NCBI RefSeq assembly: GCF_000964465.1
Contig: NZ_BANH01000043.1
Span: 1-64,000, forward strand
Length of the DNA stretch: 64,000 nucleotides
Source: Gluconobacter thailandicus F149-1 = NBRC 100600
GTDB lineage: Bacteria; Pseudomonadota; Alphaproteobacteria; Acetobacterales; Acetobacteraceae
Reading direction: 5' to 3'
Made by a program: the position numbers and the translations under genes. The notes under the pieces were generated by a model that made no database searches, had not been told where the DNA came from, and saw only the letters and a program-made list of their open reading frames with translations. Positions within the stretch are counted from its first letter, which is position 1, and every line of letters begins with the position of its first letter. This document shows, one piece after another, positions 1 to 64,000 of this stretch.

Positions 1-4
1 CTGA

Positions 5-127
5 ATCAAAATTCCCTACAAAAATCAATGGGTCCTGAGCCTAGTCACGATACCGCACCCGAAGAAGCAAATGGCGCTTCCAACAATCAGAAGCATAGAA
101 AAGCAATCAGGAGTGAAACTCAGATGA
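5..127 (+). pseudogene. hicA: HicA toxin C-terminal remnant
   Basis: The frame starting at position 5 encodes about 40 residues that include VTIPHPKK and end SIEKQSGVKLR, which is the typical C-terminal half of HicA mRNA-interferase toxins. The stop codon overlaps the hicB start as ATGA, the usual hicAB layout. A stop codon at 2-4 closes this frame. The matching upstream piece (FPTK..NGS) appears instead in the frame starting at position 3, so the copy seems frameshifted. The conserved GSH histidine region is not visible. The window edge prevents seeing the N-terminus, so a damaged gene is the best but not the only reading. Confidence 0.5.
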
Positions 128-513
128 CCAGTTACATTGGACTAATCCACAAAGACCCCGAAAGCGATTTCGGGGTTACATTCCCAGACTTTCCCGGCTG
201 TGTTTCAGCCGGGGACACACTTGACGATGCGAAAGCAATGGGGACTGAGGCGCTTAACGGGCATGTGAAGTGCATGGCTGAAGACGGTTATTCTCTACCG
301 AAGCCATCCACGCTTGAAGCGATCATGGCAGATCCTGACAATGCCTCAGGCGTAGCCTTTCTGGTAAGCGTTGAGACGCCGTCAAAGCCAGTCCGTGTCA
401 ATGTGATGCTTGATGAGAAGCTGCTTGAGGTGATCGCGGGTGCAAACATGAACCGCTCTCGCTTTCTGGTCGCAGCAGCTTGGGAAAAGCTGAAGCGTGA
501 TCATGTAATCTGA
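124..513 (+). CDS. hicB: HicB-like antitoxin
   Basis: The 129-residue protein has the HicB layout. The N-terminal partial RNase H-like fold shows the pattern Y.GLIHKD....FGVTFPDFPGCVSAGDTLDDA. The C-terminal part (VRVNVMLDEKLLEVI.....NRSRFL) looks like a ribbon-helix-helix DNA-binding domain. The start at 124 is chosen over the in-frame ATG at 28 because AGGAGTG lies just upstream and the gene then overlaps hicA by four bases. HicB neutralises HicA and represses the operon. With hicA apparently broken, this may be an orphan antitoxin. Confidence 0.8.
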   Translation: MTSYIGLIHKDPESDFGVTFPDFPGCVSAGDTLDDAKAMGTEALNGHVKCMAEDGYSLPKPSTLEAIMADPDNASGVAFLVSVETPSKPVRVNVMLDEKLLEVIAGANMNRSRFLVAAAWEKLKRDHVI

Positions 514-523
514 TCGGTAGCAT

Positions 524-548
524 TGCCTGCACGTCAAACGTGCAGGCA
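524..548. terminator. Hairpin between convergent hicB and methylase genes
   Basis: TGCCTGCACG and CGTGCAGGCA form a perfect 10-bp stem with a 5-base loop. It lies just downstream of hicB and just before the end of the convergent methyltransferase gene. There is no real T-tract, so termination is inferred from position and stem strength. Confidence 0.5.
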
Positions 549-555
549 GCGGCTA

Positions 556-1359
556 TCATTTGGAAATCAGTACTTCTCCACGCTTGCCAGAAGCTTTTGG
601 ATTGATCGAGTAGTTCACATCTACACTTTCGATCCGGAAACGCTTGAAGGTCTCTCGAACCTCTGGCCGATCGTTCAGAGACAAAATGAAGTGTCCCTGA
701 AGTGAAGCCAGAGCCTCTGCCATTTGCTCGAACTGTTCCCTACTAAATTCGGCCGCATAGTCGCTTTCATTTCCCCAATACGGCGGATCCAAATAGAAGA
801 GCGTTTCAGGCCGATCATAACGCGTGATGACATCTGCCCAGGGCAAACACTCGATGACCACACTTGATAGGCGCGCATGCACATCTTCAAGGATGGGTCC
901 AAGCGTCGCGACGTCAAAGCGAGCAGGGCGGCCAACCGCGACCCCGAATGACTGAACCTTCGTTTTGCCGCCGAACGCCATGCGCTGGAGATACAAGAAA
1001 CGGACGGCACGCTCGAGATCAGTCAGACTACTCGCTTCAGCACGCCGGAGTCGCTCGAATTCATCACGACTGGTGACCTGCCACCGGAGCATGTCCATGA
1101 GTGGAACGTAGTGCCGCTGCAGGATCCGGAAGAGGTTGGCAACATCACGATTTAGATCGTTGATGACTTCCGCCTTAGACTTGAATGGACGTCGCAGAAA
1201 TACGCCACCCATGCCAACAAACGGCTCAACATAGGTGGTGTGCGGAATGTCCTTGATCCGGTCGCTAATGGTCTTCGCAAGACCACGTTTTCCACCAAGA
1301 TAGGGCGCAACAGGACGTACTGGTGCGACAGGGATAAGTCCCTGATTCGACTCCCTCAT
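556..1359 (-). CDS. DNA adenine methyltransferase (D12 class, Dam-like)
   Basis: The 267-residue protein methylates N6 of adenine in DNA, inferred from family motifs. The N-terminal PYLGGKR (residues 19-25) and EPFVGMGG (45-52) form the S-adenosylmethionine site. DPPY at 191-194 is the catalytic motif IV. The order of motifs and the length fit the D12/Dam class (alpha group). No restriction endonuclease gene is next to it, so it looks like an orphan phage methylase that could protect the element from host restriction or act in regulation. The recognition sequence cannot be read from the protein. No clear ribosome binding site precedes the chosen start. Confidence 0.85.
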   Translation of the reverse strand: MRESNQGLIPVAPVRPVAPYLGGKRGLAKTISDRIKDIPHTTYVEPFVGMGGVFLRRPFKSKAEVINDLNRDVANLFRILQRHYVPLMDMLRWQVTSRDEFERLRRAEASSLTDLERAVRFLYLQRMAFGGKTKVQSFGVAVGRPARFDVATLGPILEDVHARLSSVVIECLPWADVITRYDRPETLFYLDPPYWGNESDYAAEFSREQFEQMAEALASLQGHFILSLNDRPEVRETFKRFRIESVDVNYSINPKASGKRGEVLISK

Positions 1360-1370
1360 TTATTTACCCG

Positions 1371-1404
1371 ATAAAAGCCCCGCCACTGCAGTGGCCGGTG
1401 GGGC
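1371..1404 (-). terminator. Rho-independent terminator after the DUF3164 gene
   Basis: On the minus strand a GC-rich stem (GCCCC pairing with GGGGC around the inner palindrome GCCACTGCAGTGGC) is followed directly by TTTTATC. It would end leftward transcripts from the DUF3164 gene before the methylase gene begins at 1359. Confidence 0.65.
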
Positions 1405-1498
1405 AGCTTCGCTGTGGGTGTTGGTAGCACCCGGATCAGCTGTTACGGCAGCTTATCCCCCACCACAGACTGCGTCCAATCAAATGGCAGGAAGCTGA

Positions 1499-2110
1499 TC
1501 AGGCCTTGGCAATATCCAATGGTACCTGGATGAAGGCGCTATCTGGAGAAGCGCGTTCATGAAAACGGATGTAGCTGCGAGAGGCATTTACCTTCACCGC
1601 GTCGGTAATAGCCTGCATGGCGCGCTTCCACTCTTCATCGTCGATCGAGAGGCGGCGCAAGCCAAGAATCTTTGAGACGTTCAGCTTGCCTTCCTTGCCC
1701 ACGTCAAAGGCATCGGTCACGACAGCGCGGATGTTGGCGTTTCCGCCTTCCGTCCAGCGTGTCAGGCAGCTGTCCACCAATTCCTTGGCGATCTGGAGTT
1801 CAGGGCCGAACGTGATGGTGTCACTGATGGCGATGGTCACGCGCTCGCAGCCGTCATAGGTCGACAGCGTCAGATTGCCCTTCGCACCGCCTTTCTTGGC
1901 TCCATACTGTTCAGCCAGAAGGTCCAGAAACGCCCGGATATCGCTGTCCGCATCCTCACGAAACTGGCGCATCAGCTCACGAATGGCGCGGGCACGCTCG
2001 AAGAGCTTCTTGACCAGTTCGTCCTGGAGAAGGTCTTCCGGCTTCACGTTCGCACGCGGGACAAGGCGTCCTGCGGAATCCTTCATGTAATTGTCGGGAT
2101 TGTGGCTCAT
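1499..2110 (-). CDS. DUF3164 family phage protein
   Basis: The 203-residue protein resembles the DUF3164 family, which is found mainly in Mu-like and other transposable phages and has no established biochemical role. It begins with an asparagine- and proline-rich stretch, has a charged helical segment (LFERARAIRELMRQFRED) and a C-terminal region ending ...SYIRFHERASPDSAFIQVPLDIAKA that fits the family. Its start overlaps the stop of the small gene to its right by four bases, so the two are translationally coupled. A terminator follows at 1371-1404. Family assignment is from memory of the family pattern. Confidence 0.65.
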   Translation of the reverse strand: MSHNPDNYMKDSAGRLVPRANVKPEDLLQDELVKKLFERARAIRELMRQFREDADSDIRAFLDLLAEQYGAKKGGAKGNLTLSTYDGCERVTIAISDTITFGPELQIAKELVDSCLTRWTEGGNANIRAVVTDAFDVGKEGKLNVSKILGLRRLSIDDEEWKRAMQAITDAVKVNASRSYIRFHERASPDSAFIQVPLDIAKA

Positions 2111-2304
2111 GCCTGTTCTCGCTTGCGCTTGGCTTCAATCTCACGGGCACGGCGCGCCTCGGCAGCGGCCCAGAGCTTCATTCCAGGCATTCGGGCGTAT
2201 TGCGCTATACGTTCGTAGCGCTCGGCAGCGCGCGTCCAGAAGTTCACGTTCTCGGCTCTGATTTCATCAGGCGTCTCAGGGCGTCGTCGGTATCGGGTGC
2301 TCAT
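2107..2304 (-). CDS. Small basic phage protein, unknown
   Basis: A 65-residue, strongly charged protein (MSTRYRRRPETPDEI... ending EAKRKREQA) of unknown function. The start at 2304 is preceded by GGAGAACGCT, a good ribosome binding site. It overlaps the DUF3164 gene by four bases and is probably co-transcribed with it. The sequence is mostly helical with many arginines. No family was recognised. Confidence 0.6.
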   Translation of the reverse strand: MSTRYRRRPETPDEIRAENVNFWTRAAERYERIAQYARMPGMKLWAAAEARRAREIEAKRKREQA

Positions 2305-2346
2305 AGCGTTCTCCAATAATGGCCGACGCCGCCGCTTCGTGAGGCG

Positions 2347-3198
2347 TCAGTCTTTCAGGTAATTGCCGCCGCCATCGCCCTCTCGGACGTGGGCGTATCT
2401 TGTGGTGGTCTTCAGGTCGGAATGTCCCAAAGTTTGCTGGACGACATGCGCAGGCGCGCCATTGTCCAGGGCGTGTGAGGCGTGGGCGTGCCGGAACCAG
2501 TGCGCAGAGGCATCAGGCAATCCGGCACGCTTCGCCGCCCGCTTCACGAGGCGATGTGCCGCTCTCAAGTGAAGCGGGCTCCCATCGTGGCCGGGGACAA
2601 CAGGCGTATCGGGACGCCAGTCGTCTGCTCTCACAGCCACGATCTCTTTCCACAGCTTTGCGGGAACAAGCACATGCCGTGTCTTGTTCCCCTTGCCGAA
2701 CACGGAGGCCACGCCTCCCTGTTGACGCCGTGTCATGTCTCGCCATTTGAGGGCGCACATCTCTGAGATGCGCAGCCCCATGAAATACAGAACGCGAAGC
2801 GCGACCCGCTTTCGCGGGCAGGGCTCCTGCTCGATGATGCGCTTCACATCCTCTTCCGTGAGGATCCGCTCACTGAGACGATCGCGCCCGCGCTCCAGGC
2901 GAAGCGCTGCGCCGACGTCCACATCCAGAAAACCAACGCGGACCCCAAAGGAGAGAGCCGATTTGACGGATGCCAGCTTTCGGCGGCGCGTGGCGTCTGA
3001 TCCTGTGAGGCTGTCAAACCAGCCCTGCAGGTCATCCAGGACAACATCCGCAAGCGGCTTGCTTGTCCACTGGCGGAACGCGTCCACATCCGCACGATAG
3101 GCGCGGGACGTGTTCGCAGACCGGTTGTGGAGCCACATATTCACGAGGCGATCGTCATCAGAGATACGGGGCCTTTTCGCGTCCGCCGCTGGCGCCAT
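2347..3198 (-). CDS. Tyrosine recombinase (XerC/D-like)
   Basis: A complete 283-residue site-specific recombinase. The N-terminal SAM-like core-binding domain covers roughly residues 15-100. The catalytic domain carries R143 (GLRISE), K169, H233 and R236 (HWFRHAH), H259 (LGHSD) and the nucleophile Y268 (TRYAH), so all expected active-site residues are present. It is a second recombinase besides the integrase at 10,779 and resembles resolvase-like Xer proteins of plasmids and phages more than long phage integrases. A set of inverted 10-base repeats (3266-3350) lies immediately upstream and may be its binding sites. Confidence 0.85.
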   Translation of the reverse strand: MAPAADAKRPRISDDDRLVNMWLHNRSANTSRAYRADVDAFRQWTSKPLADVVLDDLQGWFDSLTGSDATRRRKLASVKSALSFGVRVGFLDVDVGAALRLERGRDRLSERILTEEDVKRIIEQEPCPRKRVALRVLYFMGLRISEMCALKWRDMTRRQQGGVASVFGKGNKTRHVLVPAKLWKEIVAVRADDWRPDTPVVPGHDGSPLHLRAAHRLVKRAAKRAGLPDASAHWFRHAHASHALDNGAPAHVVQQTLGHSDLKTTTRYAHVREGDGGGNYLKD

Positions 3199-3265
3199 TG
3201 GCCCAACTCTCCGACAAGTAATTGAATTATAAAGGTTTCCGATCCTGCGGAGACCCTGAAAAACC

Positions 3266-3350
3266 GTCAGATAACGCTGATTATCTGACGGGTTATGAAC
3301 CCATCCAGAGGGTTATCTGACACTCTGCCCTGATAGGCTTGTCAGATAAC
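3266..3350. repeat. Two inverted pairs of the 10-mer GTCAGATAAC
   Basis: GTCAGATAAC occurs at 3266-3275 and 3341-3350. Its complement occurs at 3312-3321 exactly and at 3280-3289 with one mismatch. The first pair forms an extended hairpin (AACC.GTCAGATAA against TTATCTGAC.GGGTT). The array lies between the second recombinase gene (starts at 3198) and an unknown gene, inside an otherwise non-coding gap of 182 bases. Likely a protein-binding array for the recombinase or a regulator. An iteron-type origin is an alternative. Confidence 0.6.
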
Positions 3351-3380
3351 TCCGGGTTATTGTGTCGGCTTTTGCCCTGA

Positions 3381-3794
3381 TCAATCAGAAGGCGATCCGC
3401 CTTTCTTTCGACCACGATCACCCAGCTTAGGGCCGCGTGCCAGAACAGATTGATACAATCCTGAGCCACCAGCTTCTATCGCTTGGGCTTCGAGATCCCG
3501 ACCAAAGCTGGCGAGGATTTTTCGTATGGTTGCGGGACTGGCCTGCATGACGCAGCTGTCCCAGGTGTTACTGTGCCAGCGATGATTTGTGCACCGCACG
3601 ACCGTAGATCCTGCCAATCGCAGGAATTTTTCGCGCTTTCCGCCCCAGACTGAGACATCGGCGCGATGGATAAACGTACGATCGAAGATGACGGGCACGC
3701 AAAGTGCTCGCGCACCATCGACCGCCAGCACAAAATAGTGCTGCGCGCCGCGACGGCACACGTCGCCTGCGCTCGCAGGTGCGAGTGTCCGCAT
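3381..3794 (-). CDS. Unknown 137-residue protein
   Basis: Not recognised. The start at 3794 is preferred over an upstream in-frame codon at 3857 because a strong leftward terminator lies across 3829-3864. The protein has a beta-rich centre (HYFVLAVDGARALCVPVIFDR, then SVWGGKREKFLRLAG), several tryptophans and cysteines, and a basic C-terminus (GDRGRKKGGSPSD). The short beta-rich core vaguely recalls PemK/MazF-like toxins, but no family motif can be pointed to. No neighbouring antitoxin candidate is obvious. Confidence 0.5.
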   Translation of the reverse strand: MRTLAPASAGDVCRRGAQHYFVLAVDGARALCVPVIFDRTFIHRADVSVWGGKREKFLRLAGSTVVRCTNHRWHSNTWDSCVMQASPATIRKILASFGRDLEAQAIEAGGSGLYQSVLARGPKLGDRGRKKGGSPSD

Positions 3795-3828
3795 TGCTGA
3801 TTCACTTTTGGGGGAGGCAAAACGCCAA

Positions 3829-3864
3829 TAAAAAAGACGTGGACCGTTTCCAGTCACACGTCTT
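3829..3864 (-). terminator. Strong leftward rho-independent terminator
   Basis: On the minus strand AAGACGTG and CACGTCTT pair around a 15-base loop and are followed by TTTTTTATT. It points left, yet the only leftward genes to its right end at 5387, beyond the rightward AT-rich module. It may have been the terminator of the leftward phage operon before that module arrived. Confidence 0.7.
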
Positions 3865-4076
3865 CTTAGAGCTTAGATGTTTACTATCCGTTCCTGTTTC
3901 AGGTCAAGTGAGAAAACCGAAAAAGTAACTCGTAGGTCACCTAACCATCGCTGATAGGAAAAATTATTTCAGTCTTAGTTATGAAATATATAGTAACAAA
4001 TAAGCTTGCTCCGCCCTTCTCGACGCTGCAAGCTGCGGAAGCAAAAATTTACATGAGATGCGTGTTGATATATATG

Positions 4077-4553
4077 GCAACGATATATGAATTGTGTGAA
4101 GGTGGTAAACTTAAACGGATTGAGGTGCTGGAAGATGATGAACTTCCAGTAAGATACATTTATGGCACCCCAGAATTTATAGATTGGTTGGATAATGGAT
4201 TACCCTCAATAAATCATACTCCTGAACACGATTCTTTGAAGCCAATTGAACAAGTGTTCTCCCTTTTTTCTGAATATGAAATTGGTGAAAGTTTCCCTGA
4301 TGATCGCCGTTTCAAGCCCTTAACCTATTCTCCTGATTATTATGTTTGGGAAATGAAAACAACTCACGTTAGAATATTTGGTTGGTTTCCTTGTAAGTCT
4401 TCTTTTATTTGTTGTTACGGAGGAGATGCCAATGAAATAAAACTAAAATCATTATACTCGCAGTACATATTGCGAACTCAATACGTTAGAAACCTTCTCC
4501 CTCTTGATGAGCCTAAATTTTTATCATCTAGGAAATGCAGTGATGTCCTATAA
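4077..4553 (+). CDS. RelE/Gp49-like candidate toxin
   Basis: A 158-residue protein from the AT-rich patch. The C-terminal half has the pattern VWEMKTTHVRIFGWFPCKSSF followed by an acidic, helical end, which resembles the central strands of RelE/HigB/Gp49-like ribonuclease toxins (W-E-x-R...R-x-F). No catalytic residue can be assigned with certainty. It is directly followed, with overlap, by an HTH gene, the order toxin-then-antitoxin seen in HigBA systems. The start MATIYELCEG is chosen by family feel. An in-frame ATG at 3981 would add 32 residues, and neither start has a clear ribosome binding site. Toxicity is an inference. Confidence 0.55.
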   Translation, partial: ATIYELCEGGKLKRIEVLEDDELPVRYIYGTPEFIDWLDNGLPSINHTPEHDSLKPIEQVFSLFSEYEIGESFPDDRRFKPLTYSPDYYVWEMKTTHVRIFGWFPCKSSFICCYGGDANEIKLKSLYSQYILRTQYVRNLLPLDEPKFLSSRKCSDVL

Positions 4554-4923
4554 ATTCTCTTTAAGCCCAAAAGTTCGGCGGACAACGCGCACGATGACTA
4601 TGTTTCATCGAAAAATACAGTATGCCCTGATCAAGAGCGGGATGAAGCAACAGGAAATAGCTAAAAAACTGGACGTTGACCGGGCTGTTATTAATAAAAG
4701 ATTGAAAAGCGATGCAAACATAACGATCAGATCAATATCTGAATTTGCATATGCACTTAATATGGAAGTCTCATTTGATTTAGTTAAAAAAGAAGAGAAG
4801 AATAGAGGAAATTATTACGAGTTAGATTCTAGAGATCCTCATTATTCAAAAAATTACCCTCAAAAAGAAGCCGACCAAGCGAGTATCAGTGCTTATGGCG
4901 AACTGAGCTTCGGAGAGTCATAA
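4543..4923 (+). CDS. HTH (XRE-type) protein, candidate antitoxin
   Basis: A 126-residue protein with a Cro/C1-type helix-turn-helix (SGMKQQEIAKKLDVDRAVINKRL, about residues 32-54) and an acidic, polar C-terminal tail. Its start at 4543 overlaps the end of the toxin-like gene and is preceded by AGGAAATG. It ends with a one-base overlap with the DUF6941 gene. In HigBA-like systems such a protein binds the toxin and represses the operon. Codon use and low G+C match the two neighbours and differ from the rest of the element. Confidence 0.75.
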   Translation: MSYKFSLSPKVRRTTRTMTMFHRKIQYALIKSGMKQQEIAKKLDVDRAVINKRLKSDANITIRSISEFAYALNMEVSFDLVKKEEKNRGNYYELDSRDPHYSKNYPQKEADQASISAYGELSFGES

Positions 4924-5390
4924 TGAACACGCCTTTTGGTACAAGTATTTTTTGTGACGATGTCCGTCATGAGGTAGACAATAAATTCTCTCTGGTTGGA
5001 TGCTATGGTTCGCAGATGTTATTAAATGGTTCTGCACCTTTAAAGCTTCCAACATTTGCTGTTTTTGTAAAAATAATATTCCCCATAAACTACCCATTTA
5101 AGAAAATTTTAGTGCGAGTGTATTCTGTTTTTGACGATCAAGAAGAAGAAATAGCCAGAGCAAATTTTGTTCGCCCAAAAGAATTAAATAAGGTCCCTCA
5201 TCCAGATGGGGGAGAGTGGAAGCACAAGGTTGGACAGTTTGTCATACCCTTCCGATGGGCCCCGTTTCATATCCCTAGTAACGGCGTAATTTATGTGCGT
5301 GCTCAATTCGATAATGAAGGTGGCTCAGAAGAAATTCGATTGGGAGCTCTTCCGTGCCGTTTCAACCCGCTTCCACCTGAAGATGTCTAA
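4923..5390 (+). CDS. DUF6941 family protein
   Basis: A 155-residue protein whose start (FGTSIFCDDVRHEVDNKFSL and following VGCYG) matches the DUF6941 pattern (CDD.R.E..GK.S..G.Y). It is predicted to be beta-rich and soluble, with no signal peptide. Its function is unknown. It starts within the stop codon of the HTH gene (TAATG), so the three AT-rich genes form one operon. It ends four bases into the stop of the convergent leftward gene at 5387. It may be a third partner of the toxin-antitoxin-like pair or merely travels with it. Confidence 0.65.
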   Translation: MNTPFGTSIFCDDVRHEVDNKFSLVGCYGSQMLLNGSAPLKLPTFAVFVKIIFPINYPFKKILVRVYSVFDDQEEEIARANFVRPKELNKVPHPDGGEWKHKVGQFVIPFRWAPFHIPSNGVIYVRAQFDNEGGSEEIRLGALPCRFNPLPPEDV

Positions 5391-5884
5391 TTCCTCCCGT
5401 AATAATCCGCCAACTGCTCCAGCAGCAGTTCTGCTGCGCCTGTAAGTCCTTGGCGGTTCTTCCCATAGTGCTCGGCGATCTTTCCAAGCGAGAGACCGTC
5501 CAGCACTAACAGCACAAGTAGATCCGACGCATAGCGCCCTAATGTGCGTCGGACATTCTCACACCGCGCCACGGCGGCAGAACGTGCGATAAGCATGTCG
5601 TGGATGTCACCACCGCCAGATCCACGGCGCTCAGGATCTGAAGCACCCATAATCCCAGTCTCAAAATCACGCGCCCATCTTTGGGCGGCATCAACATGGC
5701 GTTGGGTGATCGTGCCAGAACGCAGCAAGCCATAGAGGCCAGCTCCACGGCGTAATACCTCAATGGGTGGTCTGTCTTTTCCTTGCTCCAGTTCAGCCAG
5801 AGCGATGCGGTTTTTCCAAGCCCCCTGCATGGGGACGGCGTCTTCAATTGGTCGAGTTGCCTTGGCGGCAGTAGTCATTTGCAT
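5387..5884 (-). CDS. Unknown phage protein, possible DUF6456-like regulator
   Basis: A 165-residue protein at the end of the leftward phage operon. The first half has a helical segment (RRGAGLYGLLRSGTITQRHVDAAQRWARDFE). The last 60 residues (ASDLLVLLVLDGLSLGKIAEHYGKNRQGLTGAAELLLEQLADYYG) look like a helix-turn-helix that reads like a sigma-factor region 4 or antiterminator-Q-type domain. Late position in an early operon would suit a late-gene activator. The link to DUF6456 is tentative. Confidence 0.55.
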   Translation of the reverse strand: MQMTTAAKATRPIEDAVPMQGAWKNRIALAELEQGKDRPPIEVLRRGAGLYGLLRSGTITQRHVDAAQRWARDFETGIMGASDPERRGSGGGDIHDMLIARSAAVARCENVRRTLGRYASDLLVLLVLDGLSLGKIAEHYGKNRQGLTGAAELLLEQLADYYGRN

Positions 5885-5891
5885 TCCACGT

Positions 5892-6104
5892 TCATGTGGG
5901 GTTGCGCTTCATAAATCGGCCGTCGGCATCCCGGTTCGAGGTGAGCCGAGCCAGACGGGCCTGGAGTGTGACAATCTCCAGGGCTTGATCCGCCACAGTC
6001 CGCTCCAGCGCCAGGGCAGCACGCTGCGCCTGGTCACGTTCAGAACGGACCATGAGGAATTCAGAATGGGTGAATGAGGCGAGGGCGCGCCGTAGTGCTT
6101 TCAT
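5892..6104 (-). CDS. Small coiled-coil phage protein, unknown
   Basis: A 70-residue protein with a heptad-like helix (SERDQAQRAALALERTVADQALEIVTLQARLARL) and a basic C-terminus ending MKRNPT. The start overlaps the end of the replication-type gene by four bases. It may be an accessory protein of replication. No family was recognised. Confidence 0.55.
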   Translation of the reverse strand: MKALRRALASFTHSEFLMVRSERDQAQRAALALERTVADQALEIVTLQARLARLTSNRDADGRFMKRNPT

Positions 6105-7303
6105 GCGGCCTGAGCCTGCGGACGGTACCAGTCCAGATACGCGGCCCGTTCAACGGGGCAAGCGGGAAGGTCATGCTTCTTGGCCAACTCCGGCCATTCG
6201 CGCTTCACAGCTGAGTAGTCCCGCTGGAGATGAAAGGCTTCGCTCCAGATTTTCTGCGCCTTGGCATAAGCCTCCAGCGCACGGTCTTCCCAGTCTTCAC
6301 GAGGGGTAGGCTCTGGCACTGGGGTAGTCGAAACACCGGCTTGATGATCCGCCCAGAAGCGTTCGATAGGCTTGCGAAAGGCGCCCATTTTATAGGCTGT
6401 GTCGCCGTTCAGAGCCATTTTCTCGGTGTGCTGCTTTACAGCCTCGACCAGAACATCAGCCGGGATACCGTCCCGAAGGAAGCGACCACAAATGCTCTTG
6501 GCGAAACCGGCCTGACCGTCCGGGAGGCGTCCAATCTTGAGAACGCGAGCGACGGTCTGGGAGATCAGGGCTTCTGAAATCTCAAGAGCCGGTTTTCCGG
6601 TTTCGGTTTCAGCCGGTTTCGTAGAATTAGAATCAGAAGGGGATATATCTTTCTCTACTTCTAGATCTACGGGAAACCCAGAAACCGGTTTTGAAACCGA
6701 AACCCCGGAAACCAAAACCGTTTTTGAAAACTGGTTTTGGTTTTCAGTTTCGGAAACTGCCCCACCACTGATTGATGACAACAGTCGCATTTCACGCTGC
6801 TCGACGGCTTCGCGCTCACGGCGTTCCCGTGCCTGCTCGGATGTCTCGCCTTTGCGTGGGCGTCCACCTTTGGCGGCATTGGCACGAGAGGTCATCACTT
6901 TCACCGAGGCTTCTGGTGCGAACTCTCCGGCGTCCTGACGCTCCTGAAACTCGTCCAGGCGGCGTTGCTTTTCAGCGCGGGCCGCAGCGCGTTCTTCGCG
7001 GCGGATTTGACGTTCCACGAGGTGAGGGCTGTAGAGCGCGCCGTCTTCATCGCGCAGGATGAAGCGTGTGAACTCGAGTTCCGGCAGTACACGTTGCAGC
7101 ACATCGACATGCTCGCACGCCATCTGCGCCACTTGAGCGTCATCCAGTGCGCGGCCGCCAACGCGGAACACCACGTCACGAGCGGCTTTCAGTGCATCCA
7201 TGAGGGAGTGGAATACGCCCCGCTGTTCTGCAGGGAGCACCTTAAGGAACGCCATGGCCGGGATGTTGTCCCGATCAAACGTGGCAGGGATCTGGAGCGT
7301 CAT
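6101..7303 (-). CDS. Phage replication-type protein (initiator/helicase-loader candidate)
   Basis: A 400-residue protein with three parts. Residues about 1-110 form a compact start. A highly charged linker follows at 120-170 (REERAAARAEKQRRLDEFQE). Next comes a low-complexity Ser/Glu/Thr/Val stretch at about 185-230, then a C-terminal helical domain from about 240. The linker and placement after a CII-like gene recall lambdoid replication proteins (O-type). The DNA encoding the low-complexity part holds dense GGTTTC-type repeats around an AT-rich patch. Function is inferred from architecture and position, not from a recognised domain. Confidence 0.5.
   Translation of the reverse strand: MTLQIPATFDRDNIPAMAFLKVLPAEQRGVFHSLMDALKAARDVVFRVGGRALDDAQVAQMACEHVDVLQRVLPELEFTRFILRDEDGALYSPHLVERQIRREERAAARAEKQRRLDEFQERQDAGEFAPEASVKVMTSRANAAKGGRPRKGETSEQARERREREAVEQREMRLLSSISGGAVSETENQNQFSKTVLVSGVSVSKPVSGFPVDLEVEKDISPSDSNSTKPAETETGKPALEISEALISQTVARVLKIGRLPDGQAGFAKSICGRFLRDGIPADVLVEAVKQHTEKMALNGDTAYKMGAFRKPIERFWADHQAGVSTTPVPEPTPREDWEDRALEAYAKAQKIWSEAFHLQRDYSAVKREWPELAKKHDLPACPVERAAYLDWYRPQAQAA
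6588..6758. other. Candidate internal replication origin (repeats plus AT-rich core)
   Basis: Inside the replication-type gene, copies of CCGGTTT/CGGTTTC cluster at 6588-6620. Copies of GAAACCG and ACCGGTTTTG cluster at 6671-6758. They flank a 48-base AT-rich segment (6621-6668). This is the arrangement of iterons and an unwinding element seen in lambda-type origins that lie within the initiator gene. It could also be simple repeat expansion in a linker. Confidence 0.4.
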
Positions 7304-7749
7304 TTGGAAGCTCCTGACTTTTCCAATCCTCGAACGATCTTCAGAGCATGGTCCACCACACGACGCAGCTTGGTTAGCTCGTGGCCCAGTTTGTGGGCTT
7401 CTTCGACCGTGACAATACCGTCCGCCAGGACGCGGATTGTCATCTTCATCGTGTCGTTGGCCTTGTCGGCCACGTCTTCCATGATCTCGGCCACGTCGCC
7501 GTGTCCAAGCTGAACCGGTGTAAGGTGGTAGCCCAGTTCATGCGCCATCGCCTGCAAGATGAATGGCTCCTGGGCGAACTCATCCAGCACAATTGCCACG
7601 TCTACCGGGGCTGTAGTTGCTGAATTGCGGTTCTGGTATTCCGAGATCCGCGCACGGCCTACGCGTGTGACCGCCGCTGCGGCATCAATGCCGCCTATCG
7701 CGCGGACGGCCAATTGCGTGGCCGTCTTGAGGGCTGGGGCGTGATTCAT
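7300..7749 (-). CDS. CII-like phage regulatory protein
   Basis: A 149-residue protein. The N-terminal 70 residues (LAVRAIGGIDAAAAVTRVGR.RISEYQN..... then VDVAIVLDEFAQEPFILQAMAHELG) follow the pattern of phage CII/CP76-type regulators: a helix-turn-helix followed by a helical segment. The C-terminal half is helical and charged. It is the first gene of a leftward operon with the replication-type gene, overlapping it by four bases. Two starts are possible (7761 and 7749). The second has GGGTGAAG upstream. Confidence 0.6.
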   Translation of the reverse strand: MNHAPALKTATQLAVRAIGGIDAAAAVTRVGRARISEYQNRNSATTAPVDVAIVLDEFAQEPFILQAMAHELGYHLTPVQLGHGDVAEIMEDVADKANDTMKMTIRVLADGIVTVEEAHKLGHELTKLRRVVDHALKIVRGLEKSGASK

Positions 7750-7813
7750 GGCTTCACCCATGCGCCATCATCGGCCATCTTGCGCGCCTCACTATAAAAC
7801 GGAGCGACGACAC

Positions 7814-8065
7814 ATGGCTGACGAATGGAAACTGAAGGAAGACGGAAACCTCGATATCTCGAGCGTAACGGGTTTCCGTACGGTCGTAATCCAGGACGGC
7901 GCTGTGGTGCTCCAAGTAAAGGCTGCCACGTCACCCGAGCACTATCCTGCCGGTGATAAGCTGGAGCAATTCTCGCTTTCGCCGCAGACGGCTGCTGAAC
8001 TAGGGCGCGATCTGCTCGATGCTGCGCAGGTGCTTCTCCAGAAGCCTGAAGGCGAGATGCACTAA
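7814..8065 (+). CDS. Small acidic phage protein, unknown
   Basis: An 83-residue protein (MADEWKLKEDGNLDISSVTG...) of unknown function, probably beta-rich at the start and helical at the end (SPQTAAELGRDLLDAAQVLLQK). It is transcribed divergently from the CII-like gene, with only 64 bases between the two starts. The chosen ATG follows GGAGCGACGAC. It leads a short rightward group with the genes at 8146 and 8238. Confidence 0.6.
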   Translation: MADEWKLKEDGNLDISSVTGFRTVVIQDGAVVLQVKAATSPEHYPAGDKLEQFSLSPQTAAELGRDLLDAAQVLLQKPEGEMH

Positions 8066-8145
8066 AGCGAACCGACGATACTTTTTCGGACCAAGTCATC
8101 GCCTTAGAAGGCGAAAGCTTACATTTGTCCTGAGGGAGAAACGTC

Positions 8146-8241
8146 ATGTCCGTACTCCCTGCGCTGTGGTCGAGGACTCGCGTCCCCGACCACGATCGTC
8201 CATCCTGTGTCCGTTACAACAAACAGGAGACGATTCCGTGA
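8146..8241 (+). CDS. 31-residue microprotein in phage early region
   Basis: A short reading frame starting MSVLPALWSR and ending NKQETIP. It has a strong ribosome binding site (TGAGGGAGAAACGTC before ATG). Its stop codon overlaps the GTG start of the next gene (GTGA), which argues for coupled translation. It may be a real microprotein or a leader that sets expression of the next gene. No family was recognised. Confidence 0.45.
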   Translation: MSVLPALWSRTRVPDHDRPSCVRYNKQETIP

Positions 8242-8501
8242 GCGATTTTAAATCTGGTGTGCTCAGTATAAAGCCGACAGAATCTGACGAACTAAAAATA
8301 CGACTTTCAATCCCTGAAAAGCATGCTTCAGCAGAGGCCGGGAGAGTGAGTACACCTGAGTTTAAGATTTCGGTTGTGCTTCCTAAGGGCCGATTTTCCT
8401 TGGATGAGAATTTTTTTACTACTGAAAAAGAGACTTTGAAACTTCTGGGAGAAGCAATTAGGCGTCGGATCACCGAAATCACGGTGAATACTGGCATGTA
8501 A
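8238..8501 (+). CDS. Small phage protein, unknown
   Basis: An 87-residue protein starting at GTG 8238 with AGGAGA upstream. It begins VSDFKSGVLSIKPTESDELK and ends ITEITVNTGM. It appears to be a beta-rich N-terminal part and a C-terminal helix (EKETLKLLGEAIRRRITEI). Function unknown. It is the third gene of a rightward group and is convergent with the gene ending at 8548, with a hairpin between them. Confidence 0.55.
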   Translation: MSDFKSGVLSIKPTESDELKIRLSIPEKHASAEAGRVSTPEFKISVVLPKGRFSLDENFFTTEKETLKLLGEAIRRRITEITVNTGM

Positions 8502-8518
8502 CCCCACGCCCACCGAAA

Positions 8519-8546
8519 GGTCGGAGTGCGGTATTCCATTCCGACC
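8519..8546. terminator. Hairpin between convergent phage genes
   Basis: GGTCGGA (8519-8525) and TCCGACC (8540-8546) form a perfect 7-bp stem in the 46-base gap between two converging genes. No strong T-tract follows on either strand, so the termination role rests on position. Confidence 0.45.
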
Positions 8547-8547
8547 A

Positions 8548-8970
8548 TCATTGTTGTGTAACATTTAATGTAATGTCCGGGCTGGACAGCACATACTTCG
8601 ATGGCCCGTTAGAGAAATAACGAAGGGTATTCACCCGACGTAAAAGGCAATTTAGGATTATCGCCTGTTCCTCTGGTATTTTCTTTTTGAAGGCTTCTTT
8701 CTCAGCGTCCGTCACTTCAGAGGACCAAAGCCGCTCTGCCCCGCCGATGCTTTCCATCCGCTCCAGAGCTTTGACCACCCACGGCTCCAGTTCCACAGAC
8801 TGACGCGCTGAAATTTTCTCTAGTTGAGCTAGGACCTTTCGGAAGTCCTCGTCATATTTAATGGACGTGGAAAACTGCGAAGGCAGATCCACTGCTCTGT
8901 TCGCCAAGACAGCATCTTGCTGACGGCGGCATGAGCGGAGCTTACGCTTGAGGGTATGAAAGATGCTCAT
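8548..8970 (-). CDS. Unknown protein downstream of Cro-like gene
   Basis: A 140-residue, mostly helical charged protein (MSIFHTLKRKLRSCRRQQDA... ending SSPDITLNVTQQ). Its start overlaps the end of the Cro-like gene by four bases, so both come from the leftward promoter at the switch. The place matches early lytic accessory genes. No family was recognised. Confidence 0.55.
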   Translation of the reverse strand: MSIFHTLKRKLRSCRRQQDAVLANRAVDLPSQFSTSIKYDEDFRKVLAQLEKISARQSVELEPWVVKALERMESIGGAERLWSSEVTDAEKEAFKKKIPEEQAIILNCLLRRVNTLRYFSNGPSKYVLSSPDITLNVTQQ

Positions 8971-9173
8971 GCTGCTGTTCCAAAATCATGACACGGTTGA
9001 GGGAATATGTCTGGACGGATCACGTGGGGATCGAGATTGGCGAGCCGTGCGACCGCGATGACGTGGATTGGGGGCACCTGTCGCCACTTACAGACTGCAG
9101 AGTGAGAGCGCTTTATGACCTCACCTACCTTCTTGGGGCCACCTGCGGCCCGTATCACTTCACCAATATCCAT
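8967..9173 (-). CDS. Cro/YdaS-like transcriptional regulator
   Basis: A 68-residue protein starting MDIGEVIRAAGGPKKVGEVI. It has a small helix-turn-helix (KKVGEVIKRSHSAVCKWRQ) followed by VPPIHVIAVARLA.....IRPDIFP, the pattern of YdaS/Cro-type phage regulators. It is divergent from the CI-like gene, and an operator lies seven bases upstream of its start. No ribosome binding site is seen, so the message may be leaderless or the start may lie further upstream. Confidence 0.7.
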   Translation of the reverse strand: MDIGEVIRAAGGPKKVGEVIKRSHSAVCKWRQVPPIHVIAVARLANLDPHVIRPDIFPQPCHDFGTAA

Positions 9174-9180
9174 AAAGCAA

Positions 9181-9233
9181 TGTGAGCATGTCTCACATAT
9201 TTCTGTCAAGTTTGTGCGTGAGCATGGCGCACA
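9181..9233. promoter_or_regulatory. Two operators between cro-like and cI-like genes
   Basis: The first site (9181-9197) is TGTGAG-CATGT-CTCACA, a perfect dyad extended to ATGTGAG/CTCACAT. The second (9217-9233) is CGTGAG-CATGG-CGCACA, matching 14 of 17 bases and set 36 bp away. They sit in the divergent promoter region. Similar sites flank the other side of the repressor gene (9626-9675). Confidence 0.75.
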
Positions 9234-9265
9234 CATCAGCTCGTCAAGACGTGCAAAATTTTCAC

Positions 9266-9613
9266 ATGGAAAACACGTCCAGAATCAGTGACAGGATCAA
9301 AAGTCTTCGCAAGAGACTTAATATGAAGCAGGCGGATTTTGTCGCCGGACTGAATATCTCAAGATCATATTTATCAAAACTTGAGACAGGAGAGGAGCAA
9401 CCAGGAAGGGATTTGCTCATCAGAATGTCACATGAATTCAACGTTTCGCTTGATTGGCTCACATCCGGTTCTGGAGATGCCGTTCCAGCACGAGCCATAA
9501 ATGAGCAAGAGGCACTCTTGCTTATGGCCTTTCGCTCACTGCCTCCCGACGAAGCCGAAACTCATTTAAAGCTCATGCTTCAGCGTGCGGACAAGGACAG
9601 ATTGGATCAGTAA
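9266..9613 (+). CDS. CI-like XRE-family repressor
   Basis: A 115-residue protein with an N-terminal helix-turn-helix (RISDRIKSLRKRLNMKQADF then LNISRSYLSKLETGEEQPG), typical of lambda-type repressors. A short C-terminal helical part (LPPDEAETHLKLMLQRADKD) is probably for dimerisation. It lacks the peptidase domain that makes lambda CI cleavable by RecA, so induction must work differently. The start at 9266 lies after two operators. Four copies of one dyad around the gene suggest it controls the leftward cro promoter and the rightward operon leading to the integrase. Confidence 0.8.
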   Translation: MENTSRISDRIKSLRKRLNMKQADFVAGLNISRSYLSKLETGEEQPGRDLLIRMSHEFNVSLDWLTSGSGDAVPARAINEQEALLLMAFRSLPPDEAETHLKLMLQRADKDRLDQ

Positions 9614-9625
9614 GAAATTATTTCA

Positions 9626-9675
9626 TGTGAGTTAAACTCACTTTAATGTTGACTGATATGTTCGCATAACTCACA
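9626..9675. promoter_or_regulatory. Two more operators and promoter for the rightward operon
   Basis: TGTGAG-TTAAA-CTCACT (9626-9642) and TGTTCG-CATAA-CTCACA (9659-9675) repeat the dyad found at 9181-9233. A possible -35 box TTGACT (9649-9654) lies between them, so the second operator would cover the -10 region of a promoter for the genes starting at 9710. Confidence 0.6.
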
Positions 9676-9709
9676 TTTACTCCATCGCACCGACGCGATG
9701 GAGATCGTT

Positions 9710-10171
9710 ATGTCATTGCATATAGGTGAGGCCGGTAAGTCTCACAGCTCAACCAATTCTGATGTTGTGGAAGCTCGGTTGATCCTGAGGCCGCTTCATC
9801 CACTCTTGCGTGGTCACACCGACCAGACATTTGCGGAATATCTGTCTGATCGTCCGCTGGCAGTTCAACAGAAAGCACGGGAGCGGCGCGTGTGCCTGGT
9901 GCATGCACGTGCAAGAGCTGCTGATGCGTCTATTCCGGGTATAGCCAATGCGTATGCTGCCACGGCTGAAGCTGTTGAGGCGGAACTGGTTGCCCTGCTG
10001 CACGCCACGAAGCCGGCAGAGGCCATCCCGTTTCCGGAGCCGCCGATGCGTGGTCCTCAGACCATGCAAGATCTGCTGATGCGCACTGAGGCCGCAAAGG
10101 TGTCCGGTCGCCTTGCTGGATTCCTGCGCTTTTGCACCGACCTTCTGCCAGGAGGGCGCGATGTACACTGA
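9710..10171 (+). CDS. Unknown phage protein
   Basis: A 153-residue protein, first gene of the rightward operon. The start MSLHIGEAGK is chosen because GGAG lies six bases upstream; an ATG 12 bases earlier is in frame. The centre is alanine-rich and helical (ARAADASIPGIANAYAATAEAVEAELVALLHA). No family was recognised. It overlaps the next small gene by 11 bases. Confidence 0.55.
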   Translation: MSLHIGEAGKSHSSTNSDVVEARLILRPLHPLLRGHTDQTFAEYLSDRPLAVQQKARERRVCLVHARARAADASIPGIANAYAATAEAVEAELVALLHATKPAEAIPFPEPPMRGPQTMQDLLMRTEAAKVSGRLAGFLRFCTDLLPGGRDVH

Positions 10172-10298
10172 ATTTCTGGATCTGCTTTTGCCGTGTGGGC
10201 TGGTGGCTATCGTGTACGGGGCAGGGATCGTCACCGGGATGGTGATCAAGTCTGCCGATAGGTGGGTTCAGGCTCTTGATCGGAGGCCTGCGCCATGA
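10161..10298 (+). CDS. Small single-span membrane protein
   Basis: A 45-residue protein with one hydrophobic segment (LDLLLPCGLVAIVYGAGIV, residues 5-23) and a basic end. AGGAGGGCGCG before the ATG is an excellent ribosome binding site. It overlaps the next gene by four bases. Function unknown; tiny membrane proteins are common in phage early operons. Confidence 0.6.
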   Translation: MYTEFLDLLLPCGLVAIVYGAGIVTGMVIKSADRWVQALDRRPAP

Positions 10299-10543
10299 CG
10301 GCGGAAGCAAGGTCACCGGATATGTTCACGGTGTGCATGCTTGGCGTTCGCCCTCGTCCATACGCTGGTCAGCGTTACGCGGAATACCGGGATGCCGAAC
10401 GTCAGGCCAAGGAAGATGTCCGCACGACGTTCTGTGATCACGACATCTATTTGGGTATGCGTCTGGTCGCGACTGTCTGTGCGCCGTCCATGGCCGGAAA
10501 AATCAAGGTTGACCTGACCGAACTGGGGAGCCGTTACGCATGA
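10295..10543 (+). CDS. Unknown 82-residue phage protein
   Basis: A small protein rich in aromatic and charged residues (GVRPRPYAGQRYAEYRDAERQA...). Both ends overlap neighbouring genes by four bases, so it is part of the tightly coupled operon that ends in the integrase. No family was recognised. Confidence 0.55.
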   Translation: MTAEARSPDMFTVCMLGVRPRPYAGQRYAEYRDAERQAKEDVRTTFCDHDIYLGMRLVATVCAPSMAGKIKVDLTELGSRYA

Positions 10544-10782
10544 GTGGCCGTATCGTCCAGATGGCTCCCAAGGTGCTGGATATTGGGGATGCTGCGTCCT
10601 ATCTGGCGATGTCAGTTGGGACATTCAGGACGCATGTTCTTCCGCATGTGCGTCAGATTGCTTTGTCAGCGCGGCGTCGGGGCTATCTGGTGTCTGATCT
10701 GGATCGCTGGATTGATCGGCAGGCGGGTGGGGAAGGTGTGGCAGTCTCTGTTTCCGCCAATCCCTGGGACGCGATGAGTTGA
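10540..10782 (+). CDS. Excisionase/AlpA-like helix-turn-helix protein
   Basis: An 80-residue protein with a winged-helix MerR/excisionase-type pattern (LDIGDAASYLAMSVGTFRTHV ... YLVSDLDRWIDRQ). Such proteins direct excision or activate integrase genes. It sits directly before the integrase and its TGA stop overlaps the integrase TTG start, the usual xis-int layout. Confidence 0.7.
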   Translation: MSGRIVQMAPKVLDIGDAASYLAMSVGTFRTHVLPHVRQIALSARRRGYLVSDLDRWIDRQAGGEGVAVSVSANPWDAMS

Positions 10783-11813
10783 CCACGCTGCGGCTGCCTT
10801 ACATTCAGCGTTTCAAAGATCGGCACGGGAAGGTTCGGTATTACTTCCGCAAGAAGGGGCAAAAGAGCGTTCCGCTGCCAGATCTGCGCGATCCGGGCTT
10901 CATTGCTGCGTACCAGGCTGCTGTTTCTGGTGCTGAGCCACGAGGGCTCGATGCTGCAAAGGTTACGCCGACGGGAAGTCTGAGGGATGTAATTGAGTCT
11001 TGGTACGCGACGGCTCACTTCAAGACGCTCGAAGAGAGTACCAAGGCTGTGTACCGGCGCTTGCTGGAGCGTATGCGCGGCGCGGATTATGCTGCGAACC
11101 CGGTTTTACTGATGGAAAGCCGGCATGTCCGGATGATCATGGCCCGGCATAATGACTCGCCCACGACGGCCAATCGAATGTTGCGGCTGCTCTCAATGTT
11201 GATGGAGCACGCCATTCATATGGGGTGGGCGGAAAACAATCCGACGGCGGGTGTTCCGCGCATGAAGATCAAGAGTGGTGGCATCCATTCCTGGACGGAT
11301 GATGAGATCGCTCGATATGAGGCGCGCTGGCCAAGTGGCACGAGAGAGCGTCTGGCATTGGCTCTTCTGCTCTACACGGGGCAGCGCCGCAGTGATGTTG
11401 TGAAGATGGGGCCGCGCTCACTGACTGGTCATGGCATTCATGTCCGGCAGCAGAAGACTGGCACTGAGTTGGTTATTCCCATTCATGAGCAGTTGCGGGT
11501 CGAACTGGACCAGTGGCAGCCGAATGGAGCAGGGACGTTTCTGGCGACTGAGAAGGGGCGCCCAATGTCCGTGAACAACTTCTACAATCAGTTTGTCGAC
11601 TGGTGCCGTGAGGCGGGTCTTCCGCCTGGATGCAGTCCGCATGGTTTGCGCAAAGCTGCGGCCCGGAGGCTGGCAGAAGCTGGCTGCACAACGCACCAGA
11701 TCGCTGCCATTACAGGGCACCGTAGTTTGGCTGAAGTGGCGCGTTATACGCGGGCCGCTGAGCAGGTCAACCTGGCCCGCTCAGCGATGTCGCAATTACT
11801 GAAAAAAGATTAA
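10779..11813 (+). CDS. int: Phage integrase (tyrosine recombinase)
   Basis: A complete 344-residue integrase. A short N-terminal arm-binding-like part (IQRFKDRHGKVRYYFRKKG) is followed by a core-binding domain (about 65-165) and the catalytic domain. Active-site residues R203 (TGQRRSD), K226, H288 and R291 (HGLRK), H314 (GHRS) and Y323 (ARYTR) are present. It starts at TTG, coupled to the excisionase-like gene. It lies 2.1 kb from the tRNA-Arg gene, the presumed attachment site, with the sce7725/sce7726 pair in between. Confidence 0.9.
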   Translation: MTTLRLPYIQRFKDRHGKVRYYFRKKGQKSVPLPDLRDPGFIAAYQAAVSGAEPRGLDAAKVTPTGSLRDVIESWYATAHFKTLEESTKAVYRRLLERMRGADYAANPVLLMESRHVRMIMARHNDSPTTANRMLRLLSMLMEHAIHMGWAENNPTAGVPRMKIKSGGIHSWTDDEIARYEARWPSGTRERLALALLLYTGQRRSDVVKMGPRSLTGHGIHVRQQKTGTELVIPIHEQLRVELDQWQPNGAGTFLATEKGRPMSVNNFYNQFVDWCREAGLPPGCSPHGLRKAAARRLAEAGCTTHQIAAITGHRSLAEVARYTRAAEQVNLARSAMSQLLKKD

Positions 11814-12754
11814 GAGGAAAAGAAATCTGCGAGGGTTTCTATATGATGTTTCATGGATAGTTTTTTAACATATCCAAGACCAGGAAAATGTTCCTCTTGG
11901 TGCAATCTGCGAAACTCAATAATCGCAGAAGTCTCCAATATATGAGACCGACCTCTTTCTATCTTCTTAATTAATTCATCTAATGCTTGGGAAAATTTAC
12001 CCCCAGGATCGCTGGAAGTATCATTAGTAAATGACACAAAGTGGTATACATACATTACATCACCTTTATCTTTGTCGATAAAGGTGATGTGGATAGCGAC
12101 TGCGTAAGCCGGTCCACCTTTTTCTGAGTAACCATCACCTACCGTTAAAAAATCTCCAAACCCATCCATGCCGGATTTCTTATAGGTAAGGTGTAGATCT
12201 GAAAATTTCTCGCGCTCAATTTCAAGGTATTCAGCATTTTTTCGCTTTTCGAAGCCGTCACCAATTATTATACGCTTGGTTCCATCGTAGTATTTAATAT
12301 CTCGAGAGCTATTTTTTCTCTCAAAAAATATGCTTTTAATGCTTGGAGAGGATAATTTAATAAAATCCGATAATAATTTATGTTCCGAGAATCCATCATA
12401 TATAAATGAGGGGTTTTTATTGATGTTATCTGTATATAACTTTAAAGCATCTTGAATAGTATTTCTTTCAGTTAGGTATATTCCGGCAGAAATATTATTT
12501 TTTTCTTTATAGTCTCTGTTTAGAAGCTGGAATATGGCTTCTCCGTCCTTTTTATAATCGCCGTGTTTTGGGTTTACGATGACGATCGCCTCGCCATTGG
12601 CCTTACAGACCGTATCAAGGCAAGTTTTTAAAGGGGAAAGGGATTTTTTTACTGGTTCTATTATTGGAATAAATTTTGATTTTGCTAGTAATTGCGCAGT
12701 TTCTCGAACTGCTATTAGCTCATACTGTTTGCCACGGAAATATGGATAATACAT
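11810..12754 (-). CDS. sce7725 family protein
   Basis: A 314-residue protein matching the sce7725 family: it starts MYYPYFRGKQYELIAVRE, then FIPIIEPVK, and later has DGYSEKGGPAYAVAIHITF, DPGGKFSQAL and HFPGLGYVKKLS. The start resembles that of phage 'beta' family proteins. The biochemical role is not established. It follows the sce7726 gene after a 3-base gap, so the two are one operon. Low G+C compared with the integrase next to it suggests separate acquisition. It converges with the integrase gene, overlapping by four bases. A defence role is a hypothesis. Confidence 0.85.
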   Translation of the reverse strand: MYYPYFRGKQYELIAVRETAQLLAKSKFIPIIEPVKKSLSPLKTCLDTVCKANGEAIVIVNPKHGDYKKDGEAIFQLLNRDYKEKNNISAGIYLTERNTIQDALKLYTDNINKNPSFIYDGFSEHKLLSDFIKLSSPSIKSIFFERKNSSRDIKYYDGTKRIIIGDGFEKRKNAEYLEIEREKFSDLHLTYKKSGMDGFGDFLTVGDGYSEKGGPAYAVAIHITFIDKDKGDVMYVYHFVSFTNDTSSDPGGKFSQALDELIKKIERGRSHILETSAIIEFRRLHQEEHFPGLGYVKKLSMKHHIETLADFFSS

Positions 12755-12757
12755 TGC

Positions 12758-13645
12758 TCATGCCCACGTCATAGCCGTTTCAAGCGGCATTTCTATCGCC
12801 TTAATAAGGCGACTATAATCGGTGCGTCGCACCGGAACGGAAAGTGCCGCTGCATGCAGCGACACTGGAAGCCGCTTAACGAGTTCGCTTAACGGCGTGA
12901 GCGTACGAGTAAACTTGAGTGTTCGCACAAACTCGTCGTGTAGTGTAACAGAATCTATCTGAGAAAATAGTCTTCGAAATACCTCATATCTTTTTGTGTT
13001 GGGGACCTCCGGAATGGGTATATCTAAAGACTTTAGAATAAGCTTTATTTCATCAAAGCGAAGAGAATCAAAGGTTGTCAATGGACAGATTCGCGTAGGA
13101 TCGTTAATTCCGTTGCGAATTGTAGAAATTTGATTTCGCTTTGACAGGCATAAAATGCCAACATCTTCCGGGACCGATTTTATTATATTTTCAATGTGGG
13201 ATTCCGCTGTGATGACGTTTACGGTTGCAAATATTTTCTTGTAATTAATTATTTGATTCTCGAGTCTGCATAGAGAGTCACGTTCTGACTTTATCTCGTA
13301 AACGGTAGAAGTGCCGTTGAGTATTGCTGTATCAGCTTTGCATTTACCTGCTTTAAACTCATTGAGCATCACCGAGGTGCGCAGAGAATGTCTTCCAAGG
13401 AGGATTTTTTTCGTAATGGCAGCCCGATAAATATATTCATCCCGCTGGCCGGCTATCTGAAGAATTTTGAAGGCTCGGTCGAACGCATCGCCCACAGTTG
13501 TATTCTTGGAATCACATTCTTGTGCTGGTGTCAGGCGTAAAAGACGTGCGAAAAGCTCCGAATAGCCTCTTATGGCCATTTCTTGGAATACAGCCGAAGA
13601 GAACAATCGGGTCAGAGCCGATAATTCAGATACGCTCACTGTCAA
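12758..13645 (-). CDS. sce7726 family protein with nuclease-like motif
   Basis: A 295-residue protein of the sce7726 family, the regular partner of sce7725. Residues 95-140 contain D105 (KADTAIL), E117 and K119 (YEIKSERD) and Q131, which is the D...E-x-K...Q pattern of PD-(D/E)XK nucleases. The rest is helical and has no recognised domain. It is the first gene of the leftward pair. The gap up to the tRNA gene should hold its promoter. Nuclease activity is inferred from the motif alone. Confidence 0.8.
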   Translation of the reverse strand: MTVSVSELSALTRLFSSAVFQEMAIRGYSELFARLLRLTPAQECDSKNTTVGDAFDRAFKILQIAGQRDEYIYRAAITKKILLGRHSLRTSVMLNEFKAGKCKADTAILNGTSTVYEIKSERDSLCRLENQIINYKKIFATVNVITAESHIENIIKSVPEDVGILCLSKRNQISTIRNGINDPTRICPLTTFDSLRFDEIKLILKSLDIPIPEVPNTKRYEVFRRLFSQIDSVTLHDEFVRTLKFTRTLTPLSELVKRLPVSLHAAALSVPVRRTDYSRLIKAIEMPLETAMTWA

Positions 13646-13825
13646 TTTTTCGCTCCGTCTCTCTCAGACTTAAATTTTACCCGGCAGCGTTCTGTTAGCG
13701 TAGATGCCATCCTGATGGAAAACTGACTTTTAAGAATAAACTTACCACTAGCGTAATCGGGTAACACTCCATCATAAACTTCTTTGGGGTTCGCCTTTAT
13801 CACGTCCCTTAGAAAGGCAAGTGAA

Positions 13826-13855
13826 TGTCAAACCCATCCCAGATGGTGTCAAACC
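13826..13855 (+). repeat. Direct repeat TGTCAAACC next to the attachment tRNA
   Basis: TGTCAAACC occurs at 13,826-13,834 and 13,847-13,855, 21 bp apart (two helical turns), 40-70 bp inside the element from the tRNA 3' end. They may be integrase arm-type sites or sites for a regulator. The rest of the gap 13,646-13,895 shows no gene. Confidence 0.35.
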
Positions 13856-13895
13856 TGCCAGAAAACTGGCGGAAAATAGCGATTTCTGAGATTGG

Positions 13896-13972
13896 TGGTG
13901 GACCCGACGCGATTCGAACGCGTGACCTTTGCCTTCGGAGGGCAACGCTCTATCCAGCTGAGCTACGGGTCC
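13896..13972 (-). tRNA. tRNA-Arg (anticodon CCG)
   Basis: The minus strand folds as a full cloverleaf: acceptor GGACCCG with CGGGTCC, D-arm AGCTCAGCTGGATAGAGC, anticodon arm TTGCC-CTCCGAA-GGCAA with anticodon CCG, TpsiC arm with GTTCGAATC, and an encoded CCA end. Its 3' end faces the phage-like element, so it is the likely integration site. Confidence 0.95.
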
Positions 13973-14034
13973 GTCGGGTTTCCAATAGACGGTTCAGGAT
14001 GGGCTTGCCAAGCCCCTATCGGTATTTTGTTCAT

Positions 14035-15045
14035 TCACGGTTGAGCGGTTGCTTTCCAGAGGACTGCGGCAATGTCCCCGCCAGAAGGCAGAGCTTGGTC
14101 TGGCGTCAGGATCCAGGATGCGACGTCCTGCGCGGTAATTCGTTTGTCGCGGCTTATCAGATGGTGCGCTGTTGGAAATTCATCCAGTCGGACGGAAGCG
14201 GGGAGGCGCTTCAGAAAACGTGCGGTGTAAGGGGGGAGGACAAACTGATCACGGCCACCGAATACCATGAGCATTGGTGTTCTGACACGTGGTGCGGCAA
14301 CGAAGGCTGCGGCCATGAGGTGGGTCAGGCCAGAGAGGGGATGAATGGTCGAACTGTGTTGGGTCAGTGGGTCAAAATACATGCGACGCAGGGCGTGAAT
14401 GTTGTCGCTCGCAACACGTTCTCCGGGGACGGCTGATCCATCCAGTTTCCAGTGGGGGGCGACTGTATCGAGGCCATCCAGAACGGTTTGCCACGGCTCG
14501 CCGATTTTCATGATGGCTGGAGCGAGCAGAATAGTGCCGGATAGCTCTGGCGGCGGATTGGTCGCGAGGAGCAGGGCAACGGCTCCGCCCATGCTTTCGC
14601 CCATGACATACAGGGGCACATCGGGGTAACGCCTGCGCAGCCACGCAAGCTCTTCCCGTGTGTCCTGCACCATGCGTGCCGTGCTGCTCCAGCCGCCTGC
14701 GTCCTGTGTCGCTCCGAAGCCCCGCTGGTCTGGGGCGACGATTTCGATACCGGCAGCGCTCAGGGGCGGTGCAAAGAATTCCCAGGCGTCCCGGCTGTCT
14801 CCGAAGCCATGAAGGGCTAGAATGACGGCGCGCAAAGGCTGGGATGCAGGATAGATCCGTAACGGAATGCGAGCACCGTCTGACATGTCGAGCGTCACGT
14901 CCGGAGCAATGAGGGCTGTTTCTTCTGCTGTCGGATGCAGGTTAGGCATGGGCCGGTGTGTGCAGGCTCCGAGAAGCAGCGTGCAGGCGAAGGTGCAGGA
15001 AAGACGCCACAGGCGGTTTGAAACGGATGGGAATGAGCCTATCAT
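14035..15045 (-). CDS. Lipoprotein alpha/beta hydrolase (lysophospholipase-like)
   Basis: A 336-residue protein with a lipoprotein signal (lipobox LLGAC at about 24-28), so it is predicted to be anchored to a membrane facing the periplasm. The hydrolase fold shows the oxyanion motif [13 protein letters not shown], the nucleophile elbow GESMGG, an aspartate in FGGRDQF and a histidine in TAHHLIS. This matches monoacylglycerol lipase/lysophospholipase-like enzymes (Hydrolase_4). The substrate is unknown. It is divergent from polA with about 50 bases between. The tRNA-Arg gene lies just downstream. Confidence 0.85.
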
Positions 15046-15095
15046 CGCGGGGATTTTAGAACGTCCGCCCCTTCCGGGCGAGAAGGGAGATATTC

Positions 15096-17885
15096 GTGCC
15101 GTCTGAAACGCCTCATCTGGTTCTGGTTGACGGGTCCGGCTTCATTTTCCGTGCTTTCCATGCCCTTCCGCCCATGACCAGCCCGGATGGCGTTCCGGTC
15201 AACGCGGTTTACGGCTTCACGAATATGCTGACGCGCCTGCTGCGCGATCATGTTGGCACGCATCTGGCCGTTATTTTCGATGCCGGTCGTCAGACGTTCC
15301 GCAATGAGATTTACCCGCAATACAAGGCGCACCGTCCGGAGCCGCCGGAAGACCTGCGGCCTCAGTTCGGACTGATCCGCGATGCGACGGCGGCGTTCAA
15401 TGTGCCTTCGATCGAACTGGCTGGCTGGGAAGCGGACGATCTGATCGCCACTTATGCCAAAGCTGTTGTGGCGCAGGGTGGACGGTGCACGATCGTCTCA
15501 TCAGACAAGGATCTGATGCAGTTGATCTGTCCTGGCGTCGAACTGATGGACCCGATGAAGCAGAAGCCGATTCGGGAAGCGGAAGTCGAAGCCAAGTTCG
15601 GTGTGCGTCCAGATCAGGTTGTCGATGTTCAGGCCCTGATGGGAGACTCTACCGATAATGTACCGGGTGTGCCGGGTATCGGCGCAAAGGGCGCGGCCCA
15701 GCTCATTAATGAATATGGCACGCTGGAAAAGGTTCTGGATGCTGCAGAAGGCATGAAGCCCTCCAAACGGCGCCAGAATCTGATCGAGTTTGCGGATGCC
15801 GCCCGGATGTCCCGCAAGCTGGTTCTGCTGGCGGATGATGTGCCATTGCCGCAGCCGATTGATGAACTGGGGTGCCGTGAGCCGGTTCAGGAAACGCTCC
15901 GGGACTGGCTCGACACGATGGGCTTCCATTCCACGATCCAGCGGATGGGTCTTGGACTGGCCGCAAAGCCGAAGTCTGTACCTCGTCCCAAAGCCGCTCC
16001 TGCAGAGGACGACGCGCAGACCGTGACGCTCTCTGAAGCGTCCTATGGGCCGTATGAGACAGTCACGGATTTCGAGGCACTGGATCGCTGGATTGCCGAC
16101 GCCCGGGCAGCCGGATTTGTGGCTGTGGATACGGAGACGGACAGTCTCAATGCCCGTCAGGCCAATATGGTTGGGCTTTCGCTCTCTGTGGCGCCGGGTA
16201 AGGCCTGTTACGTGCCGTTCCTGCATGTCGGGAAGCGGGATCTGTTGCAGGAGGGGGCGGAGGATCAGCCGACAGATCAGCAGCTTGATCGTGCAGAAAC
16301 GCTAAAGCGTCTTGAGCCTCTGATGCGAGATCCGTCCGTTCTGAAGGTCTTTCAGAACGCGAAATACGATCTGACGGTGTTTCGCAAGGCCGGGCTGCCT
16401 GAAATTACGACAATCGACGATACGATGCTCATCTCCTACGCCCAGTCTGCGGGTGAGCACGGGCAGGGCATGGATGAACTGTCGCAGCTTCATCTTGGCC
16501 ATACGCCGATCACGTATGATTCCGTGACGGGAACAGGGCGCAAGCGCATTCCGTTTGCCGAAGTTCCGCTGGATCAGGCGACCGCGTATGCGGCGGAAGA
16601 TGCTGATGTCACGCTGCGGTTGTGGCAGGTGCTTCGTCCGCAGTTACGTCTTCGTCAGTCGCTGGCTCTGTATGAGGAAATCGAGCGGCCTCTGATTGAA
16701 GTTCTGACGGATATGGAAGACGTCGGGATCAAGGTGGATGCTGTTGAACTGCGTCGCATGTCCGCCGATTTTGCGACGCGCATGGCGGTGATCGAGAAGG
16801 ATATTCACGAGCAGGTTGGGCGCAGTTTCAATGTTGGATCGCCCAAGCAGCTTGGTGAGATCCTGTTCGACGAAATGGAGCTTCCGGGCGGGAAACGCAC
16901 CAAGAGCGGCTCATGGGGAACGGACTCATCCGTTCTGGAAGGACTGGCGGAGCAGGGGCACGATCTGCCTCAGAAGATCCTGTCCTGGCGTCAGTTGGCC
17001 AAGCTGAAATCCACTTATGCCGATGCGCTTGTTGAGCAGATGGACCAGGGAACGCAGCGCGTTCACACGTCCTTCCAGATGGCCATTACGACCACTGGAC
17101 GTCTGTCTTCCAATGAGCCAAACCTTCAGAACATTCCAATCCGGACGGAAGAAGGCGCTCTGATCCGTAAGGCTTTCGTGGCGGCTCCGGGGCGTGTTCT
17201 GGTGTCGGCGGATTACAGTCAGATCGAATTGCGGCTTCTGGCCCATGTGGCAAAGATCGAGCCTCTGCTGGAGGCCTTCCATCTGGGGCAGGACATTCAT
17301 GCCCGCACGGCTTCCGAAGTATTCGGTATTCCCATTGAAGGCATGGACCCGCTGACCCGTCGTCGGGCCAAGGCCATCAACTTCGGTATTATTTACGGGA
17401 TTTCGGCCTTTGGTCTGGGGCGGCAGCTTCAGATTTCGCCGGGTGAAGCACGCTCTTACATTGATGCGTATTTTGCGCGCTATCCCGGTATTCGCGCCTA
17501 TATGGACCGCACCAAGGAAGAGGCGAAGGAACAGGGTTATGTTCTGACGCCGTTTGGTCGTCGCTGTTATGTGCCCGGCATCAAAGACAAGAACGGCGCT
17601 CGCCGGTCCTATGCCGAACGTCAGGCCATCAACGCTCCGCTGCAGGGTGGCGCTGCCGATATTATCAAGCGCGCCATGGTGCGTCTGGCGAGAAAGCTGC
17701 CTGAGACGGGCCTGAAAGCGCAGATGCTGCTTCAGGTGCATGACGAACTGCTCTTCGAAGTTCAGGAGCAGGATGCACAGGCACTGGCGGATTTTGTCCG
17801 TCAGGAAATGGAAAGTGCCGCGAAGCTGGATGTGGCGCTTGAGGTTGAAACCGGTATTGGCCCGAGTTGGGCTGACGCACACTGA
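15096..17885 (+). CDS. polA: DNA polymerase I
   Basis: A 929-residue enzyme for Okazaki fragment processing and repair synthesis. The N-terminal 5'-3' exonuclease covers about 1-290 (LVLVDGSGFIFRAFHALPP; GWEADDLIATYA; GVPGIGAKGAAQL). The 3'-5' exonuclease region (about 325-510) keeps the acidic motif VDTETDSL, so proofreading is probably active. The polymerase domain has motif A DYSQIELRLLAH, motif B RRRAKAINFGIIYG and motif C QVHDELLFE. The start is GTG with GGGAG upstream. The SCO-like gene follows after 14 bases. Confidence 0.97.
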   Translation: MPSETPHLVLVDGSGFIFRAFHALPPMTSPDGVPVNAVYGFTNMLTRLLRDHVGTHLAVIFDAGRQTFRNEIYPQYKAHRPEPPEDLRPQFGLIRDATAAFNVPSIELAGWEADDLIATYAKAVVAQGGRCTIVSSDKDLMQLICPGVELMDPMKQKPIREAEVEAKFGVRPDQVVDVQALMGDSTDNVPGVPGIGAKGAAQLINEYGTLEKVLDAAEGMKPSKRRQNLIEFADAARMSRKLVLLADDVPLPQPIDELGCREPVQETLRDWLDTMGFHSTIQRMGLGLAAKPKSVPRPKAAPAEDDAQTVTLSEASYGPYETVTDFEALDRWIADARAAGFVAVDTETDSLNARQANMVGLSLSVAPGKACYVPFLHVGKRDLLQEGAEDQPTDQQLDRAETLKRLEPLMRDPSVLKVFQNAKYDLTVFRKAGLPEITTIDDTMLISYAQSAGEHGQGMDELSQLHLGHTPITYDSVTGTGRKRIPFAEVPLDQATAYAAEDADVTLRLWQVLRPQLRLRQSLALYEEIERPLIEVLTDMEDVGIKVDAVELRRMSADFATRMAVIEKDIHEQVGRSFNVGSPKQLGEILFDEMELPGGKRTKSGSWGTDSSVLEGLAEQGHDLPQKILSWRQLAKLKSTYADALVEQMDQGTQRVHTSFQMAITTTGRLSSNEPNLQNIPIRTEEGALIRKAFVAAPGRVLVSADYSQIELRLLAHVAKIEPLLEAFHLGQDIHARTASEVFGIPIEGMDPLTRRRAKAINFGIIYGISAFGLGRQLQISPGEARSYIDAYFARYPGIRAYMDRTKEEAKEQGYVLTPFGRRCYVPGIKDKNGARRSYAERQAINAPLQGGAADIIKRAMVRLARKLPETGLKAQMLLQVHDELLFEVQEQDAQALADFVRQEMESAAKLDVALEVETGIGPSWADAH

Positions 17886-17899
17886 GAGACTGAACGAGC

Positions 17900-18508
17900 A
17901 TGGAAACCCAACACGAACGCCGCAAGCGGGTCAGCAATCGCATTATCTGGGGAGTGCTGGCAGTTGCGGCGGTTCTGGGGGCTGTTGGCTTCCAGTTGGC
18001 CTCTCATGGCGGGCCGGGACTACTGGTACAGTCCAACGGAAACGAAGTTGGTGGCAGCTTCCGTCTTGAGTCCCTTGGGGAAAGTACAGTCACGGAAGGG
18101 GACTTCCACGGAACATGGATGCTGGTGTGGTTCTTTGACACGAACTGCCCGGAAGACCGGTGTCAGCCTGTACTGAAGAGTATGGAGCAGGCGTATCAGA
18201 CGCTTCATGCAGAAGGTATTCGCGTCTCGCCGCTGGCGGTTTCCCTGAACCCGTTCGATGAAAACGAAGCCATCAGGAACTACGTCATTCCTGTTGCGCC
18301 TCATGTTATGCCGTTCACGGGAACGCCTAACATGATCAAGGCCATGACGGCTGAATATCATGCGCCGGATGAGAAAGAAGGCGATCATTACGTTCCGGCC
18401 CCGCGGATTGTCATCATGGATCCGAATTCTCGATATGCGGGCACGATTGATGCGACGGGTGATGCGGCTGCCCTGATTGCGCGTCTGCGCCAGCTTGCAA
18501 AGCGCTGA
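17900..18508 (+). CDS. SCO1/SenC-like thioredoxin-fold membrane protein
   Basis: A 202-residue protein with one N-terminal membrane anchor (IIWGVLAVAAVLGAVGFQLA) and a periplasmic thioredoxin-like domain. WMLVWFFDTNCPEDRCQP and a later histidine in EGDHYVPAPRIVIMDP correspond to the copper-binding Cys-x3-Cys and His of SCO proteins that serve cytochrome oxidase assembly. Here the cysteines (C83, C88) are four residues apart instead of three, so copper binding may differ. It lies in a rightward run after polA and directly before a solute-binding protein gene. Confidence 0.75.
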   Translation: METQHERRKRVSNRIIWGVLAVAAVLGAVGFQLASHGGPGLLVQSNGNEVGGSFRLESLGESTVTEGDFHGTWMLVWFFDTNCPEDRCQPVLKSMEQAYQTLHAEGIRVSPLAVSLNPFDENEAIRNYVIPVAPHVMPFTGTPNMIKAMTAEYHAPDEKEGDHYVPAPRIVIMDPNSRYAGTIDATGDAAALIARLRQLAKR

Positions 18509-18514
18509 GTGACG

Positions 18515-20158
18515 ATGCGGCTGTCTGCTCTGTTCCTTGCCTTGTCTCTGGGTGTGGCAGGAACTGCCCTTGCACAGGAGCAGACACCGCCTGACTGGAA
18601 TGGGCAGACGCTCGGCAGCCCGCATCGGGGAGGGACGCTCCGGCTGACGGCTGATGGGCCGGGGGGAACGCTGGATCCGCAGGTCAATTACGGCACGCAG
18701 TACATGCAGGTGTTCGTCAATATGTACGACCCGCTGTTGACCTTCCGGGAGGCGCGGGGCCCCTCAGGACTGGATGTTGTACCCGATCTGGCAGAGGCCA
18801 TGCCCACTATCAGCCCAGATGGTTTGACATGGACGCTGCATCTGCGATCCGGCCTGAAATTCTCGGACGGGTCGCCTGTCCGTGTTGAGGATGTGGTCGC
18901 GTCTTTCCGTCGGATCTATCGGGTTGGTAGCCCGACGGCCGCGTCGTTTTATGGTGGGATTGTCGGGGCAAAAGAGTGCCTCGATGCGCCAGATCATTGC
19001 ACGTTGCCGGGTGTCGAAGGCCATCCGGATGGCACAATTATTTTTCATCTGACGCATCAGGATGGAGAGTTTCTCTACAAGCTGGCATTTCCCCATGCCG
19101 TCATCCTGCCTGCCGGAATTTCTTCCCATGATCTGGGAAATGTGACAGCGCCGGGGACGGGGCCTTACCTGATTACGCATTACGATCCTGAACACGGCAT
19201 GTTGCTGGAGCGGAACCCTTACTTTCACGTCTGGAATCCGCAGGCGCAGACGGATGGGTTTGTTGATCGTATTGAATACAGTTTTGGCTTGTCGGACGAA
19301 GCGCAGATTACGGCGGTTGAGCAGGGACAGTATGACTGGATGCTGGATGCCAAGCCTTCTGATCGGCTGGGGGAGCTAGGGGCGAAGTATACGTCCCAGG
19401 TGCATATCGAGCCGCTTCTTGGTCTCTATTATCTGGCGATGAATGTTCATGAAAAGCCGTTTACGGATCAGCGGGTCCGGCAGGCGGTCAGTCTGGCGGT
19501 GAACCGTCATGCCATGACCATTCTGTTTGGTGGAAGTGCCATTTCTGAACCGCTTTGCCAAATGGTGCCGCATGGTATTCCGGGTGCGGACCTTGGATTG
19601 TCGTGCCCGCAAAATCTTGAAGAAGCACGGCGACTGGTTCGGGAGGCTGGTGCGGAAGGGCAGACGGTTACATTGGTTGTCCCCAATCGCGCTATCGAAC
19701 TGGGCATGGGGACGTATCTGCGAAACGTGCTCCAGCAGATTGGCCTGAAAGCGCAATTACGACCGATCACGGCTGGTCTGGCGGACTCTTATGAGCAGAA
19801 TACGGCGAACCATGTGCAGATTGCTCTGGCCTACTGGTTTGCTGATTATCCTTCCGCGTCGACGTTTCTGGATGATCTGTTCGGATGTGATAACTACCAT
19901 CCGAATTCCGCCATTTCCCCAAACTTTACCGGCTTCTGTGATCAGCATGTTCAGAGCCTGTTCGAGCAGGCCAAGGCGCAGACCGATCCCGCCAAAGCCG
20001 CACCAATCTGGCAGGAGGCGGGACATGAGATCATGCGCCAAATGCCTGGTGCGCCGATGATCCAGATGAAGACCATCGATTTCGTTTCGAAAAGGTTGGG
20101 GAATTATTGTTCGACGCTTCTGAGCCATATGCTGTTTTCGCATGTTTGGGTGAAATAA
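18515..20158 (+). CDS. ABC transporter solute-binding protein, family 5
   Basis: A 547-residue periplasmic binding protein of the peptide/nickel (SBP_bac_5) family. The signal peptide is MRLSALFLALSLGVAGTALA. Family features include GGTLRLTADGPGGTLDPQVNYGTQYMQ... split over the start, then LRSGLKFSDGSPVRVEDVVASFRRI and NVHEKPFTDQRVRQAVSLAVNR. No permease or ATPase genes are adjacent, so the ligand and partner transporter are unknown. A GTG six bases earlier could also be the start. The stop of the SCO-like gene is six bases before the chosen start. Confidence 0.85.
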   Translation: MRLSALFLALSLGVAGTALAQEQTPPDWNGQTLGSPHRGGTLRLTADGPGGTLDPQVNYGTQYMQVFVNMYDPLLTFREARGPSGLDVVPDLAEAMPTISPDGLTWTLHLRSGLKFSDGSPVRVEDVVASFRRIYRVGSPTAASFYGGIVGAKECLDAPDHCTLPGVEGHPDGTIIFHLTHQDGEFLYKLAFPHAVILPAGISSHDLGNVTAPGTGPYLITHYDPEHGMLLERNPYFHVWNPQAQTDGFVDRIEYSFGLSDEAQITAVEQGQYDWMLDAKPSDRLGELGAKYTSQVHIEPLLGLYYLAMNVHEKPFTDQRVRQAVSLAVNRHAMTILFGGSAISEPLCQMVPHGIPGADLGLSCPQNLEEARRLVREAGAEGQTVTLVVPNRAIELGMGTYLRNVLQQIGLKAQLRPITAGLADSYEQNTANHVQIALAYWFADYPSASTFLDDLFGCDNYHPNSAISPNFTGFCDQHVQSLFEQAKAQTDPAKAAPIWQEAGHEIMRQMPGAPMIQMKTIDFVSKRLGNYCSTLLSHMLFSHVWVK

Positions 20159-20239
20159 CGCTCAAAAGGCGAATAATATTGCAGAAATAGTCTTCAAGAG
20201 TGTCTTCTCCTTATTGCGTGGTGTGTAAGGAGAAGTGTC

Positions 20240-21256
20240 ATGAGAGGTTTGTTCGCCAGTCTCATGAGCGCGTGTCTTGTTGTTGTTAGCCTTGGAAAAG
20301 TACAGGCGCACGACGTTCTGAAAACTCCTGAAAACTGCATCAAGGCCGCAGTCGTATTGCCTTTGCTGGGTGGTCCAGGTGACTCGCCGATTATTCCAGT
20401 CAAGGTAAACGGGTTGGATGCCGCCATGTATGTCAGCCCCATGTTCGGGCACGTTATGGTTCATGATTCTGGAAAGCTCTGGTTCCCGCTTGGAGCCGAT
20501 ATGCCCTTGAAAGCCCAGAATGGTGCAGTGACGTTAACCTCCCGAACACTCCTCGATGATGTGCAGATCGGACCGATGGATCTGGGAGAGATGCGTGCCA
20601 ATCTTCTGGACGGTCAGGCTGAGCGCCACGTGGGAAGTCGGCCCCTCATTGGAATGCTGGGGCTAGAGAGCGAAATCTTTTCCGGAACCGATATTCTTTT
20701 TGACGTTCCCAACGGTAAGCTGGCGTTTCTGAAGTTTCGAACAGACAAGGCCTGCAAGGATGCGGCGCATCGTCTCATGGGGGCTCAGGCAAATGTTGTG
20801 GAACTGCGGCGTGGAGCACTGATTGCTGTTCGCGCTAATGCAAGATCTCAGGAGATGGTTCTTGACCCGGATTTATCAGAAACTGTTTTACCGACATCCT
20901 GGGGAGACGGCCTGAACCTGACATCGGACGACATTCGGCATGAACCAATCGTGACGACCCAGTATGTCGGGGTATCGGTCGGGCACCAGTATGTTCTCAA
21001 TGTGCTGGATATTGGCGGGTATAATCCCGGCCCCCTGAATGTGCTGTTCCAGTCTGATATTTCGACTGCAGCACTTGGGGGCGATGTCTTTAGGAAAGCG
21101 GCTGTCTTGCTAGACAGGGACGCTGGTCAGGCGTTTTTCCTTCCCGAAACAGAAAACACGCCTCGTCCGACGCTACATTTCCATTTTGATGAAAGCCGCT
21201 TGGGGCACACAACTGTTACGCAGAAAACAGGACGTATTGAAACTGGTGTGAAGTGA
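20240..21256 (+). CDS. Secreted retropepsin-like protein, unknown
   Basis: A 338-residue protein with a signal peptide (MRGLFASLMSACLVVVSLGKVQA). It shows two beta-rich halves: IIPVKVNGLDAAMYVSP... and GMLGLESEIFSGTDILFDVPNGKLAFLK. This is the style of retroviral-type aspartic protease repeats common in alphaproteobacterial exported proteins. The catalytic D-[TS]-G is not seen (positions read AAMYVSP and VLDPDLSE), so it is probably not an active protease. AGGAGAAGTGTC precedes the start. Function unknown. Confidence 0.55.
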   Translation: MRGLFASLMSACLVVVSLGKVQAHDVLKTPENCIKAAVVLPLLGGPGDSPIIPVKVNGLDAAMYVSPMFGHVMVHDSGKLWFPLGADMPLKAQNGAVTLTSRTLLDDVQIGPMDLGEMRANLLDGQAERHVGSRPLIGMLGLESEIFSGTDILFDVPNGKLAFLKFRTDKACKDAAHRLMGAQANVVELRRGALIAVRANARSQEMVLDPDLSETVLPTSWGDGLNLTSDDIRHEPIVTTQYVGVSVGHQYVLNVLDIGGYNPGPLNVLFQSDISTAALGGDVFRKAAVLLDRDAGQAFFLPETENTPRPTLHFHFDESRLGHTTVTQKTGRIETGVK

Positions 21257-21283
21257 AGGGTTAGACAGGGATCACTTCACACC
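21245..21283. terminator. Perfect 12-bp hairpin at the end of convergent genes
   Basis: GGTGTGAAGTGA and TCACTTCACACC pair perfectly around 15 bases. The left arm contains the stop codon of the preceding gene, and the convergent purD gene ends 15 bases beyond. A short GTTTTTA follows on the plus strand. Confidence 0.65.
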
Positions 21284-21297
21284 TACTAAGCCTGTTT

Positions 21298-22527
21298 TTA
21301 CAGGCCAATATCTGTACGGAAAATCTTGTCTTCCCACTGAATGGCTGCCGCGCCTTCATAAGCAAGACGACGTGCGTCTTCTGGCGTAGCAGCCTTGGCG
21401 CAGACTGTCAGAACACGTCCGCCATCCGCGACCAGAACGCCCTCGACCAGTTTTGTTCCAGCATGGAAAACCGAGACGCCCGGGACGGCTTCGGCGCGTT
21501 CGAGGCCCGAAATGCGTCCACCCTTTTTCGGAGCGTCCGGGTATCCGTTGGCAGCCAGCACCAGTGAGATAGAGGCTTCGTCGGAGAACTCGGCAGCGGC
21601 ATGATCGAGATTGCCGTCTGCGAGAGATGCAAGAATAGGAAGCAGGTCTGATTTGAGACGGATCAGGAGTGCCTGTGCCTCGGGGTCACCAAAGCGGACA
21701 TTGTATTCAATCAGCTTTGGGCCTTCGTTCGTCAGCATCAGGCCAGCGAAAATCACGCCACGGAAAGGTGTGCCGCGACGCACCATTTCCGCCAGCATCG
21801 GGCGGACGCTGAGGTCCAGTGCCTTTTCCTGAGCCGCGCGATTAAAGCCGGGTGGGGGGGATATAGCGCCCATTCCCCCTGTGTTCGGCCCTGTGTCTCC
21901 ATCGCCGAGGCGCTTGTGGTCGCGGGCTGCGCCGATCAGAACGGCCTTGTCGTCCGAGCAGAACGCGAACAGCGAGACTTCTTCGCCCACCAGACATTCT
22001 TCGATGACGAGCGGCATACCGAGCTTCCGGATGGCGTCTTCCGCTTCTTCAACACTTTGGGCGACGACCACACCCTTGCCAGCCGCCAGACCATCCGCCT
22101 TTACGACGATCGGTGCGCCGCGACGTCGCACAAACTCAATGGCTGGTGCCTCGTTTTCGAAGCGTTCCCATTTTGCTGTTGGAATGCCAGCGGCATCCGC
22201 AACGTCTTTAGTGAACGCTTTGCTGCCTTCCAGAAGGGCCGCAGCCCTGGTGGGGCCAGCGCAGGGAATGCCAGCTTCGGCGCAGGCATCTGCCAGACCG
22301 ATCACCAGAGGCGCTTCAGGGCCGGGAACGATCAGGTCGATATTCTGCTCTTTTGCAAAAGCGACAAGCCCTCCAACGTCATCCGATTTGAGGGGAACCA
22401 GTGTCGCCAGAGAGGTCATGCCCGGGTTGCCGGGAGCGGCGTAAAGCGCCGAAAGACTGGGCGAGCGCGCCAGACATGTTGCCAGGGCGTGTTCGCGCCC
22501 TCCGGAACCGACCAGCAAAACGCGCAT
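21298..22527 (-). CDS. purD: Phosphoribosylamine-glycine ligase
   Basis: A 409-residue ATP-grasp enzyme that joins glycine to phosphoribosylamine (second step of purine synthesis). It starts MRVLLVGSGGREHALA, with GGGAGAGCGGA upstream. The ATP-grasp part has VVKADGLAAGKGVVVA, and VRFGDPEAQ carries metal-binding acidic residues. The reading frame stays open 71 codons upstream, but the family start and ribosome binding site fix 22,527. It is divergent from xseA with a 76-base gap and stands alone, not in a purine operon. Confidence 0.95.
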   Translation of the reverse strand: MRVLLVGSGGREHALATCLARSPSLSALYAAPGNPGMTSLATLVPLKSDDVGGLVAFAKEQNIDLIVPGPEAPLVIGLADACAEAGIPCAGPTRAAALLEGSKAFTKDVADAAGIPTAKWERFENEAPAIEFVRRRGAPIVVKADGLAAGKGVVVAQSVEEAEDAIRKLGMPLVIEECLVGEEVSLFAFCSDDKAVLIGAARDHKRLGDGDTGPNTGGMGAISPPPGFNRAAQEKALDLSVRPMLAEMVRRGTPFRGVIFAGLMLTNEGPKLIEYNVRFGDPEAQALLIRLKSDLLPILASLADGNLDHAAAEFSDEASISLVLAANGYPDAPKKGGRISGLERAEAVPGVSVFHAGTKLVEGVLVADGGRVLTVCAKAATPEDARRLAYEGAAAIQWEDKIFRTDIGL

Positions 22528-22603
22528 TCCGCTCTCCCTTTTCATCTGTGGGTCCCTGAGATCAGGGCTTCGTCTGACGGCGTGCGTAGCATAGACTGGC
22601 GCC

Positions 22604-24097
22604 ATGATGGAGAGTGATGCCGCGTCCACACGCGGGAATGTGCCGCAATATTCAGTTTCCGAGATTTCTGGAGCCATCAAGCGCACGCTTGAGACCGGAT
22701 TCGGTCGCGTTCGTGTGCGCGGGGAAGTCACGGAGCTCAAGCGCTACCCGTCCGGGCATGTTTATCTGTCCCTGAAAGACGAGGGCGGAAAGATTTCCGG
22801 CGTGATCTGGCGTGGAACGGTGTCCCGTCTGGGGATGGCGCCTGAGAACGGCAATGAAGTCATCGCGACGGGGAAGGTTTCGTCCTACGGTGAGCGGTCC
22901 AGCTACCAGCTTATCATCGACCGCATGGAGTTTGCGGGCGAGGGGGCATTGCTCGCGAATATCGAACGTCTGCGCCGGAAATTGCTGGAAGAGGGCCTGT
23001 TCGAGGCCGACCGCAAAAAGCCGATCCCGTTCCTGCCGACGCTCGTCGGTGTTGTGACGTCCCGCGCGGGTGCGGTGCTGCATGATATTCGCACGACGAT
23101 TGAGCGCCGCTTTCCGCGCGACGTCCTGCTGTGGCCTGTGGCTGTGCAGGGGGAAGGAGCGGCGGCCCAGATTGCGGCAGCGATTGAAGGAATGGCGCAG
23201 AGGCCACGGCGACCGGATGTTCTGATTGTCGCGCGTGGCGGCGGGTCACTTGAAGATCTTATGGCGTTCAATGATGAGCGCGTTCTGCGGGCCGTTGCGG
23301 CATGTCCTATCCCGGTTATTTCTGCGGTCGGGCATGAAACGGATACGACGCTGATCGACCTTGTTTCTGATCGACGTGCGCCAACGCCAACAGCGGCGGC
23401 GGAAATGGCTGTTCCGCTGCGCTCCGAACTGGTGGCTGATCTGGCACATCGTACGGCGCGTCTGGCAGGTGGTCTCAGCCGGATCATGCAGGTGTCCCGC
23501 GGGCGTCTCGAACAGGCAACAGCCGGACTACCCGATCTGCCTTCTCTTCTGGCGACGGCACGGATGCGGTTGGATGATCGTAGCCAGCGTCTTGATCTCG
23601 CGCTCCCCGCTTTCGTTCTGCGGGTCAGGAGCCGCCTGGATGCGCCACTACATCAACTCCCCTCGCTGGAACTGATTGTCAGTCGGGCGCGTGCTGCTTT
23701 AACTGCCCCCTCCCGACAGCTTCCATCACCACTTCTGATGATTGAACGTCGGGAAGCTGCGCTGCAAAGAGCGCAGACGGCTCTGGCGACGGCGTGGCAC
23801 AGGGCAGACCAACAGTTTCACCTTCGTGTGGAACGGCAGCGGCTGTCTCCTGAGACGCTCAAGAGTGCCATTCGTCTTCAGAAGGCACGGCTTGAAGGGT
23901 TGGGAAGCTATCTGGAAGCAGTGTCTCCCAAAGCTATTCTGAGCCGCGGTTACGTTCTGGTGCAGGACAGCAAAGGTCGCCCGATGACCAGTTCGAGAGC
24001 AGAACCTGTCAACGGCCGCGTTGTTCTGTCTTTCACAGATGGCGAACGTGGGGCAAAACTGGATGCTCTGACGTCTCAGGGCGATCTCGGGCTTTAA
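22604..24097 (+). CDS. xseA: Exodeoxyribonuclease VII large subunit
   Basis: A 497-residue catalytic subunit that degrades single-stranded DNA together with XseB. The N-terminal OB fold (VRGEVTELKRYPSGHVYLSLKDE) is followed by the catalytic domain with ARGGGSLEDLMAFNDE and ISAVGHETDTTLIDLVSDRRAPTPTAAAE. A helical region and the C-terminal SRGYVLVQD...GRPMTSS segment complete it. No xseB gene is in the window. A second ATG three bases on is equally possible as start. Confidence 0.95.
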   Translation: MMESDAASTRGNVPQYSVSEISGAIKRTLETGFGRVRVRGEVTELKRYPSGHVYLSLKDEGGKISGVIWRGTVSRLGMAPENGNEVIATGKVSSYGERSSYQLIIDRMEFAGEGALLANIERLRRKLLEEGLFEADRKKPIPFLPTLVGVVTSRAGAVLHDIRTTIERRFPRDVLLWPVAVQGEGAAAQIAAAIEGMAQRPRRPDVLIVARGGGSLEDLMAFNDERVLRAVAACPIPVISAVGHETDTTLIDLVSDRRAPTPTAAAEMAVPLRSELVADLAHRTARLAGGLSRIMQVSRGRLEQATAGLPDLPSLLATARMRLDDRSQRLDLALPAFVLRVRSRLDAPLHQLPSLELIVSRARAALTAPSRQLPSPLLMIERREAALQRAQTALATAWHRADQQFHLRVERQRLSPETLKSAIRLQKARLEGLGSYLEAVSPKAILSRGYVLVQDSKGRPMTSSRAEPVNGRVVLSFTDGERGAKLDALTSQGDLGL

Positions 24098-24142
24098 TCG
24101 CGAAGTTCCGGGCCGTTGCCCGGTTTGTAATCCGGAGTTCAC

Positions 24143-24505
24143 ATGCGTCCGTTCTGGTTGAGCCTAGTTGTCCTGCCCCTGCTGGCAGCCTGTGCCGAAC
24201 AGCCTGCTGCGCCGTCTCAGACGGTTGCGCAGACTCCCGCACATAAGATTCCTCCACAGGATTTCGCGCCGGGTCTGGCTGAGGAGGCACCACCCTCGGG
24301 ACAGAAGGTTCTGCTCAATGACCCTTCTGCGCCTGCCAATACGCCTCTTTGCGGCGCGGCGCTGCATGAAGCCAATCAGGCTGGTGCGGCGGTCTATGCA
24401 CAGGGGCTGGCAAGTACCGCGTCGTCCTGCCCTCAGAATGCCTGTTTTGAGCCATTGACGGGGACGTTCATTGCGGCAGATGGCAACAAAAGCGTGTGCC
24501 GCTAA
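24143..24505 (+). CDS. Small lipoprotein, unknown
   Basis: A 120-residue protein with a lipoprotein signal (MRPFWLSLVVLPLLAACA, cysteine at 17). The mature part begins with a proline/alanine-rich tether and then has four cysteines (LCGAALHEANQAGAA..., SSCPQNACFEPL, SVCR) that could form disulfides in the periplasm. It follows xseA by 45 bases. No family was recognised. Confidence 0.65.
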   Translation: MRPFWLSLVVLPLLAACAEQPAAPSQTVAQTPAHKIPPQDFAPGLAEEAPPSGQKVLLNDPSAPANTPLCGAALHEANQAGAAVYAQGLASTASSCPQNACFEPLTGTFIAADGNKSVCR

Positions 24506-24590
24506 AAGTTTTCAGCACAGATTGAGCTGTTGCATTTCCCTATCATTCACAGTGCTTTAAGATGCGTCTCACAAAAGAGTGAGGCTTGTG

Positions 24591-24944
24591 ATGACTGATA
24601 ATCTGAAATGCCCCAAATGCGGGTCTGAGCATGTCTATCCGGACGGTACCCTGTGGGTCTGTCCGGATTGTGCCAATGAATGGAACCCGGAAGCTGACGG
24701 CCAGGACGATGCGGGTGAGGGAAGTTCCGTGATCAAGGACGCGAACGGGAATGTTCTTGTCGATGGTGATAGCGTGACGGTTGTGAAGGACCTTAAAGTC
24801 AAAGGGTCTTCACTCGTTGTTAAAAGCGGGACCAAGGTCAAGAACATCCGCCTGGTTGATGCGACGGACGGGCATAACATTGCCTGCAAGATCACGGGGA
24901 TTGGCGCCATGAATCTCAAGTCGGAATTCGTCAAGAAGTCCTGA
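24591..24944 (+). CDS. yjdM: PhnA/YjdM family zinc-ribbon protein
   Basis: A 117-residue protein with an N-terminal zinc ribbon ([13 protein letters not shown]...[10 protein letters not shown]) and the conserved PhnA C-terminal domain ([20 protein letters not shown] ... [18 protein letters not shown]). Despite the old name linked to phosphonate use, the family is not shown to act on phosphonates. The start is set at [10 protein letters not shown]. It appears to stand alone. Confidence 0.9.
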
Positions 24945-25043
24945 TTGCCGTTCTGATCTTACTGAGTTTTCATTCAGCCCTCGCGAACCTCATGCGAGGG
25001 CTGAATGCGTTCTGGCGGCTTTTAAAAAAGGTGTATTTGCAGC

Positions 25044-25823
25044 ATGGACGTTATTCTTGGTGGAACAGGGCATGTGGGTCGGGCTGTTGTAAAGACCGTT
25101 CTGGCCGCAGGGCATGACGTGACTGTTGTCAGCCGCCGTGCCAGTTCGGCTTCAGGCGGTGAATTTTCGACTGTTGCTCTGGACGTGACAGATACTTCCA
25201 CCTTGCGCACACTGTTCCAGAAAGCGCGCAGGGTGTTCGTCCTGCACCCGCCTGCTGCCGTATCGGGTAACACGGATATTGAAGAGCGTAGAACAGTTCG
25301 CTCTATCCTGACGGCGCTTCAGGGTCTTCGTCTGGAAAAACTGGTGGTGCAGTCAACATATGGTGCCCAACCGGGTGAACATTGCGGGGATCTGGGTGTT
25401 CTTTATGAACTGGAACAGGGTGCACGCCGCCTGGATGTAGCGGTCTGTATCGTGCGGGCGGCCTATTACATGACTAACTGGGCTGGACTTCTGGAGAGTG
25501 CCAAGGCGACGGGGGTGATGAAAACTCTGCTGCCGTTTGCTCAGGCTTTCCCGAGGGTGGCGCCAGAAGATGTCGGCCATTTTGCGGGACAGATGCTGCT
25601 CTCCGATGAGGGGCAGAGTGGGATTTATAATATTGAGGGCCCGAAAGCTTACACGCCTGACGAGGTCGCGGGCGTGTTCAGTGACCTTCTGGGGCGGTCT
25701 GTTCAGGTAGAATCCGTTTCGCAGGATCAGTGGTATGCGACGTATCTTGCCAATGGTTTTTCCGCTGAGGCTGCCCGTTCTTATACTGCGATGACGGGGC
25801 TTTTCGTTCATCAGCGCTTATGA
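25044..25823 (+). CDS. NmrA-like NAD(P)-binding protein
   Basis: A 259-residue Rossmann-fold protein of the NmrA/atypical SDR group. The dinucleotide motif is GGTGHVGRAVVKTVLAAGHDVTVVSRR in two parts at the N-terminus. The usual SDR catalytic YxxxK is absent, fitting redox-sensing or quinone-reductase-like members. IVRAAYYMTNW and EDVGHFAGQML match family patterns. A bidirectional terminator follows, shared with rne. Confidence 0.8.
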   Translation: MDVILGGTGHVGRAVVKTVLAAGHDVTVVSRRASSASGGEFSTVALDVTDTSTLRTLFQKARRVFVLHPPAAVSGNTDIEERRTVRSILTALQGLRLEKLVVQSTYGAQPGEHCGDLGVLYELEQGARRLDVAVCIVRAAYYMTNWAGLLESAKATGVMKTLLPFAQAFPRVAPEDVGHFAGQMLLSDEGQSGIYNIEGPKAYTPDEVAGVFSDLLGRSVQVESVSQDQWYATYLANGFSAEAARSYTAMTGLFVHQRL

Positions 25824-25904
25824 GTTGCCAGTGGATCCGCACCGCGGACCGACGGATCTTGAAACCTGCCTGCGTCGCTTTCTGTAAGGCTTGCCAGTAA
25901 GCAA

Positions 25905-25944
25905 CAAAAAAGCCGACCGGAGGATAATCCGGTCGGCTTTTCTT
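25905..25944. terminator. Bidirectional rho-independent terminator
   Basis: AAAAAAGCCGACCGG and CCGGTCGGCTTTTCTTT form an 11-bp stem with an 8-base loop and a T-tract on each strand. It separates the rightward NmrA-like gene from the leftward rne gene. Confidence 0.9.
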
Positions 25945-25965
25945 TAGACGTTATGGAAACGCTTT

Positions 25966-28692
25966 TCAGCGCTTCCACCACCCAACGCGGCGTATTGCCG
26001 GGGGAAGTTCGTCAATGTTGATCGGCTGAAGAGTACTGTCTTCACCAGCCGTTTCCTCAGCCTTGGCTTTTGTGGCCTTGGTCGTGCGACGCGTGCGCTT
26101 CGGCTTGGCCGGAGCATCTTCTTCGGAAGGGGCTGCCGTTTCAACAGCCACATCCTCAACTTTGGCTGCGGAGGCCTTGGTTGTACGACGGGCGCGCGTG
26201 CGTTTTGGCTTGACCGTGGCGTCTTCTGCGACGGTAGGGACAGGAGCTTCGACCTCGGCTTCTTCCACCACAACAGGCGTTGCCACTTCTACCTTCGTGC
26301 TGCGACGACCACGGCCACGCTTCGGCGTTTCCTTTGGCTCAGCAACAGGAGAAGCCACAGCTTCTGTGAGAGCTGCAACACGTGCGTCATCAATAGTGAT
26401 CGGAGCAGGCATTGCTGCAGAGGTGCGAACCGGACGTGCTGCCTGTTCCATCTCTGCCTGTTCGATCACATCGAAGATATCGAAACTGCCACCAAACGGG
26501 TCAGCTGGTGTCGGTCCAACATAGTTGCGCTGCTGAGAGGCTGGACGCTCTTCACGGCGGCGCTGGTTCTGAGCGGGAGCCTGACGGGACTGCTGTGGAG
26601 CAGGCGTTTCTTCCCACGCAGGAGCAGAGGCCTGAGCCTCGACTTCAGTCTCGTCGTCCTTCTGAACGCGCTTGAAGCGGGTGCGACGGCGTCCTGGAAT
26701 GAGGCCGACCTCGCCATTTTCCTGTTCCTGCGGATAGGAAGGCTGCTCGACCTGCGTCTCGGAAGCATTGCCCTGCGTCGTCTCGTTCTCGGAAGACTGA
26801 TCCCGGCGACCACGACGACGGCGACGGCGACGATTGCCGTTGTTGCCCTCTTCTTCGTCACTGGTTTCCACTTCGGCTTCTTCTGCACGGGCAGGTGCCG
26901 GAGCCGCTTCTGCAGCGATAGCCAGCGGAAGAGCCGGAGCTTCGTCTTCAATGATCTCGATCGTCCGGACCGTCTGAGGTGCTGCAGCCTGAGCAGGGAC
27001 ATAGGCCGGAGCCGCCGTCTGCGGACTGAGGCGTTCGATGCGCATCTCGGAAGCAGGCAGCTCTTCTTCCGTCCGGAAGATCACGCGCATGCGGTGACGC
27101 TGCTCGATGTCCGACAGCCAGTCGCGCTTGTGGTTCAGAATGTAGAGCGCGATGCTCGGGCCAATATAGACTTCGATTGCCGCAGCGCGCTGACGGGTGC
27201 CTTCTTCGTCAATGGCACGAAGCACATGCAGGGCAGAGCTTTCCGTTCCACGAATGAATCCGGTTCCCTGGCAGTGCGGGCAGACCGTCAGCAGGGACTC
27301 TGCAATGGACGGACGCAGACGCTGGCGGGACATTTCGAGCAGACCGAAATGAGAGATATGCCCGACCTGAATGCGTGCGCGATCCGTGCGCAGGGATTCC
27401 TTGAGGCGCTTCTCGACCTGCGCGTTGTGACGACGGCTCTCCATGTCGATGAAATCGATCACGACGAGGCCGGCCAGGTCACGCAGACGCAACTGGCGAG
27501 CCACTTCTTCAGCCGCTTCAAGGTTGGTCCGGAGAGCCGTTTCCTCAATGTTGCGCTGGGAAGTGGACTTGCCGGAGTTCACGTCAATGGCGACCAGCGC
27601 TTCGGTCTGGTTGATGACAAGGTAGCCACCAGACTTCAGGCGCGCTGTCGGAGAGAACATCGCATCCAGATGGCCTTCGACGTTGTAGCGCGCGAAGAGG
27701 CTCTGACCGCGGTTTTGCCACAGCTTCACCTTGCCAGCGTTGTGCGGCATCAGCAGGCGCATGAACTCGCGGGCGCTCTTCCAAGCAGCTTCACCGTCGA
27801 CCATGATGTCTTCGATGTCTTTGGAGAACAGATCGCGGATGGCGCGCTTGATGAGGCTTGCTTCCTCATAAACCAGCGTCGGAGCGACGGAAGACAGCGC
27901 ATGTGAGCGAATGTCATCCCAGAGCTGAAGCAGGTATTCGCAGTCGCGGATGATTTCCGGTCCAGGGCGGCCTGCGCCGGCTGTGCGGACAATCATGGCC
28001 ATCGACTTGGGCAGGTTCAGCTCCGCAATGATGTCACGCAGACGACGACGATCGGTGTCGGACGTGATCTTGCGGGAAACACCGCCGCCGCGCAGGGCGT
28101 TCGGCATCAGGACGCAGTAACGGCCGGCGAGGGAGACATAAGTGGTCAGGGCTGCACCCTTGTTGCCACGTTCTTCCTTCACAACCTGCACGAGCAGGAC
28201 CTGTCGGCGCCGGATAACTTCCTGGATCTTGTAGTTGCGCAGGAAGCGGGCCGTGCGACGTGAAGCTGCGCTCTCTTCTCCGGTGTCGTGTTCTCCGCCT
28301 ACGGTTTCCGGAGTGCGACGATCCTGGTTTTCGGTCTCGTCGGTTTCGTCAGAAACTGTTTCTTCTTCGCTTTCCGGAAGGTCGGTGCGCTGTTCGGACG
28401 CGACGTCTTCTTCCTGGATGGCCAGAAGTTTCTCACGGTCTGCAACCGGGATCTGGAAGTAATCCGGGTGAATTTCGCTGAAGGCGAGAAAACCGTGACG
28501 GTTTCCGCCGTATTCTACGAAAGCGGCCTGAAGGCTCGGCTCAACGCGAATGACTTTGGCAAGGTAGATATTGCCCTTGAGCTGTTTTCTGGACGATGTC
28601 TCGACGTCGTAATCTTCAACGCGGTCACCGTCCATGACCACGACACGCGTTTCTTCCGCGTGCGTGGTGTCGATAAGCATACGCTTGGTCAT
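25966..28692 (-). CDS. rne: Ribonuclease E/G
   Basis: A 908-residue endonuclease central to RNA decay and rRNA processing. The catalytic half starts MTKRMLIDTTHAEETRVVV, with an S1 domain (about 35-130, split by an acidic insertion EESEEETVSDETDE near 110-150). It then has VAIDVNSGKST with the metal-binding acidic residues, and the zinc-link CPHCQGTG. The C-terminal half is disordered: Arg-rich patches (RRRRRRGRRD), a Pro/Gln-rich part, and repeated Lys-Pro-Lys-Arg-Thr-Arg units that should bind RNA and other degradosome proteins. The start is fixed at 28,692 by the family N-terminus. Confidence 0.95.
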   Translation of the reverse strand: MTKRMLIDTTHAEETRVVVMDGDRVEDYDVETSSRKQLKGNIYLAKVIRVEPSLQAAFVEYGGNRHGFLAFSEIHPDYFQIPVADREKLLAIQEEDVASEQRTDLPESEEETVSDETDETENQDRRTPETVGGEHDTGEESAASRRTARFLRNYKIQEVIRRRQVLLVQVVKEERGNKGAALTTYVSLAGRYCVLMPNALRGGGVSRKITSDTDRRRLRDIIAELNLPKSMAMIVRTAGAGRPGPEIIRDCEYLLQLWDDIRSHALSSVAPTLVYEEASLIKRAIRDLFSKDIEDIMVDGEAAWKSAREFMRLLMPHNAGKVKLWQNRGQSLFARYNVEGHLDAMFSPTARLKSGGYLVINQTEALVAIDVNSGKSTSQRNIEETALRTNLEAAEEVARQLRLRDLAGLVVIDFIDMESRRHNAQVEKRLKESLRTDRARIQVGHISHFGLLEMSRQRLRPSIAESLLTVCPHCQGTGFIRGTESSALHVLRAIDEEGTRQRAAAIEVYIGPSIALYILNHKRDWLSDIEQRHRMRVIFRTEEELPASEMRIERLSPQTAAPAYVPAQAAAPQTVRTIEIIEDEAPALPLAIAAEAAPAPARAEEAEVETSDEEEGNNGNRRRRRRRGRRDQSSENETTQGNASETQVEQPSYPQEQENGEVGLIPGRRRTRFKRVQKDDETEVEAQASAPAWEETPAPQQSRQAPAQNQRRREERPASQQRNYVGPTPADPFGGSFDIFDVIEQAEMEQAARPVRTSAAMPAPITIDDARVAALTEAVASPVAEPKETPKRGRGRRSTKVEVATPVVVEEAEVEAPVPTVAEDATVKPKRTRARRTTKASAAKVEDVAVETAAPSEEDAPAKPKRTRRTTKATKAKAEETAGEDSTLQPINIDELPPAIRRVGWWKR

Positions 28693-29237
28693 GGAAAACT
28701 GAACTCCACGATGTTCCAGTGTGGCGCTTTGGGCCAGAGGGAACACCTGATTGTACGGGGTGGAGGGGGCGGATCAGCCGGAATGCCAGTCCGCGGGACG
28801 CATCTGGTCCCGTTCCGGCTAGGCTCCTGGCTGTGATCACGTCGCGTGACATTCGACCCCTGACAGACGTCCGGCCCATGGTCTGGTACCGGATGAAAAC
28901 GCATTCCGGTCAGGGTGTGAGCCTGTGCCGGACTGAACTAATCCTGCCGGAGCAGCCCGATCAGGACATGGCACAGAAAATGTCAGGCACATGTCAAACG
29001 ATGGGGCGTCACGGCTCGGACAATGGAGGCGGGAGCGTTGCGGGGAGAGGGTAAAAGCCCACAGACGATCGGACCGCTCTCTTCAGGTCCTTGGCGCGCA
29101 GGATGACTTAAAGAAGAGCCGCTGGCAAGCGTGGCTTTATCAGGCTCTCCAAAAGGTGCTTTGCCTTGTTTCAGACATTGTCCTGTGTCTGTATTGTTTG
29201 GGGTCATGAAACGATCGAAAAGACGCAGGATATACGG
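28693..29237. other. 545-base gap: rne leader and amidase promoter region
   Basis: No gene is seen between the divergent rne and amidase genes. On the rne side a nested hairpin at 28,778-28,818 (CCGGAA...CGGGAC-7-GTCCCG-TTCCGG) falls in what would be the rne 5' untranslated region. Long structured rne leaders mediate autoregulation in E. coli; a parallel here is an inference. The rest (28,850-29,237) shows no recognisable element. Confidence 0.4.
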
Positions 29238-30083
29238 ATGCTGACGCGACGCACGGTACTGGAAGGTCTTGCCTGTCTGTCAGCGGCAGCGCCGCTCAAT
29301 GCAGTCGCCCGCAGCAGGCATCCGACGCATCATTCTCCTGCGGCCAGCACGCTCCATGCGCCAGCAGTTCACCGGAATGCTGCTCCTCCGAAGCCACTTG
29401 TGATGCTGGATCCCGGGCATGGGGGCAAGGATCCGGGAGCGATCGGTGTTTCTGGTACGTATGAGAAACATATTGCGGAAGCGGCTGCGACTGAACTCCA
29501 GAGGCAGCTTCTGGCGTCAGGGCAGTACCGGGTCGCGATGACGCGTTCCGAAGATCGGTTCATTCCCCTGGAAGGGCGGGTAGAACTGGCACAGCATCAT
29601 CAGGCGCATCTCTTTATTTCCATGCATGCTGATGCATTGCATGACCGCGATGTTCGTGGTGCCAGCGTCTATACGCTCTCCAGTGGTGCCTCGGATGCGC
29701 AGACAGCGGCTCTTGCGCAGAAGGAAAATAGTGCGGACCGTTTTGGAGGGCCCGCGTTTCATGGGATGTCCCCGGATGTGCAGCAGATCCTCTCCAGTCT
29801 TGTTTCAGAAGAAACGCGGCGGGGCTCTGCGCACATGGCATCGAGTGTGGTCGGGGCGTTCCGGAACCGGATCGGTCTGCTGACTCATCCGTCCCGTCAT
29901 GCGGCTTTTGTTGTTTTGAAATCTGCGGAGATTCCGTCTGTTCTCGTTGAGATGGGGTTCATGTCCAACCGGCTGGATGAAGCGGCCCTGCGTCAGGCCG
30001 TTCACCGAACGCAGGTGGCGAGTGCGATGAAAACCGCCGTTGACCGATACTTTTCCGCGCAGCATGGTTTGATGACGGGCTGA
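29238..30083 (+). CDS. amiC: N-acetylmuramoyl-L-alanine amidase
   Basis: A 281-residue periplasmic amidase (Amidase_3) that cleaves the bond between muramic acid and the stem peptide during septum splitting. A Tat-type signal (LTRRTVLEGLACLSAAAPLNAVA) is followed by a histidine/proline linker and the catalytic domain: DPGHGGKDPGA and a later glutamate bind zinc, with ISMHADAL and VLVEMGFMSN. There is no N-terminal AMIN domain, unlike E. coli AmiC, so the symbol is by function. The Tat export route fits the tatBC genes at the window's right end. Confidence 0.9.
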   Translation: MLTRRTVLEGLACLSAAAPLNAVARSRHPTHHSPAASTLHAPAVHRNAAPPKPLVMLDPGHGGKDPGAIGVSGTYEKHIAEAAATELQRQLLASGQYRVAMTRSEDRFIPLEGRVELAQHHQAHLFISMHADALHDRDVRGASVYTLSSGASDAQTAALAQKENSADRFGGPAFHGMSPDVQQILSSLVSEETRRGSAHMASSVVGAFRNRIGLLTHPSRHAAFVVLKSAEIPSVLVEMGFMSNRLDEAALRQAVHRTQVASAMKTAVDRYFSAQHGLMTG

Positions 30084-30159
30084 CCCTGAAAGAATGCAGG
30101 GCAGAGTTTTTGGTCATGTGGGTTGCGCATAACGAAAGAATCGGACATTTTCCGTCGCC

Positions 30160-30204
30160 ATGACATTTCTTTCGATCCTCTCGCTTCGACTTATCGGCCC
30201 CTGA
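30160..30204 (+). CDS. leuL: Leucine-rich leader peptide of leuA
   Basis: A 14-codon reading frame encodes MTFLSILSLRLIGP and stops at 30,204. Four of 14 residues are leucine and two are isoleucine. It lies 85 bases before leuA and its end overlaps the left arm of a perfect 11-bp inverted repeat. This is the layout of classical attenuation of leucine genes, which is known in proteobacteria. A strong ribosome binding site is not seen, which lowers confidence. Confidence 0.5.
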   Translation: MTFLSILSLRLIGP

Positions 30205-30246
30205 ACGCCATATCTTAGGCGGGCAGCGTTCCGTTGCGTTCAGGGG
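30198..30246 (+). promoter_or_regulatory. leuA attenuator-like hairpins
   Basis: CCCCTGAACGC (30,198-30,208) pairs perfectly with GCGTTCAGGGG (30,236-30,246). Inside, CGCC (30,206-30,209) can instead pair with GGCG (30,218-30,221). The two foldings exclude each other and the left arm lies at the leader peptide stop, so ribosome stalling at leucine codons could switch them. No T-tract follows, so the downstream effect may not be intrinsic termination. Confidence 0.5.
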
Positions 30247-30289
30247 ATGACAGACCAGAAATTTTCCTGACCAGCGAGATGATCAAGAC

Positions 30290-31858
30290 ATGACTTTCCA
30301 ACATCCGTCCTTCGGTACAATTTCCGACGACCGCGTTATCATTTTCGATACGACGCTGCGTGACGGTGAACAGTCCCCCGGTTTCTCCATGAACCTCGAA
30401 GAGAAGCTCCGCATGGCGCATGCGTTGAGCGCTCTGGGCGTGGATGTTATCGAAGCGGGTTTCCCTGTCGCTTCCAAGGATGACTTCGAGAGTGTCCGCA
30501 GCATTGCGGAGCAGGTGCGCGGCTCCGTTATTTGTGGGCTGGCTCGCAGTGGCGGCAAGCGCGATATTGAATCCTGCGGTGAAGCTTTGAAGGGCGCTGA
30601 ACGCTCCCGTATCCATAACTTTATTTCCACATCTCCGCTGCACATGAAGTACAAGCTGCGGATGGAGCCGGAAACGGTTCTGGACATCATCGCTTCTGGC
30701 AACCAGAAGGCCCGTCAGTATACGGACGACGTGGAATGGTCTGCCGAGGACGGCTCCCGCACGGACCCCGACTTCCTGTGCCGCTGTGTCGAAATCGCCA
30801 TCAAGAATGGTGCGAACACCATTAACATCCCCGATACCGTAGGCTTTGCGACGCCGGAAGAAATGCGCCGCATCTTTACCATGCTGCGTGAGCGTGTTCC
30901 GGGTGCGGATCAGGTGATCTTCTCCACCCATAACCATAATGATCTGGGGCTGGGCGTTGCGAATACGCTAGCTGCTGTTGAAGGTGGTGCGCGTCAGATC
31001 GAATGCACGATCAATGGTATCGGCGAGCGCGCTGGTAATGCCGCTCTGGAAGAAATCGTCATGGCGCTGCGGACACGTCACGACCAGTATGGCAAGGTGA
31101 CTGGTATCGAGACGCCGAAGCTGCTGGGCATGTCCCGGATGCTGGCGACGATCACGGGCTTCGACGTGCAGCCGAACAAGGCCATCGTTGGCCGGAACGC
31201 GTTTGCACATGAAAGCGGTATTCATCAGGACGGTGTTCTGAAGAATGCAGCCACTTATGAGATCATGACGCCGGAGAGCGTGGGCTGGAACAAGAGCTCA
31301 CTGGTGATGGGCAAGCATTCCGGCCGTGCCGCATTCCGCGACAAGCTGGCCCAGCTGGGTTACCCGCCGCTGGAAGAAGAGGCGCTGAACGCTGCTTTCG
31401 CGCGTTTCAAGGACCTGGCTGACAGCAAGAAGGTCGTGTTCGACGACGACATCTGTGCGCTGGTGGATGATGAAAGCCGTGATCATGAGCGCATTCACCT
31501 GATCTCGCTGGAAGTTGCTTCGGGTACGAAGCAGAAGTCTCAGGTCAAGCTGGAAATCAGCGTCGATGGTGCCATCCAGTATGCAGCCGTAAGCGGAAAC
31601 GGGCCGGTTGATGCGGCATTCCGCGCTATTGGTGAAGCCTTCCCGCACTCCGCTGAACTGGCACTGTTCTCTGTGGCGAATGTTACGGAAGGGACGGATG
31701 CACAGGCCCGTACCACCGTCCGTTTGCAGGAAAACGGCAAGCTTGTGGACGGTCAGGGTGCCGATGCGGACACGGTTGTGTCTGCGGTGCGTGCCTATAT
31801 CCATGCTCTGAACAAGCTGCTGACCAAGCGTGAGCGCACCGAGCCTGAAGCGCTCTGA
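30290..31858 (+). CDS. leuA: 2-isopropylmalate synthase
   Basis: A 522-residue enzyme that condenses acetyl-CoA with 2-oxoisovalerate in the first committed step of leucine synthesis. The TIM-barrel part has FDTTLRDGEQSPGFSM (metal and substrate binding) and STHNHNDLGLGVAN (HxH metal ligands). HESGIHQDGVLK and KHSGRAAFRDKL lie in the linker. The C-terminal allosteric domain (about 395-510) gives feedback inhibition by leucine. It is alone rather than in a leu operon. The leader peptide and hairpin upstream suggest attenuation. Confidence 0.97.
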   Translation: MTFQHPSFGTISDDRVIIFDTTLRDGEQSPGFSMNLEEKLRMAHALSALGVDVIEAGFPVASKDDFESVRSIAEQVRGSVICGLARSGGKRDIESCGEALKGAERSRIHNFISTSPLHMKYKLRMEPETVLDIIASGNQKARQYTDDVEWSAEDGSRTDPDFLCRCVEIAIKNGANTINIPDTVGFATPEEMRRIFTMLRERVPGADQVIFSTHNHNDLGLGVANTLAAVEGGARQIECTINGIGERAGNAALEEIVMALRTRHDQYGKVTGIETPKLLGMSRMLATITGFDVQPNKAIVGRNAFAHESGIHQDGVLKNAATYEIMTPESVGWNKSSLVMGKHSGRAAFRDKLAQLGYPPLEEEALNAAFARFKDLADSKKVVFDDDICALVDDESRDHERIHLISLEVASGTKQKSQVKLEISVDGAIQYAAVSGNGPVDAAFRAIGEAFPHSAELALFSVANVTEGTDAQARTTVRLQENGKLVDGQGADADTVVSAVRAYIHALNKLLTKRERTEPEAL

Positions 31859-31877
31859 GTTTTCGCGATTGATGAGC

Positions 31878-31916
31878 GAACCTTAAAGGACGAATAAATA
31901 TCGTTCTTTAAGGTTC
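31878..31916. repeat. AT-rich 15-bp inverted repeat after leuA
   Basis: GAACCTTAAAGGACG pairs with CGTTCTTTAAGGTTC (one G-T pair) around 9 AT-rich bases, 20 bases after the leuA stop. There is no T-tract after it, so it is either a weak terminator or a dyad bound by a protein acting on the next gene. Confidence 0.55.
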
Positions 31917-31971
31917 TGGACAAAAATAACACGATTGATATTGTCTCCTTCTGAACTTGGAAGGGGCAGCT

Positions 31972-32739
31972 ATGCCGCATTCGTGGCTTTATACGGCGTC
32001 GGGTCTATTCGTAGGCTTTCTGGTAGGCATGACCGGAGTGGGGGGAGGGTCCCTCATGACGCCACTGCTGATCCTGCTCTTCGGTGCAAAACCACAATCC
32101 GCGGTCGGAACTGACCTTCTTTACGCTGCCATCACGAAAATCGTTGGAACCGGGCTCAACCGTCATATGGGGGTTGTGAACTGGCGGATTGTCGGCTGGC
32201 AGATGGCCGGCAGTATTCCTGCCAGTCTGTTGTGCCTGCTGTTTCTGCATCATGAAGGTATGTCAGATTCTGCATCAAGACTGATCCGGATTGTTCTTGG
32301 GGTCGCGCTTCTTCTGACAGCACCGGCCATTCTTCTGAAGCCGAAGCTGAGGAAATGGGCGGAAGGGCGTGTACCCTTGAGTGAGACGTCGGAAACGGTA
32401 CTGACGGTTCTGTTGGGTGTGCTTCTGGGGACGTTGGTGACATTGTCTTCAGTCGGAGCCGGCGCCGTTGGAATGGCGGCTCTGACAATGCTCTATCCGC
32501 GTCTGAATATGCGGACACTTGTTGCAACCGATATTGCTCATGCCGTCCCCCTCACGCTGATTGCAGGTGGTGGGCACTGGCTGGAAGGGGCGGTTGATAC
32601 GGCCGTTCTAATCGCGCTGCTTCTCGGGTCTATTCCGGGAATTATTCTGGGAACGCTTTGCGCGGGCAAGCTTCATGAAGATACCCAGCGCTGGGTGCTG
32701 GGTATCCTTCTGGCTGTCATTGGCTTCCGGATGATCTGA
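31972..32739 (+). CDS. TSUP family transporter (TauE/SafE-like)
   Basis: A 255-residue inner-membrane protein with about eight hydrophobic segments in two halves. The first half begins GLFVGFLVGMTGVGGGSLMTPLL and the second has LLGVLLGTLVTLSSVGAGAVGM, the two related motifs of the TSUP family. Members export or import sulfite, sulfoacetate, taurine or other organic anions; the substrate cannot be told here. The start follows GGAAGGGGCAGCT. It is followed by convergent lipoprotein genes. Confidence 0.88.
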   Translation: MPHSWLYTASGLFVGFLVGMTGVGGGSLMTPLLILLFGAKPQSAVGTDLLYAAITKIVGTGLNRHMGVVNWRIVGWQMAGSIPASLLCLLFLHHEGMSDSASRLIRIVLGVALLLTAPAILLKPKLRKWAEGRVPLSETSETVLTVLLGVLLGTLVTLSSVGAGAVGMAALTMLYPRLNMRTLVATDIAHAVPLTLIAGGGHWLEGAVDTAVLIALLLGSIPGIILGTLCAGKLHEDTQRWVLGILLAVIGFRMI

Positions 32740-32759
32740 AATCCGGAAGCCCTCAGGCT

Positions 32760-33215
32760 TTAGTAGCCGTAGTTGCTCTGCTGAGGATAACCGTTGTTGT
32801 AGCCCTGCGGCGGATATCCGTTCTGGCAGTTCGTGTTCGGTGGGCACTGATACTGCTGTTGCGGGTAGGTCGGGTATTGACCATTCTGCTGCGGGTATCC
32901 CTGTTGCGGATAGGCGCCCTGCTGAGGATATCCGTTCTGGTATCCGCCCTGCTGATAGCTCGGGCGGTTCGGCGTTGTTACGGCACCTGTGGCGGCACCA
33001 AGAGCACCGCCCGCAAGTGCGCCAATCGCCGCGCCGCGGCCGCCACCTGCAAGTGCGCCAATAGCTGCACCTGTGCCACCGCCAAGAAGACCGCCACCAA
33101 GGGCTCGGGAGCCCGGATCATAATTTCCCTGACAACCGCCCAGGGAAAGAACGGTCGCAAAGGCTCCAACCAGAGCAATTCCCCGGAAAGCGGGGCGGGC
33201 GATAACGGACCTCAT
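32760..33215 (-). CDS. Glycine-zipper lipoprotein with YPQQ-rich tail
   Basis: A 151-residue lipoprotein (lipobox LGGC near residue 28). Residues 40-80 form glycine zippers (LGGGLLGGGTGAAIGALAGGG and repeats), which pack as membrane-inserting or oligomerising helices. The last 70 residues are tyrosine/proline/glutamine-rich (YPQQG-type repeats) and probably disordered, on the cell surface or in the periplasm. It is a longer paralogue of the protein at 33,261, lying 45 bases downstream of it. Confidence 0.7.
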   Translation of the reverse strand: MRSVIARPAFRGIALVGAFATVLSLGGCQGNYDPGSRALGGGLLGGGTGAAIGALAGGGRGAAIGALAGGALGAATGAVTTPNRPSYQQGGYQNGYPQQGAYPQQGYPQQNGQYPTYPQQQYQCPPNTNCQNGYPPQGYNNGYPQQSNYGY

Positions 33216-33260
33216 GTCACAAATCCTTCGATGTCATGGTCAACCGGCCTGATACCAGAC

Positions 33261-33518
33261 TCAGTAGCCATTTCGTGAACGGTGGCTTGGCGTGGTTGCC
33301 GCGCCGACTGCAGCGCCTGTGCCGCCACCTGCAAGCGCACCGATAGCTGCACCGCTACCACCGCCTGCAATCGCGCCAAGCGCTGCACCAGCGCCTGCGC
33401 CGATCAGGGCGCCGGAACCGGCACGGGCGCCACTGTCGTATGGATTGCCACACCCAGCAAGAGCGGCGCCGCAAAGGGCCAGAGCTGCGAGAAGGCGAGG
33501 GGTCTTGGTGTTGGTCAT
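33261..33518 (-). CDS. Short glycine-zipper lipoprotein
   Basis: An 85-residue lipoprotein with lipobox LAGC (cysteine 23) and glycine-zipper repeats (GALIGAGAGAALGAIAGGG and so on). It shares the zipper and the TTP ending of the zipper part with the neighbouring paralogue but lacks the YPQQ tail. The two are tandem and probably co-transcribed. Such proteins are often envelope-stress related; a specific role is unknown. Confidence 0.7.
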   Translation of the reverse strand: MTNTKTPRLLAALALCGAALAGCGNPYDSGARAGSGALIGAGAGAALGAIAGGGSGAAIGALAGGGTGAAVGAATTPSHRSRNGY

Positions 33519-33737
33519 CTGTCTTATCCTCTTTTAATCGTCTGCTCTTCGGTCATATGAGATAGAAGAGCAGATAAATCCATGGAGTGGTAACGCGGGA
33601 AACGTGACTGAAGGGTGGCAGGATTGAGGCGGCAGAAAATTTTTTTCCGTGTCTGACGGGCGCGTGATGAAAAGTTGTTTCTGTTTGACGACATTATACT
33701 GCACGGAACCCTTGCTGAACGGCCGCTGCAACGTTAA

Positions 33738-34862
<1,125 letters not shown>

Positions 34863-34878
34863 ACCCGGACTTTCCCCG

Positions 34879-35811
34879 GTGTTTTCCATCCACACCCGGC
34901 AGGTCCTTGCGAGAGCAGCCCTGCCTATCCTGATCCTACTGGCTGTGGCGCTGGTGCTGCTTGGGCTGGTCCGGCGACCGGTGGTGGATGGGGTGCGTCT
35001 GAGGGCGACGGATATTCTTGCCCCCGCCTATCAGGCGCTTGTTTATCCGCAGGCGCGTGTTCAGGAATGGCTGGTTGATCTCCGGGGTGCGACAGATCTC
35101 GCCAAGGAAAATGCACGCCTGCGAGATGAAAACCGTGCCCTGCGGCACTGGTACGATGTGGCAGTGGCGCTTGCGGCGGAGAATGCGCGCCTGAAAAGCA
35201 GTCTTCACTGGATTCCGGAAAGTGCGCCGCAATATGTGACGGGTCGGGTGACGCGTGATGATGGTGGGCCTTACTCCCGTGCCGTTCTGCTGGATGTTGG
35301 AAGCGGTCATCAGATTCACACAGGCGATGTCGCGCTCGATTCGGCTGGCCTGCTGGGGCGGGTAACGGAAATTGGTCCGCATACCGTGCGTGTTCTGCTG
35401 ATCAATGATGATGCCAGCCGTATTCCCGTTACCCTTGCGGCATCTCGTGGCGATGCCATCATGGCGGGTGACGATACGGATACTCCGCGTCTGATTTACT
35501 ATCCGCAGGATCATCATCCGATTGAAGGAGAGCGCGTCGAAACGCGTGGCCAAAGCGCCATGCCTGCCGGGTTGCCGATTGGAACCGTGCATTATCTGGC
35601 ACCCAATCGCCCTGTTGTGATGCCGGATGCTGATTTGCGGCGGTTGGATATCGTTCGGGTGTTTGATTACGGAGACGATGGCGGACAGGCGCCGGATGCT
35701 CCAGGCAGGGTCAAGGTACGGCGTCCCGCGGCAGAACCCACCCTGCCGGGTGGATTGCCTTTTCCCAGGTTGCCCGGAATGCCGGAGACTTTAGGGAAGG
35801 GGGGGCAATAA
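34879..35811 (+). CDS. mreC: Rod-shape determining protein MreC
   Basis: A 310-residue protein with one membrane span (about 12-32) and a coiled coil (about 72-115, ATDLAKENARLRDENRALR). Its beta-barrel periplasmic domain (VTRDDGGPYSRAVLLDVGSG ... GLLGRVTEIGPHTVRVLLINDD) is typical of MreC. It couples MreB to PBP2/RodA. The C-terminal 45 residues are proline-rich. The start is GTG, 17 bases after the mreB stop. Confidence 0.93.
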   Translation: MFSIHTRQVLARAALPILILLAVALVLLGLVRRPVVDGVRLRATDILAPAYQALVYPQARVQEWLVDLRGATDLAKENARLRDENRALRHWYDVAVALAAENARLKSSLHWIPESAPQYVTGRVTRDDGGPYSRAVLLDVGSGHQIHTGDVALDSAGLLGRVTEIGPHTVRVLLINDDASRIPVTLAASRGDAIMAGDDTDTPRLIYYPQDHHPIEGERVETRGQSAMPAGLPIGTVHYLAPNRPVVMPDADLRRLDIVRVFDYGDDGGQAPDAPGRVKVRRPAAEPTLPGGLPFPRLPGMPETLGKGGQ

Positions 35812-35814
35812 GTC

Positions 35815-36381
35815 ATGGTTGCCGAGAACTCTACACCCCATCTGCATTCTGCCGTTGAACCGCGGCAAACGATACGGCGGCGGCTGGATATGTTCGCGCG
35901 GGCTGCCATGCCTTCGTTGTTTATTATTCTGGTTGCGGTCCTGCTTTCTGCCCCTTTTGGTATTCCGGGCCAGCCTGAGCTGCAGTTTGGAATTGCCATG
36001 TGCACAGTCTGGTTCTGGGCATTCAGTCGTCCGAAATCCATGCCAGCCTGGGCGGTCTTTCTCTGTGGGTTGAGCGTCGAAATTTTCAGTTTTGGTCCGC
36101 CGGGGGCAGTTCTTTTGTCCCTGCTGGTCATTTATGGGGTCGCCCATCACTGGCGATACGGCCTGTCACGGCTGGGCTTCGTATCCTGCTGGTTGATTTT
36201 CAGCTTTTTTGCGGCCCTGGCATCCTTTTTTCAGTGGGCTCTCGTCTGCGTCCATGCATTTGCGCTATTATCTCCGGCACCAGGCCTCTTTCAGGCTGCG
36301 CTGACTATCGGTATCTATCCCAGCCTGACTGCGTTGTTTGTCTGGGGGCGCCGCACGTTTGCCAATCCCGACCAGGCCTGA
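35815..36381 (+). CDS. mreD: Rod-shape determining protein MreD
   Basis: A 188-residue inner-membrane protein with about five spans, for example LFIILVAVLLSAPFGIP, FLCGLSVEIFSFGPPGAVLL and ALTIGIYPSLTALFVWG. Sequence is weakly conserved but size, spans and place between mreC and mrdA identify it. It belongs to the elongasome membrane complex. It starts three bases after the mreC stop. Confidence 0.85.
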   Translation: MVAENSTPHLHSAVEPRQTIRRRLDMFARAAMPSLFIILVAVLLSAPFGIPGQPELQFGIAMCTVWFWAFSRPKSMPAWAVFLCGLSVEIFSFGPPGAVLLSLLVIYGVAHHWRYGLSRLGFVSCWLIFSFFAALASFFQWALVCVHAFALLSPAPGLFQAALTIGIYPSLTALFVWGRRTFANPDQA

Positions 36382-36446
36382 CGGCGCATTTTTCGCGCGT
36401 TTCGCGCAAAACGCCGCCTTTTTTCCGGACTTGAACGCCAGACCTG

Positions 36447-38372
36447 ATGCCTTCCAGAAAACGCCCTTTTCGGTCCCTGATGCGCTCACGACGCCAGGAC
36501 GCGCCCGTGCGCTCCGGCCGGGGTGTTTTCACGCGCCGTGCGCTGATGGTGATGGCTGTTCAGGCGGGTGTTCTCGGTGCGTTGGGACGGCGACTCTATA
36601 ATATTCAGACGGTCGAGGGCGATCATCTGCGGCAGCTCGCAGAGCGCAACCGGACCAGCAAGCGCCTTCTGGCACCGGCACGCGGGACAATTCATGACCG
36701 CTTCGGAACAGCGCTCGCCGATAACAAGGTGAGCTGGCGTGCGTTGCTGATGCCGGAAGAAACAACGGATATTGCCGCTGTTATCGAACGCTTCTCACAG
36801 ATTGTCCCTCTTGATGAGCATGATCACGCCCGGATCGAGCGGGACCTGAAGCACGTCCATAAGTATGTGCCGGTCACGCTGCATGAGTTCCTGTCATGGG
36901 ACGACATGGCGCGGATCGAACTGAATGCACCGTCGCTCCCAGGTGTTCTGGTCGATGTTGGCTCCACTCGGCTGTACCCGTTTCAGGAACTGACGGCTCA
37001 TATTGTCGGTTATGTCGCTCCCCCGAATGAGGACGACGTTGCCAAGGACACAACCCTGTCTCTGCCGGGTATGCGCGTCGGGCGCGCCGGGATCGAGCAG
37101 ACGCAGGAGTCGGTACTGCGGGGGGACCCCGGATCCGTAGAAATGGAAGTCAACGCGCTGGGGCGTGTGATTGGCGAAATCGACCGCGTAGAAGGGCAGC
37201 AGGGGGAGGACGTCCGTCTGACCCTTGATGTGGGCCTTCAAGGGAAGGTGCTGGAGTATCTTGGAGACCGTGTGGCCAGTTCTGTTGTGATGGACTGCCA
37301 GAATGGCGAAGTTCTCGCGATGGTCAGCACGCCTTCTTTTGATCCTTCGCTCTTTGACTCGGGTGTTAGTCATGCCCAGTGGAATGAATGGGCGAATGAT
37401 CCGCGCACACCGCTGGTCGACAAGGCGGTGTCTGGTCTCTATCCGCCTGGATCAACGTTTAAGCCTGCAGTGGCACTCGGCGCCTTGAAGGCGGGTGCTG
37501 TTACCGCGCAGGACCGCTTCAACTGTCCGGGCTATTTTGACATGGGCGGGGTTCGGTTTCACTGCTGGAATCGCTGGGGCCATGGCATGGTCAACATGCG
37601 CGACGCCCTGAAATATTCCTGTGACGTCTATTTCTACGAAGTAGCCCGCCGCTGTGGAATGGACCCGATCCAGACAGTCGGAAATTCCATGGGGCTGGGT
37701 GTCAAGCTGGACATCGAACTGCCCCACGTCCGCTCTGGTGTCATTCCGACGCCGGAGTGGCGGCAGCAGCATGGTTTCCACTGGAACGGTGGTGACACCG
37801 TCAATGCCGGTATCGGGCAGGGGTTTGTTCAGGTGACGCCTCTGGCGCTGGCTACCTATGTGTCGCGCATCGCATCTGGCAGGAATGTTCAGCCGCATCT
37901 GATCCGGGCAACAAATGATCAGATCTCCAGTCTGGCATCTCTGGATGCTGCGCCGGCTCTTGATATTCCCCAGGAGCATATGGGTGTCGTTCGGGCAGGT
38001 ATGTTCGCGGTTGTGAATGAACCGCACGGATCGGCTCCCAAAGCCCGGCTGGATCTGCCGGATGTTCAGATGGCGGGGAAAACCGGGTCGGCACAGGTTC
38101 GGCGTGTGTCACGTGCGCTTCGCGAGTCCGGGCACTTCAATTCCATGAACCTGCCGTGGGAATACCGCCCACATGCCTTGTTCATCTGCTTCGCACCTTA
38201 TGATGATCCGCGATATGCAGTTTCTGTTGTGGTTGAGCATGGCAATGCGGGTGCTGATGAAGCAGCGCCTCTGGCCAAGCAGATCATGACCGAAACATTG
38301 GTGCGAGACCCTTCAAACCAGTCGCGGCCACCAGGTCAGACCGTGGCGCAGAAAGAGCCAGATCAAGGATGA
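36447..38372 (+). CDS. mrdA: Penicillin-binding protein 2
   Basis: A 641-residue transpeptidase for lateral wall growth. A basic N-terminus and membrane anchor (residues about 30-52) come first. The pedestal domain begins ERNRTSKRLLAPARGTIHDRFG. The transpeptidase part has the active serine in GSTFKP, the SxN-type motif SCD (YSCDVYFYE) and KTG (AGKTGSAQV). It acts with RodA, whose gene overlaps it by four bases. The extra basic N-terminal segment is longer than in E. coli. Confidence 0.95.
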   Translation: MPSRKRPFRSLMRSRRQDAPVRSGRGVFTRRALMVMAVQAGVLGALGRRLYNIQTVEGDHLRQLAERNRTSKRLLAPARGTIHDRFGTALADNKVSWRALLMPEETTDIAAVIERFSQIVPLDEHDHARIERDLKHVHKYVPVTLHEFLSWDDMARIELNAPSLPGVLVDVGSTRLYPFQELTAHIVGYVAPPNEDDVAKDTTLSLPGMRVGRAGIEQTQESVLRGDPGSVEMEVNALGRVIGEIDRVEGQQGEDVRLTLDVGLQGKVLEYLGDRVASSVVMDCQNGEVLAMVSTPSFDPSLFDSGVSHAQWNEWANDPRTPLVDKAVSGLYPPGSTFKPAVALGALKAGAVTAQDRFNCPGYFDMGGVRFHCWNRWGHGMVNMRDALKYSCDVYFYEVARRCGMDPIQTVGNSMGLGVKLDIELPHVRSGVIPTPEWRQQHGFHWNGGDTVNAGIGQGFVQVTPLALATYVSRIASGRNVQPHLIRATNDQISSLASLDAAPALDIPQEHMGVVRAGMFAVVNEPHGSAPKARLDLPDVQMAGKTGSAQVRRVSRALRESGHFNSMNLPWEYRPHALFICFAPYDDPRYAVSVVVEHGNAGADEAAPLAKQIMTETLVRDPSNQSRPPGQTVAQKEPDQG

Positions 38373-39556
38373 GGGGCGGTGTCGTGAATGCATTCGGCTT
38401 TCTGAAGTCTGACAAACGCCTGTTGCGGGCGGAGCCGGATTTCCGCCCGATGGCGCGGCTGCTTCAGGTGAACTGGCTGTATGTGCTGCTGGTCTGTCTG
38501 CTCGCGGGAGTGGGTTATATTGCACTTTACTCGGCTGGCGGCGGTTCTGCGAAGCCATTTGCGGGGCCGCAGATGGTCCGTTTCGGCTTTGGGCTTGTGA
38601 TGATGATCGCTGTTGCGCTTGTCAGCCCGCGGATCCTCCGCCTCGTATCTGTTCCAATTTATCTTTTTTCCATCGCCCTGCTTGGCCTCGTGCTGCGGAT
38701 GGGGCATGTGGGCAAGGGGGCCGAGCGCTGGATCAACCTGGCGGGAATGCAGTTTCAGCCATCTGAATTCGCCAAGATTGGACTGGTTCTGATGCTGGCG
38801 ACATGGTTTCACAGGATTGGAAACGAGCGGATGGGCAATCCGCTTCGTCTCGTTATTCCTGCCATCCTGACACTGCTGCCTGTTGTTCTGGTTCTGAAAG
38901 AGCCAAATCTTGGGACGGCGACCATTATTGGCGTTATCGGGGCCACGCTGTTTTTCGCGGCCGGAATGCGGCTATGGCAGATCGTCATTCTTGTGGCGCC
39001 CATCCCGTTTCTGGGGAAGTTCATTTACGGCCATCTGCATGATTACCAGAAGGCCCGGATCGATACTTTCCTACACCCTGAGCATGATCCGCTCGGTGCG
39101 GGTTACAACATCATCCAGTCCAAGATCGCTTTGGGCTCTGGTGGCATGTGGGGCGAAGGATACCTGCATGGCAGTCAGGGGCAGTTGAACTTCCTGCCGG
39201 AAAAGCAGACGGACTTCATTTTCACCATGATTGGCGAAGAATGGGGTTTTGCGGGCGGCATTGCCGTCATTGGTTTGCTGATAGTCCTGACGTTGGGTGC
39301 CACGCTGATTGCCATGCGGAGCCGTAATCAGTTCGGGCGACTGCTCGGGCTTGGCATTGCGATGGATTTCTTCCTGTACTGTGCCGTCAATCTGTCGATG
39401 GTAATGGGCGCTATTCCGGTCGGTGGTGTGCCGCTTCCGCTGATATCCTATGGTGGTTCAGCCATGCTGACGATGATGTTCGGCTTTGGGTTGCTGATGT
39501 CAGCCTGGGTCCATCGCAATGAGCGTGACCCAGGATTTGAAGACGAAGACGATTGA
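38369..39556 (+). CDS. rodA: Rod-shape peptidoglycan polymerase RodA
   Basis: A 395-residue SEDS glycosyltransferase that polymerises lipid II with PBP2. About ten membrane spans begin at residue 31 (VNWLYVLLVCLLAGVGYIAL). Family motifs include GAERWINLAGMQFQPSEFAKI, KEPNLGTA, PEKQTDFIFTMIGEEWGF and VGGVPLPLISYGGS. The ATG overlaps the mrdA stop. A GTG five codons later is an alternative. It ends the elongasome operon. Confidence 0.95.
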   Translation: MRGGVVNAFGFLKSDKRLLRAEPDFRPMARLLQVNWLYVLLVCLLAGVGYIALYSAGGGSAKPFAGPQMVRFGFGLVMMIAVALVSPRILRLVSVPIYLFSIALLGLVLRMGHVGKGAERWINLAGMQFQPSEFAKIGLVLMLATWFHRIGNERMGNPLRLVIPAILTLLPVVLVLKEPNLGTATIIGVIGATLFFAAGMRLWQIVILVAPIPFLGKFIYGHLHDYQKARIDTFLHPEHDPLGAGYNIIQSKIALGSGGMWGEGYLHGSQGQLNFLPEKQTDFIFTMIGEEWGFAGGIAVIGLLIVLTLGATLIAMRSRNQFGRLLGLGIAMDFFLYCAVNLSMVMGAIPVGGVPLPLISYGGSAMLTMMFGFGLLMSAWVHRNERDPGFEDEDD

Positions 39557-39560
39557 CGCC

Positions 39561-40601
39561 TTAGAGTTCCAGGAGAACCTTGGATGAGCTTTTCCGGTCC
39601 AGCGATGCGTCGAAAGCATCTTTGTACTGAGCCAGCGGAAAGCTGTGGGTGATGAGACCATCCGCAATCCATGGATTGTTCGAGAGGATCTTCAGCGCTT
39701 CTGCGAACTCTTCATCAAAGCGGAATGTCCCCCGATAGTCGATTTCCCGCGCGATGATCTGTCCCAAGGGAGCTGGCACATCGCCCGGTGGGAAAATCCC
39801 GACCTGCACGAGGGTGCCGCCTTTCTGTGTCCTGGCGATTGCAGTCGGGAGGGCAGGTATGACGCCGGTGGCCTCAAAAACGATTTCATACTCGTCGTCA
39901 TGATTGTCACGGCCTGTGTTGATGGTCGTGGTCGCACCCAGCTTGCGAGCAATATCAAGTGCAAAGTCCTGAAGATCGATTGCGACGATTTCTGAAGCGC
40001 CAGCCACTTTGAGGCCCGCGACAATCAGGGCGCCAATCGGGCCGGCCCCCTGAACCATAATGCGTTTGCCCGTAACATCGCCAGCGCGGGCGATGGCATG
40101 GAGAGCGACAGAGAAGGGTTCGGCAAGGCTGGCGCGTTTTACATCCAGACCTGATGGTAGCGGATGAAGCTGGGATGTTTCGACAACCATGTCCCGCCGG
40201 AAACCGCCATCCGTGTGGGGAATAAACGCGGCACTGCCAAAAAAGCGCATGTTCCGACACAGATGTTTCGTGCCACGTTCACATTCCGGGCAGTGCCCAC
40301 AGGGGCGAGCCGGATGAATGGCGACAGCATCCCCGACCCTGAAACGCGTTTCGTCCGGGCTGACGGCTTCTATAATTCCTGAGACCTCGTGGCCGAGAAT
40401 CATCGGTTCGCGCAGAACGGAAGCGCCAGCGCCCCCATGTAGAAAATAATGCATGTCCGACCCGCAGATACCGCCCCAGGCAGGGCGTATGAGCGCCTGA
40501 CCTGCTTTGAGTGGCGGGACTGCAACGGTCTCTAAACGCAGGTCACCCTTTTTATGAATAACCAGAGCTTCCGTTGTCTGAGGGGCGGAAAAGCCGGACA
40601 T
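39561..40601 (-). CDS. idnD: L-idonate 5-dehydrogenase (zinc-dependent)
   Basis: A 346-residue medium-chain alcohol dehydrogenase. GGICGSDMHYFLHGG, ILGHEVSG and CGHCPECERGTKHLC provide catalytic and structural zinc ligands. NMRFFGSAAFIPHTDGGF and VETSQ closely follow E. coli IdnD, which oxidises L-idonate to 5-ketogluconate. GAGPIG is the nucleotide-binding turn. Ketogluconate metabolism is prominent in acetic acid bacteria, which fits. It converges with rodA, four bases apart, and is not next to other idn genes. Confidence 0.85.
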   Translation of the reverse strand: MSGFSAPQTTEALVIHKKGDLRLETVAVPPLKAGQALIRPAWGGICGSDMHYFLHGGAGASVLREPMILGHEVSGIIEAVSPDETRFRVGDAVAIHPARPCGHCPECERGTKHLCRNMRFFGSAAFIPHTDGGFRRDMVVETSQLHPLPSGLDVKRASLAEPFSVALHAIARAGDVTGKRIMVQGAGPIGALIVAGLKVAGASEIVAIDLQDFALDIARKLGATTTINTGRDNHDDEYEIVFEATGVIPALPTAIARTQKGGTLVQVGIFPPGDVPAPLGQIIAREIDYRGTFRFDEEFAEALKILSNNPWIADGLITHSFPLAQYKDAFDASLDRKSSSKVLLEL

Positions 40602-40713
40602 GGGCTATGCCTCGTTCGTCTGAACAACATGAGATGAAGAGGCTCAGATATGACCGATCTTGTGCGCTAAAAGCAGTCACGTTTGGGCGATGCGGGCAGC
40701 CTTGGCTATCCAT

Positions 40714-42735
40714 TCAGACGTCTAGAAGACAGTTTTCGACCACGTGTAAAGTTTCTGAGTGCGCCAGTGGTTCAACGCCACATGCGAGCAAGAAGTCCGC
40801 AATGCCATTCAGTGTGTCCGGGCAGCGCGTCGGATCATCGGGGTTGCCTTCCGGCACCCAGATGATGGTCTCATAACGCGCGCGGGTCAGCAGGACACGA
40901 TAGGTGTTGAGGGACCAGAGGGCTTTTTCAACGGACTTGACGGTCTGCCATGTGGTTCCGCTAAAGCGCCGGGACTGCCAACGTTGTGGGTAGCCTGTAC
41001 GGATGAAATCTCCATCCCAGCAAAGGCCGACAAAATCCAGTTCCAGGCCCTGAATGGCAAATTGAGTGGCAACGGTTTCAAGCGCATCAGAGGCCCGGAC
41101 GTCTTTGTCTGGAACCCAGCGGTTCAGGAACCATTGAGCGACCGCGTTGGAGTCCATGTGAGCCAATTCTGCTCCGAGGCCTTCCGCGCGCAATCGTTTG
41201 GCTTGAGAGCTGGCAATCAGACCACAGCGATAGGTCAGGCGTGATCGTTCCCGCAGGGCATTCCGCAATTCCGGAAGACTGCGGGTGAGACGAAACGGAA
41301 GGCTCGTATTTTCAGCAATACTGCGGGCGAGAGAGGCATTTCCATTCAGTACAGCATTGACCCAGGTCGGCGTTGCAATGTCCCGAAGAGAGCGCATCGG
41401 TACTGTGAGGTGCAGACAGGGGTCTTTCTGAACCGGCAGGGACGGGGGCAAGGTGGTGAGGCCAGGGGTGGAGCTGACAACATCCGGTGATGCGTGGATC
41501 TGCCATTCAGCGCGGCTCGCAAGAGCGTCTCCCCAGCAGGCCATTCCGCCTTCGCCATCATGAATTTCCTGGCCTTGTCCGATAAGGCAGATGATGGCGG
41601 CAAATCCGTCATGCCGGTGCATGATGTCGAGGAGATGCGCGGGTTCAGACTGCGTGAGGCGAACGGGCCGCTGGGCGCTTTTGCGAATGGCCTGATCGGC
41701 GTTCCAGGAACGCTGGGCTTCGTCGATGACCATGATCCGTTCTGGCGGGCACTCTGCGGTGCGTCCAACATAGTAATCCCGGAATTTGGGCAGAGACTGA
41801 ATGGTGGATTCCATGCGCTGTTCTACGGCTGCGCGCTTCTGACCCTGTGCCACGGCATCGCGGGTCAGCGCTTCACGCAGAACATGGACGAGCGTTGGGT
41901 TGCCCGTGAGGAATGTGGCAGAGTTATCTTGTTCCGCCGTGCCGAACGCAGCCTTCAGGCCGCAAAGTGTTTTCCCTGCCCCAGGAATACCCGAGACAAA
42001 GATGATTGTTTTTCGGCGTTGTCTTCGGGCGTTTTCAAGAAGTTCCGTGATGCGATCAGACGTCAGGGTGAGATTGGTAGCGTCTGCTCTGGCCGTGTGA
42101 ATGTCTGCGACGCTGTGCGTGGAATAAATGAGGCGTGCAGCTTCCACAATGCTTGGGACGGGATTGTAGGGTGCCTGTTCCCACTCATACGGGTGCATAG
42201 GCGCAATCGAATATTGTGTTTGGTGTGCGAGATCTGACAACAGCGCAGTCAGGTGCGTAGCATTGCATTTCAGAACTGGCGTGACACCAGATCCCAAAAG
42301 AAGTGGCGATGTTTGAGCAGGTTGTGCGGCTTCTGTGGCAATCAGAATGGGAATGATCGGGTGATGACGGCTGCCCGCGTGAAAGTCCTGAAGATCCAGC
42401 GCGTAACCTTCGGTCTGGGCGAGAGCAGCCGCATCGAAGTGCGAAGCGCCAACCTTGAATTCCAGAACGAACGTCGCATCCGGGGAAATGAGGACCGTGT
42501 CGATCCGACCACCCAGACGGGGAATTGGGAATTCGAACAGAATCTGCCAGCCTGCCGTCTGCGGCAGAGCAGTCAGCGTGGTGCGAAGAATATCAAGCTG
42601 GGTGGCCCAGGCGCGGAGTTGCTGGGGTTCGCTGGAGAAACGCCTGCGCCCGGCTTCGTGGGCGAGGCGCTCTCCAATACGATCCGGGTCCGTGTTGAGG
42701 AACGTGGCGACGGGGCCGGACCACCACGCTCCCAT
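40714..42735 (-). CDS. DUF2075 helicase-like ATPase with nuclease-like N-terminus
   Basis: A 673-residue protein. The N-terminal domain has D79 (GGRIDTVLI), E92 and K94 (VLEFKVG), the pattern of PD-(D/E)XK nucleases. The ATPase has Walker A GIPGAGKT (249-256) and Walker B MVIDEAQ (335-341) and matches the DUF2075 superfamily-1-like helicases. The C-terminal part has LLTRARYETIIWVP, helicase motif VI-like. The cellular role is unknown; related fusions appear in defence contexts. It ends five bases before glyS in the same direction, so it may be transcribed upstream or downstream with it. Activity is inferred. Confidence 0.75.
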   Translation of the reverse strand: MGAWWSGPVATFLNTDPDRIGERLAHEAGRRRFSSEPQQLRAWATQLDILRTTLTALPQTAGWQILFEFPIPRLGGRIDTVLISPDATFVLEFKVGASHFDAAALAQTEGYALDLQDFHAGSRHHPIIPILIATEAAQPAQTSPLLLGSGVTPVLKCNATHLTALLSDLAHQTQYSIAPMHPYEWEQAPYNPVPSIVEAARLIYSTHSVADIHTARADATNLTLTSDRITELLENARRQRRKTIIFVSGIPGAGKTLCGLKAAFGTAEQDNSATFLTGNPTLVHVLREALTRDAVAQGQKRAAVEQRMESTIQSLPKFRDYYVGRTAECPPERIMVIDEAQRSWNADQAIRKSAQRPVRLTQSEPAHLLDIMHRHDGFAAIICLIGQGQEIHDGEGGMACWGDALASRAEWQIHASPDVVSSTPGLTTLPPSLPVQKDPCLHLTVPMRSLRDIATPTWVNAVLNGNASLARSIAENTSLPFRLTRSLPELRNALRERSRLTYRCGLIASSQAKRLRAEGLGAELAHMDSNAVAQWFLNRWVPDKDVRASDALETVATQFAIQGLELDFVGLCWDGDFIRTGYPQRWQSRRFSGTTWQTVKSVEKALWSLNTYRVLLTRARYETIIWVPEGNPDDPTRCPDTLNGIADFLLACGVEPLAHSETLHVVENCLLDV

Positions 42736-42740
42736 CAGGC

Positions 42741-44795
42741 TTAGCCCTCGATCTGACCGAAATCGGCGATCAGGGCTGTGGTCGTGCGGAAAGTCGCCAG
42801 AAGCTTCAGACGGTTGGCGCGAATGTCGGCTTCCGGGGCGTTGACGGTAACAGCATCGAAGAAGCGGTCCAATGTCGGGCGCAGGGCTGCAATCGCCTGC
42901 ATCGCATCGGTGAAACGCTCGTCTTTCAGGGCCGTCTCGATTGCAGGCACAGCGCTGTTCAGGCCGTCTGCCAGAGCGCGCTCTTCATCCTGTGCGTAGA
43001 GAGACGCATCCGGCGTTCCTTTGTGAGGACCGTCCTTCTTGTCTTCGATGCGTAGAATGTTGGCGGCGCGCTTGGCTGCGGCGAGAAGATTCTTGCCGTC
43101 TTCCGTCTGGATCATGTCAGACAGCGCCGAAGTGCGGGCCAGAAGACGCACAAGATCGCCATCCAGACCGCCTGCCAGTGTAGCGGCCAGAACGTCATGG
43201 CGTTCGCCTTCGCTGCGAAGCTGAACGCGCAGACGGTCTGCCATGAAGTCCGGCAGTTTGGCGAGTTCCCCGCCGGTGCGACCATTTGCGGCCTTGGAAA
43301 AGAGGTCCGTCAGGTCCAGGCGCAGGCCGTTGTCACGAATGGTGCGGATCACGCCTAGTGCAGCGCGGCGCAAGCCGTACGGATCGCCCGAGCCGGTTGG
43401 CGTCTCGCCAATGGCGAAGAAGCCAGCGAGCAGATCCAAACGGTCCGCAAGGGCCACGGCAACGGAGACAGGGGCCTTTGCCGTATCGTCGGACTGGCCG
43501 CGCGGCATGTAATGCTCGGCTACAGCCTTCGAAACAGCGTCGCCTTCGCCATCATGTGCTGCGTAATAGCCGCCCATGACGCCTTGAAGTTCCGGGAATT
43601 CGCCGACCATGCCGGTCGTCAGATCGGCTTTGGAGAGCAGGCCTGCGCGCTTTGCCTGTTCGATCTGCTCTGCGCTCAAGCCCATCGCCGCAGCGACAGT
43701 CCCTGCAAGATCGGAAATCCGCTTGGCGCGCTCGCCCTGCGTTCCCAGCTTGGCATGGAACGTCACGGCATCGAGAGCGGCCACGCGGTCTGCGAGCTTT
43801 GTCTTGCGATCCAGATCCCAGAAGTGGCGGGCATCGGCGAAACGGGCACGTAGAACGCGCTCGTTTCCGGCGATCGTCAGCTTGCCGCCATCCTTGAACG
43901 GCAGGTTGGCGACGAAGGCGAAGAACGGCGCGGCTTTGCCGTCTGCATTGCGCAGAGCGAAGTAGCGCTGATTGATGCGCATTGAGACCTGCATGACTTC
44001 GGCGGGCAGATCCATGAAAGCATCGTCGATACGGCCCAGCAGCGGAACCGGATATTCGACCAGACCGGCGACTTCATCGACCAGTCCTTCGTCTTCCACA
44101 ACCGTAATGCCCTGCTGTTCAGCCAGACGGTGAACGCCGGTACGGATCATGTCGCGGCGCTTGTCCGCGTCCACGATGACGGAGCGTGTTTCCAGCTCTT
44201 CCAGCCAGTGATCTGCCGAACGGACTTCAAATCCGCCGGGCGACAGAAAGCGATGGCCTTCGGACAGGTTGGAGGACTTCAGGCCGTGGGCATCGTCGCC
44301 ATCGCGGGCAAGCGAGAAGGGAACGACTTTGCCGTCAAGAAGGCAGGTAATGCGACGGAGCGGGCGCACCCATGAGAAGTTTGAGCCAGCACCCCAGCGC
44401 ATGGACTTGGCCCAGGGGAATTTCCACAGAAGGTCCGGCACAGCTTCGGCGATGCGGCTTTCTGCGCTCACGGGATCGAGCTGCTTGTTGAGAACCCAGA
44501 AGCCATTTTCCAGCGTGAGTTCATCAGCTGTTACGCCATGCTTGCGGGTAAAGCCTTCAAGGGCCTTTACCGGTGCGCCCTCACGCGGTCCACGCTCGGA
44601 GACGGTACGGGCTGGGATTTCTGCATCAACATTCAGGACGGTCGCGATGCGGCGGGTGCCGTAGAACGGCTGAACATTGGACGGGTTAAGACCATCGAGG
44701 GCCTTGGTCAGAAGGGCACCGAGTTCGCTGGCAGCCTTGGGCTGCATGCCGGCCGGGATTTCCTCGCAGAACAGTTCAAGCAACAGTTCAGCCAT
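42741..44795 (-). CDS. glyS: Glycyl-tRNA synthetase beta subunit
   Basis: A 684-residue subunit of the bacterial alpha2-beta2 glycyl-tRNA synthetase, which recognises tRNA-Gly. It begins [21 protein letters not shown], the family start, with GGAGGAGACG upstream. The HD-like core ([33 protein letters not shown]) and the C-terminal DALR anticodon-binding segment ([21 protein letters not shown]) are typical. The start overlaps the end of glyQ by eight bases. Confidence 0.96.
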
Positions 44796-45666
44796 TGGAC
44801 GTCTCCTCCTCGCCAGCAAGCCACGCTTCACAGGAGGCTTTCGCCAGCGTCCGGACGCGTCCGATATAGGATGCGCGTTCAGAGACGGAAATCACGCCGC
44901 GGGCATCCAGAAGATTGAAATAATGGGAAGCCTTCAGGCACTGATCGAACGCAGGCTGTGCGACGCCAGCTTCCGCCAAACGGATGGACTCTTTTTCCGC
45001 ATTGTTGAAATGCGTGAGCAGCATCTGTGTATCGGCCAGTTCGAAGTTGTGACGGGAATAGTCACGCTCTGCCCGCAGGAACACGTCCCCATACTTCAGG
45101 CCCTTGCCGTTGAAGTCCAGGTCGTAAACGTTCTCGACGCCCTGAACATACATGGCCAGCCGTTCCAAACCGTAAGTCAGTTCGGTGGAAGGCATGACGG
45201 TCGGGATACCGCCAACCTGCTGGAAATAGGTGAACTGCGTGACTTCCATGCCATCACACCAGACTTCCCAACCCAGACCCCAGGCGCCAATCGTCGGGTT
45301 TTCCCAGTCGTCTTCCACGAATCGGATATCGTGCTTTTCGGGATCAATCCCGATGGCGCGATAGCTCTCCAGAAGCAGGTTCTGGCTCTCTTCCGGTGTT
45401 GGCTTCAGCAGGACCTGATACTGATAATAGTGCTGGAGGCGGTTCGGGTTCTCACCGTAACGACCGTCGGACGGGCGCCGGCAGGGCTGCACATAGGCCG
45501 CAGCCCATGGCTTTGAGCCCAGGGCGCGCAGGGTCGTATGAGGGGAGAGCGTTCCGGCTCCGACTTCTGTGTCATAGGGCTGCAGGATAGCGCAGCCCTT
45601 TTCAGACCAGAATTGATGAAGGCGCAGGATCAGGTCCTGAAAGCTGAGCGGCCGGGTCGCAGACAA
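44788..45666 (-). CDS. glyQ: Glycyl-tRNA synthetase alpha subunit
   Basis: A 292-residue class II catalytic subunit. It begins [20 protein letters not shown] and has [32 protein letters not shown] (motif 2-like) and [10 protein letters not shown]. It activates glycine and forms the active enzyme with GlyS. It heads glyQ-glyS. No T-box or other leader is visible in the 136-base gap upstream. Confidence 0.96.
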
Positions 45667-45802
45667 TTCGATAGGCTCCGGTTGGCAAAATTGGCCGCTA
45701 CCTTACAGCCTGAGGTCCATAACCGGAAGTGAGCGGGGCAAACGGACGGACAGTTCTTCGGAAAATCTCTTCTGGCCCTGTCGAATGATGCCGAACCAGT
45801 TT

Positions 45803-46417
45803 CTATTCCGGTTGCCACTTTCGGAACGCAGGAAGCTCTTCCGCCTGAGCGGCAAGGCGCACAAGGGCCGGATACTCTGGTGCACGAATGACGTCCGAGA
45901 TTTCATTTTGCGCGAACGTCCAGGCAATCGCAGTCGTTATGTCGGCCTGCGAGAGTGTGCCAAGCAGCCATTTGCCCTCCAGCACGGCGTAGCTTTTCTC
46001 AAGCTCGGCGAAGGCAATGCGGGCTTGTGCGGTAACGCGTTCCACCCAAGGAGCATATTGGCTCTCTATCGGGCGAAGTTTTGTTTCATAAACAAGTTGA
46101 ACTGACTTATCTGCGGCCGCGAGAGCCAACCCCAATATGTAAAGCGCGCCTGTCCGCTCACTTTGGTCTTCCGGCATGAGGCGCTTCTCAGAGGGTAATC
46201 CATGTCCGAGATGATCGAGGATGAGTGTTGAGTCCATGAGAACTGTCCCGTCCTGCGTCACGACGGTCGGGGCTTTCAGCATGGGGTTGATGTCGGCAAA
46301 CGCGGCCTTATCCCGAAACACGGAAAGAGAAAGGTGCTCGAACGGGATATCCATCAGTGTCAGGGAGATGGCGACGCGCCGGACGTAAGGTGAGTCCAGC
46401 TTTCCGATCAGTTTCAT
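45803..46417 (-). CDS. Glutathione S-transferase family protein
   Basis: A 204-residue GST. The thioredoxin-like N-terminus (MKLIGKLDSPYVRRVAISLTL, with SPYVRR in place of the usual glutathione-site start) includes VLMDSTLILDHL. The helical C-terminal domain has GTLSQADITTAIAWTFAQ, the N-capping-box region. The substrate is unknown. It is divergent from the GlxA-like regulator. Confidence 0.88.
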   Translation of the reverse strand: MKLIGKLDSPYVRRVAISLTLMDIPFEHLSLSVFRDKAAFADINPMLKAPTVVTQDGTVLMDSTLILDHLGHGLPSEKRLMPEDQSERTGALYILGLALAAADKSVQLVYETKLRPIESQYAPWVERVTAQARIAFAELEKSYAVLEGKWLLGTLSQADITTAIAWTFAQNEISDVIRAPEYPALVRLAAQAEELPAFRKWQPE

Positions 46418-46514
46418 TGGGGCTGCTCCGTTGAAAATGGAGCCGTTATCTTCTCGCTGCAGAGCGCCTGATGTAAGTGTCAGGAACGGTCATTTCCGAT
46501 CCGATCCTGCCAGA

Positions 46515-47486
46515 ATGCTGTTGCCTGTGCCTGCATGTCCTCTTGTCGCCATTCTCGCTTATGATGGGCTTTGTGCCTTCGAATTTGGCTGCGCCATAGA
46601 GGTCTTTGGCCTGAATCGACCGGAAGTCGGTGCGTACTGGTACCGCTGTGTCGTAGCGGGTCTGGAAGAGGGACCCCTTCGCGCGGGACCGCGACTGAGC
46701 GTCATGCCAGATGGTGATCTGTCGCTTCTGGATCAGGCGGACACGATTGTTGTTCCCGGCTGGCGGGGTGTGGATACGATTGTTCCGGAGGGACTGTTGC
46801 TTGCCTTGCGGCGGGCACATGCACGGGGGGCTCGTCTCGTTTCGATCTGTTCAGGCGTATTTGTTCTTGCGGCCACAGGTCTGCTTGATGGTCGTCGCGC
46901 CACGACCCACTGGCACCATACGGAGCATCTGGCCCGGAAATATCCGAACATTCTCGTGCAGCCGGATGTGCTTTACACGGAAGACGAAGGCCTGCTGACG
47001 TCCGCCGGAAGTGCTGCGGGGCTGGATCTCTGTCTGCATGTCGTGCGGCAGGATTTCGGGGCCAAAATCGCCAATCAGGTGGCGCGCAGGCTGGTCATCC
47101 CAGCGCATCGCGATGGAGGGCAGGCGCAGTTTGTTCCCCGACCGGTGGCAAAACGGCCTGGCCGTCGTCTGGGGACGCTGTTCGATGTGGTTCGCACCAG
47201 ACTGGATGAGGATTGGCCGGTTGAACGGATGGCATTGGAAGCGGGGATGAGTGCGCGTGGATTGCATCGCCACATCCGCGAAGCAACAGGAGTGACGCCG
47301 CTGGCATGGTTGCTGAATGAGCGAATCGCTCTTGCCCGGGAACTGCTGGAAACGACGCGTAACCCCATTGCGGAAATCGCCCGTCTGAGCGGCTTTCGGT
47401 CAGAAGCTGGTTTTCGAAAGCAGTTTCGACATTTGAGTGGGCTCGCGGCGAGTGAATATCGCAGACGGTTTGATGCGGCGGGCTGA
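46515..47486 (+). CDS. GlxA-type AraC family regulator
   Basis: A 323-residue regulator with an N-terminal DJ-1/PfpI-like domain (VAILAYDGLCAFEFGCAIEVF ... VSICSGVFVLAATGLLDGRRATTHW, with the elbow cysteine). The C-terminal AraC DNA-binding domain has two helix-turn-helix units (PVERMALEAGMSARGLHRHI and NPIAEIARLSGFRSEAGFRK). The ligand and targets are unknown. The start MLLPVPACPLV is preferred by domain start; a TTG at 46,431 in frame would add 28 residues and lies 13 bases from the divergent GST gene start. Confidence 0.85.
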   Translation: MLLPVPACPLVAILAYDGLCAFEFGCAIEVFGLNRPEVGAYWYRCVVAGLEEGPLRAGPRLSVMPDGDLSLLDQADTIVVPGWRGVDTIVPEGLLLALRRAHARGARLVSICSGVFVLAATGLLDGRRATTHWHHTEHLARKYPNILVQPDVLYTEDEGLLTSAGSAAGLDLCLHVVRQDFGAKIANQVARRLVIPAHRDGGQAQFVPRPVAKRPGRRLGTLFDVVRTRLDEDWPVERMALEAGMSARGLHRHIREATGVTPLAWLLNERIALARELLETTRNPIAEIARLSGFRSEAGFRKQFRHLSGLAASEYRRRFDAAG

Positions 47487-47693
47487 AGACTGAAGGCAGC
47501 CATGAAACCAAAGATCAGACACGGTGTTTGACGGTACGAGACGCCTGTTGCTCAGCCCCTTGAACCGTCAGCTTCCGATAATCTGAATTTTGAGGCGCAC
47601 CTGACGGGCAGCAGGTCGATCCCTTGTCGATTGAGCATCGGTGCCTCATATGATGAGGGAACGTAACTTCTTCGTCTGGAAGGATCAGAGACG

Positions 47694-48434
47694 ATGAACA
47701 ACGAAGAACGCGAAGTCATCTCCCGCTTCATCGCCCGCGTCGGCGGAGCGCAGCAGGGGAGTGGCTTCAGCCAGCAGCAGATGCCGGCTCTCCCCCCGAT
47801 TGACCCGGAGGCTGACCGCTTCATTGCCGATAACTTCCAGAAATATCCGGAAGCCCGCTATCGCGTGACGCAGATGGCCGTTGTGCAGGAAGCCGCTCTG
47901 GCTCAGGCGCAGAACCGTATTCGCCAGCTTGAATTCCAACTCCAGCAGGCTCAACAGCAGCTTCAGCAGGCGCAGCAGAACCGCTCGTCCGGTAGCGGTG
48001 GCGGTCTGTTCGGTGGTTTGTTCGGCGGTGGGAACCGTCAGCAGGCCTCGCCCCCGCCTCCAGGATGGGGCGCACAGGCTGGTGCCATGCCGCCGCCGAA
48101 CTATCAGCCTCAGCAGCAGTATGGTTACCCGCCGGGATATCAGCCGGGCATGTTCCAGCGTGGCGGAACGGGCTTCCTGGGTTCCGCGCTGACGACGGCT
48201 GCAGGCGTTGCCGGTGGCATGATGGCGGCTAACGCTCTCGAAGGCCTGTTCAGCGATCATCATTCTGGTGGGGATGCTGGCGGTTTTGGCGGTGGAGAGA
48301 CCATCATCAATAACAACTATGGTGATGCCGGGTCCGACCCGTTTGGTGGAGCTGGAACGGACGCAGGTGGCGGCTTTTCCGACTCTGACTTCGGCGGTGG
48401 CGGAGACTTCGGTGGCGATGACGATATGTTCTGA
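47694..48434 (+). CDS. DUF2076 family protein
   Basis: A 246-residue protein. The N-terminus (NNEEREVISRFIARVGGAQQG) and the helical QAQNRIRQLEFQLQQAQQQL coiled coil (about 65-90) follow the DUF2076 pattern. The middle is rich in Gly, Pro and Gln, with a glycine/alanine hydrophobic patch (LTTAAGVAGGMMAANALEGL). The end is Gly/Asp-rich and acidic. It is thought to be periplasmic or surface-associated in other bacteria, but no function is known. AAGGATCAGAGACG precedes the start. A terminator follows. Confidence 0.8.
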   Translation: MNNEEREVISRFIARVGGAQQGSGFSQQQMPALPPIDPEADRFIADNFQKYPEARYRVTQMAVVQEAALAQAQNRIRQLEFQLQQAQQQLQQAQQNRSSGSGGGLFGGLFGGGNRQQASPPPPGWGAQAGAMPPPNYQPQQQYGYPPGYQPGMFQRGGTGFLGSALTTAAGVAGGMMAANALEGLFSDHHSGGDAGGFGGGETIINNNYGDAGSDPFGGAGTDAGGGFSDSDFGGGGDFGGDDDMF

Positions 48435-48476
48435 CAGGCTGCCCCGCTTCGCCTGATACTGAAGATTTTCAGAAAG

Positions 48477-48506
48477 CCCGTCTGGTGTCGTCCGGCGGGT
48501 TTTTTG
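48477..48506 (+). terminator. Rho-independent terminator of the DUF2076 gene
   Basis: CCCGTCTGG pairs with CCGGCGGG (one bulge, one G-T pair) and is followed by TTTTTTG. Confidence 0.75.
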
Positions 48507-48596
48507 TTGTTTGCTCGCCAGAACGCGTATGATGCGTTGGTTTTTGTAACGTGATTTTCCGTTTCCCCGGATATTTCAATTTTCAAGGGTTTCCCG

Positions 48597-50120
48597 ATGA
48601 GCACCCATGACTTCCGCGACCTGGTAGCCTTCAAGGATCTTGAGGATGGGCAGATCACGTCTTTTTCCATCAATGGAACATCCGTTGTGCTGGTGAAGGA
48701 TGGGGAAGACGTTCATGCGCTGGGTGGCAAATGTCCGCACAAGGAAGCGCCGATGGAGCAGGGGGCATTCTGCCGGACTGAAAAAGGCAGCGTGCTGGTC
48801 TGCCCCTGGCACAAGGCCGTTTTCGATGCTGTGGATGGGAGCCTTGTCGAGCCGCTCGCACTTGAGCCGTTGCCGCGTTACCCCGTGGAAATCGTTGACG
48901 GCCGCGTTCTGGTGGGCGCGGAACCGATGAAACGGGACGCTCCTGCTTCCCGGCAGGAAGACGAGAGCGTTCTGATTCTGGGGGCAGGTGCAGCCGGTAT
49001 CATGGCGGCCGTGACACTTCGGCAGGAAGGGTTTTCCGGCAAGATTACGATGGTCACGGAGGAGAAACATCGCCCCTATGACCGCACGGCGCTGAGCAAG
49101 ACGGTTTTGCTGAGTGAGCCTGAGAAAGCACATGCGCCCTCTCTGCGAAGTGAGTCCTTTTATGGTCAGAACCGGATCCGCGTGAAACATGCCACGATCC
49201 AGTCTTTCAATCCGGCAACGAAGACGGCGATGCTCTCTGATGGCACCACTTTGACGGCCGACCATGTTCTCATTGCAACGGGTAGCCGTTCCCGGTCCTT
49301 GGGAATTCCCGGAGCTGATCTGAAGCGGGTCTTCACGCTTCACCGGGAGAAGGATGCGGAAGAGATTGCCCGTGTGATTGATCCCGATCAGGCCGTTACC
49401 ATCATCGGAGGTGGATTCATCGGTCTGGAAGTGGCGTCCTGCTTACGTCAGCGCGGGGTAGGGGTAACGATCATCGCCGATACGGATGTGCCGATGGAAA
49501 AGCATTTCGGTCGGGAAGTCGGAACGCGTTTGCGGCAGTTGCACGAAGAAAATGGTGTGGCGTTTATATCAGACGTGAAGGTCGCGAAAATTTACGGCGA
49601 TAAAAAAGCTGAAGGTGTTGAACTGGAAGACGGCATGAGGCTGCCGGCGTCTTTCGTTCTGGCGGGCGTGGGTGTGACGCCGGTAACGGATTATATTGAT
49701 GGTCTGGATCGGGATGAAGATGGCGCAATTGTCGTCGATCACCTGATGCGTGCAGCGCCCGGCGTTTATGCGGCTGGCGATGCTTCGGCGATCCTTCGTG
49801 ATGGTAAGCCAAGGCGAATCGAGCACTGGCGTCATGCTCAGGTACAGGGGCGCATTGCGGCTCTCACCATGATGGGACATGAGACCACCCATTTACCGAC
49901 GCCCTGGTTCTGGACCCAACAGTTCGGCAAGAAGATCGAACTGCTCGGCTGGGGGGAGAGCTTCGACAACGTCAGCCTTGAGGGGGATATCAAGGGCTTC
50001 AGCTTCCTTGCAACATATCTCAAGGACGGAAAGCCGGTTGCGGTGGCCGGGGCGGGTCACGCGTATGACATGGCCAGAGCCGCCGTCGATTTTGAAGGAT
50101 TTGTGCAGGAAAAGGTCTGA
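48597..50120 (+). CDS. Rieske-FAD pyridine nucleotide-disulfide oxidoreductase (AIFL-like)
   Basis: A 507-residue fusion. The N-terminal Rieske [2Fe-2S] domain has C46-x-H48 and C69-x2-H72 (KCPHKEAP and VCPWHK). The FAD domain starts LILGAGAAGIMAAVTLRQEG at about 122. The NAD domain has TIIGGGFIGLEVASCLRQRG and YAAGDASA. It resembles ferredoxin reductases of aromatic-ring dioxygenases and AIF-like proteins. No oxygenase partner gene is adjacent, so the electron acceptor is unknown. Confidence 0.9.
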   Translation: MSTHDFRDLVAFKDLEDGQITSFSINGTSVVLVKDGEDVHALGGKCPHKEAPMEQGAFCRTEKGSVLVCPWHKAVFDAVDGSLVEPLALEPLPRYPVEIVDGRVLVGAEPMKRDAPASRQEDESVLILGAGAAGIMAAVTLRQEGFSGKITMVTEEKHRPYDRTALSKTVLLSEPEKAHAPSLRSESFYGQNRIRVKHATIQSFNPATKTAMLSDGTTLTADHVLIATGSRSRSLGIPGADLKRVFTLHREKDAEEIARVIDPDQAVTIIGGGFIGLEVASCLRQRGVGVTIIADTDVPMEKHFGREVGTRLRQLHEENGVAFISDVKVAKIYGDKKAEGVELEDGMRLPASFVLAGVGVTPVTDYIDGLDRDEDGAIVVDHLMRAAPGVYAAGDASAILRDGKPRRIEHWRHAQVQGRIAALTMMGHETTHLPTPWFWTQQFGKKIELLGWGESFDNVSLEGDIKGFSFLATYLKDGKPVAVAGAGHAYDMARAAVDFEGFVQEKV

Positions 50121-50201
50121 ACCGCGCACGAAGCTTGACATGAGCGGGCCGTCCCGGCTTCCTGCGCCCACTTATCCGCCAGGACGTTGAAGAGGCCCGA
50201 C

Positions 50202-51998
50202 ATGCATCCATACCGCACCCATGACTGTAGTGCCCTGCGTGAGCAGGACGCTGGACAGACCGTCCGCCTGTCTGGCTGGGTGCACAGCAAGCGCGACCAT
50301 GGTGGCCTGCTGTTCATCGATCTGCGTGACCATTATGGCGTTACGCAGGTTGTTATCCCGGCTGGCACGGACCTGCTGGAAAAGGCCGAGCGCCTTCGTG
50401 TCGAGAGCGTCATCACTGTGACCGGCAAGGTTGTGGTTCGTCAGGGTTCCCAACGGAACCCGAACCTGCCGACGGGTGACATCGAAGTTCTTGCTGAAGA
50501 GCTGGAAGTCCGTTCCAACGCGGCTGTTCTACCGTTTCAGGTGGCGGGTCAGGAGAACTATCCTGAAGAACTGCGCCTGAAATACCGTTACATCGACCTC
50601 CGTCGCGAGAAGATGCACCAGAACATCATGCTGCGCAGCCGGGTCATTACCAGTCTGCGCCAGCGGATGATCGAGCAGGGCTTTACGGAATTCCAGACTC
50701 CGATCCTGACGGCGTCTTCCCCGGAAGGCGCGCGTGACTTTCTCGTGCCGGCACGTCTGCATCCGGGCAAGTTCTATGCGCTTCCGCAGGCCCCGCAGCA
50801 GTTCAAGCAGCTTGCGATGGTGGCGGGTTTTGACCGCTACTTCCAGATTGCTCCGTGCTTCCGCGATGAAGCTTCCCGCGCTGACCGTAGCCCGGGCGAG
50901 TTCTATCAGCTCGACTTCGAGATGTCCTTCGTCACGCAGGAAGATGTCTTCACGGTTCTGGAGCCGGTTCTGGCTGGCGTCTTCAACGAATTCACGCCGG
51001 AAGGCTGGAAGATCACGGACGGCGCATTCCCGCGTATTCCCTATGCTGATGCCATGCGCGATTATGGCTCCGACAAGCCGGATCTGCGTAACCCGCTGAT
51101 CATCAGGGACGTGACGGACGCCTTCCGGGATTCCGGTTTCGGTCTGTTCGCCAAGATTGCGGCTTCCGGTGGTCAGATCCGTGCAATTCCGGCACCGGGT
51201 GCAGGCGATCGTCCGCGCGGTTTCTTTGACAAGCTGAACACCTGGGCTCGTGAAAGCGGCGCAGGCGGTCTGGGCTACATCATCTTTGAGACAGAAGGCG
51301 GCAAGGGCCCGATTGCCAAGAACCTTGAAGCTGAGCGCGTCGAGAGCATCCGTGAGATCTGTGGCCTGAAGGCTGGCGATGCCGTGTTCTTTGCTGCCGG
51401 CAAGGGTGACGAAGTTGCCAAGTTCTCCGGCGTTGTCCGCACCAAGGTGGCAACGGAGCTGGATCTGATCGAGAAGAACGCTTTCCGGTTCTGCTGGGTT
51501 GTGGACTTCCCGATGTTTGAGCTCAACGAAGAGACGGGCAAGGTGGACTTCTCCCACAATCCGTTCTCCATGCCGCAGGGTGGTCTGGAAGCGCTGAACA
51601 CGCAGGACCCGCTGACGATCAACGCCTACCAGTACGACATCGTCTGCAACGGCGTGGAGCTGTCCTCCGGCGCAATCCGGAACCATCTGCCGGAAGTTAT
51701 GCTGCGCGCCTTCGAGATCGCAGGATATGGCCCGGAAGTTGTAGAAGAGCGCTTCGGTGGCATGCTGAACGCCTTCCGTTACGGCGCTCCGCCGCATGGT
51801 GGTGCCGCTCCGGGTGTGGACCGTATCGTGATGCTGCTGGCTGATGAGCCGAACATCCGTGAGGTCATTCTTTTCCCGCTGAACCAGAGCGGCGAAGACC
51901 TGATGATGGAAGCTCCGGCCCCGGTTGAGCCTGCGCGTCTGAAGGAACTGCATCTGGCGCTGGATCTGCCGAAGCCAAAGCCAGCCGTCACGAAGTAA
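50202..51998 (+). CDS. aspS: Aspartyl-tRNA synthetase
   Basis: A 598-residue class IIb synthetase of bacterial type. The N-terminal OB fold ([26 protein letters not shown]) binds the anticodon. The core has [20 protein letters not shown], motif 2 [20 protein letters not shown], the bacterial GAD insertion, and motif 3 [17 protein letters not shown]. The start is at the ATG after GAAGAGGCCCGAC. Whether it also charges tRNA-Asn (as in organisms lacking AsnRS) is not tested. A terminator follows. Confidence 0.97.
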
Positions 51999-52022
51999 CG
52001 TATTCTGGCCTGACGTCTGAAG

Positions 52023-52058
52023 AAGCCGGTACTCCTGAAGGGGTACCGGCTTTTCTTT
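52023..52058 (+). terminator. Rho-independent terminator of aspS
   Basis: AAGCCGGTAC pairs with GTACCGGCTT around TCCTGAAGGG and is followed by TTTCTTTTG. It lies 24 bases after the aspS stop. Confidence 0.9.
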
Positions 52059-52133
52059 TGTCTGCTCTCCGAAAAACGCAAGAACATCATGATAGTCTGC
52101 CCCTCCGGTTCAAATTCGGAAGGTGTGTTGTCT

Positions 52134-52778
52134 ATGCCGGTTCGCCCGACCGTCCCTCTTGGAAGACGCCTGTATCTGGGTGCTGAGTTCCTGACGCTTC
52201 ACGGCGGTGGTCCGTTGCTTATTCTGTTCGTTCGTCGGGCCGGGCTGTTATTTGGTCTGCTCTGGATTGCGGCGCTACTGGCTTTCCTGTCTCTCAGGCA
52301 TCAGAAGTCAGAGGTTCAGGATTTCTCGGGAGAAGTGCGCAGAATTTCGCTGCGCTTTGCCGTACTCGCTCCGCTGATTATACTGCTGACATGGTGGGTC
52401 TGGCCGGATGTATTTCTGAGCCTGCCGAAACAAAGGCCCCTGTTCTGGCTGCTTGTCATGGTACTTTATCCCATTCTTTCCGTCTGGCCGCAGGAAGTTC
52501 TGTATCGGGCGTTCCTGTTTTCCCGGTACGACTCTCTTTTCCGTCTTGCACCAGTGACGATCGGGGCCAGTGCCGTGGCATTCGGTTTTGCGCATATTCT
52601 GTTTCTGAACTGGATTGCCGTGGGCATGACGCTCGTGGGGGGAGCTCTATTTGCCAGCGATTACAGTCGGCATCGCTCGCTCACCCTGACCTGTTTTGAA
52701 CACAGCCTTTATGGATGTCTCATTTTCACGGTGGGATTAGGGCGGTTTTTCTACACGGGTGCTGCATGGCATTCGTGA
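52134..52778 (+). CDS. CPBP-family intramembrane protease-like protein
   Basis: A 214-residue membrane protein with about six hydrophobic segments. It has the CPBP (Abi/Rce1-like) motifs: PQEVLYRAFLF where the usual first motif is EExxxR, FGFAHILFLNW, and EHSLYGC. The first glutamate of the EE pair is replaced by glutamine, so catalysis may be altered. The start MPVRPTVPLG follows GGAAGG. Its role is unknown; family members process prenylated proteins, bacteriocin precursors or act in immunity. Confidence 0.8.
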   Translation: MPVRPTVPLGRRLYLGAEFLTLHGGGPLLILFVRRAGLLFGLLWIAALLAFLSLRHQKSEVQDFSGEVRRISLRFAVLAPLIILLTWWVWPDVFLSLPKQRPLFWLLVMVLYPILSVWPQEVLYRAFLFSRYDSLFRLAPVTIGASAVAFGFAHILFLNWIAVGMTLVGGALFASDYSRHRSLTLTCFEHSLYGCLIFTVGLGRFFYTGAAWHS

Positions 52779-53201
52779 TCAATGGAAATCTTATGATTCC
52801 ATAATGTCTATATTGAACATGAAGAACGCCCCGTATCGCTAAGAGCAAGGTTTCAGGGAGAGCCGATACTCTCCTGACCGCTGACCCTTGCGGCAGACTG
52901 GATGTTCGCCCCTGACCTGATCTCGGGAGAGGTGCAGCGTTGCCTGCCGGACTGGTCCCTGTGGAGTTCTGGCTTCTTTTTCCTGCGGGACGGATGATGA
53001 GGGCCAAGGTGCGTGCCATGGCAGATTTTGTCACCGAGATTGCCCAATCATGTCTTCAGGTCCTGATCTGACCGTCTGAACCGGGGCGTGTTACAGAGCG
53101 CAGCACGGAAACTTTTTTTTGCCACAGAGCCGCCCGATCACCGCCTTGTGAGGTCCGCACAGTCTGCGTCTTCATACCGCTCGTGAAAGGAGTAAGACGC
53201 T
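52779..53201 (+). ncRNA. 423-base gap with a candidate structured RNA
   Basis: No protein gene is seen. At 52,845-52,948 the plus strand can form a two-level hairpin (GCAAGG with CCTTGC outside, TCAGG-AGAG with CTCT-CCTGA inside, loop CCGATA). A stem GGCAG/CTGCC then encloses another hairpin. A T-run follows near 52,975. It could be a small RNA or a 5' untranslated region of the next gene. A 6S RNA was considered because of the CCGATA loop but could not be supported. The identity is open. Confidence 0.3.
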
Positions 53202-53498
53202 ATGCTGAAATATCTGTCGGGCTTGCTCGCGGTTTCTGCGTTTTTTGCGGCCATCATGGCATTGCCGCCCGTCAGTGGGACGGCACATGCCCAGTTTGTG
53301 CCTTATGAGGGGCCATACCGTCAGATGCCACCTCCGCCGCCTCATCCGCGTCGGGAACCCGTGCCACCTTACAGGTATGGCATGCGTTGGGAGCGGGGGC
53401 ACTGGCAGTGGGTCGGGAACGGCTATCGCTGGATTCCGGGGCACATGGTCCGTATTCGGCCTGTTCGGCCGCAGCCCGCCCCGTTTTACCCTCGATAG
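53202..53498 (+). CDS. Small secreted YXWGXW-type protein
   Basis: A 98-residue protein with a signal peptide (LSGLLAVSAFFAAIMALPPVSGTAHA). The mature part is proline-rich and has the tryptophan motif RWERGHWQWVGNGYRWIPGH, which is the kind of repeat seen in YXWGXW envelope proteins. It is probably outer-membrane or periplasm associated. AAAGGAG precedes the start. A terminator follows. Function unknown. Confidence 0.65.
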   Translation: MLKYLSGLLAVSAFFAAIMALPPVSGTAHAQFVPYEGPYRQMPPPPPHPRREPVPPYRYGMRWERGHWQWVGNGYRWIPGHMVRIRPVRPQPAPFYPR

Positions 53499-53507
53499 AC
53501 GCTGGAA

Positions 53508-53534
53508 GGCCGCTACGATCGAGCGGCCTTTTTT
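53508..53534. terminator. Terminator between convergent genes
   Basis: GGCCGCT and AGCGGCC form a 7-bp stem with loop ACGATCG, followed by TTTTTT on the plus strand. It reaches the stop of the convergent xth gene. Confidence 0.85.
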
Positions 53535-54304
53535 CAGCGAAGGGTGACGAGCACTGGAACATGGTCGGATGTTTTTTCAGCAGCCCGTTCATCCCGATCA
53601 ATTGTGAAAGACACAAGACGCTCGGCAACGCGCGGGGACAGCAGGGCGTGGTCGATGCGCAGACCCGAGTTCCGCTGGAAGGCTGCGGCCTGATAATCCC
53701 AGAACGTGTAGTGGCGCCCGGTAGGCTGGACGGCGCGCAGGGCGTCTGTCAGGCCAAGCCATTGCAGGCGGTTGAACGCGGCCCGTGTCTCGGGGCGTAC
53801 CAGTGCGTCGGTCGGGGAAAGGGCACCGGGCGCAAGGTCTTCGTCCGTCGGGCAGACGTTGTAGTCGCCGATGAAGGCGAAGGATTTTTCGCTTTCGAGA
53901 AATGTCTTTGCCCGGTTGGCGAGGGCATCAAAGAACGCCATTTTCTTGGCGTAACCGTCTTCACCGCCTGAATTTCCGTTTGGCAGATACAGATTGCCAA
54001 TCGTGAGCCCATCCATGTCTGCTTCAATATAGCGGGCGGTCGGGTCTTCAAAACCGGGAAGGTGATGGGTCGTCACTTCAAACGGACGACGGCCAATCAA
54101 GGCAACACCATTATAAGCTTTTTGGCCGGTCGTGGCGACGTGCAGGCCAGCCTCATGGAAAACAGCCGGGAACTGGCTGTCCTCGCATTTGATTTCCTGA
54201 AGGCAGAGCAGATCGCATTCCGGGTGGCGTTCCAGCCAGTCCTGAACGAGATGGGCGCGGGCGCGGATGGAATTGATGTTCCAGCTTGCGAAAGTAAAAG
54301 ACAT
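53534..54304 (-). CDS. xth: Exodeoxyribonuclease III / AP endonuclease
   Basis: A 256-residue Mg-dependent repair nuclease that incises abasic sites. Motifs: FTFASWNINSIRAR, CLQEIKCED (metal glutamate), GDYNVCPTDEDL, GLRIDHALLS and SDHVPVLV (catalytic histidine). The start MSFTFASWN is fixed by the family; upstream codons extend into the erpA gene. It is divergent from nothing and lies just downstream of erpA, in the same direction. Confidence 0.95.
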   Translation of the reverse strand: MSFTFASWNINSIRARAHLVQDWLERHPECDLLCLQEIKCEDSQFPAVFHEAGLHVATTGQKAYNGVALIGRRPFEVTTHHLPGFEDPTARYIEADMDGLTIGNLYLPNGNSGGEDGYAKKMAFFDALANRAKTFLESEKSFAFIGDYNVCPTDEDLAPGALSPTDALVRPETRAAFNRLQWLGLTDALRAVQPTGRHYTFWDYQAAAFQRNSGLRIDHALLSPRVAERLVSFTIDRDERAAEKTSDHVPVLVTLR

Positions 54305-54308
54305 GCGC

Positions 54309-54653
54309 TCAGGCCAGCGAGAAGCTTGTACCGCAGCCGCAGGCTGATGCGGCATTAGGGTTCGTGACCGTGAAATGCGCACCCATCAGTTTGTCGACAA
54401 ATTCCAGTTCCGCGCCTTCCAGAAGGTCGAGGCTGGTTTCGTCCACGTACACGGTGGCACCATCGCGTTCGATCAGAACGTCATCCTCATTCTTCGTGCG
54501 ATCCAGCTTGAACTGGTACTGGAAGCCGTTGCAGCCACCGGCCAGCACGGCAACCCGCAGAGCCAGACCTTCAGGTTCCGGCTGGGCGGAGATGATTTCC
54601 AGGATCCGCGCAGCAGCGCTGGCAGACATGGTGAAGGTGGGTGTGTCGGACAT
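54309..54653 (-). CDS. erpA: Iron-sulfur cluster insertion protein ErpA
   Basis: A 114-residue A-type carrier that delivers Fe-S clusters to target proteins. The three cluster-binding cysteines are in AVLAGGCNGFQY and ACGCGTSF. It begins MSDTPTFTMSASAA and the four-base gap to xth suggests co-transcription. In alphaproteobacteria erpA often neighbours dgt, as here, divergently. Confidence 0.93.
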   Translation of the reverse strand: MSDTPTFTMSASAAARILEIISAQPEPEGLALRVAVLAGGCNGFQYQFKLDRTKNEDDVLIERDGATVYVDETSLDLLEGAELEFVDKLMGAHFTVTNPNAASACGCGTSFSLA

Positions 54654-54838
54654 GGCTCGTTCCTGGTTTCTGAAGCACTGCTGCAAGGCAGGACGGTTCT
54701 GGTCCTGATTATATGGCCTGACCACCCCCAAGGGCAAAGGGGTAGAGTTGCGTTGATACAAGCCTGTCGTAGAATGACACCTGTGATCCGACGAACAGCG
54801 TGCGTTCCGTGCCTGCGGGTCATCAGGGGAGTGTGTTG

Positions 54839-56002
54839 ATGGCTGCCATCTATGCGGTTCAGGAAAAAGGGAGCCGTGGCCGGCTTTATCCCGAGGTGGA
54901 AAGCCCGGTTCGCTCTCCCTGGCAGAGAGACAGGGACCGCGTCCTGCACTCCGCCGGTTTTCGCACACTACAGTACAAGACGCAGGTTTTCATCAACCAT
55001 GAAGGCGATTTCTTTCGTACTCGTCTGACGCATTCCCTCGAAGTGGCCCAGATTGCCCGTTCGATCGCCCGTAGTCTTGATCTGAATGAGGATCTGACGG
55101 AAGCGCTGGCTCTGGCGCATGATCTGGGGCACACGCCGTTTGGTCATGCCGGGGAGGACGCTCTTGCGCTGGCCATGCAGGACTGGGGCGGCTTCGATCA
55201 CAATACGCAGTCCCTTCGTCTCGTGACGTCTCTGGAGACGCGGTATCACGCTTTTGATGGCCTGAACCTGACATGGGAAACGCTGGAGGGACTGGCGAAG
55301 CATAATGGTCCGGTAAAGCGACCAACGCTTTATCTGGCCGAATATGACGCGCGACATCATCTGGATCTCAGCAGTTATGCCTCTGCCGAGGCGCAGGTTG
55401 CAGCCATGTCGGATGATATTGCCTATCACGGCCATGATCTGGATGACGGGCTGCGGGCCGGGCTGCTGACGTTTGAAGATATTGAGGATCTGCCGCTCGT
55501 GGGTGATGCGCTCCGGGCCTCGCGCGAAATGGAACGCCGCACGGGTCGTGAAGCGATGGATCAGGCGCAGCGTGTCCGTCATGAAACCATCCGCGTGGTC
55601 ATCAATGCGCTGGCGACGGATCTGACAGAGCAGACGCGCCGGAATCTGGAGGCTCTCAACCCGCAGTCAGCGGATGATATCCGCCATGCCGATCATGCGG
55701 TTGTGGCGTTCAGTCCGGAAATGCGGGAAAAGAACAAGGCGATCCGCAAATTTCTTTATGCGCGCATGTACCGTCACTGGCGCGTCAACCGCATGGCGCG
55801 GAAAGCCAAGATCGCACTGGCCGAAATCTTCACGATCCTTTCGGAAGAACCGGGCCTTCTGCCAGACCCGCTCAAGGACCGCGCCAAGGCTGCGGATGAC
55901 ACGGAACGGCGGCGTCTGGTGGCGAATTATATCGCCGGAATGACCGATCGTTTCGCGATGGAAGAACATCGACGGTTGACGGACATCTCCGTGCTGGGCT
56001 GA
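54839..56002 (+). CDS. dgt: Deoxyguanosinetriphosphate triphosphohydrolase-like protein
   Basis: A 387-residue HD-domain dNTPase. The metal-binding residues are in RLTHSLEVAQ, ALAHDLGHTPFGHAG and MSDDIAYHGHDLDD. The N-terminus (SRGRLYPEVESPVRSPWQRDRDRVLHSAGFRTLQYKTQVF, split by the family) is typical of the shorter Dgt-like type. It may act on several dNTPs. The ATG at 54,839 follows GGGGAG; a GTG 39 bases upstream is less likely. It heads the rightward dgt-argS-SPOR-scpAB-tatBC-serS run. Confidence 0.92.
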   Translation: MAAIYAVQEKGSRGRLYPEVESPVRSPWQRDRDRVLHSAGFRTLQYKTQVFINHEGDFFRTRLTHSLEVAQIARSIARSLDLNEDLTEALALAHDLGHTPFGHAGEDALALAMQDWGGFDHNTQSLRLVTSLETRYHAFDGLNLTWETLEGLAKHNGPVKRPTLYLAEYDARHHLDLSSYASAEAQVAAMSDDIAYHGHDLDDGLRAGLLTFEDIEDLPLVGDALRASREMERRTGREAMDQAQRVRHETIRVVINALATDLTEQTRRNLEALNPQSADDIRHADHAVVAFSPEMREKNKAIRKFLYARMYRHWRVNRMARKAKIALAEIFTILSEEPGLLPDPLKDRAKAADDTERRRLVANYIAGMTDRFAMEEHRRLTDISVLG

Positions 56003-56047
56003 TAGAGCCTCTTCAAGACGTTACAGGTTACAGGACTCGAACTGAAA

Positions 56048-57856
56048 ATGGCCGCTGCACCCACTGCCCATACGACTGACTGCCTATTTGCCCGCACCAG
56101 AGACCAGGTGTGCGAGGCCCTGCGGTCTGTTGTCCCCGGCCTGCCGGAAGAGGTGGTGCAGCGCGTTGAAGTGACGCCGCCGCGTGATCCGTCCCACGGG
56201 CACATGGCCACGAATGCCGCTCTGCTGGCTGCCAAGCCTGCGAAACGTAAGCCTGCCGATATCGCTGCCGAACTGGTTCTGAAGCTTGCCGAGTTGCCGG
56301 ACGTCGATCATGCCGAGGCCGCTGGACCAGGCTTCGTGAACATGACGCTCAAGCCGCATGTGCTTCAGGGCATCGCCAAGGCTGTTCTGGAAACGGGCGA
56401 GGCTTATGGTCGCTCCACAATGGGGCAGGGCACGCGCGTCAATGTTGAATACGTGTCCGCCAACCCGACCGGCCCGATGCATGTCGGTCATTGTCGTGGC
56501 GCCGTGGTGGGTGATGCGCTGGCCAATCTGCTTCAGGCGGCAGGTTTTGGTGTTACGCGCGAGTATTACATCAACGACGCCGGAACGCAGGTTGTGGCCC
56601 TCACATGGGCGACATACTGGCGTTACCTTCAGGCCATCGGCACGCAGATTGATGCCGAGACGTTCAGTCCTCTGACGCCGAATGGTCTTCAGTATCAGGG
56701 TGATTACCTGATCCCGGTCGGTGAAAGCATTGCGGCGAAGCATGGTCGCGCCCTTGCCAACGAAGATGGTAGCCCGGCTGATCCCTCTGTCTGGTTCGAG
56801 ATCGTCCGTCGTGAGGCGCTTGAGCAGATGATGGCGGCGATCCGTATGGATCTTGAAGCCCTCGGCATTTCGCATGAAGTGTTTGCCAGCGAAGCTGAGA
56901 CTCTCGCCAGCGGACGCGTTGATGCCGCTATCGCCAGGCTCGAAAGCAAGGGTCTGCTGTACGAAGGTGTTCTGGAGCCGCCGAAGGGCAAGATGCCGGA
57001 AGACTGGGAAGCTCGCCCGCAGACGCTGTTCCGCTCCACGGATTTTGGCGACGATCAGGATCGTGCGCTTCGCAAGTCTGACGGCACGAACACCTATTTC
57101 GCCAACGACATTGGCTACCATGCCCAGAAGGCAGAAAATTCAGACGTTCTGATTGACGTGCTTGGCGCGGATCACGGCGGCTACGTCTCCCGGATGCGCG
57201 CGGCCATTTCTGCGCTGACGGATGGCAAGACCGGCTTTGAAGTCGTGATGTGCCAGATCGTTCGCGTTGTGAAGAATGGTGAGCCGGTGAAGATGTCCAA
57301 GCGTGCCGGCACGTTCGTGACGTTGCGCGATCTGCTGGATGAAGTGGGCCGTGATGCTGTGCGCTTCACGATGCTGACCCGCAAGGCCGACGCGCAGATG
57401 GAGTTCGATCTGGATGCTGTCGTAGCCCAGACGCGCGACAATCCGGTGTTCTACGTTCAGTACGCTCATGCCCGCTGCCGTTCAGTCCTGCGTTCTGCCG
57501 AGACGATGTTCGGAGCTGACGCCGTGACGCCTGACGCTCTGGCGAAGGCCGATCTTTCCGGTCTGTCTTCGGATGTGGAACTGGCGGTGCTGCACCGTAT
57601 TGCGTCCTTCCCGCGTTCGGTGGAAGCGGCTGCTGCTGCGCGTGAGCCGCACCGTATCGCGACGTATTGCATTGATCTGGCGTCGGACTTCCATGCTCTG
57701 TGGAACCGTGGGCGTGAAGATACGACCCTGCGATTCCTGCATGAGAATGACCGTGAGACGAGCCTGGCCAAGCTGGCTCTGGTCTACACAATCGCCGGAA
57801 CGCTGCGTTGCGCACTGACCATTCTTGGCGTTGTTCCGGTGGAGGAAATGCGATGA
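56048..57856 (+). CDS. argS: Arginyl-tRNA synthetase
   Basis: A 602-residue class I synthetase. NVEYVSANPTGPMHVGHCRG carries the HIGH-type motif, and VKMSKRAGTFVTL is the KMSKS-type motif. The N-terminal Add-1 domain binds the tRNA D-loop and the C-terminal DALR domain (VQYAHARCRSVLRS ... NDRETSLAKLALV) the anticodon arm. Its ATGA stop is shared with the SPOR protein gene. Confidence 0.97.
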   Translation: MAAAPTAHTTDCLFARTRDQVCEALRSVVPGLPEEVVQRVEVTPPRDPSHGHMATNAALLAAKPAKRKPADIAAELVLKLAELPDVDHAEAAGPGFVNMTLKPHVLQGIAKAVLETGEAYGRSTMGQGTRVNVEYVSANPTGPMHVGHCRGAVVGDALANLLQAAGFGVTREYYINDAGTQVVALTWATYWRYLQAIGTQIDAETFSPLTPNGLQYQGDYLIPVGESIAAKHGRALANEDGSPADPSVWFEIVRREALEQMMAAIRMDLEALGISHEVFASEAETLASGRVDAAIARLESKGLLYEGVLEPPKGKMPEDWEARPQTLFRSTDFGDDQDRALRKSDGTNTYFANDIGYHAQKAENSDVLIDVLGADHGGYVSRMRAAISALTDGKTGFEVVMCQIVRVVKNGEPVKMSKRAGTFVTLRDLLDEVGRDAVRFTMLTRKADAQMEFDLDAVVAQTRDNPVFYVQYAHARCRSVLRSAETMFGADAVTPDALAKADLSGLSSDVELAVLHRIASFPRSVEAAAAAREPHRIATYCIDLASDFHALWNRGREDTTLRFLHENDRETSLAKLALVYTIAGTLRCALTILGVVPVEEMR

Positions 57857-58965
57857 CCCCTGACAACGACGACGACCGGAACTTCCGGGACCCCGGTGAT
57901 TACGGTTCGGGCCCGGCCACTCCGCCACCGCGAGGTGGTCGTGAGCGCCTGAGCAGTGACTATGACGAAGACGCGCCGCCGCGCCGCCGCCCGGCATCTG
58001 CTGCGGGGAATACGGAGCGGGCAGGGGGCGTAGCGTCCCTGTTGGGCAGCGATCCGGCAACGCGTAAGCTCGTTGGTGGGGCTGTTGGTATTGGTGCCGT
58101 GCTGCTTCTGGCCGTAGGTGGCTGGTCCCTGATGGGCGGTCATCATGGTGGCATTCCCATCATTGGGCCGCCGCCGGGCCCCGTGAAGGATGTTCCGGCT
58201 GATCCGGGCGGCATGCAGATCATGGGCAGCGATAGCGGCGATACTGATCTGACAGGCAATGGCGAGGCGCATCTGGCTCCCGGTCCCGAGCAACCGGATG
58301 CCAAGGCTCTGGCGCGTCAGTATGGTGTCCAGCCCGGAGCGCCTGCAGCTCCGGCTGACAAGCCTGCCGTGACGGCCGATGCCCAGTCTCCGGACGCCAA
58401 GCCTTCTGATGGTGCGACACCTGCTTCCCCGGATAAGGCTCCCGTTGCGGTTCCAGCAACGGCTGCTACGCCTGATGCTTCCAAGACGCCTGCGGAAACT
58501 GCGGCACCTGAAGAGGATGCGGACGACGCGGAACCTGCAAAGCCTGTTCCGGAGAAGCCGGCGTCTGCTCCGAAGCCAAAAGCTCCAGAAGCGCCGGTTC
58601 ACAAGGCTGCCCCAGTCGTTCCGGCCAAGCCTGTGCAGAAACCGCTTCCGCCACCAGTGCCGGAGCCTGAAAATGTTGCTCCAGCCCAGAAGGCTGCTGC
58701 AACAAAGGCCGAAACGGGCGGAGCACGTGAAGTCCAGCTTGCCGCGCTCGACAGCGAAGCTGCGGCGCGCAAGGAATGGGAGTCCCTGCGTCATCAGGCC
58801 CCGGCTCTGTTTGCCGGTCATTCGCCGCTGTTCGAAAAGACCGCGCATGGTGACAAGACGTTCGTGCGTTTGCGGATTGGTGGCTTTGAAGATCTGAAGG
58901 CGGCCCGTGCGTATTGCGTAAAGCTGCACGCGCAGTCCATCGCCTGCACTCCGGCCCAGTTCTGA
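57853..58965 (+). CDS. SPOR-domain cell division/envelope protein
   Basis: A 370-residue protein. It has an acidic, proline-rich cytoplasmic start and one membrane span (LVGGAVGIGAVLLLAVGGWSL, about 77-97). A long Ala/Pro/Lys-rich periplasmic linker (about 150-290) follows. The C-terminal SPOR domain (EVQLAALDSEAAARKEW ... TFVRLRIGGFEDLKAARAYCVKL) binds denuded peptidoglycan at the septum. This position next to argS and before scpA is conserved in alphaproteobacteria. Confidence 0.88.
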   Translation: MTPDNDDDRNFRDPGDYGSGPATPPPRGGRERLSSDYDEDAPPRRRPASAAGNTERAGGVASLLGSDPATRKLVGGAVGIGAVLLLAVGGWSLMGGHHGGIPIIGPPPGPVKDVPADPGGMQIMGSDSGDTDLTGNGEAHLAPGPEQPDAKALARQYGVQPGAPAAPADKPAVTADAQSPDAKPSDGATPASPDKAPVAVPATAATPDASKTPAETAAPEEDADDAEPAKPVPEKPASAPKPKAPEAPVHKAAPVVPAKPVQKPLPPPVPEPENVAPAQKAAATKAETGGAREVQLAALDSEAAARKEWESLRHQAPALFAGHSPLFEKTAHGDKTFVRLRIGGFEDLKAARAYCVKLHAQSIACTPAQF

Positions 58966-58975
58966 GAGACCGGGT

Positions 58976-59734
58976 TTGAGCGAGGTTCTGCATCTGACGC
59001 TGGACGGGTTTGAGGGGCCGCTTGATCTGCTTCTTGAACTTGCCCGCGCCCAGAAAGTGGACCTCGCGAAGATTTCCATTCTTCAGCTTGTCGAGCAGTA
59101 TCTGTCCGTGGTCGAGCAGGCTCGGGCTGAAGCCCGCGCCTTGCGTCTTGAACTCGCGGCGGACTGGCTCGTCATGGCGGCCTGGCTGGCATGGCTGAAG
59201 TCCAAGCTTCTTCTGCCTGCGGAGAGTGGTGGGGAAGATGCGGAAGAGGCGGTCGAGCAGCTTCAGGAACGACTGATCGAGCTGGAGCGGATGCGTGCGG
59301 CTGCTGCATGGCTCATGAAGCGTCCTCGTCTCGGCATCGACGTTTTTCGTCGTGGGGAAGGCGAAGATCATACGGAAATTGATCGTTCCGGCCTGCGTGT
59401 TGATCTGTCGGCCCTGATTACGGCCTATCTGTCTGCCCGGCGTCGTACGAACCGCAAGCGCGTTTATGCACCGCGGACCCGTCGCTACTGGAGCGTGCAG
59501 GATGCTCTGGCACGTTTGCGGCGGATGCTGGGAACGGATGCTGTTACGGACTGGCAGACTCTGACGTCCTTACTGCCCGAACATCTGGCGGATGATCCGG
59601 AAACCGGGCCGTATGGGCGGAATGCCGCTCTGGCAGGAACGCTGCTGGCTGGGTTGGAAATGGCGAAAGGCGGTGACGTGGAGCTTCGTCAGCCGGAAGC
59701 CTTTGCTGAAATTGAATGGCGGGCAGTTTCGTGA
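58976..59734 (+). CDS. scpA: Segregation and condensation protein A
   Basis: A 252-residue kleisin of the SMC condensin complex. It starts at TTG (LSEVLHLTLDGFEGPLDLLLELAR), the normal ScpA beginning. Acidic helical centre and the C-terminal winged helix (about 200-250) fit the family. It is coupled to scpB, whose possible starts lie inside its last codons. Together with SMC (not in window) they organise chromosome segregation. Confidence 0.92.
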   Translation: MSEVLHLTLDGFEGPLDLLLELARAQKVDLAKISILQLVEQYLSVVEQARAEARALRLELAADWLVMAAWLAWLKSKLLLPAESGGEDAEEAVEQLQERLIELERMRAAAAWLMKRPRLGIDVFRRGEGEDHTEIDRSGLRVDLSALITAYLSARRRTNRKRVYAPRTRRYWSVQDALARLRRMLGTDAVTDWQTLTSLLPEHLADDPETGPYGRNAALAGTLLAGLEMAKGGDVELRQPEAFAEIEWRAVS

Positions 59735-60321
59735 CGTCTGAAGAGATGCAGCGCGGCTGCCTGCTTCTGGAAGCCCTGATTTTTGCCAATTCGGAACCGG
59801 TGCGGTCGGCTGTCATGGCGGAGCTTCTGAAGAATCAAGGTCTGGATCTGACGGTATCGGACGTTCTGGCGGCGTTGGCCGAGCGTTATGCGACCCATGC
59901 GATCGAACTTGTCGAGGCTGCAGGGGGCTGGCAGTTCCGGACGCGCCCGGAATATGCCTCGGCGCTGACAAAGGTTGTCGAAAAGCCGCGTCGTCTGAGC
60001 CGGGGTGCGATGGAGACCCTCGCCATCATTGCGTATCACCAGCCTTGTACGCGGGCTGAGATCGAGGCCATTCGTGGTGTCTCTCTGGGGCAGCCCATTC
60101 TGGATGCGCTGCTGGAAGACAGTCTGATTGCTCCGAAAGGGCGCAAGGAAGTTCCTGGCCGCCCGGTTCTGTGGGGCACGACACCTGCCTTTCTGGAAAG
60201 CTTCGGTCTGCCCGATCTGGGCTCATTACCCAAGCGGGAAGATTTCCTTCTGGACAGGGCACCGACGGAAGCGGCACCAGAAGCGCCTTCCCCCGTAGGC
60301 GAGACTGACGGGACGGGCTAG
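59716..60321 (+). CDS. scpB: Segregation and condensation protein B
   Basis: A 201-residue protein with two winged-helix domains. LLLEALIFANSEPV begins the first, and RLSRGAMETLAIIAYHQPCTRAEIEAIRGVS the second. It regulates the kleisin ScpA. The start may be the ATG at 59,716 or the GTG at 59,731, which overlaps the scpA stop as GTGA. tatB follows after nine bases. Confidence 0.93.
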   Translation: MAGSFVTSEEMQRGCLLLEALIFANSEPVRSAVMAELLKNQGLDLTVSDVLAALAERYATHAIELVEAAGGWQFRTRPEYASALTKVVEKPRRLSRGAMETLAIIAYHQPCTRAEIEAIRGVSLGQPILDALLEDSLIAPKGRKEVPGRPVLWGTTPAFLESFGLPDLGSLPKREDFLLDRAPTEAAPEAPSPVGETDGTG

Positions 60322-60330
60322 GATTGTTGC

Positions 60331-60921
60331 ATGTTTGACTTCAGTTTCTCGGAAATAGCCCTGTTTGTCGTCGTGGCGATGATTTTCATTCGCCCGAAGG
60401 ACCTGCCGGTCGCCATTCGCACGCTTTCGAACGGCATCAAGGCCATGCGACGGATGGCGGGCGAGTTTCAGTCCCATATCGACGATATGGTGCGTGAGGC
60501 AGACCTGTCCGAGACGCGCGACCAGCTTCGGGATCTGAAGAATTTCAATCTGCGGGATCGTGTGACCCGTGCCATAGATGGCGACAATTCGATCCGGCGC
60601 AGCCTTGAACTGGATACAACGGGCGCATCACCCCGGCCGTCCACGCTCAATGATTTGCCGCAGGTTGCGGCGCCTCCGCCGATGCCGCCGCCGTCTTTCG
60701 GTGGGGGGGACAGCAAGCCTTACAACGCCATGATGCAGGACCAGGCGGAGGAAGGGTTGAACGATGATATCGTTGATGCGCCTTCCATCCTGCCGCCCGC
60801 GACGGCGCGCCGCCTGATGCACGAACGCCCCCGTTGGCGCGCCCCGGACATTCTGCCGCCCGTCATGGCAATTCATCACGGCCGACGCGTTGCCATTTCA
60901 AGCACGGAGAAAGACGCGTGA
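60331..60921 (+). CDS. tatB: Sec-independent protein translocase TatB
   Basis: A 196-residue protein starting MFDFSFSEIALFVVVAMIFI, the single membrane span, followed by RPKDLPVAIRTL and the amphipathic helix (NGIKAMRRMAGEFQSHIDDMV). With TatC it forms the receptor for twin-arginine signal peptides. The C-terminal 110 residues are long and proline-rich with no known role. The stop overlaps the tatC start. tatA is not in the window. Confidence 0.93.
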   Translation: MFDFSFSEIALFVVVAMIFIRPKDLPVAIRTLSNGIKAMRRMAGEFQSHIDDMVREADLSETRDQLRDLKNFNLRDRVTRAIDGDNSIRRSLELDTTGASPRPSTLNDLPQVAAPPPMPPPSFGGGDSKPYNAMMQDQAEEGLNDDIVDAPSILPPATARRLMHERPRWRAPDILPPVMAIHHGRRVAISSTEKDA

Positions 60922-61697
60922 CGGACTCGGATGCCATCAATGACACCCCGATGCCTCTGCTTGACCATATCGTTGAGCTACGGCGCCGGCTGATCTGGTC
61001 CATCGGGACGTTCGTGATCGCTTTTGCCATCTGTTATCATTTTGCGGGCGATATCTATCGCTTCCTTGCCGCCCCGCTGGGGGACATCATGCGGCAGAAG
61101 GGCGAGCAGCCGCATCTGATCTACACCGCGCTGTATGAGGCGTTTTTTACCTATATTCGTGTGGCAGTCTTCGGGGCGACGTGCCTGTCTTTTCCGATGA
61201 TTGCCATTCAGGCGTGGATCTTCATCGCGCCGGGTTTGTATCGCAGCGAGAAAAAAGCGTTCGCGCCATTTCTTATTGCCACGCCTGTCATGTTCACCAT
61301 CGGCGCCGCGCTGGCCTACTACGTGGTTTTCCCGTTCGCCTGGAAGTTCTTCCTGTCGTTCCAGACATCCGGCAATGGCGGGATGGATATCGAGCTTCAG
61401 GCCAAGGTGTCGGAATATCTGACGCTTGTGACGAAGATGATCCTCGCATTCGGGATCTGTTTTGAACTGCCGGTAATCCTGACGCTGCTGGTCCGTGTCG
61501 GGCTGATTGGGACGGCGCAGCTCAAGAAATTCCGCCGCTATGCGGTGGTAGCGTCCTTCGCCGTTGCAGCCGTGATTGCCCCGCCTGACGCCATTACCAT
61601 GCTGAGCCTCGCCATTCCGCTTGTTGCGCTGTACGAGGTATCCATTCTTGTGGCGCGGCTGGTTGAGCCGAAGCCCGTGACTGATGAAGAAGACTGA
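60918..61697 (+). CDS. tatC: Sec-independent protein translocase TatC
   Basis: A 259-residue inner-membrane protein with six spans. PMPLLDHIVELRRRLIWSI is the conserved N-terminal signal-binding motif, and FIAPGLYRSEKKAF and VSEYLTLVTKMILAFGICFELPV follow the family. The GTG start overlaps the tatB stop. It serves export of folded, cofactor-bearing proteins; the amidase at 29,238 has a twin-arginine-like signal. Confidence 0.95.
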   Translation: MTDSDAINDTPMPLLDHIVELRRRLIWSIGTFVIAFAICYHFAGDIYRFLAAPLGDIMRQKGEQPHLIYTALYEAFFTYIRVAVFGATCLSFPMIAIQAWIFIAPGLYRSEKKAFAPFLIATPVMFTIGAALAYYVVFPFAWKFFLSFQTSGNGGMDIELQAKVSEYLTLVTKMILAFGICFELPVILTLLVRVGLIGTAQLKKFRRYAVVASFAVAAVIAPPDAITMLSLAIPLVALYEVSILVARLVEPKPVTDEED

Positions 61698-61711
61698 CGG
61701 AGCCCTGAACC

Positions 61712-62974
61712 ATGCATGACCTGAAAGCCCTGCGCGCCGATCCGGCCGCATTTGACGCCGCTCTTGAGCGTCGGGGCCTGTCACCTGTGGGGCAAAAACT
61801 CGTCTCGGAAGATGAAGAGCGCCGCGCCGCTCTGGCAGCGTTGCAGGAGGCTCAGGCCACCCGCAAGACGCTCGCCAAGGAGATCGGGCAGGGCAAGCGC
61901 ACTGGCGCAGATACGTCCGCTCTGGAAGCGCAGGCGGTCGAACTGCGTGACCGGATTGCGGGTCTGGAAGAACGTGCGGCCATCATCGAAAAGCGCATCG
62001 ATGATGTTCTGGCGTCCCTGCCGAACCAGCTTGACCCGTCCGTCCCTGATGGGAAGAGCGAGGATGACAACGTCGTTGTTCATTATCGTGGCGAGAAGCG
62101 TGAATTTACATTTGAGCCGAAGCAGCATTTCGAGCTGGGTGAAGCTCTTGGTCTGATGGACTTCCCGACGGCCGCCAAGCTGTCCGGGACACGCTTCGTC
62201 GTTCTCCGTGGCGCTTTGGCCCGTCTGGAACGTGCATTGGGTCAGTTCATGCTGGATACGCATACGACCGAGTTTGGTTACAGCGAGACCAGTGTTCCGC
62301 TGCTGGTCAATGACGATGCCATGTATGGCACGGACAAGCTGCCGAAATTTGCGGAAGACTCTTTCCGCACGGAAGATGGCCGTTGGCTGATCCCGACGGC
62401 GGAAGTTCCGCTGACGGCCTCTGTGATGGGCGACATTCTGCCAGCCGATGCGTTGCCGATCCGCCTGACGGCACTTTCCCAGTGTTTCCGTTCCGAAGCC
62501 GGGTCTGCTGGGCGCGATGTGCGGGGTATGCTGCGTCAGCATCAATTCACGAAGTGCGAACTCGTTTCCATCGTGAAACCGGAAGACAGCGACATCGAAC
62601 ATGAGCGTATGACGCAGGCGGCCGAGACCATTCTGGAGCGCCTGGGCATCACGTTCCGTCGTATTCTGCTGTGTGCTGGCGATACGGGTTTTGGGGCGGC
62701 CAAGACGTTTGATCTGGAAGCGTGGATTCCGGGACAACAGGCCTGGCGCGAGATTTCATCCTGTTCCAATACGCGCGCATTTCAGGCGCGTCGCATGAAG
62801 GCGCGGTATCGCTCCGAGACTGGCCCGGCTTTCGTGAATACGCTGAACGGTTCCGGTCTGGCTGTCGGTCGCACCCTGATTGCGGTCATGGAAACGTATC
62901 AGAACGAAGACGGCAGCATAACCATTCCGGAAGTCCTGCGTTCCTATATGGGTGGACTGACCCGTATAGGCTGA
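61712..62974 (+). CDS. serS: Seryl-tRNA synthetase
   Basis: A 420-residue class II synthetase. The N-terminal antiparallel coiled coil (about 30-105, [20 protein letters not shown]) binds the long variable arm of tRNA-Ser. [11 protein letters not shown], motif 2 [22 protein letters not shown] in part, and motif 3 [19 protein letters not shown] follow. It closes the run of genes from tatC after 14 bases. Confidence 0.96.
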
Positions 62975-62988
62975 GGATTATTTCTGAC

Positions 62989-63729
62989 ATGATGACACGC
63001 CGTTCCGCTCTTTTCGCTCTGGCTGGAAGTGCTCTCACTTTTACTGCTCGCGCGGATGCTCTGAAAACTCTCAGCGGAACGGTCACATACCGTGAAAGAA
63101 TGGCGCTTCCAGCCGGCGCTGTTCTACTCGTCAGGCTGGAGGATGTTTCTCTGGCCGACGCTCCGGCCAAGGTTCTGGCGGAAAGTTGGCAACAGATTCA
63201 GGGGATGCCCCCTCTTTCTTACGTTCTGCATGTGCCGGTATTGGAGAGCAGCAGGCGTTATAGTCTTCACGCTGAGATCCGCGCTGGAGACCAACTCCTT
63301 TTCACAACTGAAGAGGCGCACTCCCCAAGTGAACCGAATATCATGGTGACGCGGATTACGGCATCTGCGAATGAACCGCCTTATGGGAGCTGGGTTGTTC
63401 AGTCTCTGAAAGGACAGGCTGTGCCTGATTTATCCCAGGCACCCAATTTGACTATTGGGCGTGATGGCCATGTCTTTGGTAGCGGCGGATGCAACAGATT
63501 AATGGGGCAGGCTGTCATCACAGGTAACGCTCTTGAGTTCAAACCTTTTGCAATGACCCGTATGGCTTGTATCGGTTCCGGTATGGAAATCGAAAATGCG
63601 TTTGTGCACGCATTGGGAGAGGTGCGTTCCTGGTCCGTAGACAATAAGGGAAACCTGATTTTGCAGTCTGAGAGCGGGATGGGGGTTATTGTTCTTCGAT
63701 CAGACGGTACTGTGGAAGCGCCGAAATAG
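62989..63729 (+). CDS. YbaY/YscW-like plus META domain protein
   Basis: A 246-residue exported protein with a twin-arginine-like short signal (MMTRRSALFALAGSALTFTARA). Residues about 28-115 (LSGTVTYRERMALPAGAVLLVRLEDVSL ... in two parts) match the YbaY/YscW lipoprotein-chaperone-like domain. Residues about 130-240 match META (SWVVQSLKGQAVP, GSGGCNRLMGQA, MTRMAC), as in HslJ. There is no lipobox cysteine. Other reading frames extend upstream into serS but the signal peptide fixes this start. Role in envelope stress is inferred from HslJ. Confidence 0.82.
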   Translation: MMTRRSALFALAGSALTFTARADALKTLSGTVTYRERMALPAGAVLLVRLEDVSLADAPAKVLAESWQQIQGMPPLSYVLHVPVLESSRRYSLHAEIRAGDQLLFTTEEAHSPSEPNIMVTRITASANEPPYGSWVVQSLKGQAVPDLSQAPNLTIGRDGHVFGSGGCNRLMGQAVITGNALEFKPFAMTRMACIGSGMEIENAFVHALGEVRSWSVDNKGNLILQSESGMGVIVLRSDGTVEAPK

Positions 63730-64000
63730 ATTAACTGAACATTAAGAATTATATCCGCATGTCTTTATGTTGAAATAAAATTATCTGTCAGTTTATTATC
63801 AACTTCGTGTTGAAGTAAAAATTATTTGCAAAATACCCATCTTTTTACGATAGCACCTTCATTGTCCTCATTCTTCTAGCCTTGGGAGCGCATTTCTCAG
63901 TGTTCGAAATGAGGGCATGGAGCCTGAAGTATCCGCGGGTGTGGCGTTTATCGAAATAAGATCAGGCCGCTGGTCTTGTCCGGTAAAAAACCAGATTTTC
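63730..64000. other. AT-rich end of window, no gene seen
   Basis: This stretch is AT-rich up to about 63,860 and has imperfect direct repeats TGTTGAAATAAAATTAT (63,768) and TGTTGAAGTAAAAATTAT (63,808), exactly 40 bp apart. No coding region, tRNA or clear terminator was found. Confidence 0.5.

What the first reader, a model, noticed from the sequence alone, without database searches (positions are those of the whole stretch)
11810..13645. sce7726-sce7725 operon as cargo between integrase and tRNA attachment site
The two leftward genes are AT-rich unlike the int gene, are separated by three bases, and occupy the spot between int and the tRNA where mobile elements carry exchangeable cargo. The sce7726 protein has a D105...E117-x-K119...Q131 nuclease-like motif, and the sce7725 start resembles phage 'beta' family proteins. 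Presence of a putative nuclease plus partner of unknown role in this slot suggests an undescribed phage-defence or superinfection-exclusion system. Motif and position are seen; defence is inference.
Basis: partly seen in the sequence, partly recalled or inferred. Interest (0 to 1): 0.75.

Follow-up and report, generated by a model that had tools for sequence, protein, structure and literature searches.

The report
Prophage defence cassette missing its effector
A prophage in a bacterium of the acetic-acid-bacteria family carries, in an exchangeable slot beside its integration site, two genes of what is elsewhere a three-gene cassette related to a known anti-phage system; the third gene, a probable NAD-consuming suicide enzyme, is missing here.

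Summary
Window 11810-13645 carries an intact, AT-rich sce7726-sce7725 operon between a prophage-type integrase and tRNA-Arg; a 30-bp att repeat bounds the element. Of six congeneric elements with the same integrase, four have the slot empty and two hold other cargo, one of them a beta-cII locus of the P4 gop-beta-cII kind.

The pair is not undescribed. sce7726 is of the P4 cII family, with a predicted PD-(D/E)XK fold. sce7725 is a predicted TIM barrel whose best viral structural match is a Pfam Beta_protein. Gop-beta-cII is a published defence system.

New is the third gene: in 80 of 80 relatives examined (the best of 498), a RES-domain gene or its pieces follow directly. RES enzymes consume or modify NAD. 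The window and its draft genome lack it (search with positive controls), and the nearest relative has it split by transposase genes.

Best reading: a three-gene nuclease/TIM-barrel/RES abortive-infection module, partly homologous to gop-beta-cII; the window copy has lost the effector, keeps the nuclease motif and has an unusually diverged sce7725. Defence is inference. A 2024 paper says no RES toxin-antitoxin system had been implicated in immunity; the intact cassette makes this testable.

The parts
12758..13645 (-). sce7726 family gene (P4 cII-like; predicted PD-(D/E)XK nuclease, core about residues 67-184, D105/E117/K119)
11810..12754 (-). sce7725 family gene (predicted TIM barrel, structural relative of Beta_protein PF14350)
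11792..13822 (.). cargo insert: DNA similarity to congeneric elements stops at about 11791 (last codons of int) and resumes at 13823
10779..11813 (+). tyrosine-recombinase integrase of the element
13881..13910 (.). att core, 30 bp, repeated exactly at G000:C168:316-345, taken as the other end of the element
13896..13972 (-). tRNA-Arg(ccg), integration target
9182..9613 (+). phage-type transcriptional repressor of the element (context)
7300..7761 (-). gene matching a phage CII-like transcriptional activator family, phrog_101 (context; a different protein from P4 cII)

Best explanation
The pair is an effector-stripped derivative of a three-gene module, sce7726 - sce7725 - RES, carried as exchangeable cargo between int and the tRNA attachment site of a prophage. 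In the intact module the likely mechanism (inferred) is this. The PD-(D/E)XK protein (sce7726) and the TIM-barrel protein (sce7725) form the sensing and holding part. Infection releases the RES protein, which by family consumes or modifies NAD, and this aborts the infection, much as gop is thought to be held by beta in P4. In the window the RES gene is gone right at the end of sce7725. Shown: both frames are intact, the nuclease motif is kept, the effector was not found, and the slot has different contents in sister elements. Inferred: the copy can no longer run the suicide response, and whatever it still does rests on the nuclease and the barrel protein.
For: A RES-family gene or its pieces follow sce7725 in 80 of 80 GTDB loci examined (6 of the 80 have no piece of 300 aa) and in 6 of 6 other genomes found by family search (L010, L011, L012, L148, L149, L190; at least four nearly repeat loci among the 80). 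The trio's DNA is also in 18 of 5,426 complete E. coli genomes. RES was not found in the window (best E 0.025 and 0.034) or in the genome, while the same query finds it in 3 of 3 control genomes (E 3e-193 to 2.7e-77). The window's sce7725 nests among RES-bearing ones, next to L013 (support 94/88), where transposase genes split RES. Window sce7725 has end branch 1.3 against a median of 0.21 and breaks 7 of 85 strongly conserved columns (79 others: median 1, most 6), while sce7726 breaks 2 of 57 (76 others: median 1, most 7). The slot holds a beta-cII locus in a congener (L187). The 3 E. coli loci inspected of 18 lie near named defence genes.
Against: I found no experiment showing that any sce7726-sce7725-RES cassette stops phage. 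The 80 loci are the best 80 of 498 by similarity, so RES may be rarer in the rest; in some more divergent loci it was not found (L104, L151; Bacillota types L007, L107, L108, L159). RES stands as a full annotated gene behind an IS-cut sce7725 end on one plasmid (L161), which speaks against strict toxin-antitoxin dependence. RES proteins differ in activity and one (GndR) is reported without canonical function (PMC12457610, passages). The long sce7725 branch could be AT-rich drift, and its place in the tree is flagged unsure. Sequence profiles alone do not join sce7725 to Beta (no hit). The genome is a 191-contig draft.
Confidence: 0.55

Rival explanations
1. A working two-gene defence or superinfection-exclusion system: the PD-(D/E)XK nuclease, guided by the TIM-barrel protein, attacks incoming phage DNA directly and needs no RES.
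For: Both frames open and nuclease residues kept. Two-gene forms recur in phage-related elements: P4-like satellite L151 (4 of 5,426 E. coli genomes) and prophage-like contig L104. P4-type cII-beta pairs without an obvious gop-like gene lie in Gordonia phage Powerball and Rac-SA53 (the gop profile was not run on their neighbours).
Against: RES or its pieces in 80 of 80 near relatives examined; sce7725 of the window shows more changes at conserved columns than any of 79 relatives; in PD-lambda-2 and P4 a toxin is part of the system.
Confidence: 0.18
2. Anti-defence: the prophage-borne pair without effector acts as a spare holder (antitoxin) that keeps a resident RES-armed cassette of the host silent, protecting the prophage or its siblings.
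For: Effector-less pairs recur on phage-related elements (L104, L151; truncated forms on viral contigs L003 and L004). RES-bearing cassettes sit on other mobile elements such as an ICE and plasmids.
Against: No RES homologue found in this genome, and 2 of 396 other genomes of its family have sce7725 at all; viral contigs L001, L002, L093 and L102 keep RES; the window's sce7725 is at most 57% identical to the others aligned.
Confidence: 0.12
3. Dead remnant: the cassette lost its effector by deletion and the two leftover genes are drifting passengers.
For: Longest end branch among rows of the main clade (1.3) and most conserved-site changes for sce7725. RES is also in pieces in L013, L017 and L057 and marked frameshifted in L154 (draft-assembly errors not excluded for L017 and L057).
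Against: Both frames are full length with no stop, sce7726 is no more deviant than its relatives and keeps D105, E117 and K119, and the loss leaves sce7725 at the family's usual length (314 aa; relatives listed with full frames have 310-318 aa).
Confidence: 0.3

Closest known systems
gop-beta-cII of satellite phage P4 (Rousset et al. 2022, PMC9122126; passages read)
   Same: sce7726 and P4 cII are one family (tblastn 34%; NC_001609 cII is annotated sce7726 family; PADLOC 'cll' E 1.1e-19, taken as its cII model). sce7725 resembles Beta_protein by predicted fold. Both sit beside int on an integrating element. A beta-cII locus occupies the same slot in a congener (L187).
   Different: sce7725 does not match the Beta profiles; the genes are co-directional, whereas P4 cII is convergent to gop-beta; the usual third gene is RES, not gop; the window has neither.
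PD-lambda-2 (Vassallo et al. 2022, PMC9519451; passages read)
   Same: Its C component is related to a P4 antitoxin and is needed for defence against lambda-vir; P4 beta and Powerball gp33 match its C model.
   Different: Has HigB-like and Xre-peptidase components and, in the passages read, no sce7726.
RES-Xre toxin-antitoxin modules (NatR-NatT, MbcT, ParT; PMC11535050 and PMC12457610, passages read)
   Different: About 340 aa with a Cys-rich N-terminal part; the cassette has no Xre antitoxin; far below the Res_ParT cut-off (13 of 110 bits in one of three tested, none in the others); absent from the window.
Zn-ribbon - HEPN/RES-NTD1 - RES proteins (HEPN survey of 2013, PMC3710099, passage read)
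   Same: That survey of conflict systems lists a HEPN/RES-NTD1 domain fused to RES, some with a further N-terminal Zn ribbon, which fits the third gene (weak HEPN_RES_NTD1 match in one of three; five invariant cysteines).
   Different: In the passage read no link to sce7725/sce7726 is made; RES is absent from the window.
sce7726-sce7725-RES on an IME of Pseudomonas aeruginosa PA_HN002 (PMC9394441, passages read)
   Same: The same three annotations named together on one mobile element.
   Different: Annotation only, no function proposed in the passages read; RES present there.

Membership tests
NCBIfam sce7725 / sce7726 families | profile score over the curated cut-off | tested here: met
   350.8 bits (cut-off 60) and 182.4 bits (cut-off 70)
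three-gene sce7726-sce7725-RES cassette (described here) | RES gene directly after sce7725 | tested here: not met
   RES or its pieces in 80 of 80 relatives examined; not found in window or genome
gop-beta-cII | cII-family protein | tested here: met
   P4 cII found by tblastn, 34% over 110 residues, E 2e-6; PADLOC cll 69.3 bits, E 1.1e-19
gop-beta-cII | Beta protein by sequence profile | tested here: not met
   no PF14350 or PADLOC beta hit at E up to 1; hhalign prob 37%
gop-beta-cII | Beta protein by fold | tested here: inconclusive
   best BFVD match of the sce7725 model is Powerball gp33, E 2.8e-8, TM 0.68 by query and 0.58 by target, 11% identity, a PF14350 member; P4 beta itself was not modelled
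gop-beta-cII | gop toxin next to beta | tested here: not met
   int stop overlaps the sce7725 stop; no ORF of 60 aa or more lies wholly between sce7726 and the tRNA
gop-beta-cII | protection against lambda and P1 | not testable with these tools
   needs plating tests
PD-(D/E)XK nuclease superfamily | D...ExK signature conserved in the family | tested here: met
   D105, E117, K119, Q131 invariant in 83 sequences
PD-(D/E)XK nuclease superfamily | fold | tested here: met
PD-(D/E)XK nuclease superfamily | nuclease activity | not testable with these tools
   needs purified protein
PD-lambda-2 | HigB-like gene and Xre-peptidase gene with the Beta-like third gene | tested here: not met
   the insert 11792-13822 holds only the two sce genes
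RES-Xre toxin-antitoxin | RES toxin plus Xre/MbcA/ParS antitoxin in the insert | tested here: not met
   no RES found in the window or genome; only two genes in the insert, neither with such a match

The most novel reading that the evidence does not exclude
cII-type nuclease plus beta-type TIM barrel is a conserved immune core with swappable effectors (gop or other small membrane proteins, HigB/peptidase modules, RES). The RES version would be the first immune system shown to act through a RES enzyme. Effector-less pairs carried by prophages and satellites, as in this window, would be counter-defence modules that disarm the effector-bearing cassettes of rival elements.
Probability: 0.12. Interest if true: 0.82.

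Novelty: new variant of a known kind. Interest (0 to 1): 0.58.

Why it matters
A 2024 paper on the RES toxin NatT states that no RES toxin-antitoxin system had been implicated in immunity and that the role of the family is unresolved (PMC11535050, passages). An in-silico survey of 2022 already counts RES domains among those used by prokaryotic immune systems and suggests phage-borne RES modules may inhibit superinfecting phages (PMC9503650, passages), so the idea exists but needs a testable case. A three-gene cassette, found across several phyla (tree), that couples RES to two relatives of a proven anti-phage system is such a case. Copies with and without the effector, and beta-cII and sce7726-sce7725 loci in the same integration slot of sister elements, give a natural comparison of what each part does.

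Tried and rejected
Rejected: 'undescribed family' (one search names P4 cII as sce7726; one search gives the published system). Rejected: RES elsewhere in the window or draft genome (the first empty answer came with a warning that it had no control, so I repeated it with three genomes known to hold RES: found in 3 of 3, not in G000). The 946 bp after the L151 pair hold no RES homologue (best E 0.99). PDB sequence searches gave nothing useful: sce7726 profile only CagY at E 0.0033, sce7725 none, RES protein nothing better than E 0.66. Profile comparison to P4 beta was weak (prob 13.6%, then 37.1%). The viral scan with single-sequence sce7726 found none.

Literature: searches list no functional study of sce7725/sce7726 with RES that I could recognise; the library holds open-licence PMC papers only, and most listed papers were not opened. 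Opened by passages: PMC9122126, PMC9394441, PMC13414232, PMC12457778, PMC9519451, PMC11535050, PMC3710099, PMC9503650, PMC12457610.

Not done: a controlled test of enrichment near defence genes or tRNAs. Only raw counts exist: tyrosine integrase found in the held flanks of 14 of 80 loci, 10 of them within 5 kb; a tRNA in 18 of 52 loci with at least 19 kb held; no background was computed. Dropped rows: divergent rows (L087, L093, L102-L105, L107, L108) were left out; pieces under 330 aa were left out of the RES alignment (73 of 83 kept); six loci have no RES piece of 300 aa (L013, L017, L019, L022, L051, L057), some because the contig ends there. Pfam RES was tested on four proteins (L014, L006, L039; L008); the rest of the 80 are RES by clustering. 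Of 14 integrase matches in the genus (the window's own and 13 others), the six of 73-98% identity were inspected; seven of 38-53% were not. An empty-site query was built but not searched; the comparison replaced it.
Full report
WHAT IS THERE. The integrase of the element (10779-11813, +) ends in the stop of sce7725 (11810-12754, -), which is preceded by sce7726 (12758-13645, -); tRNA-Arg(ccg) follows at 13896-13972. The two genes are AT-rich (GC 0.359 and 0.439; int 0.578). NCBIfam names both over cut-off; Pfam names neither; PADLOC finds its model 'cll' in sce7726 (E 1.1e-19) and nothing in sce7725. I take 'cll' as P4 cII: PADLOC's gop and beta models match P4's own proteins, and P4 cII is annotated sce7726 family.

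THE ELEMENT. A 30-bp stretch at the tRNA 3' end (13881-13910) recurs exactly near the start of contig C168 (316-345) of the same genome. There 315 bp of AT-rich DNA (GC 0.41) meet DNA of ordinary GC (0.57) whose first long ORF reads by eye as an MscS-like channel. This fits an element integrated at tRNA-Arg with the cargo between int and att. Phage-type repressors, a CII-like activator, a DNA methyltransferase and a second integrase lie to the left, so it is most likely a prophage with its remaining parts on other contigs; I did not look for its structural genes. The host family is Acetobacteraceae by inference: L149, from a genome marked same family as G000, has the same sce7725 as L082, titled Acetobacteraceae.

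THE SLOT IS EXCHANGEABLE. The integrase has 14 matches at E <= 1e-60 in 11 of 26 genomes of the genus, its own included. The six of 73-98% identity in other genomes were inspected; all lie at tRNA-Arg(ccg). In four (L185, L186, L188, L189) no separate gene lies between int and the tRNA: the slot is empty. In L184 (98% int) it holds a SocA/Panacea-domain gene (E 2e-23) and a 138-aa gene with one hydrophobic stretch. There, near-copies of the int-end/att sequence lie on both sides of the cargo (47 bp at 89%; sequences). In L187 (91% int) it holds four genes: a 147-aa protein with two hydrophobic stretches and no PADLOC gop match; an IrrE-type peptidase (M78, E 2.9e-19; PADLOC capP E 9.7e-30, PD-Lambda-2_B E 1.9e-7); a Beta protein (PF14350 E 5.9e-52; PADLOC beta E 6.5e-47); and a convergent cII (PADLOC cll E 8.9e-20). 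So in 7 elements the slot is empty in 4 and has three different contents in 3, two of them of beta/cII kinship. In the window the insert spans about 11792-13822.

THE MISSING THIRD GENE. A scan of GTDB genomes with the sce7725 alignment found 498 relatives; the best 80 were kept. All 80 have sce7726 next upstream: gaps of -1 to 10 bases in 77, -43 in one, and 182 and 215 in two whose sce7726 frame stops early. All 80 have one more family next downstream on the same strand, starting a median of 3 bases after the sce7725 stop (-92 to 215). Where tested it is a RES-domain protein of about 340 aa (PF08808 in L014, L039, L006 and, farther off, L008). One of three tested shows a weak HEPN/RES N-terminal match (23.8 bits, cut-off 27.4), and none of three has a PADLOC hit. 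A 2013 survey of conflict systems lists such HEPN/RES-NTD1-RES proteins, some with a Zn ribbon (PMC3710099, passage). In 73 full-length copies five N-terminal cysteines and a set of RES-domain residues are invariant. The trio is on plasmids of Shinella, Pseudorhizobium, Rhizobium and Moraxella, on a Salmonella houtenae ICE at tRNA-Leu and, as DNA, in 18 of 5,426 E. coli genomes. Three of those 18 loci were read; near them lie genes named KwaB-like, Pycsar effector, caspase, TIR, BREX or AbiE.

Family searches over smaller draws found sce7725 in 1 of 60, 4 of 398, 3 of 397 and 2 of 385 genomes, own genome included each time, and in 1 of 48 of the class of G073, itself one of those. The six other genomes all have RES. 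RES was not found in the window (best E 0.025; 0.034) or in the draft genome, while the same query finds it in three control genomes.

HOW THE WINDOW COPY DIFFERS. In a 95-row tree the window's sce7725 lies among RES-bearing copies, next to L013 of Paludibacterium (94/88, not starred), with an end branch of 1.3 (median 0.21; the program warns that long rows are unsure). In L013 transposase genes split RES while the pair is whole (transposases named by eye). RES is also in pieces in L017 and L057 (assembly errors possible) and marked frameshifted in E. coli L154. Window sce7725 departs at 7 of 85 columns that are at least 95% conserved in 79 relatives (leave-one-out median 1, most 6), among them H119Y, Y152D and P247S, each invariant in those 79. 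sce7726 departs at 2 of 57 (76 relatives, median 1, most 7). So the nuclease looks kept and the barrel protein unusually changed. Loss of the partner would predict this, but drift cannot be excluded.

KNOWN RELATIVES. P4 carries gop, beta and cII beside int. Rousset et al. report that gop-beta-cII protects against lambda and P1, with gop toxic without beta (PMC9122126, passages). PD-lambda-2 has a third component related to a P4 antitoxin that is required for defence though not for neutralising the toxin (PMC9519451, passages). Beta-type barrels thus recur beside different toxins; RES would be another. The window copy is not filed as gop-beta-cII: Beta by profile and gop were tested and not met.

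EFFECTOR-LESS COPIES ELSEWHERE. E. coli P4-like satellite L151 (4 of 5,426 genomes; alpha - pair - int) and prophage-like contig L104 have pairs without a detectable RES. Viral contigs L003 and L004 have sce7726 with a cut sce7725, near genes that read by eye as terminases. Bacillota copies (L007, L107, L108, L159) have a different gene upstream and no RES found. But viral contigs L001, L002, L093 with its near-copies, and L102 keep RES. So there is a tendency at most, with no controlled count.

HOW IT MOST LIKELY WORKS. Shown: gene order, conservation, predicted folds, no effector found, different slot contents. By family knowledge: RES enzymes consume or modify NAD, NatT and MbcT as NAD+ phosphorylases and others as transferases or hydrolases (PMC11535050, PMC12457610, passages). 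Inferred: sce7726 and sce7725 sense infection and hold RES in check; RES executes abortive infection; the window copy cannot do so and is a fading leftover, a nuclease-only device or a silencer of armed cassettes. A full RES gene behind an IS-cut sce7725 end on plasmid L161 is a result against a simple toxin-antitoxin picture.

NOVELTY. The families and the P4 system are known. In what I could search and open, the sce7726-sce7725-RES trio appears only as annotation (PMC9394441; searches), and RES in immunity has been proposed in silico (PMC9503650, passages) but, by a 2024 statement, not shown. I rate it a new variant of a known kind. That DefenseFinder lists gop-beta-cII is recalled, not checked.

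Noticed in passing
L187:2047-4648 (G003:C1): Small hydrophobic protein, IrrE-type peptidase, Beta protein and convergent cII in the same int-tRNA slot of a congeneric element: looks like a mix of gop-beta-cII and PD-lambda-2 parts.
   Followed up: partly
L184:2052-3400 (G013:C1): SocA/Panacea gene and a small gene in the same slot, with near-copies of the int-end/att sequence on both sides, as if added by recombination at att.
   Followed up: partly
L007:6727-8378, L107:3603-5159, L159:6306-7954: In Bacillota, sce7725 relatives follow a different gene (an ...ExK... stretch looks nuclease-like by eye) with no Pfam name in the two tested and no RES found downstream: perhaps a partner swap.
   Followed up: no
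L003:9103-10384 and L004:9086-10462: Two viral contigs carry a full sce7726 followed by a sce7725 cut to its N-terminal part, upstream of genes that read by eye as terminases.
   Followed up: no
L161:5202-7202 (Glutamicibacter plasmid pQL1): A full annotated RES gene stands behind the last codons of sce7725, the rest being cut off by IS6100; RES may not be lethal alone there, or may be silent.
   Followed up: no
L167:4770-6582 (Gordonia phage Powerball) and L169:4004-5639 (Rac-SA53): Phage genomes with convergent cII-like and Beta genes and no obvious gop-like gene beside them (gop profile not run).
   Followed up: partly
window 2347-3198: A second integrase-like gene (phrog_1, E 2.5e-43) on the minus strand to the left of the main int.
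   Followed up: no
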